From contig RFGF01000017.1 in assembly GCA_003695915.1 (NCBI GenBank), positions 1 to 64,000 on the forward strand: a stretch of 64,000 nucleotides of DNA, in the 5' to 3' direction. Position numbers and translations under genes: made by a program. The notes beneath the pieces are model-generated. The model was not told where the DNA came from. It did not search any database and saw only the letters and a list, made by a program, of their open reading frames with translations. This stretch comes from Nitrospirota bacterium (GTDB lineage Bacteria; Nitrospirota; Nitrospiria; Nitrospirales; UBA8639). Below are positions 1 to 64,000 of the stretch, piece after piece (positions within the stretch are counted from its first letter, which is position 1; the number at the start of each line of letters is the position of its first letter).

Positions 1-327
1 ATCGTTCGACACAGGATCGGGACCGTCAGGGACATGTCATCTTCAACAACGTAACTGCTTGAACGTAGCTACCTGGTTGCGCGCAGACAGCTCCTCCGAG
101 GTGCCATGATGCGCCATAATGAATCGGAAGTTCATTCAGAATGAGTCATCCTGAGGGTAAAATCAAGGGCGGTGCATGGACTGATCTTTTCGGTGTCGCA
201 ATCGGGAGATGGGGATGTCGGCAAGCTGTGTGATGAAGCTTGGCACAGACCGAGCGATATCCAGGAGATCGCGCGACTATGGCTTTCCACGACATGTCTG
301 AAAAAGTCTTTTCCTTCTTCATTACAA
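1..327. other. left edge, no gene seen
   Basis: No convincing coding region, RNA or repeat was recognised here. An open frame continues upstream of ATG 328, but its N-terminal extension has no family resemblance and is more likely untranslated. Confidence 0.4.
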
Positions 328-1029
328 ATGAATACAATAGCGCAATCTAGGCGCGCCCTTCTTTTCAATGCCAACATGCCTTGGCAAAGACTTCAAGCCG
401 AAATTTCTGGCTGCAGGGAGTGCATGACCCGATGGCCAGAGCATGTTTCTGATCCCCTAGCCATGGGCGAGATCCCTGATCCCCCACCATCGATTGAGAT
501 CCTCTTCGTCGGAGTGGCACCGACCAATCTCCTAGGACGTCATCGCGGGACGCATTTTTATTCTTCTCCCTCCGACCCTCTTCGAAGAGGGCTGTTTCGC
601 CTTTTGCAGGAGCATTTCCATGTGCCTCTTTCGTTGGTTTCGATGGAAGACGACAACAGAACCTTTCATGCCCATGGATATTTCTTTGTGCACGCAGGAA
701 AAGCACGCCCGCTCGGGCTAGACGCCCCTCCTCGCGATGCGCTGTCATACTGTGCCCGGCGGCATGTGTCCTCCGAAATTCCGGCGCTGAAGCCGAAGGC
801 GATCTGCTTTCTCGGGAAAACGCGTTTGAGTTCGATAGCCGAAGCCTTGTTCGATCAACCTATCGCGATGGAACCTGTCTTGGCTTCGTTGGGAGACTGG
901 TCAGGCTGGGTCGCCCTTGCCCCTCAACCAGTGCGGGGCAATGCCTCGCGCACGCTGCAGGTTCTTTCACTACTTCGTTTGCGATGCCGGGAGACTACAC
1001 TCGAGCGAAACCATGGCTTGGCTCCATAA
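328..1029 (+). CDS. uracil-DNA glycosylase superfamily-like protein
   Basis: This protein of about 233 residues resembles the Fe-S type uracil-DNA glycosylases, which excise uracil from DNA. A Cys pair (GCREC) near the N-terminus is followed by the strand and loop ILFVGVAPT, the position of the family's GxAPG motif. A third Cys lies in SYCARRH, just before the strand LKPKAICFLG. The late loop APQPVRGNA replaces the usual HPS-type motif. Only three of the expected four cluster cysteines are evident and both active-site loops are altered, so activity is not assured. ATG 328 and ATG 376 are both possible starts and neither has a clear ribosome binding site. The stop overlaps the next gene by 17 bases, suggesting co-transcription. 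Confidence 0.6.
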   Translation: MNTIAQSRRALLFNANMPWQRLQAEISGCRECMTRWPEHVSDPLAMGEIPDPPPSIEILFVGVAPTNLLGRHRGTHFYSSPSDPLRRGLFRLLQEHFHVPLSLVSMEDDNRTFHAHGYFFVHAGKARPLGLDAPPRDALSYCARRHVSSEIPALKPKAICFLGKTRLSSIAEALFDQPIAMEPVLASLGDWSGWVALAPQPVRGNASRTLQVLSLLRLRCRETTLERNHGLAP

Positions 1030-1972
1030 AGACCTTCCTGATCTGCTGAGATATTGCCTCGAGGAATTTCCTCAGACGGCCCAGAACCGCCATCACAGAG
1101 TTCCGGACTTTGCAAGTATCGAAACTGCGGGTGCGTCGCTCCACGACGTTTACCCACTCACATTCGAGCTGCTGCACAGGCTCTTTCAAGCTTGTCGTGA
1201 CGCCAATTGGTGGTTCGAAGACTATTGGGATCCGCCAGGTCGCCAAGGAGCGCTGGCCGTATCCTTTGCCATTCAGGATTTTGATGACGAGACGGAAAGA
1301 CAGGGCATCCAGGAGCTTTTGGCGGAATTGAAGCACATCGAGTTGGTCTCTATCGTCCTTCGATTCGCACGTCCGGATCGTTACGGTATCTTAAGCCCTC
1401 CGGTTCAACGGGTTCTTCATATCGCATGGGGAAGCAACGCCGTAGAGACCTATCTCAATTACTTAGCAAACCTGCGAGAGATTCAACGGGCTGCCGGGTT
1501 CCGCACGGCTGCAGAAGCGGACATGGCACTCTGGGTTCTTCATGCCAAACGCTTTGGCGGGGAGCCATGTCCTCCTCGCCTGAGGGAGTTTTACGACATG
1601 AACCCGTTTCTCTTGAGACTGCGGGCCCGCAACTTGCTGACTCCATTGGCCCGTTTGCCAAAATCAGTGTTTGCAAAAGCCTTGTACGAAGTACGAAGCG
1701 ATATCGCGGCAATCGTCGTATGCCATACGTTCGAAAGTCTGGTACGGAAATTTGCAGAACAGAGAGGTGTGCACGCAAACGAGCTAAGGGAGGTTATCGA
1801 TGCCTTACGAAGGTTGCTTCCGTCATCGGAATGCAATCGCTGGCATGCTCTCAGGAAAATCCGCAATGAGCTCTTCCATAACAATATCTACCCTACCGAC
1901 TCTCAAATCAACGAATTCATTCAGGTCATTGAATGGATTGAAGCCGAGAATGAAAGATCCACATCTGTGTGA
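1013..1972 (+). CDS. unknown protein with C-terminal HEPN-like Rx4H motif
   Basis: I do not recognise the full-length family of this 319-residue soluble protein. The C-terminal quarter is helical and contains LRKIRNELFHNN, which fits the HEPN RNase motif Rx4-6H (about R284 and H289). HEPN proteins are commonly RNases in toxin-antitoxin and defence systems, but many are only binding modules. The reading frame is open further upstream; ATG 1013 is preferred because it gives a short 17-base overlap with the upstream gene. It ends overlapping a small Cys-rich ORF. Another Rx4H protein lies downstream at 2247. Function is not assigned. Confidence 0.6.
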   Translation: MAWLHKDLPDLLRYCLEEFPQTAQNRHHRVPDFASIETAGASLHDVYPLTFELLHRLFQACRDANWWFEDYWDPPGRQGALAVSFAIQDFDDETERQGIQELLAELKHIELVSIVLRFARPDRYGILSPPVQRVLHIAWGSNAVETYLNYLANLREIQRAAGFRTAAEADMALWVLHAKRFGGEPCPPRLREFYDMNPFLLRLRARNLLTPLARLPKSVFAKALYEVRSDIAAIVVCHTFESLVRKFAEQRGVHANELREVIDALRRLLPSSECNRWHALRKIRNELFHNNIYPTDSQINEFIQVIEWIEAENERSTSV

Positions 1973-2132
1973 AATCTGTCAATTCATAGCCTCGGGCTCG
2001 ATGGGTGCAGCCATCAAGGCTTGCACCAAAGGATTGAACCCAATCTATTGTTCGCACTCAGGCTCCTGGCCAAAACCTGCGGCTAATCTTTTCGCTTTCT
2101 GGAAGAAAGGGGTGACCATTGTAAAGCTGTGA
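1950..2132 (+). CDS. small Cys-containing hypothetical protein
   Basis: A 60-residue ORF overlaps the end of the preceding gene by 23 bases. Its beginning HLCEIC is a CxxC pair, and two further single cysteines follow (KACTK and IYCSH), so metal binding is conceivable. The composition looks protein-like, but no strong ribosome binding site is visible. It may be a genuine small partner of the HEPN-like proteins on either side or a chance frame. Confidence 0.35.
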   Translation: MKDPHLCEICQFIASGSMGAAIKACTKGLNPIYCSHSGSWPKPAANLFAFWKKGVTIVKL

Positions 2133-2246
2133 TAGTTCGAGGCTTGATCTGTATTTCGTTGAGCTTGTTGTGCGCTTCTTTGCAAGCGTTTTATGAACTC
2201 TTTTACACTCCTATCGATGTTGTATGAACGAAGAGAGCCAGGGGCT

Positions 2247-2945
2247 ATGAACAATGGAGAGGTCTTCATAAAGAAATTCAACGAACTCGAAAATGTCTTG
2301 CGCAAAAGGGCGGGACGCGATCGCCATCGTCTTTTTTCAGAATTGGTCGATTTGGTCGCCAAGTCGGATATCACGGTCAGAAGGCGAAAAGAACTCCTTA
2401 AAAGCATCGGGCAACTACGCAATGCCATCGTTCACGATCGCGAGTACCCAATCCGAATTTTGGCGGATCCGAGAATGGAAGTCATCGAAGAATTGGAATC
2501 CGTATGTTCGGCGATCGCGCAGCCAGCGACCGTTATCCCAAAATTTCAACGCAGCATCCATGTCTTTGCCGCACAGGACACATTGGGCGACTGCTTGAGA
2601 TATATGAAAACGAACGATTTTTCACAAGTCGTGGCGATGATCGACGGAAAGTATGTACTCGTGTCATCCGAAGGGATCGTCAAATGGCTGGAGAATGCGC
2701 GCGATATCGGCCTGGCCGATCTTGAACGGGCCACGGTGAGAGATGCATGGGAATGCGAGACCAAAAACATCTGCCGATATTTGCCGCGCAATGCCCCGCT
2801 CGATGCGGCCTATGACGAATTCGAACAGGCCGTGCATCATGGAATTCCTCGCTTGCAGGCCATATTGATCACCCATACCGGAAAGCCGGAGGAGCATCCG
2901 CTCGGAATCATCACGCCATGGGATCTCCTCGGAAACACTCGCTAA
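2247..2945 (+). CDS. HEPN-like domain fused to a CBS domain pair
   Basis: The protein has 232 residues. Residues 1-85 are helical and carry LRNAIVHDRE, which matches the HEPN Rx4H signature (about R58 and H63). The remainder looks like two CBS modules, with alternating segments such as DCLRYMKTNDFSQVVAMIDG and the closing GIITPWDLLG that is typical of CBS repeats. CBS pairs usually bind adenine nucleotides, so ligand control of the N-terminal domain is a reasonable inference. ATG 2247 is chosen as the first Met next to the folded region; an upstream in-frame Met at 2193 is possible. The gene follows another Rx4H-containing protein and precedes sixA on the same strand. Confidence 0.6.
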   Translation: MNNGEVFIKKFNELENVLRKRAGRDRHRLFSELVDLVAKSDITVRRRKELLKSIGQLRNAIVHDREYPIRILADPRMEVIEELESVCSAIAQPATVIPKFQRSIHVFAAQDTLGDCLRYMKTNDFSQVVAMIDGKYVLVSSEGIVKWLENARDIGLADLERATVRDAWECETKNICRYLPRNAPLDAAYDEFEQAVHHGIPRLQAILITHTGKPEEHPLGIITPWDLLGNTR

Positions 2946-3040
2946 AAGCGAACGCCGTTTTGGGGAAGGGCGAAGCGTGAGCAGCGTTCCAGTCCATTTT
3001 TGTAAAAACTTTCAATGAAATCATAGGCAGGAGGGGAACA

Positions 3041-3511
3041 ATGCTGTTTCTCATCCAACATGGAGAAGCTATGTCCGAAGCTGAACACCCTGAACGTCCA
3101 CTTACTCCCCGAGGACGCGCCGAAGTTCAATACGTGGCCGAACTACTGGCACGCTCGAGTATGCCGAGACCGCGTGACATCTGGCACAGCGGAAAACGCC
3201 GTGCGGCAGAAACGGCACACATCATGACGCAAGCGCTTGCCCCCGCGGCGAGCGTACAAGCCGTCGAAGGGTTGATGCCGAACGATGACGTTCAGCCGAT
3301 GGCCCATCGCCTATGCCGCGCTTCCGACGACCTGATGATCGTGGGCCATCTTCCGTTCCTTTCACGGCTGACAAGCCTGCTGGTCGCTGGCCAGGAAGAG
3401 CCAGCTCTCGTGCGATTTCGGATGGGCGGGGTCGTGGCCCTCGATCGCGAGAACGAACGATGGGTCATCGTGGCCGTGGTGACCCCTGAGTTAGTGAGAT
3501 TAGATATGTGA
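3041..3511 (+). CDS. sixA: SixA-type phosphohistidine phosphatase
   Basis: This 156-residue histidine-phosphatase-superfamily protein is the usual SixA length. SixA removes phosphate from phosphohistidine on phosphotransferase or phosphorelay proteins. The nucleophile motif is LIQHGEA, so the His is present but the preceding Arg of the RHG motif is Gln. The motif SGKRRAAETA supplies the second Arg, and VGHLPFL supplies the second catalytic His. A strong ribosome binding site (GGAGGGG) precedes ATG 3041. The RHG to QHG change is also seen in other SixA-like proteins as far as I recall, so it does not by itself indicate loss of function. Confidence 0.85.
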   Translation: MLFLIQHGEAMSEAEHPERPLTPRGRAEVQYVAELLARSSMPRPRDIWHSGKRRAAETAHIMTQALAPAASVQAVEGLMPNDDVQPMAHRLCRASDDLMIVGHLPFLSRLTSLLVAGQEEPALVRFRMGGVVALDRENERWVIVAVVTPELVRLDM

Positions 3512-4081
3512 ATGGAATAGGGTTGTTTTCGATAGTTGTGTCAAGCTGAGACGCAAAGTCTCGGCTACGCAATGCACTGGCCATAGCTAATCGACAGTCC
3601 AGTATCCCCAACGATCTACACAACCATTCTTTTTAATTTTCAGAGGGGGAAAAGCAAGAAATTTTAGTGTGGGCCTAACCGATTTACCCCAAACATCCAA
3701 AGGATTTTCCTAACTCAATGCACGCGATGAAGCGGAAAATCGATCGATTGGTCCCCACGTTTGCAACAACGCGCCAATGACGGCGAAGACAACTGGGATT
3801 TGAACTCCGACAATCCAAAGTTAATACCGTGAGAATTTGTCATAGAGAGTATCGAATCCGCGAATCGAGACGACCGATCCTGCAGCAATTCGATCGATAC
3901 GTTTGAACAATTCTTTCAAAAAAAAGGTTCATCTTTTTGGTTGAGCTGGATAATCATGTGCCACAATTCATCAAAACCATGTGAGTGTTATGGCACGTTA
4001 ACTTCAAGATACGAAACACGCTATTGAATTGATGCCATGAAGCGCAGTGAACGCTTCGTCAGAATAGCATTTGATAGGCAC
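3512..4081. other. intergenic region with decayed ORF
   Basis: About 570 bases between sixA and a convergent gene, noticeably AT-richer than its surroundings. No intact gene is visible. The minus strand carries the decayed fragment listed separately at 3710-3928. GGATTTGAACTCC near 3797 resembles a tRNA T-arm in complement, but no cloverleaf can be drawn around it. Confidence 0.5.
3710..3928 (-). pseudogene. decayed membrane-protein fragment
   Basis: Reading the minus strand in one frame gives a protein-like stretch interrupted by a single TAA at 3831-3833. The first part contains IDRIAAGSVVSIRGF and DTLYDKF. After the stop comes LWIVGVQIPVVFAVIGALL, a clear transmembrane segment, ending RFSASSRALS before a TAG. 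The pattern of a charged helix followed by one membrane helix resembles small coiled-coil/membrane proteins. No start codon or ribosome binding site is visible, so it is called a remnant. Confidence 0.35.
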
Positions 4082-4951
4082 TCATTCAGCATCCGCAGTC
4101 TCATACGCCTCTTTCACTATCGCTTCCAATATTTCTCTGTTTGCTTCAATTTCACCGGGCTTGAGACGAATTCTATACCGCCCCCATCTTGCATCATAAT
4201 CCATCACATCCAACCCAGCGCTTTCCAGGCGTTCTGTTGTTTCAGGCGAGCTTTTCAACTTCGGCTCAAACCGAATGAACCCTTTCTTTGGACGAACAAT
4301 TATAAAATTTCTGGGCTGCCCATCTTTGGCGAGGCCAATATAGAATTTATTGTACTTCAGCTCCAGCGATTCGTCATACTTTTTGGCGATCTCCAAAAAT
4401 TCATCTGCCATCGCAACGGTTTTTTTGCTGCCTCGCTTTTCCCAATACGCTCTGTCAGTCACTTCTTGAGTTTCTTCATCCTCATCCACCAAACCAAGCA
4501 CGAACTGATCAACTACAGTGGTAAAAACAAGACCAACTTGATCGCCGGTCTTCAGAGCGGTCATTTGGATTGCTACCAAAGGAATCACGCCATTAAAGAG
4601 ACTGATAACATTCAGAAACCTACTAGTAATGTCTTCAGCAACGATTACTGCTGTATGCTCATATTGAGGGTATCGTTTCCTTTCAATATCCCAATATTCA
4701 ATAGTTCGTATGATATGGCTTTCATCGGTAGCACCTAGCTGCACCTCTACTTCATAGCGTCGACTCGACTCAGCATCTTGAAGCAGCAAATCAAGCCGTC
4801 CTGCACGGGGTTGAATTCGTTCTTTATCTTTCAGGATCACATCGCCAAGCCCTAGGATGCTTGGATCCTCAGCAATCCTATCCTGAACCCATCGCTCGTT
4901 CAGCTCAGGATGATTCTTTAACGATATTTTTTCGAATTTGGTAAATTTCAT
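4082..4951 (-). CDS. PD-(D/E)XK nuclease-like protein
   Basis: This 289-residue protein has, after an N-terminal helical segment, AGRLDLLLQD then RRYEVEVQLG and HIIRTIEYWD. The Asp (about 54) and the E-x-E (about 67-69) fit the core of a PD-(D/E)XK fold, with the usual Lys replaced, as in NucS/DUF91-like relatives. Such proteins are often found near restriction or defence genes, but the exact role is unknown. The C-terminal half contains FIIVRPKKGFIRFEP and is probably a substrate-binding or accessory domain. The gene stands alone, convergent with sixA, within an AT-rich stretch that suggests horizontal acquisition. Confidence 0.55.
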   Translation of the reverse strand: MKFTKFEKISLKNHPELNERWVQDRIAEDPSILGLGDVILKDKERIQPRAGRLDLLLQDAESSRRYEVEVQLGATDESHIIRTIEYWDIERKRYPQYEHTAVIVAEDITSRFLNVISLFNGVIPLVAIQMTALKTGDQVGLVFTTVVDQFVLGLVDEDEETQEVTDRAYWEKRGSKKTVAMADEFLEIAKKYDESLELKYNKFYIGLAKDGQPRNFIIVRPKKGFIRFEPKLKSSPETTERLESAGLDVMDYDARWGRYRIRLKPGEIEANREILEAIVKEAYETADAE

Positions 4952-5174
4952 AACTTAGGAATTTTGTAAAATTGATATTTTACAATCTGCTGTTCAGCCG
5001 CAAGCGAAAATGGAAACCAGGATTAAATTCAAAAGCGGCACGAGCTGGCAACAAAGAATCAAGCCTCCACTTGACTTAACCAATCAAATACTAGACTTTG
5101 CAATAACTTCTTTTTCCCTCAATCAATCCTTTCTAAATCCTTTCTGCCAATTCTTTGGATTTCAGGCATGAGAG

Positions 5175-5774
5175 ATGAATGCGCGTTGCAGTCTGACACC
5201 GCAAGACTTATCACCTGTCTCGTTACGATATAAAACTAGAGCTCTTGCATGTGCCGTCGATACCTTAAACCTTATAAATAATATGCTTTGCAATCCCATG
5301 AGTCCCAGGAAAAGCAAGATCGTGACGGCCGTTGAGCGCATTCGGAAGGCACTGGAGATGCACCCTCCGCTTCCGGTATCCGAATTCAAACAGAATGCCT
5401 CGCAAATCAAAATCTTAAGGCAATTGATATTCACCGAGCTGGAGGAGATAGTGATCATTCTATTAATGCTTGAGGAAAGTCGGCAACGGGCAGCTTTCTA
5501 TAACGAACAAACATTGAATGCTTCAACTGACATTGAGCCAAAATTCAATTTACTAATTACTTCTTTTCACAATGAAATAAAAAAATTAACCCTGCATATT
5601 AAATGCCTATACGAATGGTTGTATCACTTGCAAAATCTGATAAGAAGCGACAAAACAATAGAGCAGTTAATATCCCAAGAACAGTGGCCCCGCCTTGATG
5701 CCGATTGCGAATTTCGTGGAGCTTTTATCGCTCATAAAAAACAATTTCAACACTATGTGATAGAGCCTCTATGA
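5175..5774 (+). CDS. hypothetical helical protein, possible 5' part of a frameshifted gene
   Basis: I do not recognise this 199-residue, largely helical protein. It is AT-rich compared with its neighbours. A +1 frame continuation directly after its C-terminus (reading YDFDRTFEWIELKV) stays open into the next ORF at 5827, so this may be the first part of a longer gene broken by a single-base deletion near 5764-5774. The annotated start at 5175 has no clear ribosome binding site; Met codons at 5283 and 5298 are alternatives. Low GC suggests transfer. Confidence 0.45.
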   Translation: MNARCSLTPQDLSPVSLRYKTRALACAVDTLNLINNMLCNPMSPRKSKIVTAVERIRKALEMHPPLPVSEFKQNASQIKILRQLIFTELEEIVIILLMLEESRQRAAFYNEQTLNASTDIEPKFNLLITSFHNEIKKLTLHIKCLYEWLYHLQNLIRSDKTIEQLISQEQWPRLDADCEFRGAFIAHKKQFQHYVIEPL

Positions 5775-5826
5775 CTTCGATAGAACCTTCGAATGGATAG
5801 AGCTAAAGGTAACTACAGTAACCACA

Positions 5827-6111
5827 TTGGGCACACCGAACAATGATTTTGCTAAAGAACTAGACGATCTCTACAGACAATGTGAACCAATCTTAAAAGA
5901 AAAGAGGCATGAGGCAGCTGATTTTGATGATAAATGTCGAATACTCAACGCCAATCTTCATCGAATCAAAGATCAAAACCTACGAAAAAGAGTGGTAGCA
6001 TTCTTTAGGAAATACGGCACTTCCTCCCGACAGGTTGCGCATATAGCCGAGTTTGCTGCGGAACTTGCGGAAAGTCTTCTTCCAAAACTCATTGCGTTAA
6101 GGCCAAATTGA
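5827..6111 (+). CDS. hypothetical protein, possible 3' part of a frameshifted gene
   Basis: A 94-residue charged helical protein would need a TTG start here. Its frame is open back to the stop at 5761-5763, so it physically overlaps the end of the preceding ORF in another frame, and the intervening codons also look coding. I therefore suspect one original protein of about 310 residues, split by a frameshift or sequencing error. Segments include DDLYRQCEPILKEKRHEA and RKYGTSSRQVAHIAEFAAEL, with no recognised domain. Confidence 0.4.
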   Translation: MGTPNNDFAKELDDLYRQCEPILKEKRHEAADFDDKCRILNANLHRIKDQNLRKRVVAFFRKYGTSSRQVAHIAEFAAELAESLLPKLIALRPN

Positions 6112-6219
6112 CTATCGAGAAAGAAATAGGATCAAATTTTTTTCACTCGCTCTCCTTAGCCTTTTGTTTCTTTAATCACGGTCAGCGCCCGCTCACAAAA
6201 CCCAGGATCAGGAATCTTC

Positions 6220-6723
6220 TCAAGCCCACAAGGCCGGCCGCACTCGCAATACGCCGCCGGAAGGTACGTTCTTGGCCATCTCGGCCAGCGTTTTTCCCGT
6301 GACGGGATGCACATAAGTCGGATCGATTTCGGCTAGTGCCAGGGCCACGTGAGGATACCGCTCGATGTCGGGATCGGGGATGGGGTTCCCATCGAGGTCA
6401 AAGACATCGCGATCGAACAACACGATGTCCAGATCGATCGTGCGCGGGGCGTTCGGATCCGACGTGCGGACGCGACCCAGCGCTTCCTCGATAGGCCGCA
6501 ACACGGTCCACTTGAGCGCATGCGCATCGAGAGGCGTCTCCACGATCAGCGCGGCGTTATAAAACGTCGGAGCATCGGAACTTCCAATGGGAAGCGTCTC
6601 GTAGGTCGAAGACACCGCCACGAGGCGGATGTCGGGGTGTTCTGCCAATCGGCGGAGCGCAGCGGGGACGTTCCGTTCTTTTTCTATGTTGGAGCCCAGG
6701 ACCAAATAGGCCCGATGCGTCAC
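6220..6723 (-). CDS. folK: 2-amino-4-hydroxy-6-hydroxymethyldihydropteridine pyrophosphokinase
   Basis: HPPK transfers pyrophosphate from ATP to hydroxymethyldihydropterin, the step before dihydropteroate synthase. The 167-residue length is normal. Seen motifs are YLVLGSNIE at the N-terminus, SSTYETLPIG, FYNAALIVET, and the ATP/Mg signature PRTIDLDIVLFD with its paired Asp residues. The start is a GTG overlapping the TGA of the upstream gene (GTGA), so it is translationally coupled as the last gene of a three-gene pterin operon. Confidence 0.93.
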   Translation of the reverse strand: MTHRAYLVLGSNIEKERNVPAALRRLAEHPDIRLVAVSSTYETLPIGSSDAPTFYNAALIVETPLDAHALKWTVLRPIEEALGRVRTSDPNAPRTIDLDIVLFDRDVFDLDGNPIPDPDIERYPHVALALAEIDPTYVHPVTGKTLAEMAKNVPSGGVLRVRPALWA

Positions 6724-7097
6724 AGTCCGAAGTCCTTGCGCGTGCGCGCGATCTCGATCCCTACGGAGCGCGCGAATCGTAAGGCACCGGGTTTTTCCAC
6801 GCTCACCCGGATGCGACTCACCGGAAATTCTGCAAGAACCGCGCGCGCAATCTCGGTGGCCAGCGCTTCGACCAAATAATACTGCGTACCTTCGACCAGT
6901 TCGATCACCAGTTTGGCCACCGAGCGGTAGTTCACCGTATCCTTCATATCATCGGATTCCCCTGCTCGGCGCACATCGGTGTGGAGGGTGAGGTTGACGA
7001 TCACATCCTGTCGATCTCGCCGCTCGTCGTCATTCGTTCCGATAATCGTCCGCAGGAGCAGATCGCGAATGTGAATGCAGTCCGCCTCGCCGTTCAT
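6720..7097 (-). CDS. folX: dihydroneopterin aldolase / triphosphate epimerase family (FolX-like)
   Basis: This 125-residue T-fold protein contains IRDLLLRTIIGTNDDERR, NYRSVAKLVIELVE, LVEALATEIAR and VEKPGALRFARSVGI. FolB converts dihydroneopterin to hydroxymethyldihydropterin; FolX epimerises dihydroneopterin triphosphate. The RTxIGxxxxE...RQD start, the NYR segment and the ALRFA ending look closer to FolX, but it is the only pterin aldolase-type gene seen and sits directly before folK, so it may serve as FolB. It overlaps both neighbours by 4 bases (ATGA upstream, GTGA downstream). Confidence 0.8.
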   Translation of the reverse strand: MNGEADCIHIRDLLLRTIIGTNDDERRDRQDVIVNLTLHTDVRRAGESDDMKDTVNYRSVAKLVIELVEGTQYYLVEALATEIARAVLAEFPVSRIRVSVEKPGALRFARSVGIEIARTRKDFGL

Positions 7098-7849
7098 GAC
7101 CCGTCCTCCTGGATTCCTCCGAGATGGGCGCCACCATCGACCAGCAGCGTTGTGCCTGTCACATAGTCCGAGCCTTCGAGCAGGAACATCACCGCAGCGA
7201 CGACATCCTCGGGCGACCCGCTACACCGCAGGGGCACGCTTTTCGCCACGCGATCCAGATAGGCCTGGTCTTTTCCGGGAGGCGGGAGGATCGCTCCCAG
7301 CGCGACCGCGTTGACTGCGATGCGTGGCGCCAGGGCCTGGGCGAGAACCTGCGTGAGCGTCCCCAACGCCGCTTTGGTCAGCGTATAGGCGACATGACCG
7401 GTACCCGGCCGTACGGCCCGCCAATCCGTGATGTTCACGATTTTGCCTTTCTCGCCAGGCGGCACGTGTTTGGCGAAGGCTTGGCTCAGAAAAAACGGCG
7501 CTTTCAAGTTGATCGCAAAATGCCGATCCCAATTGGCCTCGTCGGTATCGAAGACATTCCCCGATTCGAAAATGGCAGCGTTGTTGACCAGCACCTGGCA
7601 GCCGCCGAATCGATCCAGGGCCGTTTCCATCACTCGCGGGGCTTGCGCCGGTTGTTCGAAATCACAGGCTACAGCCACTGCCTGTACGCCTCGTGCGCGC
7701 ACCTCGGCCAGCACCTCTTCGACCGCTTCGGCCGAGCGGCCGTAGTGAATGACCAGATTCATCCCGCGTTCCGCCAAGGCCAGTGACATGGTTCGCCCGA
7801 GCCGGCGCGCCCCGCCGGTCACGATCGCCGTTTTGCCCTGAAGGTTCAC
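7094..7849 (-). CDS. folM: pteridine reductase-like SDR (FolM/PTR1 type)
   Basis: A 251-residue short-chain dehydrogenase that probably reduces dihydromonapterin or dihydrofolate with NADPH. The cofactor motif is TGGARRLG, the TGxxxRxG form typical of pteridine reductases. The catalytic centre reads VNITDW followed by YTLTK, with Asp where most SDRs have Ser, as in FolM and PTR1. NNAAIF and the closing LVDGGAHLGG are standard SDR features. Translation starts at GTG 7849 behind AGGAG. It is first in the folM-folX-folK operon, which supports a pterin substrate rather than generic SDR activity. Confidence 0.82.
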   Translation of the reverse strand: MNLQGKTAIVTGGARRLGRTMSLALAERGMNLVIHYGRSAEAVEEVLAEVRARGVQAVAVACDFEQPAQAPRVMETALDRFGGCQVLVNNAAIFESGNVFDTDEANWDRHFAINLKAPFFLSQAFAKHVPPGEKGKIVNITDWRAVRPGTGHVAYTLTKAALGTLTQVLAQALAPRIAVNAVALGAILPPPGKDQAYLDRVAKSVPLRCSGSPEDVVAAVMFLLEGSDYVTGTTLLVDGGAHLGGIQEDGS

Positions 7850-7901
7850 GATCTCCTGCCAAACTTCATCGAGTCATGCGCCTTCTGAAATCATCCGTCA
7901 T

Positions 7902-7925
7902 CATTCTGCCATCGAAGGCAGAATG
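7902..7925. repeat. perfect 9-bp inverted repeat upstream of folM
   Basis: CATTCTGCC and GGCAGAATG flank a 6-base loop. There is no T-run on either side, so it is not a standard intrinsic terminator; it could be an operator or an mRNA hairpin about 55 bases upstream of the pterin operon start codon. Confidence 0.5.
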
Positions 7926-8041
7926 CTCTCACCGGAACGCATCATGATGATCATGCTATATAGAAAAGAGCTGGCCGATATTCCAATACGATCGCTCCGC
8001 AGTAGTGGTGGATCAGGATTCAACCATAATCGGCGGTCTGT

Positions 8042-8298
8042 TTAAAACCCCACCGGTACCGCACCGAATCCGCTGAGCCGGAGCCATCCACTGATGATCG
8101 TCAGCCCTGCGACCACGATGAGCGTTATACCGTCAGCCCAACGCAACGAGGAACACCGATAGAACGTTCGGGGGGTCCCAGGCCCAAACCCCTTCGATTC
8201 CAGCGCCATGGCCAGGAGCATCGTTTGGCGCAACACATGACCAATAACGGGACCACTAGCGGTAGATCGCGGCGACTGCGCTCTGGCACGGAAACGAA
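8042..8298 (-). pseudogene. decayed C-terminal fragment of a second EcfT/CbiQ gene
   Basis: The minus strand encodes a C-terminal segment matching the intact EcfT at 9140-9928 from PLVGHVFRQ to the stop. About two thirds of 69 residues are identical, including the coupling motif ALESKGFGPGTPRT and the final GFGAV. Upstream of about 8260 the DNA similarity continues but in a shifted frame, and the remainder of the gene is gone. It lies just downstream of the VapBC pair, so the toxin-antitoxin genes are bracketed by an intact EcfT and a broken copy of its 3' end. Confidence 0.75.
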
Positions 8299-8344
8299 GA
8301 AAATCCTTATCGCTCGTCGCTCCAGCGGCAGGCCTCACCCTTTT

Positions 8345-8743
8345 TTAGACCAAGAGCTCGAATTCCTCGGCTTTCCCTGCCTGCTTGTCAAAGGTGACCG
8401 TTCGCCTACAGCCCAAATCGCGATTCACACGAGCCAAAAAATAATCCGCAAAATCGGCAGAGCCATTGCGATACATACGAAGCGAGATCCACGCTGCAGA
8501 CAAATCCTCGACCCAGAATTGGCTGGTCATGAACACTTTTTCTAGAACATCAGCAACTCGCGGCCTCGGATAACGATAAGCGCTCTCGAGCACCCACACC
8601 AACTCACAAAGGACAATGAGATTGATCACCCCTGGCGAGGCCTGCGTACATGAGGAGAGGATGAATTGGGTAGCCTTCTTGGACTGTACCGGATGATCCT
8701 GAACGAGGTAACGAACGAGCACATTCGTATCGAGGCCGATCAC
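8345..8743 (-). CDS. vapC: PIN-domain toxin, VapC family
   Basis: A 132-residue PIN-domain ribonuclease, the usual VapC length. Acidic active-site residues are visible in GLDTNVLVRYLVQD, in CELVWVLES and in ADFADYFLARVN, with DKQAGK near the end. VapC toxins cleave specific RNAs, often tRNA or rRNA, and are held inactive by the co-encoded antitoxin. Its start overlaps the antitoxin stop by 4 bases (ATGA), giving coupled translation. The cell target is not predictable from sequence. Confidence 0.9.
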   Translation of the reverse strand: MIGLDTNVLVRYLVQDHPVQSKKATQFILSSCTQASPGVINLIVLCELVWVLESAYRYPRPRVADVLEKVFMTSQFWVEDLSAAWISLRMYRNGSADFADYFLARVNRDLGCRRTVTFDKQAGKAEEFELLV

Positions 8744-8979
8744 AAACGGGCTCCCCGTTTTCGAATCACCTTCTTCATCTTTTCGATCGTGACAGGCTTC
8801 TTGGGCGGCGGCAGGATACCTTTCAACGCTCGGACATCGAGAGCCGCTGGAACCAGGACAACACGTCCATTCTCTTCCAAAATGAACTCCATCCGATCTC
8901 CTGGCCGAAGATGCAGATAATCTCGAACGGCCTTGGGGATGGTGGTCTGTCCCTTCTTTGTCAGTGTGGCTGTGGGCAT
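8740..8979 (-). CDS. vapB: AbrB/MazE-type antitoxin of the VapC pair
   Basis: A 79-residue SpoVT/AbrB-fold DNA-binding protein. The swapped-hairpin signature is TLTKKGQTTIPKAVRDYL followed by LRPGDRMEFI. The C-terminal tail, rich in Pro and Lys, is the likely toxin-binding region. ATG 8979 is preferred over an upstream in-frame start at 9030 because the AbrB motif begins right after it and AAGGAG lies just ahead. Antitoxins of this type normally repress their own operon together with the toxin. Confidence 0.88.
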   Translation of the reverse strand: MPTATLTKKGQTTIPKAVRDYLHLRPGDRMEFILEENGRVVLVPAALDVRALKGILPPPKKPVTIEKMKKVIRKRGARL

Positions 8980-9139
8980 AGGTACAATCTCCTTACGATC
9001 AATATTATTCCTTACATTATGGCAATGCACAAGTCAATTCGGGCATGCATCCGGCATCGATACATGTGGAGTCGAACGAAACGATTGTTTCAATGCACAC
9101 CGGTGCAACCGAACAGTGGAATTGGCAGAAACCGCGCAC

Positions 9140-9928
9140 TCAAAACCCCACTTGCACGGCGCCGAAGCCGTGGAGTCGCAGCCACACGCTCACCCCAGTC
9201 AACATGCCTAAGCCAACGAGTACGACGCCGTCTTGCCATCCGAACGACGCGGACCGATACACTGTGCGGGGGGTCCCAGGCCCAAACCCCTTCGATTCCA
9301 GCGCCGTGGCCAGGAGCAGCGTTTGGCGGAACACATGCCCGACCAACGGGACGACCAAGGGCGGATAGCGACGGAGGCGGTCCAGCACGGAGCCCGAAGA
9401 GAGGTCCAACCCGCGCGAACGCTGGGCTTGCACGATCGTGCTGCCAGCGCCCAGCAGCGTCGGCACCCACCGAAAGGCGAGCGAAAACGCAAACCCCATG
9501 GAGGCTGGAATACCCAAACGCTGAAGACCGACAGCGAACGCCTCGACCGTCGTGGTCGATAGCAGCCACAATCCGCTGATGACCATGAGGTTCAGGCGCA
9601 GGCCCATTCCAACGCCGAACAGGAGCCCCTCGCGTGTGACGTGCAGCGGACCTAGCATCCACATCGTCGTCGATCCCGTGACGAAAAACGGCCACAAGGC
9701 GGAACTATAGAGAAACAACAGGACCAGCAGCACCCAAAGTTTTCGGACATTGGGCAGCGCTCTTGCTGTATGCATACCGAGCAGCACTGCTCCCAGAATG
9801 ACGAGCAGATAGGCCGGATCGGAAAATACGAGCGCCAGGACGAAGAGCATCGACGTGACCACGATCTTGGTCCGCGCATCCAGCCGATGGACCCACGTGT
9901 CGTAATCGAGGTGAAGAGAAAAGCTCAT
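9140..9928 (-). CDS. ecfT: ECF transporter transmembrane T component
   Basis: A 262-residue EcfT/CbiQ-family membrane protein that couples the ATPases to the substrate-binding S component. There are several membrane helices in the N-terminal two thirds (for example VVTSMLFVLALVFSD and WVLLVLLFLYSSALWPFF). The two cytoplasmic coupling helices end in AQRSRGLD and ALESKGFG, the family's xRG-type motifs. It follows the fused S-A-A gene by 55 bases on the same strand, completing the importer. The substrate is not determined. A decayed copy of its 3' end lies at 8042-8298. Confidence 0.88.
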   Translation of the reverse strand: MSFSLHLDYDTWVHRLDARTKIVVTSMLFVLALVFSDPAYLLVILGAVLLGMHTARALPNVRKLWVLLVLLFLYSSALWPFFVTGSTTMWMLGPLHVTREGLLFGVGMGLRLNLMVISGLWLLSTTTVEAFAVGLQRLGIPASMGFAFSLAFRWVPTLLGAGSTIVQAQRSRGLDLSSGSVLDRLRRYPPLVVPLVGHVFRQTLLLATALESKGFGPGTPRTVYRSASFGWQDGVVLVGLGMLTGVSVWLRLHGFGAVQVGF

Positions 9929-9983
9929 GACTGCATTCTCGTCAGTTCTTCATCGAGCAAAGATCCAACAAGCTCGCCAAGGA

Positions 9984-12458
9984 CTATCGCGATCGCCTTT
10001 TCAGGGCGGCCCGCACTTCCTCTTCTGTGAGCAACGTGAGCCCCCACCGCTGGCTGAATCGCACCGGTGCCGGGATCTCGAGCGAGGCCCGATTCAGCAC
10101 TTCGGGCTGGGCAAATATGGCCCGTGTCGGGCCATCGGCCAGGATGTGTCCGTCGTGCATAATCAGGCATCGCGTCGCATACCGTGTCACGAGCCGCATG
10201 GCGTGGGTGATCATGATGATCGTATGCCCTTGTCGGTGCAACCGGTGCATCATCGCCATCATGCGCTGCGTTTCTTCCGCATCCAGGCCCGTCGTCGGTT
10301 CATCGACGATCAGGATGCGGGGCTTGGCGGCCAACACCGAGGCGACGGCCACACGCTGTCGTTCTCCCTTGGTCAACGAAAACGGATCGAGGGTACGGCT
10401 GGCTTTGGGATCGAGCCCGACCGCCTGCAACGCTTCGCGAACGCGGTGCTCGGTTTCGGCTGATCCGAGTCCGAGATTCGTGGCGCCGAATGCGACTTCC
10501 TCCCAGACCGTCTCCGCGAAGATCTGATGATCGGGATTTTGGAAGACATAGCCGATTCGGGAGGCCAGCTCCGACAATGTGGCCGTGCGTGTTTCCACCC
10601 CTTCGACCACCACCCGTCCTCGCGTGGGTCGATGCAGCCCGTTCATGAGTTTGGCGAGCGTGCTTTTGCCCGAGCCGTTCTGTCCGAGCAACGCGATGAA
10701 TTCGCCCTCTGGAATCGCCAGCGAGAGGTCTTGGATCACCGGGGGTCCCTGCTCATACGCGAAGGAAACGGATTCGAACTGCAGAATCGGCGTAGCCTCG
10801 CGCAGGCCGGAATAGGATTCAGGTGACGGCGTAGAGCGGGCCTGATCCGACATCGTCTCGGCATCGGGGGGCTCCAAGACCAGATCATAGGCCTCCGCCA
10901 GTTCCCAAGCCTCTTCCACCGTGATCGGAAGCTCGGGCACATCCACATCGCGAAAGCATTCCGTGATGGAAAGCGGATGCAGCCCCAAGCGTTCGACCAG
11001 CGCCGGTCGGCGAAACAAGACCGACGGCGACCCATCCCATCGGACTTCGCCATCCTGCAAGACGCACACGCGGTCCATGTGAAGAATCTCCTCGGACTCG
11101 TGCTCGGCGATCAGCATCGTCACCCCGTCTTTTTTGAGGTCCGCCAAGACTGTCGAAAACTGACGCCGCGTGACGGGATCCAAATCGGTCATGGGTTGAT
11201 CGAGCACGAGAAGGGCCGGCTTCCGCACCAGCAGCGAGGCGAGTACCAGTCGTTGCCGCTGCCCGCCGGACAGCGATTGCGGGTCTCGACGTGCAAAGGC
11301 CGTGAGTCCCACGAGATCCAGCGCCTCACGGATACGGTGCTGCACGTCCTCGAGCGGCAACGGCGGGCGAGCATGCTCCAAGGTATGCAGCAATTCCATT
11401 TCGACATTGGTGGAGACGAGTTGCGTATCGAAATCCTGAAACATAAGCCCGACGATGTCGGCATTCATCGAGACCGGATGTTCGTGAATCGCCACGTTTC
11501 CGACACGAACGCGTCCGGACATCGTCCCTGGAACGAATTGAGGGATCAGGCCGTTCAACGTCAAGCACAACGTCGATTTGCCCGATCCGGCCCGTCCCAT
11601 CACGACGACGTGCTCACCCCGGGCAAGCGTCAACGACACCTGATGCAGGGCGGCTGTCCGAGCACCGCGATAGGAAAAGGTCACACGATCCACCACGACC
11701 ATAGGATGGGTTCGGTCGGAACGCTCGAAAGCCGGATGTTCGCAGTCGGATGGCGGAGAACCCGGCACGATCGCCGTCATGGCCGCTTCCGGATCCACCC
11801 GGCAAGACACGCCTTCCGACCTGCCGATTGTCGTAGCCGTCTCCCGAAGGTCCGCGTATCGCAAGCCCCATCGTTCGACACGCGGATACAGGAATCGCAA
11901 CAGCGGAGGGCCCAGAAGCAGCCCCATCACCATATTGTTGAAAAAAATGGCCGGCGCCAAAATCGTCATCGGGAGCAGGCCCAGCAGTTCGACGCCCCAG
12001 GCAATCGTGCCCGCACAAAGGGCTGATGCCGCGAGACACACGATGGCGTATTCCACTCCCTCGCGCCAGGAACGCAGCCGAGGCGGCTGCCCGGCTGAAA
12101 GCGGTCCCATGTTGCCCCACAACAGATGGGGCACATAGCCCAAGAGCACATTACCCACAAATCCGAAGGCGCTCGCCGGCCCCAGGGTTCCGAAGCAATC
12201 CCCGATGATGTTCCCGATTCCGGCACCCCACGCCGCTGCCGGTCCGAACAACAGGGACGCGACGACTGGAATCGCGTTCGCAGGACGCAATTCGGCAAAA
12301 CCGGGGATGAGCGGAATCCCGACTTTGAACGGAATCAAAATCGCCGCATAAATCGCCGCAATTTGTGCCGTGAGCACGATCAGACGCGTATCGCGCCAGA
12401 CGTGCGCCAGGTCTTCGATCCAGCGAAAGGGATTGAGGGGAGATTCGGAGAGAGTCAT
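9984..12458 (-). CDS. fused ECF transporter: S component plus two ATPase domains
   Basis: An 824-residue fusion. Residues 1-205 form a membrane S component (IPFKVGIPLIPG, LRPANAIPVVASLLFGPAAA, GNIIGDCFGTLG). Residues 235-480 form ATPase 1, with Walker A GRAGSGKST, signature LSGGQRQR and Walker B LLVLDQPMTD. Residues 550-790 form ATPase 2, with GQNGSGKST, LTKGERQR and ILIVDEPTTG. ATPase 1 lacks the catalytic Glu (Gln instead) but has a good signature; ATPase 2 is the reverse. The composite dimer would therefore have one consensus and one degenerate site. Most ECF importers encode these parts separately. The start overlaps the nucleotidase stop by 4 bases. The vitamin or other substrate is unknown. 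Confidence 0.88.
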   Translation of the reverse strand: MTLSESPLNPFRWIEDLAHVWRDTRLIVLTAQIAAIYAAILIPFKVGIPLIPGFAELRPANAIPVVASLLFGPAAAWGAGIGNIIGDCFGTLGPASAFGFVGNVLLGYVPHLLWGNMGPLSAGQPPRLRSWREGVEYAIVCLAASALCAGTIAWGVELLGLLPMTILAPAIFFNNMVMGLLLGPPLLRFLYPRVERWGLRYADLRETATTIGRSEGVSCRVDPEAAMTAIVPGSPPSDCEHPAFERSDRTHPMVVVDRVTFSYRGARTAALHQVSLTLARGEHVVVMGRAGSGKSTLCLTLNGLIPQFVPGTMSGRVRVGNVAIHEHPVSMNADIVGLMFQDFDTQLVSTNVEMELLHTLEHARPPLPLEDVQHRIREALDLVGLTAFARRDPQSLSGGQRQRLVLASLLVRKPALLVLDQPMTDLDPVTRRQFSTVLADLKKDGVTMLIAEHESEEILHMDRVCVLQDGEVRWDGSPSVLFRRPALVERLGLHPLSITECFRDVDVPELPITVEEAWELAEAYDLVLEPPDAETMSDQARSTPSPESYSGLREATPILQFESVSFAYEQGPPVIQDLSLAIPEGEFIALLGQNGSGKSTLAKLMNGLHRPTRGRVVVEGVETRTATLSELASRIGYVFQNPDHQIFAETVWEEVAFGATNLGLGSAETEHRVREALQAVGLDPKASRTLDPFSLTKGERQRVAVASVLAAKPRILIVDEPTTGLDAEETQRMMAMMHRLHRQGHTIIMITHAMRLVTRYATRCLIMHDGHILADGPTRAIFAQPEVLNRASLEIPAPVRFSQRWGLTLLTEEEVRAALKRRSR

Positions 12459-14101
12459 CTAAAAGGAAGAGCAGGGGTCCATGCGGCTGGCCCGTGTGCA
12501 AAGCGAATGCGGCCCTCGACGCGTCCGCTGAGAGGCCCGTTGGCCAGCGCCCGCAGCAACACGTCGCGCATCGGTGTCTGATGATCCAGGCGCTTTGCAG
12601 CCTGTGCGAACATCGCATACCCATCGCCGCCTTCAGCCAGAAACGCATCCGTCACGACGGTATACACTGCGTCATCATTCAACGGTCGGCCCTGAACCGT
12701 CACGTCCCGCACGCGGTGGCCGTGTGGAGCATGGAGATCATAGACGACCGTGAGTCCGGACACCTGGAGAAACCGACCGGAGGCCCGGGGAAGCTGGCTC
12801 ACGCTGTTTTCCAGCGCCGCCCGCAACTGGCGCCCGGTCACATGTAGCGTGACCAATGGCGAATCGAAGGGCAGGACAGCTAACACATCGCCCAAGGTAA
12901 TATCACCCGCAGGAAAACTTCCGCGGATTTGACCGCCGTTGATCAATGCGACATCCGTCCCGAATTCCGTCCGAATGAGATCGGCCAACACGTTACCGAG
13001 ATTGGTTTCTCGGGTCCGAACTAACAATCGATCGCCATGAAGGTCCTCTTGCACCCGCCCCACCACACGGCTCGCCTCCGCAGCAAAGACTCGGACGTAG
13101 TCATCGACCAGGCTGTTGACGGCGAGGTCCTCGGGCACCGCTGCAGAAACCGGAATATTTTTCGCGCGAGCCCGCGCGATCCGGCCGTGGCGAATCAGCA
13201 GATCGAGCCGTCCCACCGTTTGCCCTTGGCGGTGCGTCTTGACATACACACGGACCGGATTCTTCGCTTCTTCTCGCGGAACTGCAGCACCCGGCACATA
13301 GAGGCCATCGAATCCTTCGGTGTGCCCGCCGACGATGACGTCCACGCCTGTGTCCTGAGCCAGCAGAGCCAAATCTTCCTCGGTATCTTGGTGCGTGATC
13401 GCCACAACGAGATCGACATGCTGGCCCGCTTTCAGCCGTTGTGCATATCGCCGCGCCGTTGCGACAGGATCCTCGAGCGTCAGGGTCTTGACGACCTCGC
13501 GGTTGAAGGTATCGGGGAAATTGCTGCGCCCCACCAGGCCGATCAGACCGATTGCGACGCCGTCGAGACGAACGACGGCCATGCGTTCGCAGGGCAGGCT
13601 GTCCATCGTCACACGCAAGCGCAGGTTAGAACACAAGATGGGAAAGGCAGCGAGCTGTTGCAGTTTCCGCAGATGCGTCAAGCCGTAGTCGAAATCATGA
13701 TTGCCGGCAGCCATGGCATGATAGCCCATCACGTTCATCGCCTCGATGTCCGGTTTTCCGCGGAACCACGAGGACAGCGCCGTGCCGATAAGGATATCGC
13801 CCGAATCGACGAGGAGGACCGGACGCCCCTCGCGTCTGATGTCCGCAACGATCGTGGCTCGACGCGCCATGCCACCGGCCTCTTTTCCATCCCTCACCTG
13901 GGGAACCAGCGCCCCATGATGTTCGCTGCTATGCAGAATGGTCAGCTGGATGCTAGCCGGCTGCGATGCGTGAACGATCGCGCCGACGCATAGCCCGGAG
14001 AGAACGAGAATTCCCAGAGATCCGGCAATTCGCCGTAACGCCCCTCGCCCATGACGACCTGGGCTACGAAGTCCATTGGGAGTTCGAAGGGGGATCTTCA
14101 T
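12455..14101 (-). CDS. exported 5'-nucleotidase / cyclic phosphodiesterase, UshA family
   Basis: A 548-residue metallophosphoesterase with an N-terminal membrane or signal segment (AGSLGILVLSGLCVGAIVHA). Metal motifs are LHSSEHHG (UshA has Asp where this has Glu), LLVDSGDILIGT, AAGNHDFDYG, ITHQDT and GGHTEGF. The C-terminal nucleotide-binding domain shows LINGGQIRGSFP, GRFLQVSGL and AEGGDGYAMF. UshA-type enzymes strip phosphate from nucleotides or dinucleotide cofactors in the periplasm. Four-base overlaps with both the upstream TPR gene and the downstream ECF transporter gene suggest that the released product is what the transporter imports. Confidence 0.85.
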   Translation of the reverse strand: MKIPLRTPNGLRSPGRHGRGALRRIAGSLGILVLSGLCVGAIVHASQPASIQLTILHSSEHHGALVPQVRDGKEAGGMARRATIVADIRREGRPVLLVDSGDILIGTALSSWFRGKPDIEAMNVMGYHAMAAGNHDFDYGLTHLRKLQQLAAFPILCSNLRLRVTMDSLPCERMAVVRLDGVAIGLIGLVGRSNFPDTFNREVVKTLTLEDPVATARRYAQRLKAGQHVDLVVAITHQDTEEDLALLAQDTGVDVIVGGHTEGFDGLYVPGAAVPREEAKNPVRVYVKTHRQGQTVGRLDLLIRHGRIARARAKNIPVSAAVPEDLAVNSLVDDYVRVFAAEASRVVGRVQEDLHGDRLLVRTRETNLGNVLADLIRTEFGTDVALINGGQIRGSFPAGDITLGDVLAVLPFDSPLVTLHVTGRQLRAALENSVSQLPRASGRFLQVSGLTVVYDLHAPHGHRVRDVTVQGRPLNDDAVYTVVTDAFLAEGGDGYAMFAQAAKRLDHQTPMRDVLLRALANGPLSGRVEGRIRFAHGPAAWTPALPFR

Positions 14102-15963
14102 GGCACGGCAGGATTCACGAGATTCAGCGCTGCCTCCCGCCAGCGATGCAGCTCATGCTCATCCGCATGCTGTTCATCTTGCAAAACCTGCAGGCAGTCG
14201 TTGGTGATCTCTCGGCCTTTCTCCATGTTCCCGCATATCGTCAAGGCCTTTTGAAAATAGACGAACGCTTCGTCATGGCGTCCGTATCGAAGCAAACTGA
14301 CCGCCAAATCCCGATGCCCATTGATATAGTGAGCATCGAGGGCGATCGCCGTTTTTCCATGAAACCAGCACAAATCCAGGCAGGCGCTCGCTCGAAAGGC
14401 AGGCAAGGCATACAGCAAACAGAGATTGGCATGGGCTAGCTTGTTGCGAGGGTCCAGATCCACGGCCATTTTTAGACATCGTTCGGCCAGACGTTCCGGA
14501 TCGCCTTTCCACAACCGTGGTTCTTCGGCCGTGTCGAATGGACCGATATCGGTCAGACCCCAATCGGCCATTTTCAAGTAGACCCACCCCAGATTGTTGT
14601 AGAACATCGCGTTTTCGGGGTCCAGGCGGATCGCCGCCAGGTAATACCGGGCTGCCTCACTGAATCGCTGGCGCCGTTCGTCCAGCGCTCCGCTTTCATC
14701 GACATGGAGCACCAATGCCCGAGTGGCCAAAATCCACGGGTGATCGGAATCGGCTCTGCTTTGCTTCCAATGCGTGACCGCGTGAGCCATATGCTGTTGA
14801 GCTTGAGCCAGCACCTCGGGATCGCGTTCGGCCAAACGATGAATTCGTTGCGCCTCACAATTGGCCAAACCGGTATGCGCAAGGGCCAGAAGACAGGTAT
14901 CCTCTGCCTTTAAGACCCGGCGGAAGGCCATCGTCGCGAGCCGAATGGACTCCCGGGTTCGTTCGGCCAAACAGAGCGCCCCATAAAAATACCAAGCTTC
15001 CCAACACGTACTGTCGGTTTCAGCGGCCTTGCCGAAACAGATCCGAGCCCGTTGAAGCAACGGCGGATCGCCGCTTTGCCGAAACGCCTCCAACAGTTCA
15101 TAGCCTTCGGCAAGGCAGCGAATGCCTAACCACTTTTTCTGTTTGAAGATGGCTCCATGGCATTCGAGGATCATGAACGCCGCATCGCGCAAGACGACGG
15201 AAAAATCGTTCAACGAGCGGACATCGAGCCGATGACTCATGATTCCCGAACGTGGACTAGCCTCGTCTGCCATCGGGGACGCACCCGAGGGAGACATGTT
15301 CGAGAGATGGTGGCGTGGATCCGACAACTGCGGTCCCGGCGACCGTCGATAGACGAGAACCTGAACGTGATCGCCGACCGCCGTGATCGACAAATGAATG
15401 AGGTTGCTCAGATAGCGCCTGCGATACGGCATGGGAATCATCCGCACGATGCCTTGGATCAGATTCACCAAAAATCCCAGCGGAATATGCACCGTTCCCA
15501 GCTTGATGGTCAGATCCTCTTGGACCTCGAGCTCAGAGGGGAGCCCCACATCCACGGAACGCCCTCGCAGCGCCAGATCGATCGTACGGAAGTCGCCGAC
15601 AAATGGAAGCGTGTGTTCGCTGGGGATCGGGCTCAAGCCCGGCAGAGAGGACATGCTCGAAGAAGGCTGCGAAACTCTTCGTAGCAGATGCTGAACCCGC
15701 ACGAATTGATCCTGGAGCAGCAAACCGACCGTCCGCGCCCCAATGGTTGCACCGATGCCGCCTGTTATCTCGATCGGCGCCAAGTGAATGCGATGCTCGA
15801 TGTCGCGAAGTAATCGCTTATACTGAACGACGTGTCGTCCATAGAGCATGAAGGCAAGCAGCGTGCTGCCTCCGAGCACGATCCACTGTTCAGAAGATGA
15901 AAGCTCCGACCACCAGGACATCGATAGGTCCACTGGCTTTCTCGCGCGACCAAAGCGGATCAC
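14098..15963 (-). CDS. membrane-anchored TPR protein
   Basis: A 621-residue protein with one N-terminal membrane helix (QWIVLGGSTLLAFMLYG). An unrecognised region up to about residue 240 follows, and then helical repeats of TPR type. Repeat-like segments include ACWEAWYFYG-style pairs around residue 340 (CWEAWYFYGALCLAE), AMFYNNLGWVYLKMADW and NKLAHANLCLLYALP. TPRs mediate protein contacts, so it may organise the neighbouring envelope enzymes. It overlaps the 5'-nucleotidase start by 4 bases and begins 9 bases after the cyclotransferase-like gene, placing it in the same transcription unit. No enzymatic function is visible. Confidence 0.75.
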   Translation of the reverse strand: MIRFGRARKPVDLSMSWWSELSSSEQWIVLGGSTLLAFMLYGRHVVQYKRLLRDIEHRIHLAPIEITGGIGATIGARTVGLLLQDQFVRVQHLLRRVSQPSSSMSSLPGLSPIPSEHTLPFVGDFRTIDLALRGRSVDVGLPSELEVQEDLTIKLGTVHIPLGFLVNLIQGIVRMIPMPYRRRYLSNLIHLSITAVGDHVQVLVYRRSPGPQLSDPRHHLSNMSPSGASPMADEASPRSGIMSHRLDVRSLNDFSVVLRDAAFMILECHGAIFKQKKWLGIRCLAEGYELLEAFRQSGDPPLLQRARICFGKAAETDSTCWEAWYFYGALCLAERTRESIRLATMAFRRVLKAEDTCLLALAHTGLANCEAQRIHRLAERDPEVLAQAQQHMAHAVTHWKQSRADSDHPWILATRALVLHVDESGALDERRQRFSEAARYYLAAIRLDPENAMFYNNLGWVYLKMADWGLTDIGPFDTAEEPRLWKGDPERLAERCLKMAVDLDPRNKLAHANLCLLYALPAFRASACLDLCWFHGKTAIALDAHYINGHRDLAVSLLRYGRHDEAFVYFQKALTICGNMEKGREITNDCLQVLQDEQHADEHELHRWREAALNLVNPAVP

Positions 15964-15972
15964 ATGGCCGAG

Positions 15973-16665
15973 TCACACCTGTGCCGGGATTCCATCGGGA
16001 AACGCTTCCTGTTCCCAATCCGCCACAAGCGTTGTCCGGTCACCCAAATAGGTCGTCTGCAACCAAAACCGAAGAAACGCCTCCCCATATGCCGATGCTC
16101 CTCGACGGCAGACCAGGTAATAGGCCCGATGTGGAAGGAGCGTGCTGTCCGCACGCACCTCGCTCTGCAAGATATACGCTGGAAACGACTCTCGGGGATG
16201 CTCCCAGTCGACACAGGCAACCGGCACCAAATCGTAATCTTCTTCCCGATCTCGAAACGCCGCCAATGCCTCGCATGTCAGGCGAATGAGCAGTCCATTC
16301 ACTATACTCTTTGGATTCCCAACGACATGGACATTCAACGCTGCACTGGCCTTGGCATAAAGGGGCGCCCCGTAGACGCTCTTGGCCTCCGACATGCGAT
16401 AATCGAAGACCCGTTGAACGCCGGCCGCCACGACCGGCTTCGCCTCATCCAGTACAGACCTCGGTAACGTGCGCCGAGCCGAATGCCGATTGAGTAAACT
16501 GCCGTACGCCACAACAGGCACATCCGCCACGGTCCGTTCTGTCATGGCCCGTTCCAAATCATGCCAAGGGTAGCGGTAGACGGGAAGCGTGTGGACGTCG
16601 TCCATGACTCGCCCCCATCGTCGAGACAGATCGGACGTGACCGACCAAGGAAGGGCCTTCATCAT
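15973..16665 (-). CDS. gamma-glutamylcyclotransferase-like protein
   Basis: This 230-residue protein contains VVAYGSLLNRHSARRTL, the YGSL substrate-binding loop of gamma-glutamylcyclotransferases, which release gamma-glutamyl groups as 5-oxoproline. An acidic pair within DREEDYDLVPV lies where the catalytic Glu is expected. The C-terminal part (GEAFLRFWLQTTYLGD) is unassigned. Several Met codons (16665, 16605, 16548) are possible starts; the YGSL motif lies about 55 residues into the longest form. It is directly downstream of the EgtB-like gene, where a gamma-glutamyl-removing enzyme would make sense, but that is inference. Confidence 0.65.
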   Translation of the reverse strand: MMKALPWSVTSDLSRRWGRVMDDVHTLPVYRYPWHDLERAMTERTVADVPVVAYGSLLNRHSARRTLPRSVLDEAKPVVAAGVQRVFDYRMSEAKSVYGAPLYAKASAALNVHVVGNPKSIVNGLLIRLTCEALAAFRDREEDYDLVPVACVDWEHPRESFPAYILQSEVRADSTLLPHRAYYLVCRRGASAYGEAFLRFWLQTTYLGDRTTLVADWEQEAFPDGIPAQV

Positions 16666-16742
16666 CGGCCATCGCCAGGCGGGATTGTGCTCGGGAGAAT
16701 GCTCGCAGCTTGTGGGCCGCCTCGTTCCATTTGACTAGAGCC

Positions 16743-17957
16743 TCACATCTCCACGCATCGAAATCCGGCATGCATATAGGGATAGTTTCCGCGAAACCAA
16801 TTGCGGAACGACCGGCGCAACAGCACTGCGGCCGTCTGCGGGCCGCCACCTTTCATCACATAGTGCTCGTGATCGAAAAATCGCGACGAATAGCCCGGAT
16901 AGGTCGGAAGCGGCGCAAATCCTTCGAACGGATGAAAGATCGTCGATGTCCATTCCCATCCGTTCCCGACCATTTGCGACACGCCAAACGCACTGTCGCC
17001 GCGCGGCGTCGCCGTCACCGGCACCGGGTCCCACGCATGACAATCGAAATTTCCGTACCGCGGACTCGGCGGGTCATCGCCCCAGGGATACGGGCGCTCT
17101 TCGCCGTTCGGCGTTCCGTACGCCGCACGATGAAATTGCGCTTCGGTCGGCAAGGTCTTTCCCGCCCATCGAGCATAGGCTTCCGCTTCGTCGTGCGTGA
17201 CATAGACCGGCCAATCGAGGGGCAAGGGAATATCCGCGAACATGGCCCTGAGGTACCATTCTTTTCCGCGACGGCGCCAAAACGGCGGTGGTGCGGCACC
17301 GTCCTCGACGAATTTCAAATATTGTCCATTGGTCACTTTGTATCGACTGATGGCAAAGGCCGGCACTTGCACGGCATGCCGCCGGAATTCGTTATCCCAT
17401 CCAAAGCCTTCGTCGGGATCGCGCCCCAGTGTTGCGCTGCCCTCGGGAATCTCGATCATCCGATGTGCTGGCCGCGGCCCCTGAAGAACGGGAGCATACC
17501 ATTCCGGCTGACGCTTCTTCTCGTGGACCAATTGATGAAGAAGATAGGCCGTCGTTTCCACGTGCATCAATCGATGTTCGAGCGCCACATGGAGCATCGT
17601 CTCGGGGGCACGATCCAGGATTCTATCGAGTTCCGTGCGCACACGAGCATTGTAAGTCCGGACTTCCTCGAGCGACGGCCAATCCGAGGGCCGATCGTCC
17701 GATGCCTCTCCAACTTTGGGATCGATACCAGCTTCGAACAATCGATCGAACGTGGGATGAAACGAGTCGTATCCGAGGGTCCACCGGCAAATTTGATTCC
17801 AGTCGAACGCTTCGAGATGTCCCACATAAAAGACAAGCCGATGGCGCTCGGGAATCGGACGTTCATACAAAGCATCCGGGGTGATCAGTTCGAACAAGGC
17901 ATCGCTCTGCTTTCGTGCATAGGTCAGAGCGAGCCCCACATTTCCTCTTTCATTCAT
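16743..17957 (-). CDS. egtB: EgtB-like nonheme iron sulfoxide synthase
   Basis: A 404-residue protein with an N-terminal DinB-like domain and a C-terminal FGE-sulfatase domain, the EgtB/OvoA/SenA architecture. EgtB couples a gamma-glutamylcysteine (or cysteine) thiol to hercynine using O2 and Fe(II). Iron ligands fit YVGHLEAF (His about 47) and EHRLMHVET (His 128, His 132). The FGE part shows FAISRYKVTNGQYLKFVED, GKTLPTEAQFHRAA, GNGWEWTSTIF and the ending RNWFRGNYPYMHAGFR. ATG 17957 is preferred over 17978 because GAGGAG lies just upstream of it. No EgtD methyltransferase is in the window, so substrate and product are uncertain. Confidence 0.75.
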   Translation of the reverse strand: MNERGNVGLALTYARKQSDALFELITPDALYERPIPERHRLVFYVGHLEAFDWNQICRWTLGYDSFHPTFDRLFEAGIDPKVGEASDDRPSDWPSLEEVRTYNARVRTELDRILDRAPETMLHVALEHRLMHVETTAYLLHQLVHEKKRQPEWYAPVLQGPRPAHRMIEIPEGSATLGRDPDEGFGWDNEFRRHAVQVPAFAISRYKVTNGQYLKFVEDGAAPPPFWRRRGKEWYLRAMFADIPLPLDWPVYVTHDEAEAYARWAGKTLPTEAQFHRAAYGTPNGEERPYPWGDDPPSPRYGNFDCHAWDPVPVTATPRGDSAFGVSQMVGNGWEWTSTIFHPFEGFAPLPTYPGYSSRFFDHEHYVMKGGGPQTAAVLLRRSFRNWFRGNYPYMHAGFRCVEM

Positions 17958-18456
17958 ACGCTCCTCCTCATGGTCCATCGTAGATCGTCAGACAAGGACA
18001 CAAAAAAATAAACACCCCAGAGGGTGTCGGCGTACTATACCGTACTCGTCGGGACATCGAAAGAGACGGATACTGTATTGCAATCATTCTATGAAGAGTT
18101 CCGAATGTATTCGACGATCCTCATCAAAGACCTCCCACACAAGAAGGCAATGCTATTGACAATTCTTTTCTTTTTTTTAGGCCGATGCACTGTCTTCCCC
18201 ACTCTTTCCTGGGTTCGCCATTCCCCAACGCGACATCTTCGATCGACCACGATGACTCTCGTTCTCTTTGACGCTTTTCGATCATCCGTCTATGCCTGCG
18301 ACATTCCGAGTGCCGGTGGGTACGGTCCCCATAATCCTCTTTTCCATAATCCGGCCCCTTCGGGCTTTTACCGACCGAGGAATTATGATACGTATGGTGA
18401 GCACGATCAGGAGACGGCTCATCCTAGAAACTGCGGAGCTATCCCTTACACTGCTC
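17958..18456. other. divergent intergenic region between egtB-like and Opu-type importer genes
   Basis: About 500 bases separate two divergently transcribed units, so promoters for both should lie here. A TTGACA at 18156 is followed by a T-run but no acceptable -10 at normal spacing. No riboswitch-like fold was recognised by eye. Confidence 0.45.
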
Positions 18457-19203
18457 ATGACCCAGCCTGTCATCGAGGCCTTCAACGTCACGAAACGCTT
18501 TCCCGACGGCACTGTCGCCTTGCAGGACGTGACCTGGTCCGTCCTCCAAGGCGAAACCATGGTCTTGATCGGCGAGAGTGGATCGGGGAAAACCACCCTG
18601 CTCCGCCTGCTCAATCGCCTGGATGAACCGACGTCTGGCGAAATCCGCATTCACGGACGGCCTGTCCGAGAGCAAGATCCTATCTCCCTCCGGCGATCGC
18701 TCGGCTACGTGCAACAGGAAGGCGGGCTCTTGCCGCACTGGACGGTCTCGGACAATGTGACACTTGTCCCGCGCTTGCTCGGATGGCCCGAATCGCAACG
18801 CCGTGAACGGGCCGAGGTCTTGCTCGACCTCGTCGGACTCCCCCTGCCCCAATTTGGCCAGCGCTATCCTATTGAACTTTCCGGCGGCCAGCGACAACGG
18901 GTGGCCTTCGCACGCGCGCTGGCAGCAGATCCAGCCATCGTCTTGCTCGATGAACCCTTCGGGGCGTTGGATGCGCTCACACGCCTGGCTCTTCAAAAGG
19001 AATTTCTCCATTTGCAGCGACACCTCACGAAAACGATGGTGCTGGTGACCCACGATCTTTACGAGGCTTTTCGCCTCGGCACCCGTGTCGCCGTCATGAA
19101 AGATGGGCGCATCTTGCAAATTGGCACACCTTCTGAATTGAAACGCCATCCGACCCATGATTATGTCCGGCAACTGATCGAACACGTGTTCGTTTCTGTT
19201 TAA
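18457..19203 (+). CDS. ABC importer ATPase, osmoprotectant/quaternary-amine type
   Basis: A 248-residue ATPase of the ProV/OpuCA/EgtV group. Walker A is GESGSGKTTLL, the signature LSGGQRQRVAFARAL, Walker B IVLLDEPFGALD and the H-loop VTHDLYEAF. It lacks the C-terminal CBS pair present in OpuCA and many ProV proteins. ATG 18457 is chosen because the fold starts right after it (VIEAFNVTKRFPDG); the frame is open upstream but the extension is not ATPase-like. The next gene, encoding the membrane and binding parts, begins 3 bases after the stop. Confidence 0.9.
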   Translation: MTQPVIEAFNVTKRFPDGTVALQDVTWSVLQGETMVLIGESGSGKTTLLRLLNRLDEPTSGEIRIHGRPVREQDPISLRRSLGYVQQEGGLLPHWTVSDNVTLVPRLLGWPESQRRERAEVLLDLVGLPLPQFGQRYPIELSGGQRQRVAFARALAADPAIVLLDEPFGALDALTRLALQKEFLHLQRHLTKTMVLVTHDLYEAFRLGTRVAVMKDGRILQIGTPSELKRHPTHDYVRQLIEHVFVSV

Positions 19204-19206
19204 CCC

Positions 19207-20829
19207 ATGCGATACCTCGCGCTTGGCCTTGCGTTTCTGTTCATGTTCCATCCCGAGCTGCAATTCCTGACCGGCGGAACCTGGGACATGAACCAGCCTG
19301 CCCTCGCCTCATCGCCGTCTTCCTCTTCGGCATCAACCGGTTCCATCACGGTCGGGTCAAAAAATTTCATGGAAAGCCGTTTGCTGGCCGAGATGTTCGC
19401 CCAACTCATCGAGTCGCGCACGGGTCTCACCGTTCATCGTCAACTCGGCTTGGCCGGCACCCAAGTCTGCTTCGAGGCCTTGAAAAACGGGGCGATCGAT
19501 CTCTATCCGGAATACACCGGAACAGGGCTCGTGACCATATTAGGCGAGTCGCCTAGCCGCTCACGGCGTGAAGCATTGCATCGCGTCCGGATGGAATTTC
19601 TTCGCCGGTGGAACCTCTGGTGGCTGGCCCCGCTGGGATTCGAAAACTCGTATGCGTTAGCTGTTCCACGGCCGATCGCCGAGCGATTCCACCTTCGCAC
19701 GATTTCGGATCTCGCCAAGGTTTCCACGAAGTTGCGTGCCGGATTCGGCTACGAATTCATCGAGCGCGCCGATGGCCTCCCTGGGTTGCAAGCCGTATAC
19801 GGACTCACGTTTCAGGAAGTCCTTGCTATGCAACAGACACTCAAATACGAGGCGGCCGCTGCTGGCACCGTCGATGTTCTCGATGTATACACGACCGACG
19901 GGCGATTGGCCGTGTATGATTTGAGCGTTTTGGAGGACGACCGCCATTTTTTTCCACCCTACGATGCGGCGGCCTTGGTTCGCGGCGACACGCTGGACCG
20001 CCATCCCCGCCTCGCTTCCACACTCGCGCTCCTAGTCGATGCCTTGGATGCCGAACTCATGCGGCAATTCAACCTGCGCCTGCAAGAGCACAAGGTACCG
20101 GTAGCCGAAGTCGCCCATGACGCTCTTGTTCGCTTGGAATTGCTGGATTCCAGTCAGCCGCTTCCACCGACGTCAACAGCGCCCGAGCGGCATCTCGGAC
20201 GCTATGTGTGGGAGCAACGATGGACCTTGTTGGCCAGGACGGGCGAACACCTCGCTTTGTCCGGCATCGCCCTCGGCTTGGGAATCGCCTTGGCCGTTCC
20301 GTTGGGGTTCCTTTTGGAACGCCAACGGCGATGGGCCGAACCGACCATTCGGGTGATCGGCATGTCGCAGACGATCCCCTCCATTGCCTTGCTGGCCTTC
20401 ATGATTCCCTTCTTCGGCGTCGGTGTGCTCCCGGCGATCGTCGCCCTGTGGATCTATTCGCTGTTTCCGATTATCCGAAACACGTATTCCGGTTTGCGGG
20501 ATGCGGCGCCAGCGACCGTCGAAGCTGCACGAGCCTTAGGCATGACCGAATGGCAAATCCTCGCGTGGGTGCGCCTCCCGCTCGCCACTCCTGTGATCAT
20601 GGCAGGGATTCGCACGGCAGCGGTCTTGACCGTGGGGACGGCGACCTTGTCGGCATTCATTGGCGCAGGCGGCTTAGGGGTCCCTATTGTCGCCGGCCTC
20701 CAACTCGCCGATAGCACCATCATTCTCTCCGGCGCGCTTCCTGCCGCCATGCTGGCCTTAGCCGTGGATGGCGCCTTAGCCCTTATCGAATACCTCGTCC
20801 GGCCGAAAGGCCTGGAGCTGCGGCGTTGA
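19207..20829 (+). CDS. fused substrate-binding protein and permease, Opu/EgtU-like
   Basis: A 540-residue protein with a signal segment at 1-25. A binding domain at 45-320 (VGSKNFMESRLLAEMFAQ, LGLAGTQVCFEALKNGAID, YPEYTGTGLVTILGE) is followed by a C-terminal permease. The permease shows GIALGLGIALAVPLGFLLE, GMSQTIPSIALLAFMIPFFG and the coupling loop EAARALGMTEWQILAWVRLP. Relatives carry glycine betaine, choline, carnitine or ergothioneine. In EgtU and other fused relatives I know, the permease comes first, so this order is reversed. Divergence from the egtB-like gene makes a betaine-type histidine derivative a plausible ligand; the ligand cage residues need checking. Confidence 0.88.
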   Translation: MRYLALGLAFLFMFHPELQFLTGGTWDMNQPALASSPSSSSASTGSITVGSKNFMESRLLAEMFAQLIESRTGLTVHRQLGLAGTQVCFEALKNGAIDLYPEYTGTGLVTILGESPSRSRREALHRVRMEFLRRWNLWWLAPLGFENSYALAVPRPIAERFHLRTISDLAKVSTKLRAGFGYEFIERADGLPGLQAVYGLTFQEVLAMQQTLKYEAAAAGTVDVLDVYTTDGRLAVYDLSVLEDDRHFFPPYDAAALVRGDTLDRHPRLASTLALLVDALDAELMRQFNLRLQEHKVPVAEVAHDALVRLELLDSSQPLPPTSTAPERHLGRYVWEQRWTLLARTGEHLALSGIALGLGIALAVPLGFLLERQRRWAEPTIRVIGMSQTIPSIALLAFMIPFFGVGVLPAIVALWIYSLFPIIRNTYSGLRDAAPATVEAARALGMTEWQILAWVRLPLATPVIMAGIRTAAVLTVGTATLSAFIGAGGLGVPIVAGLQLADSTIILSGALPAAMLALAVDGALALIEYLVRPKGLELRR

Positions 20830-20947
20830 CGGCACAGATTCGATCAGACAATAACAGAAAAGGCCCACATGCAGCGAACGGTTATGCTAGCGATAGTCAG
20901 ATGATGTATTCGATAAGCGGACTTTACATTCTTGCCCCGCCTGCCTC

Positions 20948-21520
20948 ATGAACACGCCAGCGCATATCATCGTCAATTTACTTCTCCTCGGAAAACAGGA
21001 TGCACCCAGGGATCACATCGCGATCACTACCGGCGCGGTGCTGCCCGATATCCCGATTATCGTGATGTATGCTGTCGAAAAGCTGATCCGGCATACTCCT
21101 GAGACCGTAATCTGGACGGAACGCTATCATCAGCCCGGTTGGCAAAATTTTATCGACACGTTCAACTCCCTTCCCTTCTTGACCGTCGGCTTCCTCTTCG
21201 CCTGGTGGGCAAAGCTCAGGGCAGCCATGCTCCTATTCGGCAGCATGATTCTGCATGTGTTCGAAGATCTGCCCCTCCATCACGACGATGCCCACCGCCA
21301 TGTGTTCCCGTTGTCCGACTGGCGGTTTCGCAGCCCTGTTTCGTATTGGGATCCATCGCATTATGGAAACTTCGTGTCCCAATTGGAAATCATCATCGCA
21401 GTCGTCGGTATTACCATACTGCTTCGCCGCTATCGATCGTGGATGAGCCGGACTTTGGTGGGAAGCATCGGGCTGATCTATGCCCTGTATTTTGTGTATG
21501 TCCTGATCATGTGGATGTAA
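20948..21520 (+). CDS. integral membrane protein, YdjM-like hydrolase relative
   Basis: A 190-residue membrane protein beginning MNTPAHIIVNLLLLG, with TGAVLPDIPIIVMYAV and later HVFEDLPLHHDDAHRH. Conserved His and Asp residues at these places resemble the YdjM family of membrane-bound metal-dependent hydrolases. About four hydrophobic segments are visible, the last two being IIIAVVGITILLRR and GLIYALYFVYVLIMWM. It is a single gene after the Opu-type importer. Enzymatic activity and substrate are unknown. Confidence 0.6.
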   Translation: MNTPAHIIVNLLLLGKQDAPRDHIAITTGAVLPDIPIIVMYAVEKLIRHTPETVIWTERYHQPGWQNFIDTFNSLPFLTVGFLFAWWAKLRAAMLLFGSMILHVFEDLPLHHDDAHRHVFPLSDWRFRSPVSYWDPSHYGNFVSQLEIIIAVVGITILLRRYRSWMSRTLVGSIGLIYALYFVYVLIMWM

Positions 21521-21595
21521 ATCGCGCATCCTTCAGGAGAAGGCGTGCGGCGGAATGACGATGACTTCCCCTCATACGCTCACTCGTCTTTGTGC

Positions 21596-21624
21596 TTGAC
21601 AGGTTTGTGTTTTGTGCCTACGTT
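21596..21624 (+). promoter_or_regulatory. candidate sigma-70 promoter
   Basis: TTGACA at 21596-21601 and TACGTT at 21619-21624 are separated by 17 bases, about 158 bases upstream of the gene at 21782. The -35 is perfect and the -10 weak. Confidence 0.35.
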
Positions 21625-21781
21625 TGATGCAAATTTATCTATCTTCCCTGCATGAAATGGTTTCAATCGCAGTCAGCGGATGAGCCGTCCAGTGACACAG
21701 AATTCATCATTGTCCATCTTTCAACCTAGACTTTGAGCCAGCTCTCGTATTTGACCAACCGAGCCGCCACAGGAGCCCATC

Positions 21782-22849
21782 ATGCAAATTGATTTTCATC
21801 ACGCTGTCACCTATGTCATCGCGCGTCTGGCCGGGCTGTCCCATCCCAAAGCCAACGTTGTGGCCTATTGTGCGCAATATGTCGACGACGCCACAAACGG
21901 CGGCACCGTCAAATTCGACAACGGCGCGATGTACCATCGCATCAGCTCCGCTCATAAGATGTTGGACTATCGAAACTCCAAGGCACTGAAAAATCGGCAT
22001 GTGTGGCTGCCGTTTCATTTCCTGCCCGGGAATGACGGACTGCCGGCAGGCAAAGCCCCTCGCGGCGGATTTCACAAACGGTTGGTCTGTCGTCCCAACA
22101 GTTCGGTCGCCCAAGACATGGTCCGCGCGTGTCTCGAGGACAAGAAGAAACCTTACGGCCTCTATCGATTGGGGGTGACCATGCATGTCTTTGCCGATAC
22201 CTGGGCTCACCAAGGATTTGCCGGCATCAATCACAAGCTCAATGAAGCGCACGATATCGAAAGCGAGGACAAACAGTTCGATGCGAGGTTCTATGAAAAG
22301 ATCGCCAATTTTTTTATCAGCGAAGCCTTTCCCTTGGGGCATGGAGCCGTGTTGAGCTATCCCGATCGCCCATATTTGAAATGGAGCTACACCAATGGAC
22401 TCGGCGAGCGAATCGAGCGCGATAACCCGAAGGATTTTTTAGAAGCCGCCAATGAAATGTGTAAGACGATGCGACGCTGGCAATTAGGGGATCCCGACGC
22501 GCAGGTCGACGGATTGCCCCGTGAAGACGAGAAAAAAATCGACGCCTTGCTGAGAACTACGAAATTGGAAAGCGGCGACGAGCGGCATGCCGTGTGGCTA
22601 AAGAAAATCGCTGAGGGGCATTTCAGCTTTGGCCCGACGAAGCTCACCTATATTCCCAAGGGAAAAGGATCATGGAAACATCAAGCCCTCGGCACACGAG
22701 AATGGGTCGATGATCCGGACGATGAGCCCTTCCACTATACCCCCTCGTTCCTCACCAGTCATTGGAAGATGTTTCACGATGCCCTCCAGGCCCATCGATT
22801 CGATATCTTGCACGACATTCTCCCCAAGTACGGGATCTGTGCCGCGTAA
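21782..22849 (+). CDS. DUF6765-like conserved protein
   Basis: A 355-residue soluble protein rich in His and Asp: IDFHHAVTYVIARLAG, AQYVDDATNGG, LPFHFLPG and GVTMHVFADTWAHQGFAG. This pattern resembles the DUF6765 family and recalls zinc-dependent phospholipase C-like folds, where His/Asp clusters bind metal (HVFADTWAHQ is the most suggestive). No signal peptide is visible. The gene stands alone with a candidate promoter upstream. Function is not established; metal-dependent hydrolysis is only an inference. Confidence 0.65.
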   Translation: MQIDFHHAVTYVIARLAGLSHPKANVVAYCAQYVDDATNGGTVKFDNGAMYHRISSAHKMLDYRNSKALKNRHVWLPFHFLPGNDGLPAGKAPRGGFHKRLVCRPNSSVAQDMVRACLEDKKKPYGLYRLGVTMHVFADTWAHQGFAGINHKLNEAHDIESEDKQFDARFYEKIANFFISEAFPLGHGAVLSYPDRPYLKWSYTNGLGERIERDNPKDFLEAANEMCKTMRRWQLGDPDAQVDGLPREDEKKIDALLRTTKLESGDERHAVWLKKIAEGHFSFGPTKLTYIPKGKGSWKHQALGTREWVDDPDDEPFHYTPSFLTSHWKMFHDALQAHRFDILHDILPKYGICAA

Positions 22850-22943
22850 ATGCGGACCGATCCGTCGGATAGAGCTCTGTTCACCGCATCCAACAGCGAA
22901 CGAACGCCTTTACCGCGGAAGGGGGCTGCCGAACGATCCTGTG

Positions 22944-23591
22944 TCAAGCACCTTGCTGTAACGATACGGCTTCCTTGCGCTCGCTGTTGATCTCAAGAGA
23001 CATCGGCTCCTGATTCTGCTGATCGGCCTGCCGGATCACCTCGCTCACGAGACGATACCAATGTTCGGCGCTCCGCATCGCCTGCTCGTACAGTACCCCG
23101 CCTTCTTTGACGTCCATATCCAAAAACGTGATCCGAGATATCGGACACTCGACATCGTTGACGACGATCCGTAACTCGATGTGTTGAGCAGGAGTTCTGG
23201 CATCGGACATGGAGGACGAACGTCCTTCCGAGGACACCATGGACTGCGCGTGCTGTGCGAGCGCCGGAGGTCGTGTCCTCGCGCTCGATGTCAGCACTTC
23301 CCCGTTCTTGACGAGAAAACACGCAAGCACATCGGCCGACGATACGCTACGCGGCGACGAGGTTCCCGACGTCAACAATCCGATCCGCTTGGTTCCCTCG
23401 TGAATGGCGATCGCGCTGCCGCTCGTGTGATCGATATAGAGTTGAGTCGGCACAAAGTCGAAGGCCAGCTGACTTTGACGATCGCTTGCCCTTGAAGAAG
23501 AGCCGCGCGACGACCAGAAAGTGGACACCACGAGAGATAAAGCCACAAAACATAGAAGAAAGATCGATAAAAATATGACGGCCACTTCCAT
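22944..23591 (-). CDS. hypothetical membrane-anchored protein
   Basis: A 215-residue protein with one N-terminal membrane helix (VAVIFLSIFLLCFVALSLVV) and a soluble domain containing LAFDFVPTQLYIDHTSGSAI and CFLVKNGEVL. A Ser-rich insert separates these from ELRIVVNDVECPISRITF. ATG 23591 is chosen because GGAAGG precedes it and the membrane helix starts immediately after; the open frame extends to 23720 without hydrophobic or conserved content. I do not recognise the family. Confidence 0.55.
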   Translation of the reverse strand: MEVAVIFLSIFLLCFVALSLVVSTFWSSRGSSSRASDRQSQLAFDFVPTQLYIDHTSGSAIAIHEGTKRIGLLTSGTSSPRSVSSADVLACFLVKNGEVLTSSARTRPPALAQHAQSMVSSEGRSSSMSDARTPAQHIELRIVVNDVECPISRITFLDMDVKEGGVLYEQAMRSAEHWYRLVSEVIRQADQQNQEPMSLEINSERKEAVSLQQGA

Positions 23592-23744
23592 ACGTCGTAT
23601 ACCTTCCAGTCTTTGATGATCCCCCCACCCATGTCCATTGTGCTTTCGGATCGAAGCGCATTCCACACGGGGAACAGTCGTACGTGCGTGTCTGCGATCT
23701 ATCCCCATACCCTCGCACACTTTGCCCTTATGAGGAGACTGAGG

Positions 23745-24050
23745 ATGAACGAATGCAATCCGACCGCAGCGAGAGAAGTCGGTTCTCAGGCTGATCCAAC
23801 CGAGACCGTCAAACTGAAAACAGCCCGCGTTGTCATCATGAGCGCACAGAGACGCGCAAAGGCTCGTGAAACGGTGGAATGCGTTGGTCGCTTCGAGGCC
23901 TGCTTTTCATTCGGACGAATACCGGATTGGCTTAATGAGCACTTCGTCGTAGAGGAAGATACCAACGACGATCGCCCGCCAGACACACGCATGTCGCGAT
24001 TCGTTCACGTACAGGTTCGTTGCGGAAGACAGGGCCTTTTGATAAGCTGA
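23745..24050 (+). CDS. possible small hypothetical protein
   Basis: A 101-residue ORF has a good ribosome binding site (AGGAGACTGAGG before ATG 23745). The region ARVVIMSAQRRAKARETVEC is the only protein-like segment and no family is recognised. It lies between a leftward gene and purH and may be spurious. Confidence 0.3.
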   Translation: MNECNPTAAREVGSQADPTETVKLKTARVVIMSAQRRAKARETVECVGRFEACFSFGRIPDWLNEHFVVEEDTNDDRPPDTRMSRFVHVQVRCGRQGLLIS

Positions 24051-24105
24051 GATTCCCTCCGCCGATGCGAATCACTCACGGCCAGAACAAGAAAGGAAGA
24101 TGAGC

Positions 24106-25662
24106 ATGTCGCGGTTGAACAAAGCGTTACTCAGCGTGTCCAATAAAACGGACATCGTCAAAATGGCTCAAGGATTATTGGAATTGGGGGCGGAAATACT
24201 CTCGACCGGCGGCACGGCCGCAGCGTTACGGGAGGCCGGTCTTCCCGTCACGGAGGTATCTGCGTATACCGGATCGCCCGAGATTTTAGACGGACGTGTC
24301 AAAACGCTGCATCCCAAAATTCACGGCGGGCTCTTGGGACGACGCGACCTGCCTGCCCATGTCCAACAAATGACAGAGCACGGGATCGCTCCGATCGATG
24401 TCGTCGTCGTCAATCTCTATCCCTTCGAAGCCACCATTCAACAACCCGGCTGCACGTTCGACGAGGCCGTCGAACAGATCGACATCGGCGGCCCCTCCAT
24501 GCTGCGATCGGCGGCGAAGAATCATCAACACGTCGTGGTCGTGGTCGATCCGGCCGATTACGATCGCGTACTCGATGCGCTCAAAAGCGGCTCCGTGTCG
24601 CTTGAATTGCGGCGCGAGCTAGCCAAAAAGGTCTTTCAGCACACCGCCCGGTACGACAGTCTCATTGCCGCCTATTTCGAGCGTCAACTTGCGCCGTCGG
24701 ATCGAATCGTCTTTCCTTCCTTACTGGCTCTGCACTTGGAAAAAGTCGAGGATTTGCGCTACGGCGAAAATCCGCATCAACAGGGTGCCTTTTATCGCGA
24801 TCCGACGGTCCGGGAACCCTCGGTCGCCCGCGCCCGTCAACTCCATGGCAAGGCCATGTCGTTCAATAATTATTTGGATGCCAGCGCGGCCCTGGAATTG
24901 GTCAAAGAATTCGACGACACTGCCGTCGTGATCGTCAAACATAACAATCCATGCGGCGTCGCCTTCGGGGAGCGGCCTGTGGAAGCGTACGTCCGGGCAC
25001 GGGAAACGGATCCGATCTCTGCTTTCGGAGGCATCATCGCCTGTAATCGTGACGTAGATCTCGACATGGCCAAAGAGGTGACCGCAACGTTCGTCGAGAT
25101 GCTCATTGCTCCGAGTTTCACGGAGGAGGCACTGGGCGAGCTGCGGAGAAAAAAAGACCTTCGTCTTTTGGTCGTGGGTCCGCTGGACTTGGAATCCCGC
25201 GATACGATAGACATGAAAAAGGTCGTGGGCGGCATGCTGGTCCAAGAGCGAGATCTCGGCGCACTCCGCGACTTGGGGACGTTGAAGATTCCCACGGTAC
25301 GCCAGCCGACCAACGAAGAATTCGAAGCGTGTGACTTCGCATGGAAAGTCTGCAAACACGTAAAATCCAACGCGATCGTTTTCGCCCGCGCCAATCAGAC
25401 CGTCGGCATCGGGGCTGGACAAATGAGCCGTGTGGATTCAGTGAAATTGGCGCATATGAAAGCCATCCTCCCGACCCAGGGTGCAGTGATGGCTTCGGAT
25501 GCCTTTTTTCCTTTTCGCGATGGCATCGATGCCGCAGCGAAGGCCGGCATCACGGCGGTCATTCAGCCGGGCGGTTCCATTCGCGATGAAGAAGTGATCA
25601 AAGCCGCCGACGAGCATCATATGGCCATGATTTTGACGGGCATGCGGCATTTCCGGCATTGA
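24106..25662 (+). CDS. purH: bifunctional AICAR transformylase / IMP cyclohydrolase
   Basis: PurH carries out the last two steps of de novo IMP synthesis. The N-terminal cyclohydrolase domain shows [40 protein letters not shown] and NLYPFE. The transformylase domain shows [35 protein letters not shown] and the C-terminal [11 protein letters not shown] and [12 protein letters not shown], with the catalytic Lys-His pair in VKHNNPCG. At 518 residues it is full length. ATG 24106 is better spaced from GGAAG than ATG 24100, which abuts it. purD follows after 84 bases. Confidence 0.97.
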
Positions 25663-25746
25663 GCCCGGCATTCTCTCGATGCCACAATTCGACGATCGAG
25701 GCGTTCACGTCAAAACAGTATTCTACTTTATTTCGGGTCAACAGCC

Positions 25747-27021
25747 ATGAACATTTTGATTATCGGCAGCGGCGGGCGGGAACATGCCCTGGCCTGGAAG
25801 TGCGCGCAGTCTCCGCGTGTCTCCAAGCTGTACTGCGCACCGGGCAATGCTGGCATCATGCAAATTGCGGACTGCGTGCCGCTGGCCGTCGACGATCTCG
25901 CCGGTCTCAAATCCTTTGCCAAGGACCAAGGTATCGACCTGACCATCGTGGGCCCTGAGTTGCCGCTTTCGCTGGGCATCGCCGACGAGTTTCGGCGCGA
26001 CAAACTGAAAATTTTCGGACCGACGCGGCAGGCCGCGCGCATCGAGACCAGCAAAGCCTTCGCCAAAGATCTCATGGCCCGTTGCCGGATTCCCACCGCA
26101 GCCAGTCAGACCTTCGAGCACGTAGACGCCGCCCTCCGCTATCTCGACACCTGTTCGGTCCCCTTGGTGATCAAGGCCGATGGCTTGGCCCAAGGAAAAG
26201 GCGTCATCGTCGCCTCGACCCGCCAGGAGGCGGAAGATGCGGTGCGGGCTATGCTCGATCGGCGACAATTCGGCGAAGCCGGAGCGCGTATCGTCATCGA
26301 GGATTTCCTTCAAGGCGAAGAGTTGACCATGATGGCGTTCGCCGACGGGCGCACCGTGGTGCCCATGATCGGAGCCCAGGATCACAAACGCATCGGGGAA
26401 CACGATACGGGACCCAACACCGGCGGGATGGGCGCCTATGCCCCGGCCCCATTGGCCACCGATGCCTTGCGCGAGCACGTTCTGCACGACATTCTCTATC
26501 CGGCTGTGGAGGGGCTGTCTCGCATGGGAAGTCCCTATTACGGGGTGCTCTATGCCGGTCTGATGGTCGACAACGGGCGAAGCGCCGTGCTGGAATTCAA
26601 TGCTCGCTTTGGCGACCCCGAAACCCAGGTGGTCCTTCCTCTGCTCAAAACGGATCTCGTGGACATCCTCGAAGCTGTCGTGGAGCATCGGCTGGATCAA
26701 ATCCAGATCGAATGGCATCCTCTCACCGCCGTCTGTGTGGTGCTCGCCTCGGAAGGGTATCCGGGATCCTACCGAACAGGAATACCGATCACCGGACTGG
26801 ACAGGATCGATACCGATCACGTCATCGTCTTCCATGCCGGCACCCGCGACGACAACGGGACGGTCGTCACAGCGGGCGGACGAGTTTTGGGTGTCACTGG
26901 GATCGGCCCGGACTTACACACCGCACGGGCACGGGCCTACGACGCGGCAGAGATGATCGCTTTCGACGGACGATACTTTCGCCGGGATATTGCCGCGCGA
27001 GCCATTCCCACCTCGGTCTAA
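25747..27021 (+). CDS. purD: phosphoribosylamine-glycine ligase
   Basis: GAR synthetase joins glycine to phosphoribosylamine using ATP, the second step of purine synthesis. At 424 residues it is the normal length for this ATP-grasp enzyme. Motifs include LIIGSGGREHALAWK, TIVGPELPLSLGI, IKADGLAQGKGV, GPNTGGMGAYAPAP and LEFNARFGDPETQVVLP. Its position after purH suggests one purine transcription unit. Confidence 0.97.
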   Translation: MNILIIGSGGREHALAWKCAQSPRVSKLYCAPGNAGIMQIADCVPLAVDDLAGLKSFAKDQGIDLTIVGPELPLSLGIADEFRRDKLKIFGPTRQAARIETSKAFAKDLMARCRIPTAASQTFEHVDAALRYLDTCSVPLVIKADGLAQGKGVIVASTRQEAEDAVRAMLDRRQFGEAGARIVIEDFLQGEELTMMAFADGRTVVPMIGAQDHKRIGEHDTGPNTGGMGAYAPAPLATDALREHVLHDILYPAVEGLSRMGSPYYGVLYAGLMVDNGRSAVLEFNARFGDPETQVVLPLLKTDLVDILEAVVEHRLDQIQIEWHPLTAVCVVLASEGYPGSYRTGIPITGLDRIDTDHVIVFHAGTRDDNGTVVTAGGRVLGVTGIGPDLHTARARAYDAAEMIAFDGRYFRRDIAARAIPTSV

Positions 27022-27052
27022 TCTCTCCATACGGTCCACGACGAGCAGCACC

Positions 27053-27721
27053 ATGGCACGCCTCCTTTCCGTTACCGATCCACTCTCCCCGTCCCTGTTG
27101 ACCGAAGTCGCAGCCTGTCTCGATGAAGGCGGTGTCATCGCCGTAGGGACTGAAAGCTTCTATGCGTTGGCCGCGAAATTCGATCGTGAATCGGCGATCG
27201 AACGAGTGGCTGCCATGAAAGGGGAGCGCGCCGGCAAGCCGTTGTTGGTCCTGATCGGCGATCGGTCACACCTTCGTCTTCTCACGCCTCCCCCGCCACC
27301 TTTTGCAGAAGCATTGATGATTCGCTTTTGGCCGGGACCGCTGACAGTGGTATTGCCCGCCCTGCCCCTTCTTTCCACAATCCTCACTGCCGGAACTGGA
27401 ACGATCGGTATTCGCCAGCCCGGCGAACCGAAACTCCTCACGTTGCTTCACGATATCGGTCCCGTCACGGGCACCAGTGCCAACCGTACAGGAGCCCCGC
27501 CGCTTCAGACAGCCCAGGAAGTCGAACGCGAATTCGGGCACGAGATCGAGATGATCCTCGATACCGGTCCGGCACCGGGAGGACTTCCTTCGACCGTCCT
27601 CAGTCTGGTGGGACCTATCCGGATTCTTCGTCAAGGGGCTGTCGACCGCGAGGCTCTTCGGGTGGCTCTGGCAGAGACAGGCTTCCCGCTCGACGAGACC
27701 ATCGACGAGGTACGATCATAA
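27053..27721 (+). CDS. tsaC: Sua5/YciO/YrdC-family threonylcarbamoyl-AMP synthase
   Basis: A 222-residue YrdC-domain protein. TsaC makes threonylcarbamoyl-AMP for the t6A modification of ANN-decoding tRNAs. Substrate-binding features visible are GGVIAVGTESFYALAA (usually GTxTxYGL), AAMKGERAGKPLLVLI, FWPGPLTVVLPA, IGIRQPG and TGTSANRTGAP. The GTESFYAL variant and the short length leave room for a YciO-like paralogue. ATG 27053 is preferred over the overlapping upstream Met at 26990. It lies 31 bases after purD. Confidence 0.85.
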   Translation: MARLLSVTDPLSPSLLTEVAACLDEGGVIAVGTESFYALAAKFDRESAIERVAAMKGERAGKPLLVLIGDRSHLRLLTPPPPPFAEALMIRFWPGPLTVVLPALPLLSTILTAGTGTIGIRQPGEPKLLTLLHDIGPVTGTSANRTGAPPLQTAQEVEREFGHEIEMILDTGPAPGGLPSTVLSLVGPIRILRQGAVDREALRVALAETGFPLDETIDEVRS

Positions 27722-27853
27722 AGCGAACGTTTGATGGTTCTTACTGAATGCCCTCAAGGATTGCACGTGCTTCGCCATTGACCATATGATTGTGCTGTCG
27801 ATCGAGAGCACCAACATGCAGCGTGAGAGACGCCTACTGAAAGACCAACGACG

Positions 27854-28906
27854 ATGATCGATTTACGCAGCGATACCGTCACGCAGCCTTCTCCTGCCAT
27901 GCGGGAGGCCATGGCCTCCGCACCGGTCGGCGACGATGTCTATGGCGAAGATCCGACGGTCAACCGGCTAGAAGCCATGGCTGCGCAATTACTAGGAAAA
28001 GAGGCTGCCCTCTTCGTGCCCTCCGGGGTAATGGGCAATCAGCTCTGCATCCGCCTGCACACACGGCCAGGCGATGAAGTGATCGTCGAAAGCACGGCCC
28101 ATGTCATTCGCTACGAAGGGGGATCGGCTTCCTCGCTTTCCGGCGTGCAATTATGCTGTGTACTGGGAACGCGCGGCATCCTGTCCCCGGAAGCCGTCAA
28201 GGCGGCGATTCGGCCACGGGACATTCATCAGCCGCCGACCACGCTCCTTTGCTTGGAACAAACCCATAATTGCGGGGGCGGGACCATCTATCCCCTTCCC
28301 ACGATTCAGGCTTTGACGGAAGTGGCACGTGAACATGGCATGGCCACGCACTTGGATGGAGCGAGACTGTTCAACGCCGTGGTTGCCACCGGCATCAGCG
28401 CCGCCGACTATGCCCGTCATTTCGATACAGTGTCGTTTTGTTTATCGAAAGGACTCGGCGCGCCGGTCGGCTCGGTCATTGTCTCCGATCGGGAACGCAT
28501 CGCCAAGCTCCGGCGCTTGAGGAAAATGTTCGGTGGCGGCATGCGGCAAGTAGGCATCATGGCGGCAGCGGGCATTTACGCCTTGGAACACAACATCGAC
28601 CGGCTCCGGGAGGATCACGAGCATGCCAAGCGCCTGGCGCATCTGCTCGCCGACGTTCCCACCGTTCGTATCGATCCGGATGCCGTCCATACGAACATCC
28701 TGCTCTTTCACCTCACGAACACGTCTCGCTCGACAAACGAGTGGATTGCGGCCTGCCGCAACGCCGGAGTGCTCCTGAACGCCGTGGGCGATTACACGTT
28801 TCGTGCCGTCACCCATCTAGACATCACTGCCGACATGATCGAGAAAGCCGGCCAGATTCTCAAGCAGGTGTTCACTTCAGGCCCATCCAATCCCAGCCAG
28901 GCCTGA
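27854..28906 (+). CDS. ltaE: low-specificity L-threonine aldolase
   Basis: A 350-residue fold-type I PLP enzyme cleaving L-threonine or allo-threonine to glycine and acetaldehyde. It starts [19 protein letters not shown] and shows [43 protein letters not shown] and [10 protein letters not shown]. The PLP lysine is in [12 protein letters not shown], and [15 protein letters not shown] follows. All are typical of the family. It is downstream of purD and tsaC on the same strand; glycine supply for PurD is a possible but unproven link. Confidence 0.95.
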
Positions 28907-29246
28907 CAGGGGTCTCCGAGACAGACGCTTCCGCTTTCTCGATCGACATCGTGCGGCGCGCCTTTGGCTTTCGCCGAACCCCTGACAAGAAGGAAACGCG
29001 GTCAGTTCGATGTGAACCCACATCGCTGGATCGCGCATCCTGGATTTTGTTCGAGCACATCGTCCGTTCTCCTCGCGCATTGCGTGTCTTATCGAAATGG
29101 ACTAGGCTAACGGCTAGCGAGCGGTGATCGCTATCGAGATCGTTATCCATGGCGTGAATACCTCGAGCCTGTCAGTCGTCGTCATCGGGCCTGCCTATTT
29201 GGACAAAGGAGCTTGAACCTGTCGCCTGGCACAGAAAGGAAAAGCC

Positions 29247-29732
29247 ATGATCATGATCATCACGCACGATAACCAGCGCCGAGAACAGCTTCAGAGTTAT
29301 TTCGAACGCAAAGGCTACAAGGTGCTCGTGCCGCCTCACCGACAGGATGCCCTTGCGTTGATGAAAGAGGCTTCCCCTATCGTGGTGATTCTCGACCTCT
29401 ATGTCTCTGAGCCGAGCGGGCTGGAATTGTTACGACAATTTCGGCACGAAGGCTATCGAGGCAAGGTCGTCGCACTAGCCGGCCCCTCCAGCCACCAGCA
29501 ACTGCGAACTGCTTATAACTTGGGTATCGACCAGATTGTCGGTCTCGAGCAAGCCATCGACGGCAAACTGGACTCCGAACAGGTCGAAAGCGCCATTCGC
29601 ACAGCCATCCGCCCTCTCATTGCTACTCGAGCCGAGGAATTATGGATTCAGCAGGGAAGGCCTGCCGGTCAGGATATGGCCTTCTGGCTTCAGGCGGAAC
29701 AGGAATGGCTGCAGAAGCTTCGCGGAAACTGA
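29247..29732 (+). CDS. degenerate receiver domain fused to DUF2934
   Basis: A 161-residue protein. Residues 1-115 form a receiver-like domain with the phosphoacceptor in VVILDLYVSEPSGLELL (Asp50). The N-terminal acidic pair is reduced (ITHDNQR), the conserved Thr/Ser region reads ALAGPSS, and no KP motif is seen. Residues 125-160 (RAEELWIQQGRPAGQDMAFW, then LQAEQEWL) fit DUF2934, a short domain with an HWxxAExE-like pattern. A ribosome binding site (AAAGGAAA) precedes ATG 29247. No histidine kinase is nearby, and phosphorylation-independent signalling is possible. Confidence 0.75.
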   Translation: MIMIITHDNQRREQLQSYFERKGYKVLVPPHRQDALALMKEASPIVVILDLYVSEPSGLELLRQFRHEGYRGKVVALAGPSSHQQLRTAYNLGIDQIVGLEQAIDGKLDSEQVESAIRTAIRPLIATRAEELWIQQGRPAGQDMAFWLQAEQEWLQKLRGN

Positions 29733-30214
29733 ACTGAACGGCTCGAGATCAAATAAGCATCAACAAAAGGAAAAGCGTCTCTCTTGCACAGCCCTATTTC
29801 GTGCTCGAGCTTTCTTCGTCTGCGACATGATCGGAGCATGGAATGGGGTCAGCGATGAGGGGCCGGCTCGTGCCTCACCACAATGACCGTGATCTCACTT
29901 CACAGCCTTTCCTTCCATCACACATTTCAGCCAACTCATGAAATGACAGGCATCGATGGCGATGAACCATTGTAAGCTTCAGTATCGGATTCACCAGTCT
30001 TTACCCCCTGATCGAGTTCCAATCCCGATCGACCTGACGCCCAAATCAGGTTCGGTTTTGACTTAACCCCATTTAGTATGTTGCCAGGACACTGATCGCC
30101 AGATCGGGTATGCCCACTCGCTCATGTCTTTATCGAAAATGAGTCGTGTCGCGGAGCATCCCATGAAAAATCTCCGACGGGCCCGTACCGAGAACGAGGA
30201 GAAACCTTCCCGGC
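29733..30214. other. convergent intergenic region
   Basis: About 480 bases lie between the receiver gene and the convergent GH13 gene. No coding region, hairpin with a T-run or repeat was recognised. Confidence 0.4.
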
Positions 30215-31726
30215 TTAGGACCTATCTACCGGATACAAAGCAAGAAAGCGCGCCTCGAAGGGATCGACGCGGATCAATGGACCGCGATCGAGCAAGTCTC
30301 GACCGGAATACCGTTCTTCGCGATCGTCCCATCTGTCACGCACCACGTAGGTCTTCGCGCGATCGATGACATGCGACAAGGTTTCATGCAACGCAAGCCA
30401 CGCATGAGCCGTTGCGGCTCCTAGATTCACGACAACCATGGTGACGTCATTGGATGCCAGCCAGGCATAGGCGATGAGATCGTGAGCAGATTCGTCAGGA
30501 GCCGGATGAACGGGTACGAGCGTCCAGCATCCCACGTGAAAGATGGAAGTGTCGGTGATCCGCAGCAGCCGCTCGTACATCTGCATGATCTCGGGATCCG
30601 GCTGTTCATCGGGCGCTCGCCCCAATTGAACAGGAAGTCGAATGCGCCGACCTTCGAATTGTCCGTGATGATAGAGCCGCATCCCCGGCAGCGCGGCCAC
30701 CAGTGAAGCGACGGCTGGCAAACGATCAGGGCCGAAGACTGCGGCACTTCTCGGTTCATCGTGATTCTCCATAAACCGGACGAGCTTGGCTTGATACGCC
30801 GCCTCGGCCATCAAATGTTGTCGGATATCCACAGCATGTCCGAATCGCAGTCGATCATACAATGGTTTATCGTACGTGAAATGAAATCCCAGCGATTGCA
30901 GTTCCTGCTCTCGGTTCCAGTAGACTTCGGCGATCCAGATCAAGGACGGATAGCGCGCAATCGCCTCCGCCCAAAATTCCTGCGATGGCTGGTTCGGCAA
31001 GCCGTGCGACCCCCATGTTCGGGCGAAGATCTCGTTGAGCACCAGCATCGCCATATCGCACCGCAGCCCATCTGCATACTCCGCGAGCGTCTGCAGTTCC
31101 CGCAGCACTGCCGCGCGAGTTTCGGGATGAAAATAGTTGAGCTGCGCGGTATCCGTCCAAGCGGGGAAATAGGGATCCTTGCCATGAGCAAGGTAGAAGG
31201 TCGTGCCGTCGACCGTGATCGGGAAATAACTGAAAGGCGATCGCGCGTACTGAGCGGCGGTGCCCTGGATGTACCAGTCCGGATGCGCCGTGACCCATTC
31301 GTGATCCAGGGCGGTATGATTGGGCACGAAATCCAAGATCAGCCGAAGGCCCCGTTCATGCAGCATGGCCCGCGTGCTCGCCAGCTCGTCCCAGCTTCCC
31401 AGCGCCGGATCGGGACGATAGGCATGCACGGCGTAGGGCGATCCCACCACATCGCTCGGTCGCCAGTCGGGGAGTGCCTGGGAGTAAGCGGATCGAAGCG
31501 CGGGATCGTGGAGGGCAATCTCGCGGCCTCGCGGGCTCCGTTCCCAGATTCCCATGAGCCAGATGCCATCGAAGCCTTGGTCTGCGAGCTTGTCGCATTC
31601 TCGTCGAGGGATGGTCCCCAAACGAATGCGTCGCCCTTCCCGTCGAGAAAGCTCTTCAAGCCAGACCCACGTATTGATTTCATACAGATGCGGATGGGGA
31701 CGAAGGCAAGGGTCGACGCCGGGCAT
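30215..31726 (-). CDS. GH13 alpha-amylase family enzyme
   Basis: A 503-residue glycoside hydrolase family 13 protein acting on alpha-glucans. The TIM-barrel motifs are LILDFVPNHTALDH, GLRCDMAMLVL (nucleophile Asp), WIAEVYW (acid/base Glu) and FMENHDEPR (transition-state Asp), so all three catalytic acids are present. The N-terminal part contains LYEINTWVWLEEL and DGIWLMGIWERSP. The start ATG 31726 shares its A with the stop of the phosphorylase gene (TAATG), so translation is coupled. Exact specificity (amylase, maltosyl or glucanotransferase) is not readable. No signal peptide is seen, fitting cytoplasmic glycogen metabolism. Confidence 0.88.
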   Translation of the reverse strand: MPGVDPCLRPHPHLYEINTWVWLEELSRREGRRIRLGTIPRRECDKLADQGFDGIWLMGIWERSPRGREIALHDPALRSAYSQALPDWRPSDVVGSPYAVHAYRPDPALGSWDELASTRAMLHERGLRLILDFVPNHTALDHEWVTAHPDWYIQGTAAQYARSPFSYFPITVDGTTFYLAHGKDPYFPAWTDTAQLNYFHPETRAAVLRELQTLAEYADGLRCDMAMLVLNEIFARTWGSHGLPNQPSQEFWAEAIARYPSLIWIAEVYWNREQELQSLGFHFTYDKPLYDRLRFGHAVDIRQHLMAEAAYQAKLVRFMENHDEPRSAAVFGPDRLPAVASLVAALPGMRLYHHGQFEGRRIRLPVQLGRAPDEQPDPEIMQMYERLLRITDTSIFHVGCWTLVPVHPAPDESAHDLIAYAWLASNDVTMVVVNLGAATAHAWLALHETLSHVIDRAKTYVVRDRWDDREERYSGRDLLDRGPLIRVDPFEARFLALYPVDRS

Positions 31727-34266
31727 TACCGCTGCCAAAGAATGAATTGGGTTTCCAAGGGAATGGACACCTGCGGATGAGAGGGCAGAATGCGCGGCGT
31801 GTAGCGGTCCGGCGATTCGGTTTCGGGAAGCTCGACACGGTAAACATTGGTCTTGAATAGACCGGGGAGGGTGCGCACCTGTTTCATCGGGCGCCGGACT
31901 GGCTCTTCTCCGTCGAGACCGTCGGCATACAGTTCGACGGTGATCATCGACGGATCGATCTCGCCGTGATACACATCCACTTCGAGAGCCCACCCCTGCT
32001 CCAGACGCTCCACCTTGAGCTGGCCAAACCGCAATTCCTGCCAGTGCTCCCGCAGAAATTCATGCCAATGATGCAAGGCCTTGGCCAGAGATCCCTCTTG
32101 CGCCGTCCGTTTGCGGAACGCGGCGGCGCACGGGAGATAGGCCTGCTCAACATATTGGCGGACCATCCGATTGCTGCTATAGCGTGGGGTCAGCGTCGCC
32201 ATGCTGGCACGCATCCGTGCCACCCATTGTCGCGGAATGCCGTTCGCATCCCGATCGTAAAACTCCGGAATAATGGACCGTTCCAGATGGTCATACAATT
32301 CTTCGGCATCCCATGGATCGTATTCGGGATGCGGCTCCAATGTCCGCCTGCCGAACGCCCATCCTACATCTGGTGTATAGGCTTCATCCCACCAGCCGTC
32401 GAGCGTCGAACAATTCAGACCGCCGTTGACCAGCACTTTCATGCCGCTCGTGCCCGACGCTTCCAAAGGCCGTCGGGGGGTATTGAGCCAGACGTCCACG
32501 CCCGAAAGCATTTGTTGAGCGAGGTTCATCTCGTAATCTTCCAAAAACACGACCCGATCGCGAAGATCCTCGCGCGCCGCAAATCGCGCCAACGTTTGCA
32601 CGAGACGCTTGCCTTCTTCATCGTGAGGATGGGCTTTTCCGGCCATCAGCAATTGCACCGGACGCTGACGATCCATCAGCATGCGAATGAGACGATCGGG
32701 ATAGGCGAGCAGCAAGGTGGGACGCTTGTAGGCGGTGAACCGCCGGGCGAATCCCAAGGTCAAGGCATTGGGATCCAGAGCATGCTGTGCGCTCCGAATC
32801 AGATCCGCAGACGCACCATGTTCTTGCAGTTGCCTGACCAATCGCCGCCGCACGAAGTGGATCAAGGCCAGGCGTTGGTCGATGCGAAGCTTCCAGAGTT
32901 CTTCGTCCGGAACCTGCGCGATCAGATCGCAAAGCTGTTCGACCTGACCGCTCCATCGTTTCTTCCCGCAATGGCAAGTCCAAAGGGCATCGGCCTCCGC
33001 AGAATCCCAGGTGGGCACATGCACGCCATTGGTGATATGGCTGACCGGGATCTCCGACTTCGGCCACCGTGGATAAAGCGGCAGAAAAATGTGGCGGCTC
33101 ACCTGACCGTGTAGACGACTCACGGCGTTCACCCACCCGCTGCCTCGCATGGCCAAATAGGCCATATTGAACGGCTCGTCAGGATCGCGCGGATTCCGAC
33201 GCCCGAGCCCCAAGAGATGGTCAAGAGAAATATCCAGATGCTCAGCCAGCACCTGCGCAAAAGGGCGCAACAAGGATGCATCATATCGGTCAAAGGCAGC
33301 ATCGACGGGAGTATGAGTCGTAAAGAGATTTCCCGCTCTCGTCGCCCACATCGCTTCGGGGAAGGACACCTTGGCCTTGGCCATAAAGCTCGCTGCCCGT
33401 GCCAACAAGGCGAATGCCGCATGTCCTTCATTGATGTGACAGACCTCGAGGCGATATCCCGAGGCTTCGAGTGCTCGCCATCCACCGATGCCCAACACCA
33501 GTTCCTGCATCAACCGTTGCTCCTTGCTGTGAGGATACAGATTGGCCGTGATACTGCGGTCATGCGGGGAATTGAGGGGATCGTTGGTATCGAGCAAATA
33601 GAGCGCGACTTTTCCTACCCGTGCTTGCCATACCCGAACCAATACGGTTCGCCCCGGGAACTCGAGCTTCACGCGCAACCAGCCGCCTTGGGGATCGCGA
33701 GCCGGCAGAAGCGGCAGGGTAATCGGATCGTTATAGGGAAAAGCTTCCACCTGCCAGCCCTCCGCGTTGAGACGCTGTCGAAAATAGCCTTGTTGATAGA
33801 GTAGCCCAACCCCGATGAGCGGGACTCCCAGATCGCTGGCCGCCTTGAGATGATCGCCCGCCAAAATGCCCAAGCCCCCCGAGTAGATCGGCAATGCTTC
33901 GCGCAACCCGAATTCCATGCTGAAATACGCGATGTCGTGAAGCGCATCCTCCTTCACGGTTTGCCCGAACCATCCGGGGTCCTCGAGATACGCCTGTCGG
34001 TCCCTCAGCCAGGTCTGCAACTCGGTTTTCACGGTTTCGTCGCTCGCAGCCTCTTCCAGGCGGGCTTGCGCAACGCTTTGCAGGATGAAATAGGGGTTGC
34101 CCGTTCGTTCCCAGGCTTCTGGGTCGAGTCGCTGCCACAATCGGTCGCTAGTGTGACTCCACGTCCAGCGCAGATCGAGCGCCAATTCGTATAAACCTTC
34201 CAGACCAGGGGGCAGCGGACGCTGAAAAAAATACGAAGACGTTATCGAATAATTGTAGGTGTTCAT
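31726..34266 (-). CDS. glgP: alpha-glucan (glycogen) phosphorylase
   Basis: An 846-residue GT35 phosphorylase releasing glucose 1-phosphate from alpha-1,4-glucans. It belongs to the group with an N-terminal DUF3417 segment (PPGLEGLYELALDLRWTW). Other motifs are AYFSMEFGLREALPIYSGGL, GILAGDHLKAASDLG, FTTHTPVDAAFDR and HITNGVHVPTW. The PLP site region is EASGTSGMKVLVNGGLN. The start is uncertain: the frame is open to 34344, and Met codons at 34317, 34308 and 34266 are all possible; 34266 is used because homology-like sequence begins soon after. It is translationally coupled to the GH13 gene. Confidence 0.93.
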   Translation of the reverse strand: MNTYNYSITSSYFFQRPLPPGLEGLYELALDLRWTWSHTSDRLWQRLDPEAWERTGNPYFILQSVAQARLEEAASDETVKTELQTWLRDRQAYLEDPGWFGQTVKEDALHDIAYFSMEFGLREALPIYSGGLGILAGDHLKAASDLGVPLIGVGLLYQQGYFRQRLNAEGWQVEAFPYNDPITLPLLPARDPQGGWLRVKLEFPGRTVLVRVWQARVGKVALYLLDTNDPLNSPHDRSITANLYPHSKEQRLMQELVLGIGGWRALEASGYRLEVCHINEGHAAFALLARAASFMAKAKVSFPEAMWATRAGNLFTTHTPVDAAFDRYDASLLRPFAQVLAEHLDISLDHLLGLGRRNPRDPDEPFNMAYLAMRGSGWVNAVSRLHGQVSRHIFLPLYPRWPKSEIPVSHITNGVHVPTWDSAEADALWTCHCGKKRWSGQVEQLCDLIAQVPDEELWKLRIDQRLALIHFVRRRLVRQLQEHGASADLIRSAQHALDPNALTLGFARRFTAYKRPTLLLAYPDRLIRMLMDRQRPVQLLMAGKAHPHDEEGKRLVQTLARFAAREDLRDRVVFLEDYEMNLAQQMLSGVDVWLNTPRRPLEASGTSGMKVLVNGGLNCSTLDGWWDEAYTPDVGWAFGRRTLEPHPEYDPWDAEELYDHLERSIIPEFYDRDANGIPRQWVARMRASMATLTPRYSSNRMVRQYVEQAYLPCAAAFRKRTAQEGSLAKALHHWHEFLREHWQELRFGQLKVERLEQGWALEVDVYHGEIDPSMITVELYADGLDGEEPVRRPMKQVRTLPGLFKTNVYRVELPETESPDRYTPRILPSHPQVSIPLETQFILWQR

Positions 34267-34639
34267 AAGATTCGCGCTTGCTGGAAAGCCGAACTGTGAC
34301 AAACCCATGGTCGCCATTGAGCGACGAGACTGGACCTTAAACAAACAACGCGATAGAAGGCAAGACGACGGCGCATTTGGCGATTCCTCTTATTCGATAA
34401 CGCGTTTTCGGAGGCGAGAGGAATCTTTTCAGACAACGGCCGTCCAGGGTTTCGGGTGTCGACAACGACATCCTTTTCGCTTCCCCGGAGACCAATCCTC
34501 AAGACCCCGTGGACCCGGGATCGAGCCCGTCGAGACCGATCACGATGCCGCATACTGTGGGCAGAGCACCCGCTACTTGCAACCCGTACCAGATCGGCAT
34601 CGACGTGGCATAAGAGCTCGCATATATGTTGGCAATTGA

Positions 34640-34948
34640 AATCGAGCCTGTTGGCATTGCGACAAATGCACTTCTTGTTCTTTTGCCTTCGCAAATCTGC
34701 TGAACAATACTATCCCACCGGCCACCGTATTTTCCCCACTCGATCTCGATCCATCACACAACACCGCCGGAATCGCATACGATGGTATCAAGGGTACAGG
34801 CAGCCAAGGAGCTTATGTGGTTCCTGAACCGTCTGCCATTACATTGTTCGAGACAGGCCTGACAGACTTCTTGCGGCATGGCTTTGGCGAGCAAGACAAC
34901 AATCCTAAATGCGACGTCACAGAGGATCGATCCAGGATAGAGCACTAA
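34640..34948 (+). pseudogene. decayed PEP-CTERM protein remnant
   Basis: This open stretch has no start codon. It contains AYVVPEPSAITLFETGLTDF, very like the PEP-CTERM sorting signal (VPEPSTxxLFxTGLxGL), but the hydrophobic helix has charged substitutions and runs on into GFGEQDNN up to a TAA at 34946. Upstream in the same frame is a TGA at 34637. The combination suggests a dead exported-protein gene, comparable in ending with the intact one at 49852. Confidence 0.45.
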
Positions 34949-35409
34949 CCAGGCGCTCTTTCTTCCAATCCAATCGCTAGCGAGAAGGTCACGCTCGAGC
35001 GGGTTCATCCTTCTGCGCTTGTTTGGATTTTTTCGCTCATTTTCGGACTCTTATGGATAAGTCTCACACAGTTGTCGTTCGTGGACCCATTGGCTCAAAG
35101 AAGCGAGTCGTAGCGACCTCCCACCTGGCTCGAGACAAAGGCAGCATTCTCGCGACGATCATCCAACCCAGGCATTTCTGCATGAGAAAATCGTGCGGGT
35201 CCGGTCATGGCTCCGAAAAGCCATAATCACGGTTCAGGAGAGGCCTCACTCGTTGAGATAGTGCACCGCTAAACCAGCTCGCAGATTTCCCAGATCTGTT
35301 GTGACCTGCGCAACGAAGAGAAGCCTGTATTGGGCAGACTGAGATCACATCGCCATACACTGCTTCTTGCATGCGATTTTTGATCTCGAAGATAGAGCAC
35401 GGCGAGTGA
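34949..35409. other. intergenic region, no gene seen
   Basis: About 460 bases follow the PEP-CTERM-like remnant and precede the 3' end of a leftward TPR gene. Only short, unconvincing frames are visible. Confidence 0.4.
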
Positions 35410-37083
35410 TCAAGGTGTCTGATATTCGATGGGCAATCCGAATTTCCGGGCGAGTTCCAGCTCTTTTCGTGCGTCGCGTTGCCGTCCTTGTTTCTGGTAA
35501 GCCACTGATAAAAAGTAGTGCAACTCCGGATTGTCTGCTAGAGCTTGCACCCCGTTTTCGAGAAGCGGAAGACCTTCACTGATGTCGCCTCGGTTCACCA
35601 AAACCCATCCAAGATTCGCCATGACTAAAGGATCCTGCGGCCGAGAGGCATACAGAGATCGCATCAGTCGCTCCGCTTCCCGAAGATTTTTGTGCAATTT
35701 CACATAAGTCAGCGCCAAATTGTTCATGGCTGCAGCAAAATCCGGTTGCCGCTGGAGTGCCGCCTCATAGGCCTTCGCAGCTTGCTCCCACTCATGTTCA
35801 TGTTCGTGGATCAGGCCGAGATGATAATACAGTTCTGGATGGTCGGGGGCGGCCTGAATCCCCTTTTCCAGCAGAGTTTTTGCGGTCTTCATGTGGTGGG
35901 AAGCGGCTGCGAGATTGGCCAGATGAATCCATGCTTGCGCCAACCTCGGATCGAGCTCTATGGCAGTCGTCAAAGCTTGTTTGGCGCCCTTTGGTTGTTT
36001 CAAGCCTAATTTCAAAAGCCCCAGCAACAAATGCCCTTCGGCAAAGTCGGGATATTTTTGGGTCAGGGTTTCGAGTGTGGTTTTTGCCTGCTGAACCTGA
36101 CCCTCGCTGGCCTGAATTTTTGCCAAAAGAGTATAGGCATCCGGAAAGGCACCCTGTTTCACAAGGCCTTGCAGGATCTCCAAGGCTTGCGATGTTTCGC
36201 GGTTGTCCAACAAGGTAAGGGCAAGCTCAAAACGAGCAATAGGATCAGCGTCTGGCAAATCGGCGGCCCGTTGGAAGGCTGTTTTCGCGCCTTGAAAATC
36301 TCCGAGTTCCCGTCGCACTCGGCCGAGCTCGATCCAGACTTCGGGAAACGTCGGATACTTTGATGCTAGTGTGGCGAGAAGGCGTTGCGCATCTTCAGTC
36401 TTTCCTTTTGCGCGGAGGAGAAGAGCCTGGACTAAAGGGTAACCAGGGAGAGATTGGCAATGTGCATCACAAAACATGAGACGTTGTTGAGCCAGGTCAA
36501 TGTTCCCAACAGCGATGTACCACTGGATCAATTGAAGCAGGGCTTGGGCGCCTTGCTCTCCCCTAGTGGGAACGACCTGCTCGAGATGGCGAATGCCCTC
36601 CTCGAGTTTTCCGCGCAGGGCAGCAATTCTTGCGAGATAGATATGCGAAGTCACATCCTTAGGAGCCACACGGAGGTATCGCTGAAATTGGGGCTCCGCC
36701 TCGGCATACCGGCCTTGGTGAAACAGGACTTTTCCATACACCACATGAATTGCCCTAGGGGTTCCCGAAAGTTTGAGGGCCTGACGCAAAGCCTGTTCCG
36801 CGCCGGACAGATCACCGGCATTGGCACGCATGATCCCATCGAGCTCATGTGCGGCTACGAGCATAGGGTTCTTACGCAAAATGGCATCCAACATTTCCCG
36901 TGCCGCCTGTTGATCGCCACGGGCCAAGGCGCTGAGCACCGGCGTGAGAATATGCTGGCTGCGAGGAGGTGAAGGAGCAATATCCTGGTAGGATCCAAAA
37001 GACCGTAAGGTGACACCCTGGACCGTCAAACTCGATCCTAGGACAAGCAAGAGCCCCATAAGAAGCGATAACATGATTTTCAC
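35410..37083 (-). CDS. exported TPR-repeat protein
   Basis: A 557-residue protein with a signal peptide (KIMLSLLMGLLLVLG) followed by about twelve to fourteen TPR-type repeats, for example HLEQVVPTRG, YPTFPEVWIELGRVRRELGD, YPDFAEGHLLLGLLKLG, DPRLAQAWIHLANLAAA and HPELYYHLGLIHEHEHEWE. GTG 37083 is chosen as start because GGAGGAG lies just upstream and the signal sequence begins directly. There is no lipobox Cys. It lies next to a PEP-CTERM gene and a PEP-CTERM remnant; PEP-CTERM/exopolysaccharide loci often include large TPR proteins, which is suggestive only. Confidence 0.8.
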   Translation of the reverse strand: MKIMLSLLMGLLLVLGSSLTVQGVTLRSFGSYQDIAPSPPRSQHILTPVLSALARGDQQAAREMLDAILRKNPMLVAAHELDGIMRANAGDLSGAEQALRQALKLSGTPRAIHVVYGKVLFHQGRYAEAEPQFQRYLRVAPKDVTSHIYLARIAALRGKLEEGIRHLEQVVPTRGEQGAQALLQLIQWYIAVGNIDLAQQRLMFCDAHCQSLPGYPLVQALLLRAKGKTEDAQRLLATLASKYPTFPEVWIELGRVRRELGDFQGAKTAFQRAADLPDADPIARFELALTLLDNRETSQALEILQGLVKQGAFPDAYTLLAKIQASEGQVQQAKTTLETLTQKYPDFAEGHLLLGLLKLGLKQPKGAKQALTTAIELDPRLAQAWIHLANLAAASHHMKTAKTLLEKGIQAAPDHPELYYHLGLIHEHEHEWEQAAKAYEAALQRQPDFAAAMNNLALTYVKLHKNLREAERLMRSLYASRPQDPLVMANLGWVLVNRGDISEGLPLLENGVQALADNPELHYFLSVAYQKQGRQRDARKELELARKFGLPIEYQTP

Positions 37084-37435
37084 GGTCTCCTCCAAGCAGA
37101 TGAGAAAGGGTGAATGTGCCTACTGGAGCATGGCACAGGATGTATATTCGGAACCTAGATTCACGGCAACCTCGTTTTGGGATCGTCGTCTTGTCGACTC
37201 GAACGTAAGTCAGAAAATAACGTGCACAAATGATTGGTAGTCAAACCAACCACTTCGACGATGATGAACTGCTCTTCAGCATGGGTGCGTTCACTGTAAC
37301 TTTTTCTAATTGTTCTCACTTCGGCGAATCACCGGTCGGGCTTAATCATCGAGGTCGAAAGTCGGGATCGACAATTCAAAAATTCGGACAATGCTCGACT
37401 AGGGAAAGCAATGACAACAGCTTCGGCGCAAGTTG

Positions 37436-37469
37436 AAAAGCCGCCTTCCCGAATAGAAAGGCGGCTTTT
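37436..37469. terminator. bidirectional intrinsic terminator
   Basis: AAAAGCCGCCTT and AAGGCGGCTTTT form a near-perfect hairpin around a short loop, with T-runs on both strands. It lies about 50 bases beyond the stop of the leftward PEP-CTERM gene. The remainder of 37084-37519 holds no recognisable gene. Confidence 0.85.
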
Positions 37470-37519
37470 GTGGATTTTTTTGCCGACGACAGATACGGCC
37501 GACAGGCCGGAGAGGTCGG

Positions 37520-38641
37520 TCAGTGGCGTTTCCTCTGAAACCGGGATGCCGCAACGAGACCGACCACCCCTGTCCCGATCAGCAAGGCCGTGCCGGGGAT
37601 CGGCAAAGAACCACCTGGAGGCGGTGCCGCTTGGCTGAGGTTAATGGTCAAGAGACCGATATCGGTCAGCTGGCCATCGGAGACCTGCACTTGCGCCACA
37701 TATTGACCGACAGGCGATCCGGTTGTATCCCAGGAAAACAACTGCGTCGAGGGGTCGAACGTCGGGGCCAGGTTGTTCGGGCCGAGGAGGCCGACGAAAC
37801 TCCAGGTCAAGGGGTCATTGTTGGGATCCGTCGCCGTAAAGGTATGCGTGACGGTGTCTCCGACCAATGCGTTGATCGTAAAGTCATTGACGATTGGAGC
37901 TCGATTCGACGCGGTATTCACAGCGTCGAACAACCAGTCGAACTCAACGAAGCTGCCGTCGCTGTTGTGAATATTACCACTGAAGGCGTAGTCGGCACCG
38001 GGTTGCCCAGCAGAATTGTCAAGGTACCCGCTGGTGCTGGAGCCCGGAATGAACAACGCCCCGGTATTGGGATCGATGGTGAATCCCGGAGGCTGCGAGA
38101 CGATACCGTTGTTGAGTGCTTGATCGTATGTCAGCGTCCCACCATTTCCCGATACGGCACCCAGATTGCCGGCGTAATTCACCCCCCGGACGACTTCCGG
38201 TTGGATGGCGCTAAAGTTAAACAAGATGGGGGAGTTCGCGTTCGTCCCATCCCAGATGATCCGGGAATTCATGGTCCAACTGGATGCAAAGGCGTTTCGG
38301 ATGCCATGTACCCGGCAGCAGGAGCCCCAAGAAATGTTATAGGTGCCTGCTGCGGTGAGCTGTCTGGTGTGCACCTGCACGCGTTTGGCGAAACGCGCAT
38401 CGGATTGATCGACCGTATTGCTGATTTGCGTCATGCTGCTTCCATTCACCCGTGGGGAAGCGTTGCTCACGGCATCCTTTCTCCAAAAACTCGTGGTGGT
38501 CACGGTTAACAGACCACTGGAATCGATGCTTGGGACCATAGCCGCGCCCCGAAAATGGGACGCCTCCGCGGCTAAGGGAACTGCTAGACAGAGCCCGACG
38601 AGGGCCACTGCCCATGTGAATCTCGACCTGCGTGTGTTCAT
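37520..38641 (-). CDS. PEP-CTERM-type exported surface protein with Ig-like domain
   Basis: A 373-residue secreted protein. The signal peptide (WAVALVGLCLAVPLAAEA) is followed by ASHFRGAAM. Middle domains have Cys (WGSCCRVHG) and a putative-Ig/cadherin-like module near the C-terminus (NRAPIVNDFTINALVGDTVT, then DPNNDPLTW). The C-terminal sorting signal is PIPGTALLIGTGVVGLVAAS followed by RFQRKRH, a PEP-CTERM variant without the Glu. Such proteins are processed by an exosortase and often attach to extracellular matrix. GGGAGGG precedes ATG 38641, a terminator follows, and a sigma-54-like site lies upstream. Confidence 0.85.
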   Translation of the reverse strand: MNTRRSRFTWAVALVGLCLAVPLAAEASHFRGAAMVPSIDSSGLLTVTTTSFWRKDAVSNASPRVNGSSMTQISNTVDQSDARFAKRVQVHTRQLTAAGTYNISWGSCCRVHGIRNAFASSWTMNSRIIWDGTNANSPILFNFSAIQPEVVRGVNYAGNLGAVSGNGGTLTYDQALNNGIVSQPPGFTIDPNTGALFIPGSSTSGYLDNSAGQPGADYAFSGNIHNSDGSFVEFDWLFDAVNTASNRAPIVNDFTINALVGDTVTHTFTATDPNNDPLTWSFVGLLGPNNLAPTFDPSTQLFSWDTTGSPVGQYVAQVQVSDGQLTDIGLLTINLSQAAPPPGGSLPIPGTALLIGTGVVGLVAASRFQRKRH

Positions 38642-38698
38642 CGTATACCCTCCCTAAAAAAATTTTTATAAATGAAAATCGCTGTCGTCTTTTGCTCT

Positions 38699-38714
38699 AA
38701 CAATTGCCATGCCA
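38699..38714 (-). promoter_or_regulatory. sigma-54-like -24/-12 site upstream of the PEP-CTERM gene
   Basis: On the minus strand TGGCATGGCAATTGTT matches the spacing of TGGCACN5TTGC, with the -24 GG intact and the -12 GC read as GT. It lies about 58 bases upstream of ATG 38641. PEP-CTERM genes are known to be sigma-54-controlled in some bacteria. Confidence 0.35.
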
Positions 38715-38779
38715 CAACCAAACCATCGAGCCACAACTCCCGACTCTGTGCATCTAACCCTTTGAAATCTCGATAACAT

Positions 38780-39010
38780 TTGAGCAAGGCCATCGAACGG
38801 AATATACGTATTTATACGTTTCATCCATGTACGGAGTACGTAAAGGCGATCGACATCCTCGAACGAGCAGGGATTGCAGCAACATCGAAAAACATCGACG
38901 ATCAAATTCCCAACGATCAAGAACTATTCTCAACGGCGCAGCCAAATACATTGCCTTTCGCCTGTCGATCATTTTTACGCTCATTCGCCTATGCGGTTAG
39001 CTGTTACTAG
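38780..39010 (+). pseudogene. decayed glutaredoxin-like fragment
   Basis: This 76-residue ORF reads IRIYTFHPCTEYVKAIDILE then RAGIAATSKNIDD, aligning with the glutaredoxin start (xVYTxxxCPYCxxAKxLLxxKG). The second active-site Cys is Tyr (CTEY instead of CPYC), and the usual TVPxVF segment dissolves after NTLPF, where a frame change appears. No ribosome binding site is visible. I read it as a decayed glutaredoxin gene; a functional monothiol form is unlikely because the C-terminal half is absent. Confidence 0.45.
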
Positions 39011-39230
39011 CGATCTCCAAGAGAACGATTCTTTTGGCATTTCCGAATGCGGTCCGACATTCGTTCAAGCAACAGCCTCAACCAATACTTCAGCACATCG
39101 GTGTTCGTTGACAGCGAGAGAACGCGGTTTTTAGAATTTTGTTCAGTCCCGCACCGCAGGCGAGACGCTTCTCGGCGAGCTCGATTGATTCCCCTTCTCT
39201 CCTGACACTATCAATCGACGAGGAGATGAT

Positions 39231-39470
39231 ATGGACACGGTTCCTTTTCCACACATTGTTCGAATCCTGGAAGTGACGGATCGTCTGGGCCTGTCCCGGG
39301 AATGGGTGGAAATCCCCTTATCGACCGCAAGTCCGGGAAGCGTCAAAAAGCTGCCGAATGGAAAAGTGGAGATCGTGGTGGATGCCGAGGTGCCGTTCGA
39401 CGAATGGCTCGCGGCGTTGGAGGGAAAGATTCAGGCGCTGATGAACGAGGAGCCTCCTTCACCATCTTGA
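39231..39470 (+). CDS. small conserved hypothetical protein
   Basis: A 79-residue acidic soluble protein with a strong ribosome binding site (GAGGAG before ATG 39231). Segments such as FPHIVRILEVTDRLGLSREW and GKVEIVVDAEVPFDEWLAAL look like a compact alpha/beta domain. No family is recognised. It is followed by another small ORF on the same strand. Confidence 0.6.
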   Translation: MDTVPFPHIVRILEVTDRLGLSREWVEIPLSTASPGSVKKLPNGKVEIVVDAEVPFDEWLAALEGKIQALMNEEPPSPS

Positions 39471-39562
39471 GAGGATCGGGGCGGAATGCACCACAGGCAG
39501 CGGCGACTGCCTGTGCATGCGCTCAAATAGCCCGTGCGAGACGAGCGTTTCGGCGAGAAACT

Positions 39563-39769
39563 ATGGCAGTGCGTGACCGAGAGTGGCCGGGATATACGAT
39601 CTGGTATTGTTGCCCGGCATGCGGAAGGCTCTGGACATTTCAAGGCACTGATGTGGTCGCCCTGGACCCTCAGTATGCCTTGGGACCTGCTCGCGCCAGC
39701 GAAGGCGTCCGAGCCCGAACCTGTGCGGTATGCGAGGGAACGGCGGATGCCCCGGCGGCTGAAATTTAA
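39563..39769 (+). CDS. small zinc-ribbon-like protein
   Basis: A 68-residue ORF with two Cys pairs: YCCPACGRLW and RTCAVCEG. The CPxCG...CxxC arrangement is the zinc-ribbon pattern, and WTFQGTDVV between the pairs fits beta structure. No strong ribosome binding site is visible; translation could follow from the upstream small gene. Longer overlapping frames in the same stretch lack such a pattern and are rejected. Confidence 0.5.
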   Translation: MAVRDREWPGYTIWYCCPACGRLWTFQGTDVVALDPQYALGPARASEGVRARTCAVCEGTADAPAAEI

Positions 39770-39843
39770 GCTGATTAACCCCGAAACTTTGTCGTGTCGA
39801 CAAAGAGCACTGGCAAGAAACGATTCGGCTGGGTGCTTGAGTG

Positions 39844-40269
39844 TTACGCCAACGAGACAGATTGGCCTTTGACGTCGGTCTCGCCTTCGCGCACGACCGT
39901 CCGCTCGACCGCCCATTCCAGAGGGGTGACGCGAAAGAGATGGCCTTTGAGCGTATAAAATTCGCCTTCGGAGATTTCTACCCGATCCCCTTCGGTCAAT
40001 TTCATGTCCAACACCACCCGACCTGTTTCGTTATTCGTCAATCGCACGCTCGTCGCCGTTTTCTCCAATCGATACATCCCTCGCTCGTTGATGACCAACG
40101 AACTAGCTTCCAGCTTACCATGCAGGCGTCCATGCTCGTCGAACAACGCGAAATTCACGCGCAACGGTCCTCCTGGCCTGGGAACGATAATTTCGATTTG
40201 CGGTAATCCCTCGATTTGAATGAGGCCATCGGCGTTTCGATACCAGTGAGGTCCCACTTTAATATCCAT
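39844..40269 (-). CDS. conserved hypothetical beta-rich protein
   Basis: A 141-residue protein with repeated strand-like segments: QIEIIVPRPGGPLRVNFALF, GRLHGKLEASSLVINERGMY and LTEGDRVEISEGEFYTLKG. AAGGAG precedes ATG 40269. It has no signal peptide or membrane helix. I do not recognise the family; the overall look is of a small beta-barrel or sandwich. Confidence 0.6.
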   Translation of the reverse strand: MDIKVGPHWYRNADGLIQIEGLPQIEIIVPRPGGPLRVNFALFDEHGRLHGKLEASSLVINERGMYRLEKTATSVRLTNNETGRVVLDMKLTEGDRVEISEGEFYTLKGHLFRVTPLEWAVERTVVREGETDVKGQSVSLA

Positions 40270-40437
40270 GAAGCACTCCTTGATTGAACACGTCTATTTT
40301 GTCTCGACTATCTTTGTCTCGAGTATCTTGCGTTTCGATACGGAATTACGACCGGTTCCGCTCTCGAAGGCGCTGTTGCATTCCGCCTTGACTCCACAAA
40401 AACACGCCAGGTCCGTGCTCGGACTGAACAGCGCACC

Positions 40438-40650
40438 TCACCGTTTTTTTATGCGATTGAGGATCAATGCGATACATCCTCCCAACAGTCCCCCTCCCAC
40501 AATCGGTGGGGCGAGCTCGACCAATTTGACTTCCCAAAACGGTTCCTGAGTCAGGAGCAAATCGCGGATTCCGCCCTGGATCATGATCACGGCCATTGCC
40601 ATCAGCGAGCCGATCATGAACCACCATCGAAAAATTTTAAACGATTCCAT
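40438..40650 (-). CDS. small two-helix membrane protein
   Basis: A 70-residue protein with two predicted membrane segments (WWFMIGSLMAMAVIMIQGG and PPIVGGGLLGGCIALIL) and a basic C-terminus NRIKKR. GAGG is correctly placed before ATG 40650, favouring it over the longer frame from 40689. It is 105 bases downstream of comM on the same strand. Function is unknown. Confidence 0.6.
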   Translation of the reverse strand: MESFKIFRWWFMIGSLMAMAVIMIQGGIRDLLLTQEPFWEVKLVELAPPIVGGGLLGGCIALILNRIKKR

Positions 40651-40755
40651 ATGCGCCTCGGAACCCGGCTTTGTTCGAGACCGATCCAATCGCAGAATGA
40701 CTCTCTTGATGCTTCTTGGCGATGCCCTCCCATCCCAGCTTCGTCTTCGCCATGC

Positions 40756-42282
40756 TCAAGCAGATACAGGGCGATCGAGTGCCCGATATTGAATCGCTTC
40801 CGCCACGTGCATCGTCGCAATCCGCTCTGCTTCATCCAAATCAGCGATCGTGCGTGCGACGCGCAGGATACGACCGAAGGCCCGAGCAGAAAAGCCGAGT
40901 TTTGAAACCGCTTGTTCGAGGAGGGCCCGTCCCGCACCATCGAGCCGGCAATAAGATGCGATCTGCCTGGGTTTGAGTTGGGCGTTATTAAAAATACCTT
41001 CCGTAGCATACCGGTGGATTTGCCGTTGCCGTGCCATCGTCACGCGTGTTCGGATCGCTGTCGACGACTCGGCGGGTTCCCCGCGAGAGAGTTCCCCAAC
41101 CGGCACAGCCGGTACTTCTAGCTGCAGGTCCAGACGATCCATCAACGGCCCGGAGAGCCGTCCACGATACCGGCGAATCTGATGGGGCGTGCACAGGCAT
41201 TCGTGTGCGGGATCGCCGAGATACCCGCAGGGACAGGGATTCATCGCCGCCACCAGCATAAATCGAGCCGGATACGTGATCGAAGCATTGACCCGCGTGA
41301 CCGTTACCGTCCCGTTCTCCAAAGGTTGACGCAGCCCATCCAGCACGGCCCGCCGAAATTCCAACACTTCATCGAGGAACAGTACGCCATGGTGTGCGAG
41401 AGAGACTTCTCCAGGCCGAGGCATCGTTCCTCCACCGATCAGTCCGGCCTCGGAAATCGTATGATGCGGCGCACGGAACGGACGGGCGACCAATAGCGGT
41501 TGGCCGTGAGGAAGCAAACCGGCCACACTGTGGACTTGGCTGGCTTCGATCCGCTCTTGGCGATTCATGGGCGGGAGAATGCCTGCCAATCGCTGAGCCA
41601 GCATGGTTTTTCCGGATCCGGGTGGCCCTACCAATAGGACATGGTGGCCACCAGCGGCCGCCACCTCGAGCGCCCGCTTGGCCTGGGCCTGTCCCTTCAC
41701 ATCGGCGAAATCGTCTTCCACTGATGGACACCCGATGCCGATCGCAGAAGCGTCGACGGAGGTAGGGGACATCTGTACAGCCCCGTTCAAAAACTCGATG
41801 ACTTGCGGCAAAGTTTTCACGCCGTATACCGTAGCGCCCTCGACGACGGCCGCTTCTTCGGCGTTGTCAACCGGGAGCACGAGCGGATGCACGCCTCGAC
41901 ACCGAATCCCCAACGACAAGGCACCGGGAACCGGTTTCACCCGTCCATCCAATGACAACTCCCCCACTAGGACATACGGGGCCACCGCCTCCTGGCTCAC
42001 GAGGCCTTCGGCCACCAGCATGGCTACGGCAATGGCTAAATCGAGCCCCGATCCTTCTTTTTTGACATCTGCGGGGGCCAAATTCACCGTGATCTTCTTC
42101 GCCGGAAATCGAAATCCTGTGTTTTTGAGCGCCGCGCGTACTCGATCTCGACTTTCGCGGACTGTGGTATCGGGCAGGCCGACGATTGAAAACTGCGGGA
42201 GTCCGCTTCCGATATCGACTTCCACATCGATGAGATGCGCATCTAAACCCACGAGGGTCGCGCTCAACACCTTTGCCAGCAC
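40756..42282 (-). CDS. comM: ComM/YifB-type magnesium-chelatase-like AAA+ protein
   Basis: A 508-residue AAA+ protein. ComM is a helicase that extends branch migration during natural transformation. The N-terminal Lon-like domain has GLPQFSIVGLPD, TVNLAPADVKKEGSGLDLA and YVLVGELSLDGRVKPV. The AAA+ part has VGPPGSGKTMLAQRL, HHTISEAGLIGGG, GVLFLDEVLEF and MNPCPCGYLGD. The C-terminal domain ends SKLGFSARAFGRILRVART. GTG 42282 behind AGGAGG is the start; an upstream in-frame ATG would add an unrelated leader. Presence of comM hints at transformation competence or recombination. Confidence 0.93.
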   Translation of the reverse strand: MLAKVLSATLVGLDAHLIDVEVDIGSGLPQFSIVGLPDTTVRESRDRVRAALKNTGFRFPAKKITVNLAPADVKKEGSGLDLAIAVAMLVAEGLVSQEAVAPYVLVGELSLDGRVKPVPGALSLGIRCRGVHPLVLPVDNAEEAAVVEGATVYGVKTLPQVIEFLNGAVQMSPTSVDASAIGIGCPSVEDDFADVKGQAQAKRALEVAAAGGHHVLLVGPPGSGKTMLAQRLAGILPPMNRQERIEASQVHSVAGLLPHGQPLLVARPFRAPHHTISEAGLIGGGTMPRPGEVSLAHHGVLFLDEVLEFRRAVLDGLRQPLENGTVTVTRVNASITYPARFMLVAAMNPCPCGYLGDPAHECLCTPHQIRRYRGRLSGPLMDRLDLQLEVPAVPVGELSRGEPAESSTAIRTRVTMARQRQIHRYATEGIFNNAQLKPRQIASYCRLDGAGRALLEQAVSKLGFSARAFGRILRVARTIADLDEAERIATMHVAEAIQYRALDRPVSA

Positions 42283-42482
42283 ACGATTACACCTCCTCTC
42301 GCCTCGCTCATTCCGTATAATCAGCGGGATTATAGGAAGCCGATTTCCCTTTTTGCAATTGAACGCCCGTCCAGCTTCTCCAAAAACCCATAAAGTGCGC
42401 GTGCCCTTGACTCTATGGAAATCTGCCATCTAAAGTTGACTAGTTTTCGGAGATTTTTCAATTTTTCAACAGAAGGAGGGTT

Positions 42483-42842
42483 ATGAACTCGGTCAAACGG
42501 CAACGTTGGATCACCTTGATCACCGGAGTTGCAGCACTGATGCTCAGTGTGACGATGTTCGAAGCCAGCGCATGGAGCAGCAAACCCAAAGCCACCGCCT
42601 TTACCCTCAAAGGCGAAGTGGTTGCCGTGAATACTGCCGATCACCCTCCGATCGTGATGCTGCGCGTCATCACACCGAAGGGCGAAGAAATGTTGGTTGG
42701 AGCCATCGTGCAAGAATCCACACAGATCTTGAAAAAAGGCAAAAAAGCCCGTGTCGAGGATTTAGCCGTCGGCGAACCGCTCGTCTTGACGTACCAAAAA
42801 TCAGAAATTGGGGCGCTAGCCAAATCGCTGGTCGTGCCCTAA
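42483..42842 (+). CDS. small exported protein
   Basis: A 119-residue protein with a signal peptide (WITLITGVAALMLSVTMFE then ASA) and a compact domain FTLKGEVVAVNTADHPPIVM followed by GAIVQESTQILKKGKKARVE. The latter resembles small beta-barrel proteins with a KGEVVAV start. AGGAGGG precedes ATG 42483. The next gene, for a Pal-like lipoprotein, begins 75 bases later, so both may act in the envelope. Confidence 0.65.
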   Translation: MNSVKRQRWITLITGVAALMLSVTMFEASAWSSKPKATAFTLKGEVVAVNTADHPPIVMLRVITPKGEEMLVGAIVQESTQILKKGKKARVEDLAVGEPLVLTYQKSEIGALAKSLVVP

Positions 42843-42917
42843 TTTTCAACGCTCTTGACATCACCAAATCTATTCCATTTATCAGTGGAACAATTGAACA
42901 CAATTGAGGAGAAAGGA

Positions 42918-43913
42918 ATGCCATCTTTTACGCACACTGCCAGGATGATGCTCGGAAACATCGTTGTCTTCATCGCGCTCGTCGCGCTCTCGGGCTGTGG
43001 TTCTCGATTGGAGACCACCATTATCAGCGAAGACATTCCCCCAAAACCTCCTGTGACCGAGGCGGCTCAACCAAAAGCCCCTGAGCCTGCTCTCAAGGAA
43101 GAGCCTGTCATCGAGGAAACCATGGCGTTGAGAACGGAAAAACAGCCCGGAGTGCCTTCCCTTGAGAGTCCTGTTATCCCTCCGACCCCTCCTGTTCTTC
43201 GCGAAGCGCCGCCTGGAATATCCCCTTCCGAAGAACGTCCTCAAGCCAGCGCGGCACTTGCACCTGAGGAAGCCGCACCACCGGTCGTCAGCGAACAGGT
43301 CGAAGAAGCGCCTCCGGCTCAACCGACTCGACCACCGGAAGCAGTCCCCCCCGCCGTCATCGAGCCCATCTCTCCGACCGCTCCCTTCTTGCAACCGGAA
43401 GCCGTCGCACCACCGGCCGTGGCCAAAGCCGCACCACCACATGAGCTTCCGGTGCAGCCTTCGGAAGAGGCGCTAGCCCCTTCACCATCCGCGCCTCCAC
43501 CTCCAGTGACGGCAGAAGAGCACGCTCCGCCACCGAGTGCAGCGCCTGAACCTGTTATCGCTGAAGAAGAAATTGCCGAAATGCCCATCCGGGACGTCTT
43601 CTTCGACTACGATCAGTTTGTCATTCGAAGCGATGCCGTACCAGTTCTCACTCAAAACGCGACGCTTCTGCTCAACCATTATTCCGACCGTTCGATCGTC
43701 ATCGAAGGCCACTGTGACGAACGAGGAACGCAAGCTTACAATCTGGTCCTCGGCAAGCGTCGGGCGCAAGCTGTCAAAGAATATCTCCAAGACTTGGGAG
43801 TCCCGGCCGAGAGAATGGAAATCGTGAGCTATGGAAAAGAACGGCCCTTTTGCACCGAGCACAGCTTACAATGCTGGCAACAGAATCGACGTGCCCATTT
43901 TGTTTTGAAATGA
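42918..43913 (+). CDS. pal: peptidoglycan-associated lipoprotein with long Pro-rich linker
   Basis: A 331-residue lipoprotein. The lipobox LVALSGC (Cys27) is followed by an unusually long Pro/Ala/Glu-rich region (about 30-225) and a C-terminal OmpA domain. The OmpA domain shows DVFFDYDQFVIRSDAVPVL, IVIEGHCDERGTQAYNLVLG, RRAQAVKEYLQDLGV and VSYGKERPFC, with the peptidoglycan-binding Asp and Arg visible. Pal anchors the outer membrane to peptidoglycan in the Tol-Pal system; tolA/tolB are not in the window. ATG 42918 is preferred over 42855 because AGGAGAAAGG lies just upstream. Confidence 0.88.
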   Translation: MPSFTHTARMMLGNIVVFIALVALSGCGSRLETTIISEDIPPKPPVTEAAQPKAPEPALKEEPVIEETMALRTEKQPGVPSLESPVIPPTPPVLREAPPGISPSEERPQASAALAPEEAAPPVVSEQVEEAPPAQPTRPPEAVPPAVIEPISPTAPFLQPEAVAPPAVAKAAPPHELPVQPSEEALAPSPSAPPPPVTAEEHAPPPSAAPEPVIAEEEIAEMPIRDVFFDYDQFVIRSDAVPVLTQNATLLLNHYSDRSIVIEGHCDERGTQAYNLVLGKRRAQAVKEYLQDLGVPAERMEIVSYGKERPFCTEHSLQCWQQNRRAHFVLK

Positions 43914-44293
43914 GAGGTCAGCCAAAGACGAGTTTTCATTGTCGATGAGGCACGCCGAACGGGAAACGAAAGGACACGATGAAGCGATCGGGTTTAGAGC
44001 TTTCGGAACGCTGTCCATTTCCATGGCCGTCCATCCCCTGCGAACGAGAACAACCGCAGCATGGAGCCTCTTGAACCGAGCTTCGGATGAGGTGGAAGGT
44101 GAAAGATTGAGGAGACGGCCGTGATTCTTTTCGTACGGCCTTTTCGACAGGAAAAGGTCGCCAGGGCGTCCTCTTCACGATTGCTCAACAGACCTCGACC
44201 GATCGAGCCGTAGCTGAGAGAGAAGAGACAAGATGGCCGCCACACGCGAAACATTCCAACAAAAGACATGACGCAGGCGGCCACCTCCTACCC
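43914..44293. other. intergenic region, no gene seen
   Basis: About 380 bases separate the pal-like gene from the next exported protein. Neither strand has a convincing gene and no clear terminator was found. Confidence 0.4.
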
Positions 44294-44731
44294 ATGTTTT
44301 GGCGATCTCCTAACTTCTTTTTGAAAACCGGCTGGTGGATCGGAGTGCTTCTTTGGGGGTCGCCTGCGCTGGCAGAGGGTCTCAGCGCAACGCCCGAGGA
44401 AGTCATGCGCTTGTGGCTCCAAACCTATCCCGACCATCTCGAAGTGGCAGTGACGTTGACGACACCTCGGATGCGCCAATTCCTTACCCCGAGCCAATGG
44501 ATCGCCGTCGAAGAACGACGACGGAAGCGTACAGCCGTTCGCCACATCCATCGCATCATCGTCGCCGAACGATCCAGCGGGGACCGTTCAGTTTTTACAG
44601 TCCTTGCTCACATCTCGACTGAACAGGGTGAGGACCAACGATGGGAATACTACACGGTCCGGTCTTTTTGTACGACATGGCTCATCGATCGTCTGCACAT
44701 CGCGCACGACGATTCGACTCCCAACCCGTAA
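44294..44731 (+). CDS. exported hypothetical protein
   Basis: A 145-residue protein with a signal peptide (FFLKTGWWIGVLLWGSPALA) and a soluble domain, SATPEEVMRLWLQTYPDHLE. Later segments such as TPRMRQFLTPSQWIAVEERR and FTVLAHISTEQGEDQRWEYY suggest an NTF2-like or DUF4878-type fold, but this is tentative. It is a single gene between the pal-like gene and the HPF-sigma gene. Confidence 0.55.
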   Translation: MFWRSPNFFLKTGWWIGVLLWGSPALAEGLSATPEEVMRLWLQTYPDHLEVAVTLTTPRMRQFLTPSQWIAVEERRRKRTAVRHIHRIIVAERSSGDRSVFTVLAHISTEQGEDQRWEYYTVRSFCTTWLIDRLHIAHDDSTPNP

Positions 44732-45001
44732 TGGCGATTCGTTGCTGATACTCGTCGCGTTCATCGCACATATGGCATTACCGATGTTCTCCCGAAAAAC
44801 CGAAATTCATCGCGCATACTTATTCTCTTCGTTCGTTTTTGATGCGAATGATCTTGAAATGAACGGATTTTGTATTATTTGTTAATTTGAAATCCCGCTA
44901 CCGAACATCGCGCGGCCAATGCATGCGCCCTGGTTACCTGAACGCATGGGAGGGAAAAAGATTCGGCCGAATGCCGGAGCGAGAAAGGAGAACCGATTTC
45001 C

Positions 45002-46084
45002 ATGAAGCATCACGTCATCTTCGAGAATTGCGAGGACAACGCGGTTATTCGCCGCACCTACGAGAAATGCCTGGCCCGCCTCGAAACGCAACTCAAACGT
45101 CTCCCTGACGAGTCGCTCTTTCTTCACGGAACCATTGAGCGTCATCACTCCAAACCCCGCTATCGAGCCTCGTTGGTTCTCAACGTTCCTGGTCGCGCCC
45201 TGGCAGCCAAGGAAGAAGGGAAGGATGGGGAGCAGGTCGTACGCGAAGCCTTTGGCGAATTGGAGCGCCAAGTCAAAAAATACAAAGAATTCGTTCGCGC
45301 CGAGCCTATATGGAAACGCCAAGAGCGGCGCGCCGAAATGCGGAAAAAATTGAAAGAAGAACTCGCTCCGCTGGCAGAGCAAGAACGGCAATTGGCATGG
45401 GATGTGATCCTGCCGAACCTCGACGCCCTGTATAATTTTGTGCGACGCGAGATCGCGTATTATTGGGGAACGGGAGACATCGCAACGCCTAGGGAAATCC
45501 AACTCAAGGACATCCTCGACCGGATCATTGCGCGAGCAGCCCGTGAATTTTCGAAAAAACCGAGCATCGAGGTTCGCACTTGGCTTCTTCAGTTAGCCCG
45601 CGAAGAAATTCATAAAGAAGTCAATCGGCTGAAACGTGAACGCGAACTGCTGGTTCCCATTGAAGAAGATGTCCCGGAAGTGCCAGAAGATGAAGAATTG
45701 AAAACACTTGGTGATTGGATTTACGAATTCTACCAGCCGGACGAAGATCTCCGATTGGAGGACCTCGTCCCTGATCCCAAAGCCGTCACCCCGGAAGAAG
45801 TTGCCGAAAATCGCGATGTCCAACGATTCGTCAACCAAACGTTGGCCAAATTACCCAAAACCTGGCGCGATGCGTTCGTGCTGTATTATGTGGAAGAATT
45901 GTCCATTCCCGAGGTCGCTCATCTCTTAGGGCAAAGCGAAAAAGAAGTGGAGGAATCGATCGACCATGCGCGGGAATTCTTGCGCCAGACATTGGAACAG
46001 GCTCTGGCCACCAAGGAAGCCCGCGCGTCGCAACAGGGTGAACAGGCTTCGAGCCTGGAACCGGCTCATGCCGGTCCCTCGTAA
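45002..46084 (+). CDS. HPF/RaiA-like domain fused to sigma-70 factor regions
   Basis: A 360-residue protein with two parts not normally joined. Residues 1-105 resemble ribosome hibernation factors (HVIFENCEDNAVIRRTYEKC, FLHGTIERHHSKPRYRASLV, REAFGELERQVKKYKEFVR). Residues 130-225 look like sigma region 2 (LDALYNFVRREIAYYWGTGD, DILDRIIARAAREF, WLLQLAREEIHKEV). Residues 280-345 look like region 4 (TLAKLPKTWRDAFVLYYVEE, LSIPEVAHLLGQSEKEVEES). The tail is Gln/Ala/Ser-rich. A small protein with an anti-sigma zinc motif follows 54 bases later. Whether it binds ribosomes, polymerase or both cannot be decided from sequence. Confidence 0.8.
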   Translation: MKHHVIFENCEDNAVIRRTYEKCLARLETQLKRLPDESLFLHGTIERHHSKPRYRASLVLNVPGRALAAKEEGKDGEQVVREAFGELERQVKKYKEFVRAEPIWKRQERRAEMRKKLKEELAPLAEQERQLAWDVILPNLDALYNFVRREIAYYWGTGDIATPREIQLKDILDRIIARAAREFSKKPSIEVRTWLLQLAREEIHKEVNRLKRERELLVPIEEDVPEVPEDEELKTLGDWIYEFYQPDEDLRLEDLVPDPKAVTPEEVAENRDVQRFVNQTLAKLPKTWRDAFVLYYVEELSIPEVAHLLGQSEKEVEESIDHAREFLRQTLEQALATKEARASQQGEQASSLEPAHAGPS

Positions 46085-46138
46085 GCCTCGTCGTTGCATT
46101 CGCCTCATCGATAAAACCGGGAAAAGGAGCGAGAACGT

Positions 46139-46411
46139 ATGACTACGAAAAAACCAGCGACCAAAGCTATGACGTGCCGACAGGTCCTGGCCTTTTTGAA
46201 AAAGCCCGAGCGATGGCACCAAGTGACCCTACCCAAAGAAGCGCAGGCGCATGTCAAAACGTGTCGATCGTGCGCTCAGCGATACACCAGTCTTCGGGCC
46301 ACGCTTACGGTTTTCGGCACCCGTTCGAATGTGCGGACGCCTGAGGCGGTCCGTCGATATGCCGAAAAACGAGTCGCCCATCATACGCGCAAGCAGCAGA
46401 GCTCGACCTAA
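46139..46411 (+). CDS. small zinc anti-sigma-like protein
   Basis: A 90-residue basic protein starting with TCRQVLAFLKKPE and carrying AHVKTCRSCAQRY, which fits HX3CX2C, the zinc-binding core of ZAS anti-sigma domains. An N-terminal Cys supplies a possible fourth ligand. AAGGAG precedes ATG 46139. It sits directly behind the HPF-sigma gene, as anti-sigma genes usually sit behind their sigma factor. It has no membrane helix, so it would be a soluble, perhaps redox-sensitive, regulator. Confidence 0.7.
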   Translation: MTTKKPATKAMTCRQVLAFLKKPERWHQVTLPKEAQAHVKTCRSCAQRYTSLRATLTVFGTRSNVRTPEAVRRYAEKRVAHHTRKQQSST

Positions 46412-46670
46412 CTCCTGAAACATGAAATGACCGAACATCGCATTCACTGCATTCTCGCGGTAGACTGGAGACGAGGCGGATTGCTGGTGCCTTGATTTCG
46501 CCTCATGGCTTTCTTATGCTTTGCGTTGCGCTAAGCGTGAGCCGCGGCTGACCTGGTCACCCGAGCCATCATCCGAGCTTGACAGGGCGATATCTGGCAC
46601 ATAACTGATTGGGTGATCGACCCGGGTCATCAGAAACCGTCATCCGAACCCCTTCGTTTCCGACATACTC

Positions 46671-47063
46671 ATGGCCTTTTGTCGGCACTTGACCGCCTCT
46701 CGTCTTCGGCACATCCTTTCGTGCCTGTTCTTGACCTGGACCATTTTCATGCCAGCCATGCTCGGAGCTCATGCCGTCTTGATCGAATCGCAGCCTCCGC
46801 ACGGAGCAGCCTTGCGCCACCCACCGGCCACCATCACACTCCGGTTCAATGCGGCGCTCGAGCGCGTCATCACTCAAGTGTATCTGATGGACCGAAAACA
46901 GCATGAGATGCCTCTCGAACTCCTCGATGATCCCCATGCCAACCAAGTGATAGCCAGACTTCCCAAGCTCGAACCGGGAGTGTACACGATTCGTTACAAA
47001 GTCTTGGCTCGTGACGGGCACGTGACGGAAGGCACTATCCGCTTCACCGTCCTCCGTCTGTAA
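46671..47063 (+). CDS. copC: CopC-family copper-binding periplasmic protein
   Basis: A 130-residue exported protein of the CopC fold. The signal peptide (LSCLFLTWTIFMPAMLGA) is followed by HAVLIESQPP, placing the N-terminal Cu(II)-binding His at the mature start. Later motifs are TITLRFNAALE and LARDGHVTEGTIRFTV with the second His. The copD gene follows 15 bases downstream, as in copper uptake/resistance operons. Only the His-type, not a Met-rich, copper site is seen. Confidence 0.88.
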   Translation: MAFCRHLTASRLRHILSCLFLTWTIFMPAMLGAHAVLIESQPPHGAALRHPPATITLRFNAALERVITQVYLMDRKQHEMPLELLDDPHANQVIARLPKLEPGVYTIRYKVLARDGHVTEGTIRFTVLRL

Positions 47064-47078
47064 TAACGCTCCGTTGTC

Positions 47079-48737
47079 ATGACCGATCTGCTCGAATTTG
47101 TCGGCGGCCTGTTGGACGGACTCGGTCTGGTCGCGCTCGCGATCATGATCGGAGGTATCGGCTATACCCTGACAATTTTGCGCATCAGGTGCGGAGGACT
47201 TCCGTATCAGAATCGGCTCGGCGCGCTTGCTTTATCGTTCACATTTTACGGCGCATTGGCCTTGGGAGGGGTCAGGTTCCTGCAACTGCTTCTCAAACCA
47301 TTGGCCTTGGCTGATGCGACAAGCTTTTGGGCCTTGGAACGGTTCATCCGGACCCATGTGTTCCAGTTGAACGCTGTCAGCCTCGGCTTGATCTGTCTTC
47401 TGGCCGTTCAACTCGAACGAGCACGTCGTTCGCCGGCTCGTCGAGGAATCTGGTTGGGCATTCTGCTCACGTTGGCAGCTTTTCTCGTGAACGAAGCCGG
47501 TCTCAGTCATGCTTCGAGCCGCTTGGCTGACGGGACGGTTCTCATGGTCGGGACAATAGTGCACGTGCTGGGCGCGACCATTTGGGCCGGAGGCATTGTC
47601 CATCTCTTGCTGTCTTGGCACGCCTTGAAAAAGCATGAGGACGCAGCGACGTCAGTATGGCCCCAATTGGTCGCCCGTTTCTCTCCATTGGGGATCGTCA
47701 GCATGATGCTGGTGGTATCGGGTGGCAGCTACCTCGCATGGCAGTACGTCGGCGCATGGCATGGATTGCTGGGGACAGGCTACGGCAATATGCTGTTGGT
47801 CAAAATCGGCCTGTTCATTGGTATCATGGGGCTCGCAGCGCTCAATTTATTTGCTGGTCGCCGATGGGTTCGGACTGGTTCGACCTCATCCATGACCACG
47901 GCAGTGCCGATCTACATTCAAGTTGAAATTGTGCTGGCTATCGCCATGTTATTTTCTGCCTCCACCCTCACATCCTTTCCGCCCGCCGTCGATGTCTTGG
48001 AAGCCGCGGCGACACCGCAGGAAGTCTGGACGATGTTTTCCCCAAAACTGCCCCATCTAGCGGGGCCGGAACAGGTCATGATCGAAGCGCCGGAGCTCAC
48101 CGACCTGCGCACGGGCACAGTCGGCCGCAAGCCGGACATGAGCTGGGATCGCTTTAATCATAATGCGTCAGGGGTCATCGTGCTCATCCTCGCCGGTCTG
48201 GCCCTGCTCGACTGGTCGGGGCGCGTGACATGGGCACGCCATTGGCCGATGCTTTTTGTGGCGTTTTCGCTGCTGATCATTGTGTTTGCCAACCCTGACC
48301 ATTGGCCATTAGGACCGGCAAGTTTTTGGGAAAGTTTTCAGAGTACAGAAGTCGTCCAACATTGGCTGGCAGGTGGCGTGGTCTTCGGCCTTGGCTGGTT
48401 TGAATGGTGGGCGCGTCGATGCCAAGCGGCTTCCTCACATGTCCGTTTTGTCTTCCCCATCCTTTGCATCGCAGGGGGGATTATTCTACTCACGCATTCG
48501 CATAGCATCAACGAATTGAAAACCGAATTTCTGGTGCAAAGTACGCATGTCGCGATGGGATGGCTCGGTGTCCTGGCTGGCTGTGGCCGATGGATGGAAT
48601 TGCAACTCCCCCCGCCACAGGCGCGCATGGCCGGCTTGTTTTCCATCATCGCCATCATGCTCGTGGGGTGGATCTTGCTTTTTTACATCAATCCCGAACT
48701 TCCAGAACCCGTTGGCTCTGCCTCGATCGAGGGCTGA
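47079..48737 (+). CDS. copD: CopD-family copper transport membrane protein
   Basis: A 552-residue integral membrane protein with many hydrophobic segments. The CopD part includes VGTIVHVLGATIWAGGIVHL and SPLGIVSMMLVVSGGSYLAW, with conserved His. The C-terminal half adds further helices (HNASGVIVLILAGLALLDW, CIAGGIILLTHSHSINELK) that are longer than a minimal CopD. It is probably co-transcribed with copC, from which it would receive copper for import to the cytoplasm or to cuproenzymes. Confidence 0.82.
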   Translation: MTDLLEFVGGLLDGLGLVALAIMIGGIGYTLTILRIRCGGLPYQNRLGALALSFTFYGALALGGVRFLQLLLKPLALADATSFWALERFIRTHVFQLNAVSLGLICLLAVQLERARRSPARRGIWLGILLTLAAFLVNEAGLSHASSRLADGTVLMVGTIVHVLGATIWAGGIVHLLLSWHALKKHEDAATSVWPQLVARFSPLGIVSMMLVVSGGSYLAWQYVGAWHGLLGTGYGNMLLVKIGLFIGIMGLAALNLFAGRRWVRTGSTSSMTTAVPIYIQVEIVLAIAMLFSASTLTSFPPAVDVLEAAATPQEVWTMFSPKLPHLAGPEQVMIEAPELTDLRTGTVGRKPDMSWDRFNHNASGVIVLILAGLALLDWSGRVTWARHWPMLFVAFSLLIIVFANPDHWPLGPASFWESFQSTEVVQHWLAGGVVFGLGWFEWWARRCQAASSHVRFVFPILCIAGGIILLTHSHSINELKTEFLVQSTHVAMGWLGVLAGCGRWMELQLPPPQARMAGLFSIIAIMLVGWILLFYINPELPEPVGSASIEG

Positions 48738-48863
48738 TGACTTTCCTTGCCAAACGCGTTATCGTGAGGCGTTCAGGTCATTGCTTTACCAGGATTGAGA
48801 GACAAAGCGTTCGTTATGACACGGTTTTATCATTCTCTCACTCTCTCACCAAGGAGGTCCCCC

Positions 48864-49175
48864 ATGGCTATTTACGTCAGTCTCGTCAACTTCACCCCAG
48901 AAGGGTTGAAAACCATGAAAACCCAGGGAGAGACACGTTCCGACATTGTGAAAAAGAACATTGAATCGTTGGGAGGGAAGTTACTGCATGCCTATTATTG
49001 CTTGGGACCATACGATGTCGTAGCTATTTTGGAATTCCCCGACAATCGCTCAGCCATGAAGGCCGCCGTCCTCAATGCATCGCTCGGCCATATTCGGATT
49101 CAAACCATGCCTGCTGTCTCCCGCGATGAATGGAAATCGATACTCAAGGAAACCTGGGGAAAGAAAAAACGATAA
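48864..49175 (+). CDS. GYD-domain protein
   Basis: A 103-residue dimeric ferredoxin-like-fold protein of the GYD family. Motifs are YVSLVNFTPEGLKTMK, LGGKLLHAYYCLGPYDVVAI and ALGHIRIQTMPAVS-like ending (SLGHIRIQTMPAVS). AAGGAGG precedes ATG 48864. Family function is unknown. It is followed by a GC-rich hairpin. Confidence 0.85.
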   Translation: MAIYVSLVNFTPEGLKTMKTQGETRSDIVKKNIESLGGKLLHAYYCLGPYDVVAILEFPDNRSAMKAAVLNASLGHIRIQTMPAVSRDEWKSILKETWGKKKR

Positions 49176-49193
49176 CCCTGGCGATTCCTCTTC

Positions 49194-49220
49194 AAGGCGC
49201 GGCCGCTGGGCCGCGCCCTT
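49194..49220 (+). terminator. GC-rich hairpin after the GYD gene
   Basis: GGCGCGGCC and GGCCGCGCC form a perfect 9-bp stem with a 4-base loop 20 bases after the stop. The T-run is weak (CTTCC), so it may be a pause or Rho-assisted site rather than a strong intrinsic terminator. Confidence 0.5.
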
Positions 49221-49851
49221 CCAACAAGCCATTTGCGTCTCACCCGTGGCCTCGCCATCCGACCGCTGCATATGCTGTCATTGGATCCATATCATGGTTC
49301 TTCATGAACAGGCCGAAAACACACTTTGGAGAACAGACATCTGGTTTTTAAAAAATAGGTATGTCGTAAACGGCATAGCCGATCCTAATTCCCACACGAG
49401 GCAATCCATACAAGCCTGAATGCCTGGCAGACGCTAGCGGTTCCGCTCGACAGCCGATACAATGCCCTGGATGAGAAGAAGCCAATCATCGCATATCGAA
49501 AGGAGCGCATGGAAACATATAAATGTGGAGTGAAAGATGATCGAATTTTTGTCAGGACTTGTAAAGTAGTTCAATATTTATTACAGCTTTGAAAGTTGAT
49601 ACATGATGCTTAAGCTTTTGTTATTATTAATCCTTTTTTAATAGCTCAATGCTGAACGAAAATTTATTAAAATATTTTACAAATAGTTTACGATAAAGTT
49701 TTTCAAAAATTAAGCAAGGATTGATAACAATTTCAATAAAAACAAATGCTTGCAAAAATAAGATTCTATCCTCGAGCAAGATCGTTTTTGGCCTAAAGGC
49801 TGCTTCTCTAAGTTATGCGAGGATCGATCAACTTCATTCGGAGGATTCCCC
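49221..49851. other. AT-rich leader region upstream of a PEP-CTERM gene
   Basis: From about 49550 the sequence is strikingly AT-rich with poly-A and poly-T runs. No gene is visible. Such a leader may contain promoter or nucleoid-protein binding sites; no sigma-54-type site was found. Confidence 0.45.
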
Positions 49852-50520
49852 ATGCAGTGGAAACCGTTATCGAAAATGTGTGCAGCCGCAACGCTGTTCT
49901 TGGGCCTCATGTTTTTCGGGATCGCGCATGCCGATCCGATTGGACCGGATTGCGATACTTGCCAAGGGTCTATTTATACCCTGTCTTATTCCGGAAGTCC
50001 GATTTCTTCGAGTCCAACAGAAGAGATTTTTCGCATCACACTGGACATCGATACCTCGGGCTACACCGGTGGTGGAACCCGTATTGATGCCGTGGCTATC
50101 AAGGTCAGTCCTTCCGTCATTTCATCATCCCTCTTCGATGCACCAGGTGGCGTGGGCGATTGGGATATTGTTCTTGGCGGTCTCAATGCTGGAGGCTGTT
50201 CGGGGAATGGAGGAGGCTTTTCCTGTGCCGACTATGTTGCCACCGGTCTTGGAGCTGCCGTCGGCGGCACTCTGTCCTGGACATTCGATCAGACAATCGC
50301 TATTGGCAAATTAAAACCTAATGATGCATCGATTAAGGTTCGCTACGTGAAAAAAGATGAAATAAGCGGAAGCGCCGTCAAAGTCGGCGATCTCGTCTCC
50401 GAAAGCATTACCCTACAAGCAGCAACCCCCATTCCCGAGCCAAGCACTGTATTTCTCCTGGGGACTGGTCTCCTGGGTATCGGCCTTGCGCGTTTGGTGA
50501 AAACCAGGCGCTCAACCTAA
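49852..50520 (+). CDS. PEP-CTERM exported protein
   Basis: A 222-residue exported protein. The signal peptide (MCAAATLFLGLMFFGIAHA) precedes DPIGPDCDTCQGS. The body is beta-rich and low in charge (FRITLDIDTSGYTGGGTRID, GGLNAGGCSGNGGGFSCADY). The C-terminal sorting signal is PIPEPSTVFLLGTGLLGIGL, ending in KTRRST, a textbook PEP-CTERM motif. GGAGG lies 9-13 bases before ATG 49852 and a strong terminator follows. No exosortase is in the window; the role at the cell surface is unknown. Confidence 0.9.
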   Translation: MQWKPLSKMCAAATLFLGLMFFGIAHADPIGPDCDTCQGSIYTLSYSGSPISSSPTEEIFRITLDIDTSGYTGGGTRIDAVAIKVSPSVISSSLFDAPGGVGDWDIVLGGLNAGGCSGNGGGFSCADYVATGLGAAVGGTLSWTFDQTIAIGKLKPNDASIKVRYVKKDEISGSAVKVGDLVSESITLQAATPIPEPSTVFLLGTGLLGIGLARLVKTRRST

Positions 50521-50549
50521 CGCCTGCACGAGACAGAAAGGTCGATAAC

Positions 50550-50584
50550 AAAGCCCCTGCAAGTAGGGGGCTTTTTATTTTTTC
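50550..50584 (+). terminator. intrinsic terminator after the PEP-CTERM gene
   Basis: AAAGCCCCT and AGGGGGCTTT pair around a short loop and are followed by a run of T (TTTTTATTTTTT). It lies 30 bases after the stop. Confidence 0.9.
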
Positions 50585-50767
50585 CACTTTCATATGCCTC
50601 CCCGTAGTTGACCTCTACGCCATAGGTGGATACGCTAGGCCATCGAGCAAGAGCACCGTCCTGCTCTGAGCGGCACAAGCCAATGCTGTGCAGCCAGAGG
50701 CTTCATCGAACATGTGACTTTTCCGATCTTCTGGCATTCGTGCCCGTGTCTCGAACTCGCTGATGTT

Positions 50768-51370
50768 ATGAAACGTTGGGTGATCGTTGCAGCGATACTA
50801 GTAATCGGCGCGTGGCTCCTCGGCATGTGGCTGCTCCCCGGTGCGTTCAGCGCCAAGCGCAAGCCTACGGAGTTGGAAATCGCTATGGCCCGTTTCCTTC
50901 GCCACTGGGCCACTCCTGTCGACTATCGCCATGCTGTCAACCCGATTCCTCTTAGCCCTGAAGTGTTGAGAGAGGCCCGCCATCATTTTGCCGATCACTG
51001 CGCTATCTGCCATGCCAACGATGGAAGCGGAAAGACTGCTATGGGCCCCAATTTTTACCCGCCTGTTCCGGACCTGCGACAAGACGCCATTCAATCCATG
51101 TCCGACGGAGAACTCTTTTACGTCATCCATTTTGGTATCGCGTTTACCGGTATGCCGGCCTGGGGCTCTTCGTCACCGGAAAAAGATTTGGAGAGTTGGA
51201 AACTGGTGCATTTTATTCGGCATCTTCCTCAGATCACCCAAGAAGAACTCGACGATATGAAGCGATACAATCCTATAAGCCGGCAGGAACTGGAAGAACA
51301 ACTGGCGATCGAACGATTTCTCGCCGGCGAAGATATTCAATTACCCACAGAACACGGACATTCACATTAA
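50768..51370 (+). CDS. membrane-anchored mono-haem cytochrome c
   Basis: A 200-residue protein with an N-terminal membrane anchor or signal (WVIVAAILVIGAWLLGMWLL). A haem c domain shows the binding motif CAICH and a likely axial Met in FTGMPAWG. The C-terminal end TEHGHSH is His-rich and could bind metal. ATG 50768 is preferred over 50714 because the hydrophobic anchor begins there. The next small gene starts 17 bases later. Its partner in electron transfer is not visible. Confidence 0.88.
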   Translation: MKRWVIVAAILVIGAWLLGMWLLPGAFSAKRKPTELEIAMARFLRHWATPVDYRHAVNPIPLSPEVLREARHHFADHCAICHANDGSGKTAMGPNFYPPVPDLRQDAIQSMSDGELFYVIHFGIAFTGMPAWGSSSPEKDLESWKLVHFIRHLPQITQEELDDMKRYNPISRQELEEQLAIERFLAGEDIQLPTEHGHSH

Positions 51371-51387
51371 GCAAAGGAGACGAGTGT

Positions 51388-51726
51388 ATGATGCACGCGA
51401 TTGCAAAACTCCTCCTGATCGCGGTTTTCCTTGGTATTCCATCGTTCGCTTTCGCGCATGGGAAAAGCGAGCATGTCCTGGGGACCGTCACAGCAATCGC
51501 CGATGAGCGGATCGTAGTAAAAACCGTCAAAGGTTCGACCGTAACCCTCGGCATCCGCCCTTCCACGACGTTTACGGCCAAAGGATCGACGAGTCCCGAT
51601 CGACCTCAAGTGGGCGACCGATTGGTGGCTGACGTCACGAAAACGGGCGTGAAGAAAGGAGAGGATTGGGTCGCCGTAGCCATCACCTTTGGCACTCCTC
51701 AGCATCGGTCCTCTCATGGACATTAA
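51388..51726 (+). CDS. small exported DUF5666-like protein
   Basis: A 112-residue protein with a signal peptide (LLLIAVFLGIPSFAFA) and a mature start HGKSEHVLGTVTAI. The body, ERIVVKTVKGSTVTLGI and PQVGDRLVADVTKTG, is like DUF5666 beta-barrels. The His-containing ends (AHGK, SSHGH) might bind a metal. AAAGGAG precedes ATG 51388. Probable co-transcription with the cytochrome c gene. Confidence 0.7.
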   Translation: MMHAIAKLLLIAVFLGIPSFAFAHGKSEHVLGTVTAIADERIVVKTVKGSTVTLGIRPSTTFTAKGSTSPDRPQVGDRLVADVTKTGVKKGEDWVAVAITFGTPQHRSSHGH

Positions 51727-52184
51727 TAGGTAGTTTTTGTCTTGGGCAGGCCTCAACGATTTCGGGAAACCGCAATTGAAGACCGATAGGCATGAGGGAT
51801 CCCGAAATCCCTGTCCAAGTACATTTTCCTAAATAACAGAAGAGGGGCAGAACGTCATTCTGGATCATTTTTACTGACAAATCGATCGAGCCCGTGCCCG
51901 ATAGCATTGATCATCCTTCAAGAAACAAAGGACATGACTGTCACAAAGGATCTGTTAATAGCGTGGTCCTCTTGATCAGCGTGCCCTGAGTTTTCTTTAG
52001 GATTTGGGCAAGATTCGGCTTATGCCCTGGCATGTAAGATAGATCCTCACGTCAAAGACCTTGGAATTGATAGAAGACATGATGACGGAAGTATCAGGCA
52101 ACGACTTGCTTTCAGCGAGAAAATGATTACAGTAAAGGCAATTTCACCGTGCAAACATCAATTTGATTTCAGAGGTTGCCGACC
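51727..52184. other. intergenic region before the stress-protein gene
   Basis: About 450 bases; no gene, repeat or confident promoter was recognised. Confidence 0.4.
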
Positions 52185-53153
52185 ATGAACATCTTATGTG
52201 CCGTGGATCACATAACGGACGCCAAAATTGCAGCGAAGATGTTGAGCGTATGCTCTATTCCCCAAGACTCGAGGGTCTACATCCTACATGTCCTTGATGA
52301 AGAACTGATTGTTGAATCGGAGCGACAAGATGGCAAGCAGATCGAACGAAAGCAACGCCCAGAACTGCGCACCAGACCAATCGTTTTCCCCGCGCACATT
52401 CCGAGCCGCGCTGAACTGGAAGCCCAAGCCAAATCATTGCTCGAAGATGCCGCGGAACACTTGCGCACGAAGATACCATACCCTGTCGAACCTGTTTTTC
52501 GAACAGGAGTGCCTGGTGCAGAAATTTTACAGGCCATCGATGAGTTGAACATCCATCTCGTCATGGTGGGAGCGCATAAACATACACAACAGGAGATATT
52601 CATGCTGAGTAGCGTGAGCGATTGGATTCTCACCGAAGCCCCGTGTCCCGTCGGAGTGCTTCGTCCCCCTGCACAGGGCCACGATAATTCGACACTCAAG
52701 GAGCTTCTGATTGCCGTGGATGGATCAGCCGATGCCTGGGCCGCCATGGAGTTCATCAAGCAACTTGGGCTGCCATCTCATATCCATCTCACCATCTTTC
52801 ATGTGATCAAACAACATCTTCCAGATGGTCCTCTGCGTTTTTCAACGCGAGAGATTTCGCGAGAAGACTTTATCAATACGATTGAACAAACGTTTGGTCC
52901 AAGAGGGAAAGAGGCCATCACCTTGCTCGAGAAGGCGGCAGCGACGGTTCAAGAAGGGGAAGGCCACATTGATTTGGAATTGGCCTTTGGGCAGGAAGCC
53001 GAAGAGATCATTCAACGAGCTAAAACCATCCAGGCCGATCTTCTTATCGTCGGATCACGTGGACTGACCGGATTGCGGCGCGCTGGGCTGATGGGCAGCG
53101 TATCCAATCGAGTCGCCCGGCATGCGCCATGTTCGGTCTTGGTCGTCCGCTAG
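52185..53153 (+). CDS. tandem universal stress protein (two Usp domains)
   Basis: A 322-residue protein with two UspA folds. The first (NILCAVDHITDAKIAAKML) lacks the ATP-binding loop, reading VGAHKHTQQEIFMLSS. The second (ELLIAVDGSADAWAAMEFI) retains it as GSRGLTGLRRAGLMGSVSNR, which fits Gx2Gx9GS. ATG 52185 has AGAGG about 9 bases upstream and is preferred over a TTG at 52176. A small hairpin terminator follows. Role is stress-related by family; ligand binding is expected only in the C-terminal half. Confidence 0.9.
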   Translation: MNILCAVDHITDAKIAAKMLSVCSIPQDSRVYILHVLDEELIVESERQDGKQIERKQRPELRTRPIVFPAHIPSRAELEAQAKSLLEDAAEHLRTKIPYPVEPVFRTGVPGAEILQAIDELNIHLVMVGAHKHTQQEIFMLSSVSDWILTEAPCPVGVLRPPAQGHDNSTLKELLIAVDGSADAWAAMEFIKQLGLPSHIHLTIFHVIKQHLPDGPLRFSTREISREDFINTIEQTFGPRGKEAITLLEKAAATVQEGEGHIDLELAFGQEAEEIIQRAKTIQADLLIVGSRGLTGLRRAGLMGSVSNRVARHAPCSVLVVR

Positions 53154-53165
53154 CCCTGCTTTCGA

Positions 53166-53190
53166 TGGCATTTTGTCATGCCTTTTGTTT
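53166..53190 (+). terminator. intrinsic terminator after the tandem Usp gene
   Basis: GGCAT and ATGCC form a short stem with a 6-base loop, followed by TTTTGTTT, 13 bases after the stop. The rest of the gap to 53473 holds nothing I can support. Confidence 0.6.
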
Positions 53191-53473
53191 GCACAAGCCC
53201 ATGTCTTTTGCATTGCCCGGTTGAGCAAGGCTGGGTGGCCATCGATCCTGGCCTTTCTTGAATGCACTCTCTGAACCGTCACTCCATGACGAGAAAATTC
53301 GGATGGTCTGTCGCATTGTTATAAGGTCCATCCAGCGCTTTCCTATCGCGCGAGGGAACTCGTTCCGCGCTGCATATGATACGACGGTCCACTGTATCAC
53401 ATATTGACACGCCTCTCGCACCAAGATATTTTCAAGACCCTTCGCTGACACACAAGGCCGATACGACTCGTCG

Positions 53474-55789
53474 ATGACCTCGCATCCGATCCCCTCGCCG
53501 CCAACACAATCCAGCGTCACGCTCAATCGCTTGCTCTGTTTCTGGTGGATACTTTTCATCATCCTTCAGCAAGGACAACGATGGATACTGTTACCAGAAG
53601 CCTGGTCGCAAGAACCTCCATCGTCTTCGACCCTGCTGACGGCCCTTCTCACAGGGCTCCAAGCCGACATCATTGTCGCCACAGTGGCAACCGGACTGAT
53701 GATCCTGCTGGGATCGCTTTTGGCTGCACTGGCCGGGATTCCCGCGCCTCATCAGTCCTCTGCCGCGCGGGATCTCCGCAGACAGGCCGCCTATAAGCGA
53801 GCGGGCTTGCTCATCGGGTCCGTCTTGATGAGCGTGCTGACCATCGATATGGGGTATTACTACTATGCTCATACCCATGTGGATTTCGTATTTTTCGAAT
53901 ACCTAGAAGATTTGCTCTATCCTCGAACAGAAACCGCAGCAGCCTCGGAAGCCCTCACGATAAGTCAAGCCTTAAAACAAACCCAAGCCGAAATCATGCA
54001 AGTCGACAAATGGGCAACCCTCGTGATCGCGTTTTTCAGCATCGAATTGCTGCTGGCTTGGGGCTGGTGGCGATGCTACCGGCGGATCATTGCTCCTCGG
54101 CTGGCATCGTACACCATCCAATCTCCTCGCGCCGCTCGATTCATATTGATCGGCTGTCTTGCCCTCGGGTTGTCGGGATTCAATTGGTTCGGTCCTTGGA
54201 GCGTGCAACGTGCCAATATCAGTAGTTCTGTCTACTATACCTTGGCTCAAAATCCTATCTGGTATGCTGGTGAGGTTTGGACCGGAACGGTGTTCTTCGA
54301 GCTCACGGGGGGCACCGCGTCACTCGAGACCTTGATGCCTTTCCAGGACGCGCTCGAACGGAGCCGAACGCTGATCGATGCGCGGGCAACGTTTCCCTTT
54401 TCGGAATACCCGCTTGTGAGAGAAACATCTGACCATGTCGGCATTCGCTTTCCTCAGCCAGTCAATATTCTTTTAATTTTCCTCGAGGGCCTCGATCGTC
54501 GTTATCTGGGCCGTGTCATCGACGTCAACGACCCTCAGGCTTTCAAAACGCCGTTTATTTACTCGACGATCCAATATCCTCCCCGAGAATCGACGACCAC
54601 CTCCTCGTCATTCATCCGTGTCACGCCGTTCTTGGATCGGCTTCGCCATGACAGTTTCTTCTTCGAGCACTTTTTTTCCAACGGGGATCAAACGGCCCGA
54701 GCCCTCTTCGCCACCCTGTGTTCCTATTTCCCTCGACGCGGCGCAGCGGTGATGAAAACCCGTTACACGCAAGAATTTTTGTGCTTGCCTGAAGTGTTGC
54801 GCGAGGCCGGATATTGGACGGAAATGATCGTGGGACAAAACCGGGATCGGAATTACGACCACATTGGATTGTTTCTCGCCAATCAAGGGTTGCATCGACT
54901 CTTGGACGAAAATGATTTTCCACCCACCGCAGAACGGATTGGCTTGGGCATCAGTGACGAAGCGCTCTTTGAATTTGTCACCGATCGCATCCGTCACCTT
55001 CGAACTCAACCGCGCCCTTATTTTTTGACCACTCTCACGGTCGGCACGCATCATCCGTACTCCTATCCCATCACCCACCCTGACGTACAGATATTACAGA
55101 CTCACGAAGATCAATACGTACCAGCCCTGCGCGTGCTCGATCTTGCCCTGGAACGGTTTTTCGAGACGATGCGGCGAGAAGGCCTGTTGGATCGTACCAT
55201 TGTCTTCATCCTTGGAGATCACGGACGACACGAAGGGATCGGCGGCAGTGATGCTGCAGCCCGCGGCAGTCATTTTCTCGTTCCTCTTTACATCTGGATC
55301 GATCCGTCTCTAGCCGAGGCTCTGCCCACACGCACCAAGCACATTACTACCCTTGCGAGTCAGGTCGATCTCGCTCCCACTATTCTGAGCATGACCAACC
55401 TCATGCCGAGATATACCCCATTTCTCGGCCAAGATCTCAGTTGCACGTTAGTCGGGGACTGTTGGTCAGGCCGCGTAACTTTCCTCAGCGGCGCCCACGA
55501 CGATGCCATCGGACTCGTCGATCAGACCGCTATGTGGTTGTATATATTTCGGCGTCATGCCTTCTTCCGAACGAGCGTGAACGGCCATCATCCGGAACGG
55601 GATATCACGGTTTCGCTCGATGATCTCGAAACCTTTTTCCCCAAGGAACAACTGCAACAAAAGTACCGGGATATGCTAGCTTTGTACGTCAGTACAAATT
55701 TCATTCTCGAGGAACGGCGCGTGTGGCCGCAACAGCCGTCCCCTATGCCGGTGTCACGCACTCCTCAGCCGATCGTGAGTGCTCCTTAA
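53474..55789 (+). CDS. LtaS/OpgB-like membrane phosphoglycerol transferase family protein
   Basis: A 771-residue protein with five or so N-terminal membrane helices (LLCFWWILFIILQQG, IIVATVATGLMILLGSLLAA, GLLIGSVLMSVLTIDMGYYY) and an extracytoplasmic alkaline-phosphatase-superfamily domain. Metal and nucleophile residues are visible in LLIFLEGLDRRYLG (Glu), FSNGDQTARALFATLCSY (Thr), LTVGTHHPYSYP (His) and IFILGDHGRHEG (Asp-His). Relatives transfer phosphoglycerol or phosphoethanolamine to envelope glycans. The acceptor here is unknown, and lipoteichoic acid is unlikely in a Gram-negative cell. The TPR gene follows 54 bases later. Confidence 0.82.
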   Translation: MTSHPIPSPPTQSSVTLNRLLCFWWILFIILQQGQRWILLPEAWSQEPPSSSTLLTALLTGLQADIIVATVATGLMILLGSLLAALAGIPAPHQSSAARDLRRQAAYKRAGLLIGSVLMSVLTIDMGYYYYAHTHVDFVFFEYLEDLLYPRTETAAASEALTISQALKQTQAEIMQVDKWATLVIAFFSIELLLAWGWWRCYRRIIAPRLASYTIQSPRAARFILIGCLALGLSGFNWFGPWSVQRANISSSVYYTLAQNPIWYAGEVWTGTVFFELTGGTASLETLMPFQDALERSRTLIDARATFPFSEYPLVRETSDHVGIRFPQPVNILLIFLEGLDRRYLGRVIDVNDPQAFKTPFIYSTIQYPPRESTTTSSSFIRVTPFLDRLRHDSFFFEHFFSNGDQTARALFATLCSYFPRRGAAVMKTRYTQEFLCLPEVLREAGYWTEMIVGQNRDRNYDHIGLFLANQGLHRLLDENDFPPTAERIGLGISDEALFEFVTDRIRHLRTQPRPYFLTTLTVGTHHPYSYPITHPDVQILQTHEDQYVPALRVLDLALERFFETMRREGLLDRTIVFILGDHGRHEGIGGSDAAARGSHFLVPLYIWIDPSLAEALPTRTKHITTLASQVDLAPTILSMTNLMPRYTPFLGQDLSCTLVGDCWSGRVTFLSGAHDDAIGLVDQTAMWLYIFRRHAFFRTSVNGHHPERDITVSLDDLETFFPKEQLQQKYRDMLALYVSTNFILEERRVWPQQPSPMPVSRTPQPIVSAP

Positions 55790-55843
55790 CATAGTTCCAT
55801 TGCGAAGAGACGTTTTTTGCTTTTATGAGAGGAAATTGAAGCT

Positions 55844-56908
55844 ATGAGGCAACGATGCGTTATGCGATGGAGAGGGATGATGCCTGGATTGGTTTTGGTC
55901 ATGGGAATGTTGACGGTCTGGCCATCAGCTGGATTTGGTCATACCGCACGGACCTATTATCAAGAAGCGCTGTCCGCATTGCAGGCCGGAGAGACCGAAC
56001 GGGCCAAAGCACTCTTGGAGAAAAGCCTCGCAGAATTTTCCAACTTTGCCGACGCTCATCATCTTCTAGGTGTCCTCGCGTTCCATACCTCTGCCGAGGA
56101 CCCTCAAGCCATCTCAGCCCTCGAGCATGCTGTCACGCTGAATCCCAATTTTGCTCTGGCGGCCTATCATTTAGGACTTGTGCTGCTTCATCGCCATCAA
56201 TGGAACGCGGCAGAAAGAGCGTTGACCCAGGCATTAGCCATGTATCCGCGATACTGGGAAGCGCAACTCACGCTGGCCAAACTCCACGATCAATCAGGAA
56301 AAGTGGAACAGGCGATCCGCGAATACCAAGCCGTGTTAACCCTTCAACCAACTCAACGCGAAGCCCTTTACAATCTCGCCTATCGATATGAAGAATCTGG
56401 GAATATAGATGAAGCGCTATCCTTGCTCCAACGCCTTACCACACACCATCCTCAACACGCGAGTGGATGGTATCTGATCGGCCGCCTTGCCGAACAGAAA
56501 AACAGCATGACAGAGGCTCTCGAAGCCTATCGACAGGCGGTTGCCGCCGACCCTCGTCATCGCGACGCCCAGTATCACTTGGCATTTCTGTATCAACAAG
56601 CTGGAAAGATCGATCAGGCGATCGAACACTTTCAAGCCGTCACGCAGTTGGATCCACAGAATGCCGAAGCCTATCTCAACCTCGGCGTCCTGTATGTCAC
56701 CAACGGTCAGCTCTCAGAGGCCGAGCGAGCCTATTTGACTGCACTCGATCTCAATCCCGATTTGCTGGAAACCTATTACAATCTTGGCATCTTCTACGAA
56801 TTTCACAAACAGGATCTCGACAAGGCGATTACGTATTATCGCCATTACGTGGAGCTGGGCGGCCAAGACAGCCGGATTCGCAGACTGATCGAGAAATTTA
56901 GCGAATAA
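55844..56908 (+). CDS. exported TPR-repeat protein
   Basis: A 354-residue protein with a signal peptide (MMPGLVLVMGMLTVWPSAGF) and about nine TPR repeats, for example NFADAHHLLGVLAFH, NPNFALAAYHLGLVLLHRHQ, QREALYNLAYRYEESGNIDE and DPQNAEAYLNLGVLYVTNGQ. It has no other domain. Its position after an LtaS-like transferase suggests an envelope assembly role. Other Met codons within the first 13 residues are possible starts. Confidence 0.82.
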   Translation: MRQRCVMRWRGMMPGLVLVMGMLTVWPSAGFGHTARTYYQEALSALQAGETERAKALLEKSLAEFSNFADAHHLLGVLAFHTSAEDPQAISALEHAVTLNPNFALAAYHLGLVLLHRHQWNAAERALTQALAMYPRYWEAQLTLAKLHDQSGKVEQAIREYQAVLTLQPTQREALYNLAYRYEESGNIDEALSLLQRLTTHHPQHASGWYLIGRLAEQKNSMTEALEAYRQAVAADPRHRDAQYHLAFLYQQAGKIDQAIEHFQAVTQLDPQNAEAYLNLGVLYVTNGQLSEAERAYLTALDLNPDLLETYYNLGIFYEFHKQDLDKAITYYRHYVELGGQDSRIRRLIEKFSE

Positions 56909-57047
56909 GCCGGCGTGCCCGTGCCAAGCCAGCACAGCAGCTTCCCCTGCGTTCCCGACCATTTATTCAGGAGCAAAGGCTTGCGCTTCTCCTATCTCTT
57001 TTCACGAGACTTGTTGGATGATAGGCTATCGACAGAAGGGGATTATA

Positions 57048-57605
57048 ATGAAAGCGCGCAATTATGTGATTGGGGTAGGTGTTGTATTGTCAATGTCGGG
57101 CTGTGCATCCATTTCTCCCTCCGTCATTCCTGAAAATCTCGCCGATCGAATCAATCCGAATCTGACCTTTGAGCAGATCAAAAATAATCCCACGGCGCAT
57201 CATGGCGCCGTGCTCGAACTTGGCGGTGAAGTGCTGTCGGCTAAACGATTTTCGGATCATACACGCTTGATGGTCTTGCAATTGCCGCTGAAAGACAATC
57301 ACGAACCAGTAACCGATCGGACACAATCACGCGGTCGGTTTCTCGCGATCTATAAGAAATTCCTCGATCCAGCAACAGTGCCGCCAGGAACACGCATCAC
57401 CATGGTAGGAGAATTAACCGGCGTTCGAGAAGAGCCGTTGGATGAGATGCCGTATGCCTATCCGACGTTTTCGGTTCTCTTTCTCAAGATCTGGCCTCCC
57501 GCCGCGCCTTCGCCATATTGGTATCCTTATAGCCCCTACTTCTTCTATTGGGGCCCATATTGGGGACGCTATTGGGGCCCTTATCCCTATTGGTATTGGT
57601 GGTGA
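57048..57605 (+). CDS. slp: Slp-family outer-membrane lipoprotein with aromatic tail
   Basis: A 185-residue lipoprotein. The lipobox LSMSGC is followed by the Slp domain (LTFEQIKNNPTAHHGAVLEL, GGEVLSAKRFSDHTRLMVLQ, GRFLAIYKKFLDP, ITMVGELTGVREEPLDEMPY). The final 30 residues are nearly all Tyr, Trp, Phe, Pro and Gly, for example SPYFFYWGPYWGRYWGP. AGAAGGGG precedes ATG 57048, preferred over 57018. Slp proteins are outer-membrane stress lipoproteins of unknown mechanism. Confidence 0.88.
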   Translation: MKARNYVIGVGVVLSMSGCASISPSVIPENLADRINPNLTFEQIKNNPTAHHGAVLELGGEVLSAKRFSDHTRLMVLQLPLKDNHEPVTDRTQSRGRFLAIYKKFLDPATVPPGTRITMVGELTGVREEPLDEMPYAYPTFSVLFLKIWPPAAPSPYWYPYSPYFFYWGPYWGRYWGPYPYWYWW

Positions 57606-57668
57606 CGGCATTTCAAGGGAAGGCCAATCAGAGTTAGGACAAAACTGAGGAGAACGACGGAGACAAGT

Positions 57669-58418
57669 TTACAGGCCAAATAGGTGAAATGGAAGCCCTA
57701 CTAGATGAGTAGGAGAAGGGGCTTGCATACGAGCAAACGTCGCTAATAAACCCATGCCATCGCCATCACCATTGAGAAGCAAAGTGATCGAGGTGCCGTT
57801 GGCTCGCCACTCCGCCACGATTGTCAAATGTCCTCGCAGAACTGCTGTGTCCCATAATTCAGGCGCATCTCGATACAAGGAATCAAGCCAGAGATATTCT
57901 TCGTTGGTCGGCTCCCCATAAGACTGCATTATCCAGCGTTTAATTGTGTGATACTCCTGCAAGACAGGAGGCATCGCTTCTTCTGAAAGAGGGATCTCAA
58001 ACAAATAGGTCATCTCTCGAAGGCGGTCATGTATTAATTCATACGTAAGAAGTGCTGGATGCCCTTCGATAGAAGTTGTATACCCCAAACGGCGTTCTCC
58101 TTGATCGAGTACTGGGGCTTGAACTTCCCACACGAATGGCGCCGATTCCTGTGCCTTGACCTCAGCAGTGCTCATTTCCCATATCTCCTTTTCAGGGAGC
58201 ACGGGTGAATCAGATGTTGGTATATCTGTCTGTTGTCCTACCGATGATTGACGAGTTTTTTTCGGCCAAACCAAATTGCCATTGGCATCACGATGGCTCA
58301 CAAGCAGCAAAGGAGGTTCTCCGACAAACGCCAGTCCTTGTTGAAACGCCACGAAAGGGAAAATGAGCCCACACGCCAGATAGAGAGACCATGGATGGAT
58401 CAGTCGCCTATTTCTCAT
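57669..58418 (-). CDS. exported hypothetical protein
   Basis: A 249-residue protein with a signal segment (HPWSLYLACGLIFPFVAFQQ then GLAF). The domain contains GEPPLLLVSHRDANGNLVW, LGYTTSIEGHPALLTYELIH, TYLFEIPLSEEAMPPVLQEY and LWDTAVLRGHLTIVAEW. No family is recognised. ATG 58418 is preferred over 58544 because GAGG lies about 10 bases upstream and the signal begins there. It converges with slp. Confidence 0.55.
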   Translation of the reverse strand: MRNRRLIHPWSLYLACGLIFPFVAFQQGLAFVGEPPLLLVSHRDANGNLVWPKKTRQSSVGQQTDIPTSDSPVLPEKEIWEMSTAEVKAQESAPFVWEVQAPVLDQGERRLGYTTSIEGHPALLTYELIHDRLREMTYLFEIPLSEEAMPPVLQEYHTIKRWIMQSYGEPTNEEYLWLDSLYRDAPELWDTAVLRGHLTIVAEWRANGTSITLLLNGDGDGMGLLATFARMQAPSPTHLVGLPFHLFGL

Positions 58419-59002
58419 GCTGGAACATCCTCGCAAATGCTCGCTGATACGGTGGTAGCGATAGTTGCCTCCTTCGAATTCCATCGGTCGCCCCGCACAA
58501 ATCTTGATGAGGCATTGCACACATCCTTGATTGGTTTTCTGCACCGTTCCTGCTGCAATCTGGCATAATTCTCTCCATTGTCATGGTTATCTTTGCTCGA
58601 AAACGAGATACCCACATTGTTTGACTGGATTTCGATCTTTCCCCGCTTTGATCGATCGCTTATGTTGGGATCGTCGCATTGAGATCGAGCTTCTCTTTTT
58701 TCTCTCCTTCCTTTTACTCCAAGCATAGGAGGAATCCAGACTTTCCGAGCTTAGCTCTCTTCCTCACCATGCTTGCATCGCATTCCATCAATCTTTTCAT
58801 GAATGAATGGAGATGTACGGGACGGGGCATTGTTGCGGCAGATATTCCCTGAACAACATGCTGACTTAGCCCCACTTCATCCATCGAGGATGCACAGATG
58901 CTTCTGCAAATGACGACTGCGCTGTTCAGAACGTCCATTTATCATCGAGAGCAAGAGCGGAAACGCGATTCAAGGAGAAAAAGGCAGGGGTGGGATATCG
59001 TG
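58419..59002. other. intergenic region, no gene seen
   Basis: About 580 bases upstream of the exported protein gene and downstream of the HAD gene, both leftward. Short frames are present but none has a ribosome binding site or family pattern. Confidence 0.4.
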
Positions 59003-59665
59003 TTAAGCGCCCACGGCAGCTGGAGGGATCTCATCATGCTTGCCCATCGCGCGCAGCAATCTCTGCGGCGAAGACGACTTCTGAAGACTTGTCGGCCATT
59101 GAACTGACGAACTCACGTGAAGAACAGACAACAAATGGTCCCATCCCAGCACCCGTTGCATGGATGGATGGGAAAGATGTCGGTTCCAGGGCTGGTCCAT
59201 TATAAACGTGCGAATACCAGAGTTCACATAGCCATAAAGATGAACAGGATGATCGTCCACCGCCATGATGATATTCTCAGGGATGCCGGTTTTTTCTTCC
59301 GCATGATACAACTCATCAAATGGAATGCCGTGCTTTTCAAGCCAGGCGAGCGTCTGTGGCCGAGATGTGGGACGGCGCGCCGTGATCATGACAATGCGAT
59401 AGCGCTCATGCAAAACAGCTAACGCCATTTTGGCGCCAGGCAATACCGGCAAATGGGGAATTGAATATTCATGGAACCGTACAAAAAGTTCTTCCACGAC
59501 CTCGCGATCCAACCCACCATGATCCAATCCTCCAGCACTTCCATAAAGGCCTCGTGGCCAAGGCTTGCCTGAAATTTCTTGATACAGTCGCTGGACCTCG
59601 GGTTCCGCTTTCGCAACCACATTATCAATGTCCACAGCAAATCCAGGCTTTGGTGCTTCAATCAT
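59003..59665 (-). CDS. HAD-family 5'-nucleotidase-like phosphatase (NT5C type)
   Basis: A 220-residue HAD enzyme. The nucleophile motif GFAVDIDNVV is the DxDN form seen in NT5C 5'(3')-deoxyribonucleotidases. Motif II is IVMITARRPTS and motif III/IV are AEEKTGIP and AVDDHPVHLYGY with the acidic pair. The family removes phosphate from pyrimidine nucleotides or small phosphates. The C-terminal 30 residues are disordered-looking. The stop lies 172 bases beyond the leftward Lon-like gene's end. Confidence 0.78.
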   Translation of the reverse strand: MIEAPKPGFAVDIDNVVAKAEPEVQRLYQEISGKPWPRGLYGSAGGLDHGGLDREVVEELFVRFHEYSIPHLPVLPGAKMALAVLHERYRIVMITARRPTSRPQTLAWLEKHGIPFDELYHAEEKTGIPENIIMAVDDHPVHLYGYVNSGIRTFIMDQPWNRHLSHPSMQRVLGWDHLLSVLHVSSSVQWPTSLQKSSSPQRLLRAMGKHDEIPPAAVGA

Positions 59666-59837
59666 CTTTGATATTTCCCATCATGATGGAGAGTAACCTG
59701 TATCCGTCATATCACACTCGTTCGAACATCATTGATTCACCATTCTCCTGTCAAGGTAACCGTTTTAAGGAGAGAGAGGCAAACGTATTGCCCGAAGAAT
59801 CCGTGATCGCGCAGAGCCATGTGCATAGCCGGAGGAC

Positions 59838-60590
59838 TTACGGCGCCAATGTCGCAGCGAGTTGCGTGTGCAAAGCAGACGAGGAAAAGGGATGATCCGT
59901 CAAGGCAAAGTACGCGTCGGCAATGGAATGCATGGGTGAGATTTGCATTAAAAACGGCGTACGCCAATCCCCATCTGCTACATCTTGCTCCTCGGGAATC
60001 AGAACGCGACGAAAATGCCGTCGATGAGCGGCAGCGATTTTTAACGGCACCCCTCCAACGACCCCGATCGTTCCGTTCGGCATCACCGTTCCCGTGATGA
60101 CCGTATCCCGGCGAATGGCTTCATTTTTGGCTAATGCGATCACTGCCAATGCAGCCATGGCGGAAAGGCTTTCTCCATACAAGGTCACGCCTTCATACGG
60201 GAGAGTAAAGCGTACCGACCACGATCGAGGATCGAGCCCGGCGCGTTCAGCCACGAGTCTCACGGCGGTCGTCACCGCGTGTTGGGCACGACGAGAAAAT
60301 TGCCCAGGGAACACATCAAATCGGATGTTCAATCCGTGACGATCATCGCGACGAATAAAGCTGACATACACGTCCGCCACAACACCAATTTGTTCTCGGC
60401 GGTCATTCAACGTCGTACCCAGTACAGGAATTACCACATGACGCGAAAAGACATGTGGACGTTCTACGGTATTCATAGCATCCGCTTCCGGGAAAACGGC
60501 AATCAGACCGAATAGTAGGAAGAATATCGATATCATCCCTTGCGCACGTCGTCTGTCCATCCATCGATCGATTCGGTTCACGTCGAACAC
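59838..60590 (-). CDS. exported Lon-type (S16) protease domain
   Basis: A 250-residue protein with an N-terminal hydrophobic segment (MISIFFLLFGLIAVFPEADA), probably a signal peptide or anchor, and an isolated Lon C-terminal protease domain. The catalytic pair fits Ser141 in LYGESLSAMAAL and Lys184 in GGVPLKIAAA; the spacing of 43 residues equals that of E. coli Lon (Ser679-Lys722). VITGTVMPNGTIGVVGG is the conserved loop before the Lys. No ATPase domain is present. GTG 60590 with GAGG upstream is the chosen start. Substrate is unknown. Confidence 0.72.
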   Translation of the reverse strand: MFDVNRIDRWMDRRRAQGMISIFFLLFGLIAVFPEADAMNTVERPHVFSRHVVIPVLGTTLNDRREQIGVVADVYVSFIRRDDRHGLNIRFDVFPGQFSRRAQHAVTTAVRLVAERAGLDPRSWSVRFTLPYEGVTLYGESLSAMAALAVIALAKNEAIRRDTVITGTVMPNGTIGVVGGVPLKIAAAHRRHFRRVLIPEEQDVADGDWRTPFLMQISPMHSIADAYFALTDHPFSSSALHTQLAATLAP

Positions 60591-61344
60591 AGCAGATCCT
60601 CGCTCATTTGCACGCCGTTTGACCTTGGTACGATCTCACACCGTCATACCTGCGCTGCCGCTTTCCTCTCGGCCGATTGAACACATGACTTGAGCAACGG
60701 AGATGCCACAACTAATACCGGTGTTCCCTTGGTTGCCTTTCGCACTGGCTATGTTTGACGAATGACGAACGGAGCCCCGATAGAGAAGCTGCTCTCGGCT
60801 TATGTCAATTTGTCAAAAACATGACGAGTGATTGTATGAGCAGTTGACACGGCAGACGTCCCTGGTTGTCACGATCATCCTTCCCTTGTCGCGAAGCATG
60901 ACAAACTCCATTGGAGTTGCACGAGCCCAACATCTGAAATAGCTGATAACGATAGGACACACGCGAGGTGAACCATCTTCGCGCACACTGACCCCTTCTA
61001 TTGTTTGGCCAGGAAACACATAAGCTTCGATGGAGGCAAGGGCACATTGGATGTCAACCAGCAGCAGTCAGGGGAGAGAAAAAACACAAGCCTGCAGACG
61101 TACAGACGACGTTCAATCGCTGCGAAAGTGACTACTAACGCAGACGATGGTGTTCTCTTCACTCAGAGATGATATTCGACAACCAGTGCCCTAAACGCTC
61201 GTTCTGCCGTTCGCATTCAAACGCACCTAACTCCTCGACTTATCGCTTTCCGATTTTCAAGCTCGCTCCTCTAATATCCGACAAGTTTGAGTACCGTCTC
61301 CCGTGCAAGGGCATTAGCTCTTGGGTTTTGAAACAAACGGCAGC
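60591..61344. other. intergenic region, possible decayed gene
   Basis: About 750 bases without an intact gene. On the minus strand between about 60813 and 61050 a frame reads VFPGQTIEGVSVREDGSPRV and later EFVMLRDKGRMIVTTRD, which looks protein-like but lacks a start codon and a signal. It may be a relic or noise. Confidence 0.35.
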
Positions 61345-62625
61345 ATGAGCGTCAAACGCATTCCCGTTTCCTCGTTAAAAGTTGGCATGTATGTTTGCGG
61401 TGTCGACCGTCCATGGATAGAAACGCCGTTTTTAGTCCATCGATTTTTGATCAAAGACGATTCCCAAATTGCTAAGCTCAAACACTGCGGCATCCGGGAA
61501 GTCGATATTGATCCGCAGCGCGGACTGGACTCGCTCAATGAGCCGCCATTGCCCTTCTTCCCCCAAAACACAGCATCACATGATGTCGCATCACCCTCTC
61601 CCAATCCATTTGCCCTTATTGATGATCCCGCCCATTGTAAAACGGTGATCGCTCGCTTGCCCCCTTCGCTCACCGGCAAATCGTTTGCCGAGGAATTCTC
61701 TTCCATGCAGACCCTGCGGGAACGAATGCTGGAAGAGGTCTCCGATCTTTTACACAGCATTCGTACCTCAGGACTCGTCTCTGGCAATCATGTCAAAAAC
61801 ATTGTCCGTACGATCATGTCGGAAACACTCGGACACGAAGAGGCATGCCTGGCCGTGATCCGTACGCGCCACTTTTCACCAGATCTTTACGATCATTCAC
61901 TGACCGTCGGTACGCTCGCGGTTTTGCTGGGCCGCTTGATGGAGTACGACGACTCGCAATTGCGTCTCGTGGCGATGGCTGCGCTGCTCCACGATATTGG
62001 CCTTCTCAAACTACCCAAACACCTTCTCCGTGGACCAGAACGGCGTTCTTCCGACGATCGCATCTTATTTCAATCTCATCCTACGCTCAGCGTAGAGTTG
62101 CTCCAGGCGAGTTCGGGTATTCCCGAGGAAGTTCTTCAATTGGTCGCTGATCATCATGCCGCCAGCGCAACCCGCTTTTCCGAGGACACCGTTATGCTTG
62201 GACACATGAGCCGCCTCATCCGAGTCGTCGATGAATACGATGAATTGCTTTCCGGACAAGAGCGCGAGTGCCCGCTTTCCGTCAAAGATGCGCTTCGGGA
62301 ACTGTATCTTCAAAGCCAGCGCAATCAGCTAGACCAGACTATCGTCACACAGCTTATCAATCAGGTGGGGATTTATCCGATTTATAGCCTTGTAGAACTG
62401 AACACTGGCGAACGCGGCATCGTGACAGCTCACAGTCCAGACAATCTGCTCACTCCGATTCTCTTGTTGATCCAGGATGCCAATCGACACCCTCTCTCGG
62501 AGCCCGTCCCCTTTCGATTATCCTCTGACGGCAATTCGTCTCAACGAGAGATCGTCTCGGTTCTCGATCCTGAACGCGAGAGCATTCGTGTCGATCGCCT
62601 TTTGGCCGATTGGGTCTCGCTGTAG
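61345..62625 (+). CDS. DUF3391-HD domain protein, HD-GYP relative lacking GYP
   Basis: A 426-residue protein. Residues 1-60 match DUF3391 (RIPVSSLKVGMYVCGVDRP, KHCGIREVDID). Residues 190-300 form an HD domain with AALLHDIGLLKLPKHLL, QSHPTLSVELLQ and LVADHHAASATRFSEDTV. In HD-GYP c-di-GMP phosphodiesterases the last motif is HHExxDGxGYP; here it is HHAASATRF, so the GYP motif and its acid are absent. Activity on c-di-GMP is therefore doubtful and a sensory or other phosphohydrolase role is possible. A TTG start at 61321 is the alternative. Confidence 0.8.
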   Translation: MSVKRIPVSSLKVGMYVCGVDRPWIETPFLVHRFLIKDDSQIAKLKHCGIREVDIDPQRGLDSLNEPPLPFFPQNTASHDVASPSPNPFALIDDPAHCKTVIARLPPSLTGKSFAEEFSSMQTLRERMLEEVSDLLHSIRTSGLVSGNHVKNIVRTIMSETLGHEEACLAVIRTRHFSPDLYDHSLTVGTLAVLLGRLMEYDDSQLRLVAMAALLHDIGLLKLPKHLLRGPERRSSDDRILFQSHPTLSVELLQASSGIPEEVLQLVADHHAASATRFSEDTVMLGHMSRLIRVVDEYDELLSGQERECPLSVKDALRELYLQSQRNQLDQTIVTQLINQVGIYPIYSLVELNTGERGIVTAHSPDNLLTPILLLIQDANRHPLSEPVPFRLSSDGNSSQREIVSVLDPERESIRVDRLLADWVSL

Positions 62626-62747
62626 CGCGTACCGTTGAGTGACCCCGTATCCACTGCACCATCACAGGCCCTCTTGCAAGTTCCGGAACAGCACGAACAC
62701 GTCTCCAGGAGTCCGAGGCAATTCCAGAGGAGAGCCGAAGATCCGAG

Positions 62748-63893
62748 TCAGCAGTCTCGACGGACCGAACGAAGAAGTCGCTGACACATTCCCACAATAT
62801 CATCTTTTCTTCTCTGCAATTCCCCACCGACGATATACACGCAGTCATCGCCTCCGAGCTCTCGTATTTCCGATATTCGTGCTACTTGGAGTCGACCCGC
62901 TACCGTGGGACATATGGGCCGAAAAGACCCCCACGACCGGGTACAGGCTTCCGTCGTTTTGATCCATTCCATCCGATCGATCCCATACGGTCCGCCAAAA
63001 AGAGGATAGACGCTAATATCGGCTCCCAGCGCACGAGGCAGTTCACCAAAGAGCACAGATGGGGCGATGCCCTGTGCCGGCGAATGGATAAAACTTCCGA
63101 GAAACGCCGGATGGCTCATCACGGGCAAAGCAATCCGGGCATCGTGCGCCATCTGTCTCAACGCATCGAAGCCCATCAGTCCAGGACACATCAACAATCC
63201 AGATGCGCCAGCGTCCTTGGCAAAGCGGCATCGCTTGGACAGCATTTCACAGGGACCCGTGACATTGACGAAGTAGAGACATCTTCTTCCCGTCTCCCGA
63301 TTGACTCGATTGACCGCTTCCGCACAACGAGCCACGCGTTCTTCGAACCGACACCATGGCTGATCAGCCAACGCTTGATCGTCCTTGATCATATCCAATC
63401 CGCCTGCGGCAAATTGAGCAGCCAATCGTGCCAATTCTTGGGACGAGAGACCCAATGGCTTGAGTACCCCGCACACGAGTGGTCGATTATAGCACTCAAC
63501 GAGGTGGCGTATTTCCCGCAAGCCAAACCGTGCTCCCGGAAGCGTCCCCGACAAAGACGAAGGAAATTCCAGGTGAACCACTCTGACCAATGGGTTCAAA
63601 CTGCACATCCCAAAGATGACATTCAATAATTGACAAATATCGTGCTTCACCAACTTTGTTGCAAAACTGATGACGGCTTCATATGCCTGGCTTTCAGGGC
63701 ATGGTGCGATATGTTCGATACGCCCAACGATCTGTTGAGCAATCAATTCCTCAGGCACGAGATCGGCTGACAGCTCCACGGTCTGATCCAGACATAAGGC
63801 CTGAGCTATACGCTCAACATCGATCCATTCTTGCGAAATCCGATAGTGAACGAAAAATCGTTCGTCTGACATATCGCGCACGCCATCACTCAT
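62748..63893 (-). CDS. RuBisCO-like protein (form IV)
   Basis: A 381-residue protein of the RuBisCO large-subunit superfamily. Seen are LVCGVLKPLGLSSQELARLA (active-site Lys145; the next catalytic Lys is Leu), GGLDMIKDDQALADQPWC, GPCEMLSKRCRFAKDAGASG, PVMSHPAFLGSF and GADISVYPLFGGPYG. The canonical KDDE metal-binding segment is KDDQ here (carbamylated-Lys position 170 kept, Glu to Gln at 173). Loss of these residues rules out normal carboxylation and marks a form IV RLP, whose relatives include methionine-salvage enolases. ATG 63893 has AAAGGAG upstream. Physiological reaction unknown. Confidence 0.88.
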   Translation of the reverse strand: MSDGVRDMSDERFFVHYRISQEWIDVERIAQALCLDQTVELSADLVPEELIAQQIVGRIEHIAPCPESQAYEAVISFATKLVKHDICQLLNVIFGMCSLNPLVRVVHLEFPSSLSGTLPGARFGLREIRHLVECYNRPLVCGVLKPLGLSSQELARLAAQFAAGGLDMIKDDQALADQPWCRFEERVARCAEAVNRVNRETGRRCLYFVNVTGPCEMLSKRCRFAKDAGASGLLMCPGLMGFDALRQMAHDARIALPVMSHPAFLGSFIHSPAQGIAPSVLFGELPRALGADISVYPLFGGPYGIDRMEWIKTTEACTRSWGSFRPICPTVAGRLQVARISEIRELGGDDCVYIVGGELQRRKDDIVGMCQRLLRSVRRDC

Positions 63894-64000
63894 GTCAGAC
63901 AGGCTCCTTTAGATGCCTCCCCCATCAGGTTTGATTGCCTGAGAAACAACCATCAACCGAGCACAAATATCTTCAACAGGGACTCACCCGCTTCGCCCGC

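Follow-up and report, generated by a model that had tools for sequence, protein, structure and literature searches.

The fusion gene and the small gene behind it

The window analysed here, a stretch of 64,000 nucleotides of Nitrospirota DNA, carries two neighbouring genes. The first encodes a protein in which a domain of the ribosome hibernation factors (HPF/RaiA) is followed by a sigma-like module, and the second a small protein with a motif of the zinc anti-sigma (ZAS) type (Table 1). The fusion gene starts with ATG and is preceded by an AAGGAG-type site (44986-44991); the ZAS-like gene begins 54 bp 3' of it, with an AAGGAG site of its own (46124-46129). No sigma70-type promoter was found around the fusion gene in a promoter scan. 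A CTTGAAA sequence, which resembles the -35 element of sigma-32 (heat-shock), lies at 44853-44859, approximately 145 bp 5' of the start codon. CopC domain and CopD genes (46671-48737) follow directly 3' of the pair, in the same orientation.

Table 1. Features of the fusion gene and of the ZAS-like gene (positions in the window).
Feature	Position	Strand	Basis
HPF-sigma-like fusion gene, 360 aa	45002..46084	+	ORF, profiles, AF2, Foldseek
HPF/RaiA (S30AE) domain, residues 2-100	45005..45301	+	PF02482, AF2 (pLDDT mostly >90), Foldseek
Basic tail WKRxxRR behind the HPF domain, residues 104-110	45311..45331	+	Family conservation
Sigma-2-like domain, residues 126-216	45377..45649	+	TIGR02937, residue comparison, AF2 helices
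YEFYQPDE motif, residues 241-248, in the sigma2-sigma4 linker	45722..45745	+	Alignment; pLDDT <50
Sigma-4-like domain, residues 276-335	45827..46006	+	PF08281, PF22233
-35 recognition helix SEKEVEESIDHARE, net charge -4 (usually positive)	45935..45976	+	Residue and charge comparison
Small ZAS-like gene, 90 aa	46139..46411	+	C13, H38-x3-C42-x2-C45 motif

The original prediction placed an HPF/RaiA-like N-terminus and sigma-70 regions 2 and 4 in a single protein. Its first half was borne out: Pfam profile PF02482 (Ribosomal_S30AE) matched residues 7-96 (E 2.8e-7, 31.6 bits for a cut-off of 23.7), and this part of the AF2 model adopts the HPF fold, with HPFs of the PDB retrieved by Foldseek at a target TM of 0.79-0.84. 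In the second half, PF08281 (Sigma70_r4_2) on residues 279-327 (E 1.9e-8) and NCBIfam TIGR02937 (sigma70-ECF) on residues 139-330 (E 2.6e-15) both scored above their cut-offs and the model has helical domains, but Sigma70_r2 taken alone gave a weak Pfam match (E 0.12). The PhyR_sigma-like profile PF22233 fell slightly under its cut-off (E 8.5e-6), and was above it for the homologue of another Nitrospirota, the metagenome-assembled genome (MAG) J031 (locus L001).

The AF2 model, obtained with 19 homologues as input, has a mean pLDDT of 82. It predicts an HPF domain, a helix with the basic tail, and sigma-2-like and sigma-4-like helical domains, while linker residues 240-257 are disordered (pLDDT <50). 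For the sigma half, the best Foldseek matches in the PDB were closed, anti-sigma-bound forms, with SigW-RsiW and RpoE-NepR at 0.70, and a region 3.2-like stretch aligns to the sigma factor of PDB entry 6pfj. As the Pfam and NCBIfam profiles, the AF2 model and Foldseek agree, the HPF-sigma fusion is confirmed. An assembly error as its source is ruled out by the many independent fusions present in other genomes.

The prediction of a zinc anti-sigma partner fared less evenly. All four residues C13, H38, C42 and C45 are kept in the J031 homologue, at 47% overall identity, but the protein had no Pfam or PDB match, and with an NCBIfam anti-sigma model it reached no better than E 0.013. Its AF2 model, made from two input sequences, has a pLDDT of 54 and is too poor to use. 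We call this 90-aa protein a putative anti-sigma factor on the basis of its motif. The fusion gene and the ZAS-like gene form a conserved two-gene unit, which is the only convincing stretch common to the window and L001, the flanks being unrelated. No paralogue of the small gene was found in the window's genome, nor the gene itself in four other family-bearing genomes tested, so far confining it to these two Nitrospirota.

The family and its conserved residues

About 40 homologues were collected, mostly full fusions, from Proteobacteria and from J031, whose protein is 61% identical to that of the window. Scanning 84,980 genomes yielded 24 loci; in at least 18 of these, the window not counted, all or most of the fusion is present, and the reading frame is open in nearly all family copies. 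By profile searches of whole genomes, the fusion was present in 15 of 369 Gammaproteobacteria, 3 of 289 Alphaproteobacteria and 1 of 246 Nitrospirota, the last being the window's own genome, nearly always as one copy per genome. The pair had been proposed for a check across Nitrospirota; with one genome in 246 and one further MAG, it is not a trait of this phylum, and the remaining matches there are ordinary ECFs or short HPFs. A phage origin was rejected, since neither IMG/VR nor a set of 50,697 phage records gave a match. The window and L001 group together as a single clade of the tree (support 100/99), near a Calditrichota member (84/80) and separate from the proteobacterial clades. No published account of an HPF-sigma fusion was found in the literature searched, which left most subscription journals out of reach.

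Known HPFs bind the small ribosomal subunit and stop translation, and their helix 2 faces RNA. The fusion family shares their fold and the basic helix 2, where two alignment columns are R or K in 92% and 97% of members (n = 37). It differs from HPF, RaiA and YfiA by what follows the domain: a WKRxxRR tail and a sigma-like module, where those proteins have a short tail or the C-terminal domain of long HPFs. Tail positions are K or R in 97-100% of members (n = 37), R110 is invariant in the family alignment A1, and the N-terminal part has a net charge of about +10. The HPF half thus looks able to bind RNA, and ribosome binding is predicted. Since the window's genome also encodes two canonical HPFs, the fusion would be an additional factor. 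Ribosome anchoring would not be universal in the family, because three members with the YEFYQPDE motif have no HPF domain (L015:1900-2703, L017:1715-2548 and L024:5989-6636); a further one, L014, ends at a contig edge. Five standalone HPFs of 118-123 aa from one Nitrospirota family (L031, L032, L033, L034 and L035, at about 1500-1890 on the minus strand) have a basic KREHxYKxRRAEKKPRK tail, and are similar, also in this tail, to the N-terminal part of the fusion.

In the sigma-like half, residues expected to bind core polymerase and to read the -10 element are altered. Of 41 members, 40 have Asp in place of the conserved region 2.2 Gln, and region 2.4, Arg-rich in sigma factors, has a conserved Glu (R to E). 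An acidic -35 recognition helix was seen in a first comparison with ECFs of Nitrospira; this control group was narrow, and the comparison was repeated with 35 diverse ECFs from five genomes. The mean net charge of the helix was -1.52 in the family (n = 42) and -4 in the window, versus +2.74 in the ECFs (p 3e-13, a value that is only indicative because the compared rows are related). Two receiver-domain PhyRs included in the same comparison had +1 and -2. The whole sigma part of the family carries a net charge of about -24 (range -33 to -14), as compared with -6 to +11 for entire ECF proteins. In the gammaproteobacterial and tLST members, hardly any match to sigma profiles is left, and several family members match the PhyR_sigma-like or PhyR_sigma2 profiles at significant or near-significant levels.

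This half therefore looks like a sigma mimic, seemingly devoid of the residues with which promoter DNA is read. The precedent is PhyR, the sigma mimic and anti-anti-sigma factor of the alphaproteobacterial general stress response, whose sigma-like domain has degenerate promoter and RNA polymerase contacts and titrates NepR (PMC8103513; PMC4598750). The fusion is similar to PhyR in its sigma2-sigma4-like module, its degenerate DNA-contact residues, its acidic sigma part and its profile matches. It differs in that no receiver domain was matched by profile, the N-terminus being HPF/RaiA instead, in the QPD motif of its linker, in that no NepR-like gene was seen beside it, and in a range not confined to Alphaproteobacteria. 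With ECF and ZAS pairs such as SigW-RsiW and SigR-RsrA, it has in common the overall sigma fold and an HX3CX2C motif in the next gene; however, its DNA-reading residues are lost and its partner is not matched by Pfam or PDB profiles.

The QPD core of the linker motif is invariant in 42 members, most of which have the full form YEFYQPDE. This peptide had served for the scan, and invariance was rechecked on members found by profile and chosen without it: the flanks vary, and QPD is invariant. Such a short invariant motif within a disordered stretch suggests a putative docking peptide.

Stress-island neighbourhoods and orf11

Many relatives lie in proteostasis islands, together with genes for Hsp20, ClpG/ClpK, FtsH, HdeD, Trx and GroEL-DnaK. 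In Burkholderia anthina, the family gene is upstream of groES-groEL-dnaK and adjoins three Hsp20 genes, and in Shinella and Caulobacter it is flanked by a ClpG-like AAA gene and HdeD. Using tLST-type proteins as probes, and stretches from the same genomes as controls, at least one tLST-type neighbour was found at 17 of 37 family loci versus 2 of 17 control stretches (FtsH and Trx), and Hsp20 near 10 of 37 versus none of 17. The HPF-less member L017 adjoins rhomboid, ClpP and Hsp20 genes. In L014, from a Nitrospinota MAG, the QPD-motif sigma-like gene is followed 18 bp downstream by a gene of baeRF family 10 (eRF1-like; L014:584-1726), the type of protein to which the hibernation factor Balon belongs; two Hsp20 genes and one for a DegP-like protein come next. 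The family thereby gives further evidence for a joint organisation of hibernation factors (RaiA, Balon) and proteostasis genes. Within the 64-kb window itself, no such island neighbour (Hsp20, ClpG/ClpK, FtsH, HdeD or Trx) was found.

Judged by its sequence, orf11 of the mobile tLST/LHR islands, which confer heat and stress tolerance on E. coli, Klebsiella, Enterobacter and Acinetobacter is a diverged member of this family. It matches the family profile (A1) with E 6e-76, keeps a FEFYQPDD motif and a KRKARR tail, and lies between hdeD-GI and trx-GI. Apart from a weak sigma-4 match, it escapes detection by Pfam and NCBIfam; it differs from the window protein in that its HPF half goes undetected by Pfam and in having no ZAS-like neighbour. 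Orf11 is found on about 300 sequenced plasmids, most of them from Klebsiella, Enterobacter, Acinetobacter and E. coli; among 5,426 complete E. coli genomes, 152 carry it. In tblastn, a family member gave matches on 271 plasmids. In the literature it is 'hypothetical', described only as unlike proteins of known function, so that it now gains a domain-level identity and testable predictions.

Possible modes of action

We favour, with a probability of about 40%, a reading in which the fusion protein is a sigma mimic that is anchored to ribosomes and serves the stress response by docking an anti-sigma factor or RNA polymerase. Under stress, the HPF part would sit in the mRNA/tRNA channel of idle 30S or 70S ribosomes, and the sigma-like part would dock a protein that normally binds sigma factors. 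This protein would most likely be an anti-sigma factor, as for PhyR with NepR, and a stress sigma factor would be freed. For the Nitrospirota fusion, the likely partner would be the ZAS-like protein encoded next to it; in proteobacteria, where the gene is often within proteostasis islands, RNA polymerase may take this place, or an anti-sigma factor encoded on the chromosome. The outcome would be a coupling of ribosome idling to the transcriptional stress response.

Both folds, obtained by profile and by structure, are consistent with this mimic, as are the acidic recognition helix, the altered regions 2.2 and 2.4 and the net charge of -24. So are the PhyR profile matches, the anti-sigma-bound forms retrieved by Foldseek and the PhyR precedent (PMC8103513; PMC4598750). 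A stress role is suggested by tLST/LHR membership, chaperone neighbours, the Hsp20 excess and the Balon-like gene of L014, and in two Nitrospirota with different flanks the ZAS-like gene stays together with the fusion. Other observations go against it. Sigma folds and a region 3.2-like sequence are kept, so RNA polymerase binding or promoter use is possible; most members have no anti-sigma gene beside them; the window lies outside any proteostasis island; and three members are without an HPF domain. Moreover, a strong role is not what a published screen of single-gene deletions in E. coli suggests: orf11 did not figure there among the deletions that lowered resistance to heat or chlorine (PMC8407380).

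The fusion might instead be an accessory hibernation or protection factor, in which the sigma-derived part is a repurposed scaffold with no role in sigma switching, contacting the ribosome, RNA polymerase or a chaperone, for instance by bridging idle RNA polymerase and ribosomes. The conserved HPF domain with its basic tail, a sigma part unfit for promoters, a neighbourhood of chaperones, proteases and, in L014, a Balon-like hibernation factor, and the two canonical HPFs already in the genome, which make of the fusion an extra factor, all agree with this. HPF fusions to other modules are also known: in archaeal HibA, shown on ribosomes, an HPF/RaiA domain is fused to a CBS module (PMC13324472), although there the module is different and the order reversed, with CBS first. 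We nevertheless consider such a scaffold rather unlikely, in view of the ZAS-like partner in Nitrospirota and of standalone sigma-like members such as L017, whose existence implies an independent function for the sigma-like part.

Less probable again is a true sigma factor of the ECF type that responds to ribosome occupancy by way of its HPF domain and, in Nitrospirota, is also under the control of a zinc anti-sigma factor. The TIGR02937 and PF08281 matches above cut-offs, the stretch aligning to 6pfj, the adjacent HX3CX2C gene and the sigma-like genes noted in islands (PMC8290217; PMC10901736), which may themselves belong to this family, speak for it, but the acidic recognition helix is family-wide, regions 2.2 and 2.4 are altered, the sigma part is strongly acidic, and little similarity to sigma profiles is left in gammaproteobacterial and tLST members. 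The original prediction had linked ribosome state or redox stress to transcription, for example by parking a sigma factor on ribosomes. The neighbourhoods of the relatives favour a link of ribosome state and stress with transcription, while a redox-sensing role of the zinc protein stays speculative; parking of an active sigma is less likely than a PhyR-style mimic, because the promoter-reading residues are lost. The fusion and its zinc gene hold as a pair in two Nitrospirota, but the wider family, largely in proteostasis islands, is without such a partner. The gene might also be a remnant, once a sigma factor fused to HPF and now decaying, which mobile islands carry along and which is for the most part dispensable. 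This would fit orf11's absence from the heat and chlorine genes in the deletion screen (PMC8407380), its branch, among the longest of the tree, and its HPF half escaping Pfam, but is improbable given a QPD motif and a WKRxxRR tail conserved across phyla, frames open in nearly all copies, and mostly single copies in distant lineages, also outside islands.

If the ribosome-anchored mimic is right, ribosome hibernation and sigma control, two of the main stress arms of bacteria, would be physically linked in one protein. It is possible, if doubtful, that the family represents a new class of stress regulators, in which a domain binding idle ribosomes carries a sigma decoy and the number of idle ribosomes sets the titration of an anti-sigma factor (or of RNA polymerase), and that this is also what orf11 does.

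Six Sedimenticolaceae loci (L002-L007) share a tail, PLPEELxAEILEKIMP, in the C-terminal 30 residues of the fusion. The tail is missing from the window and L001, where the small zinc gene occurs instead.
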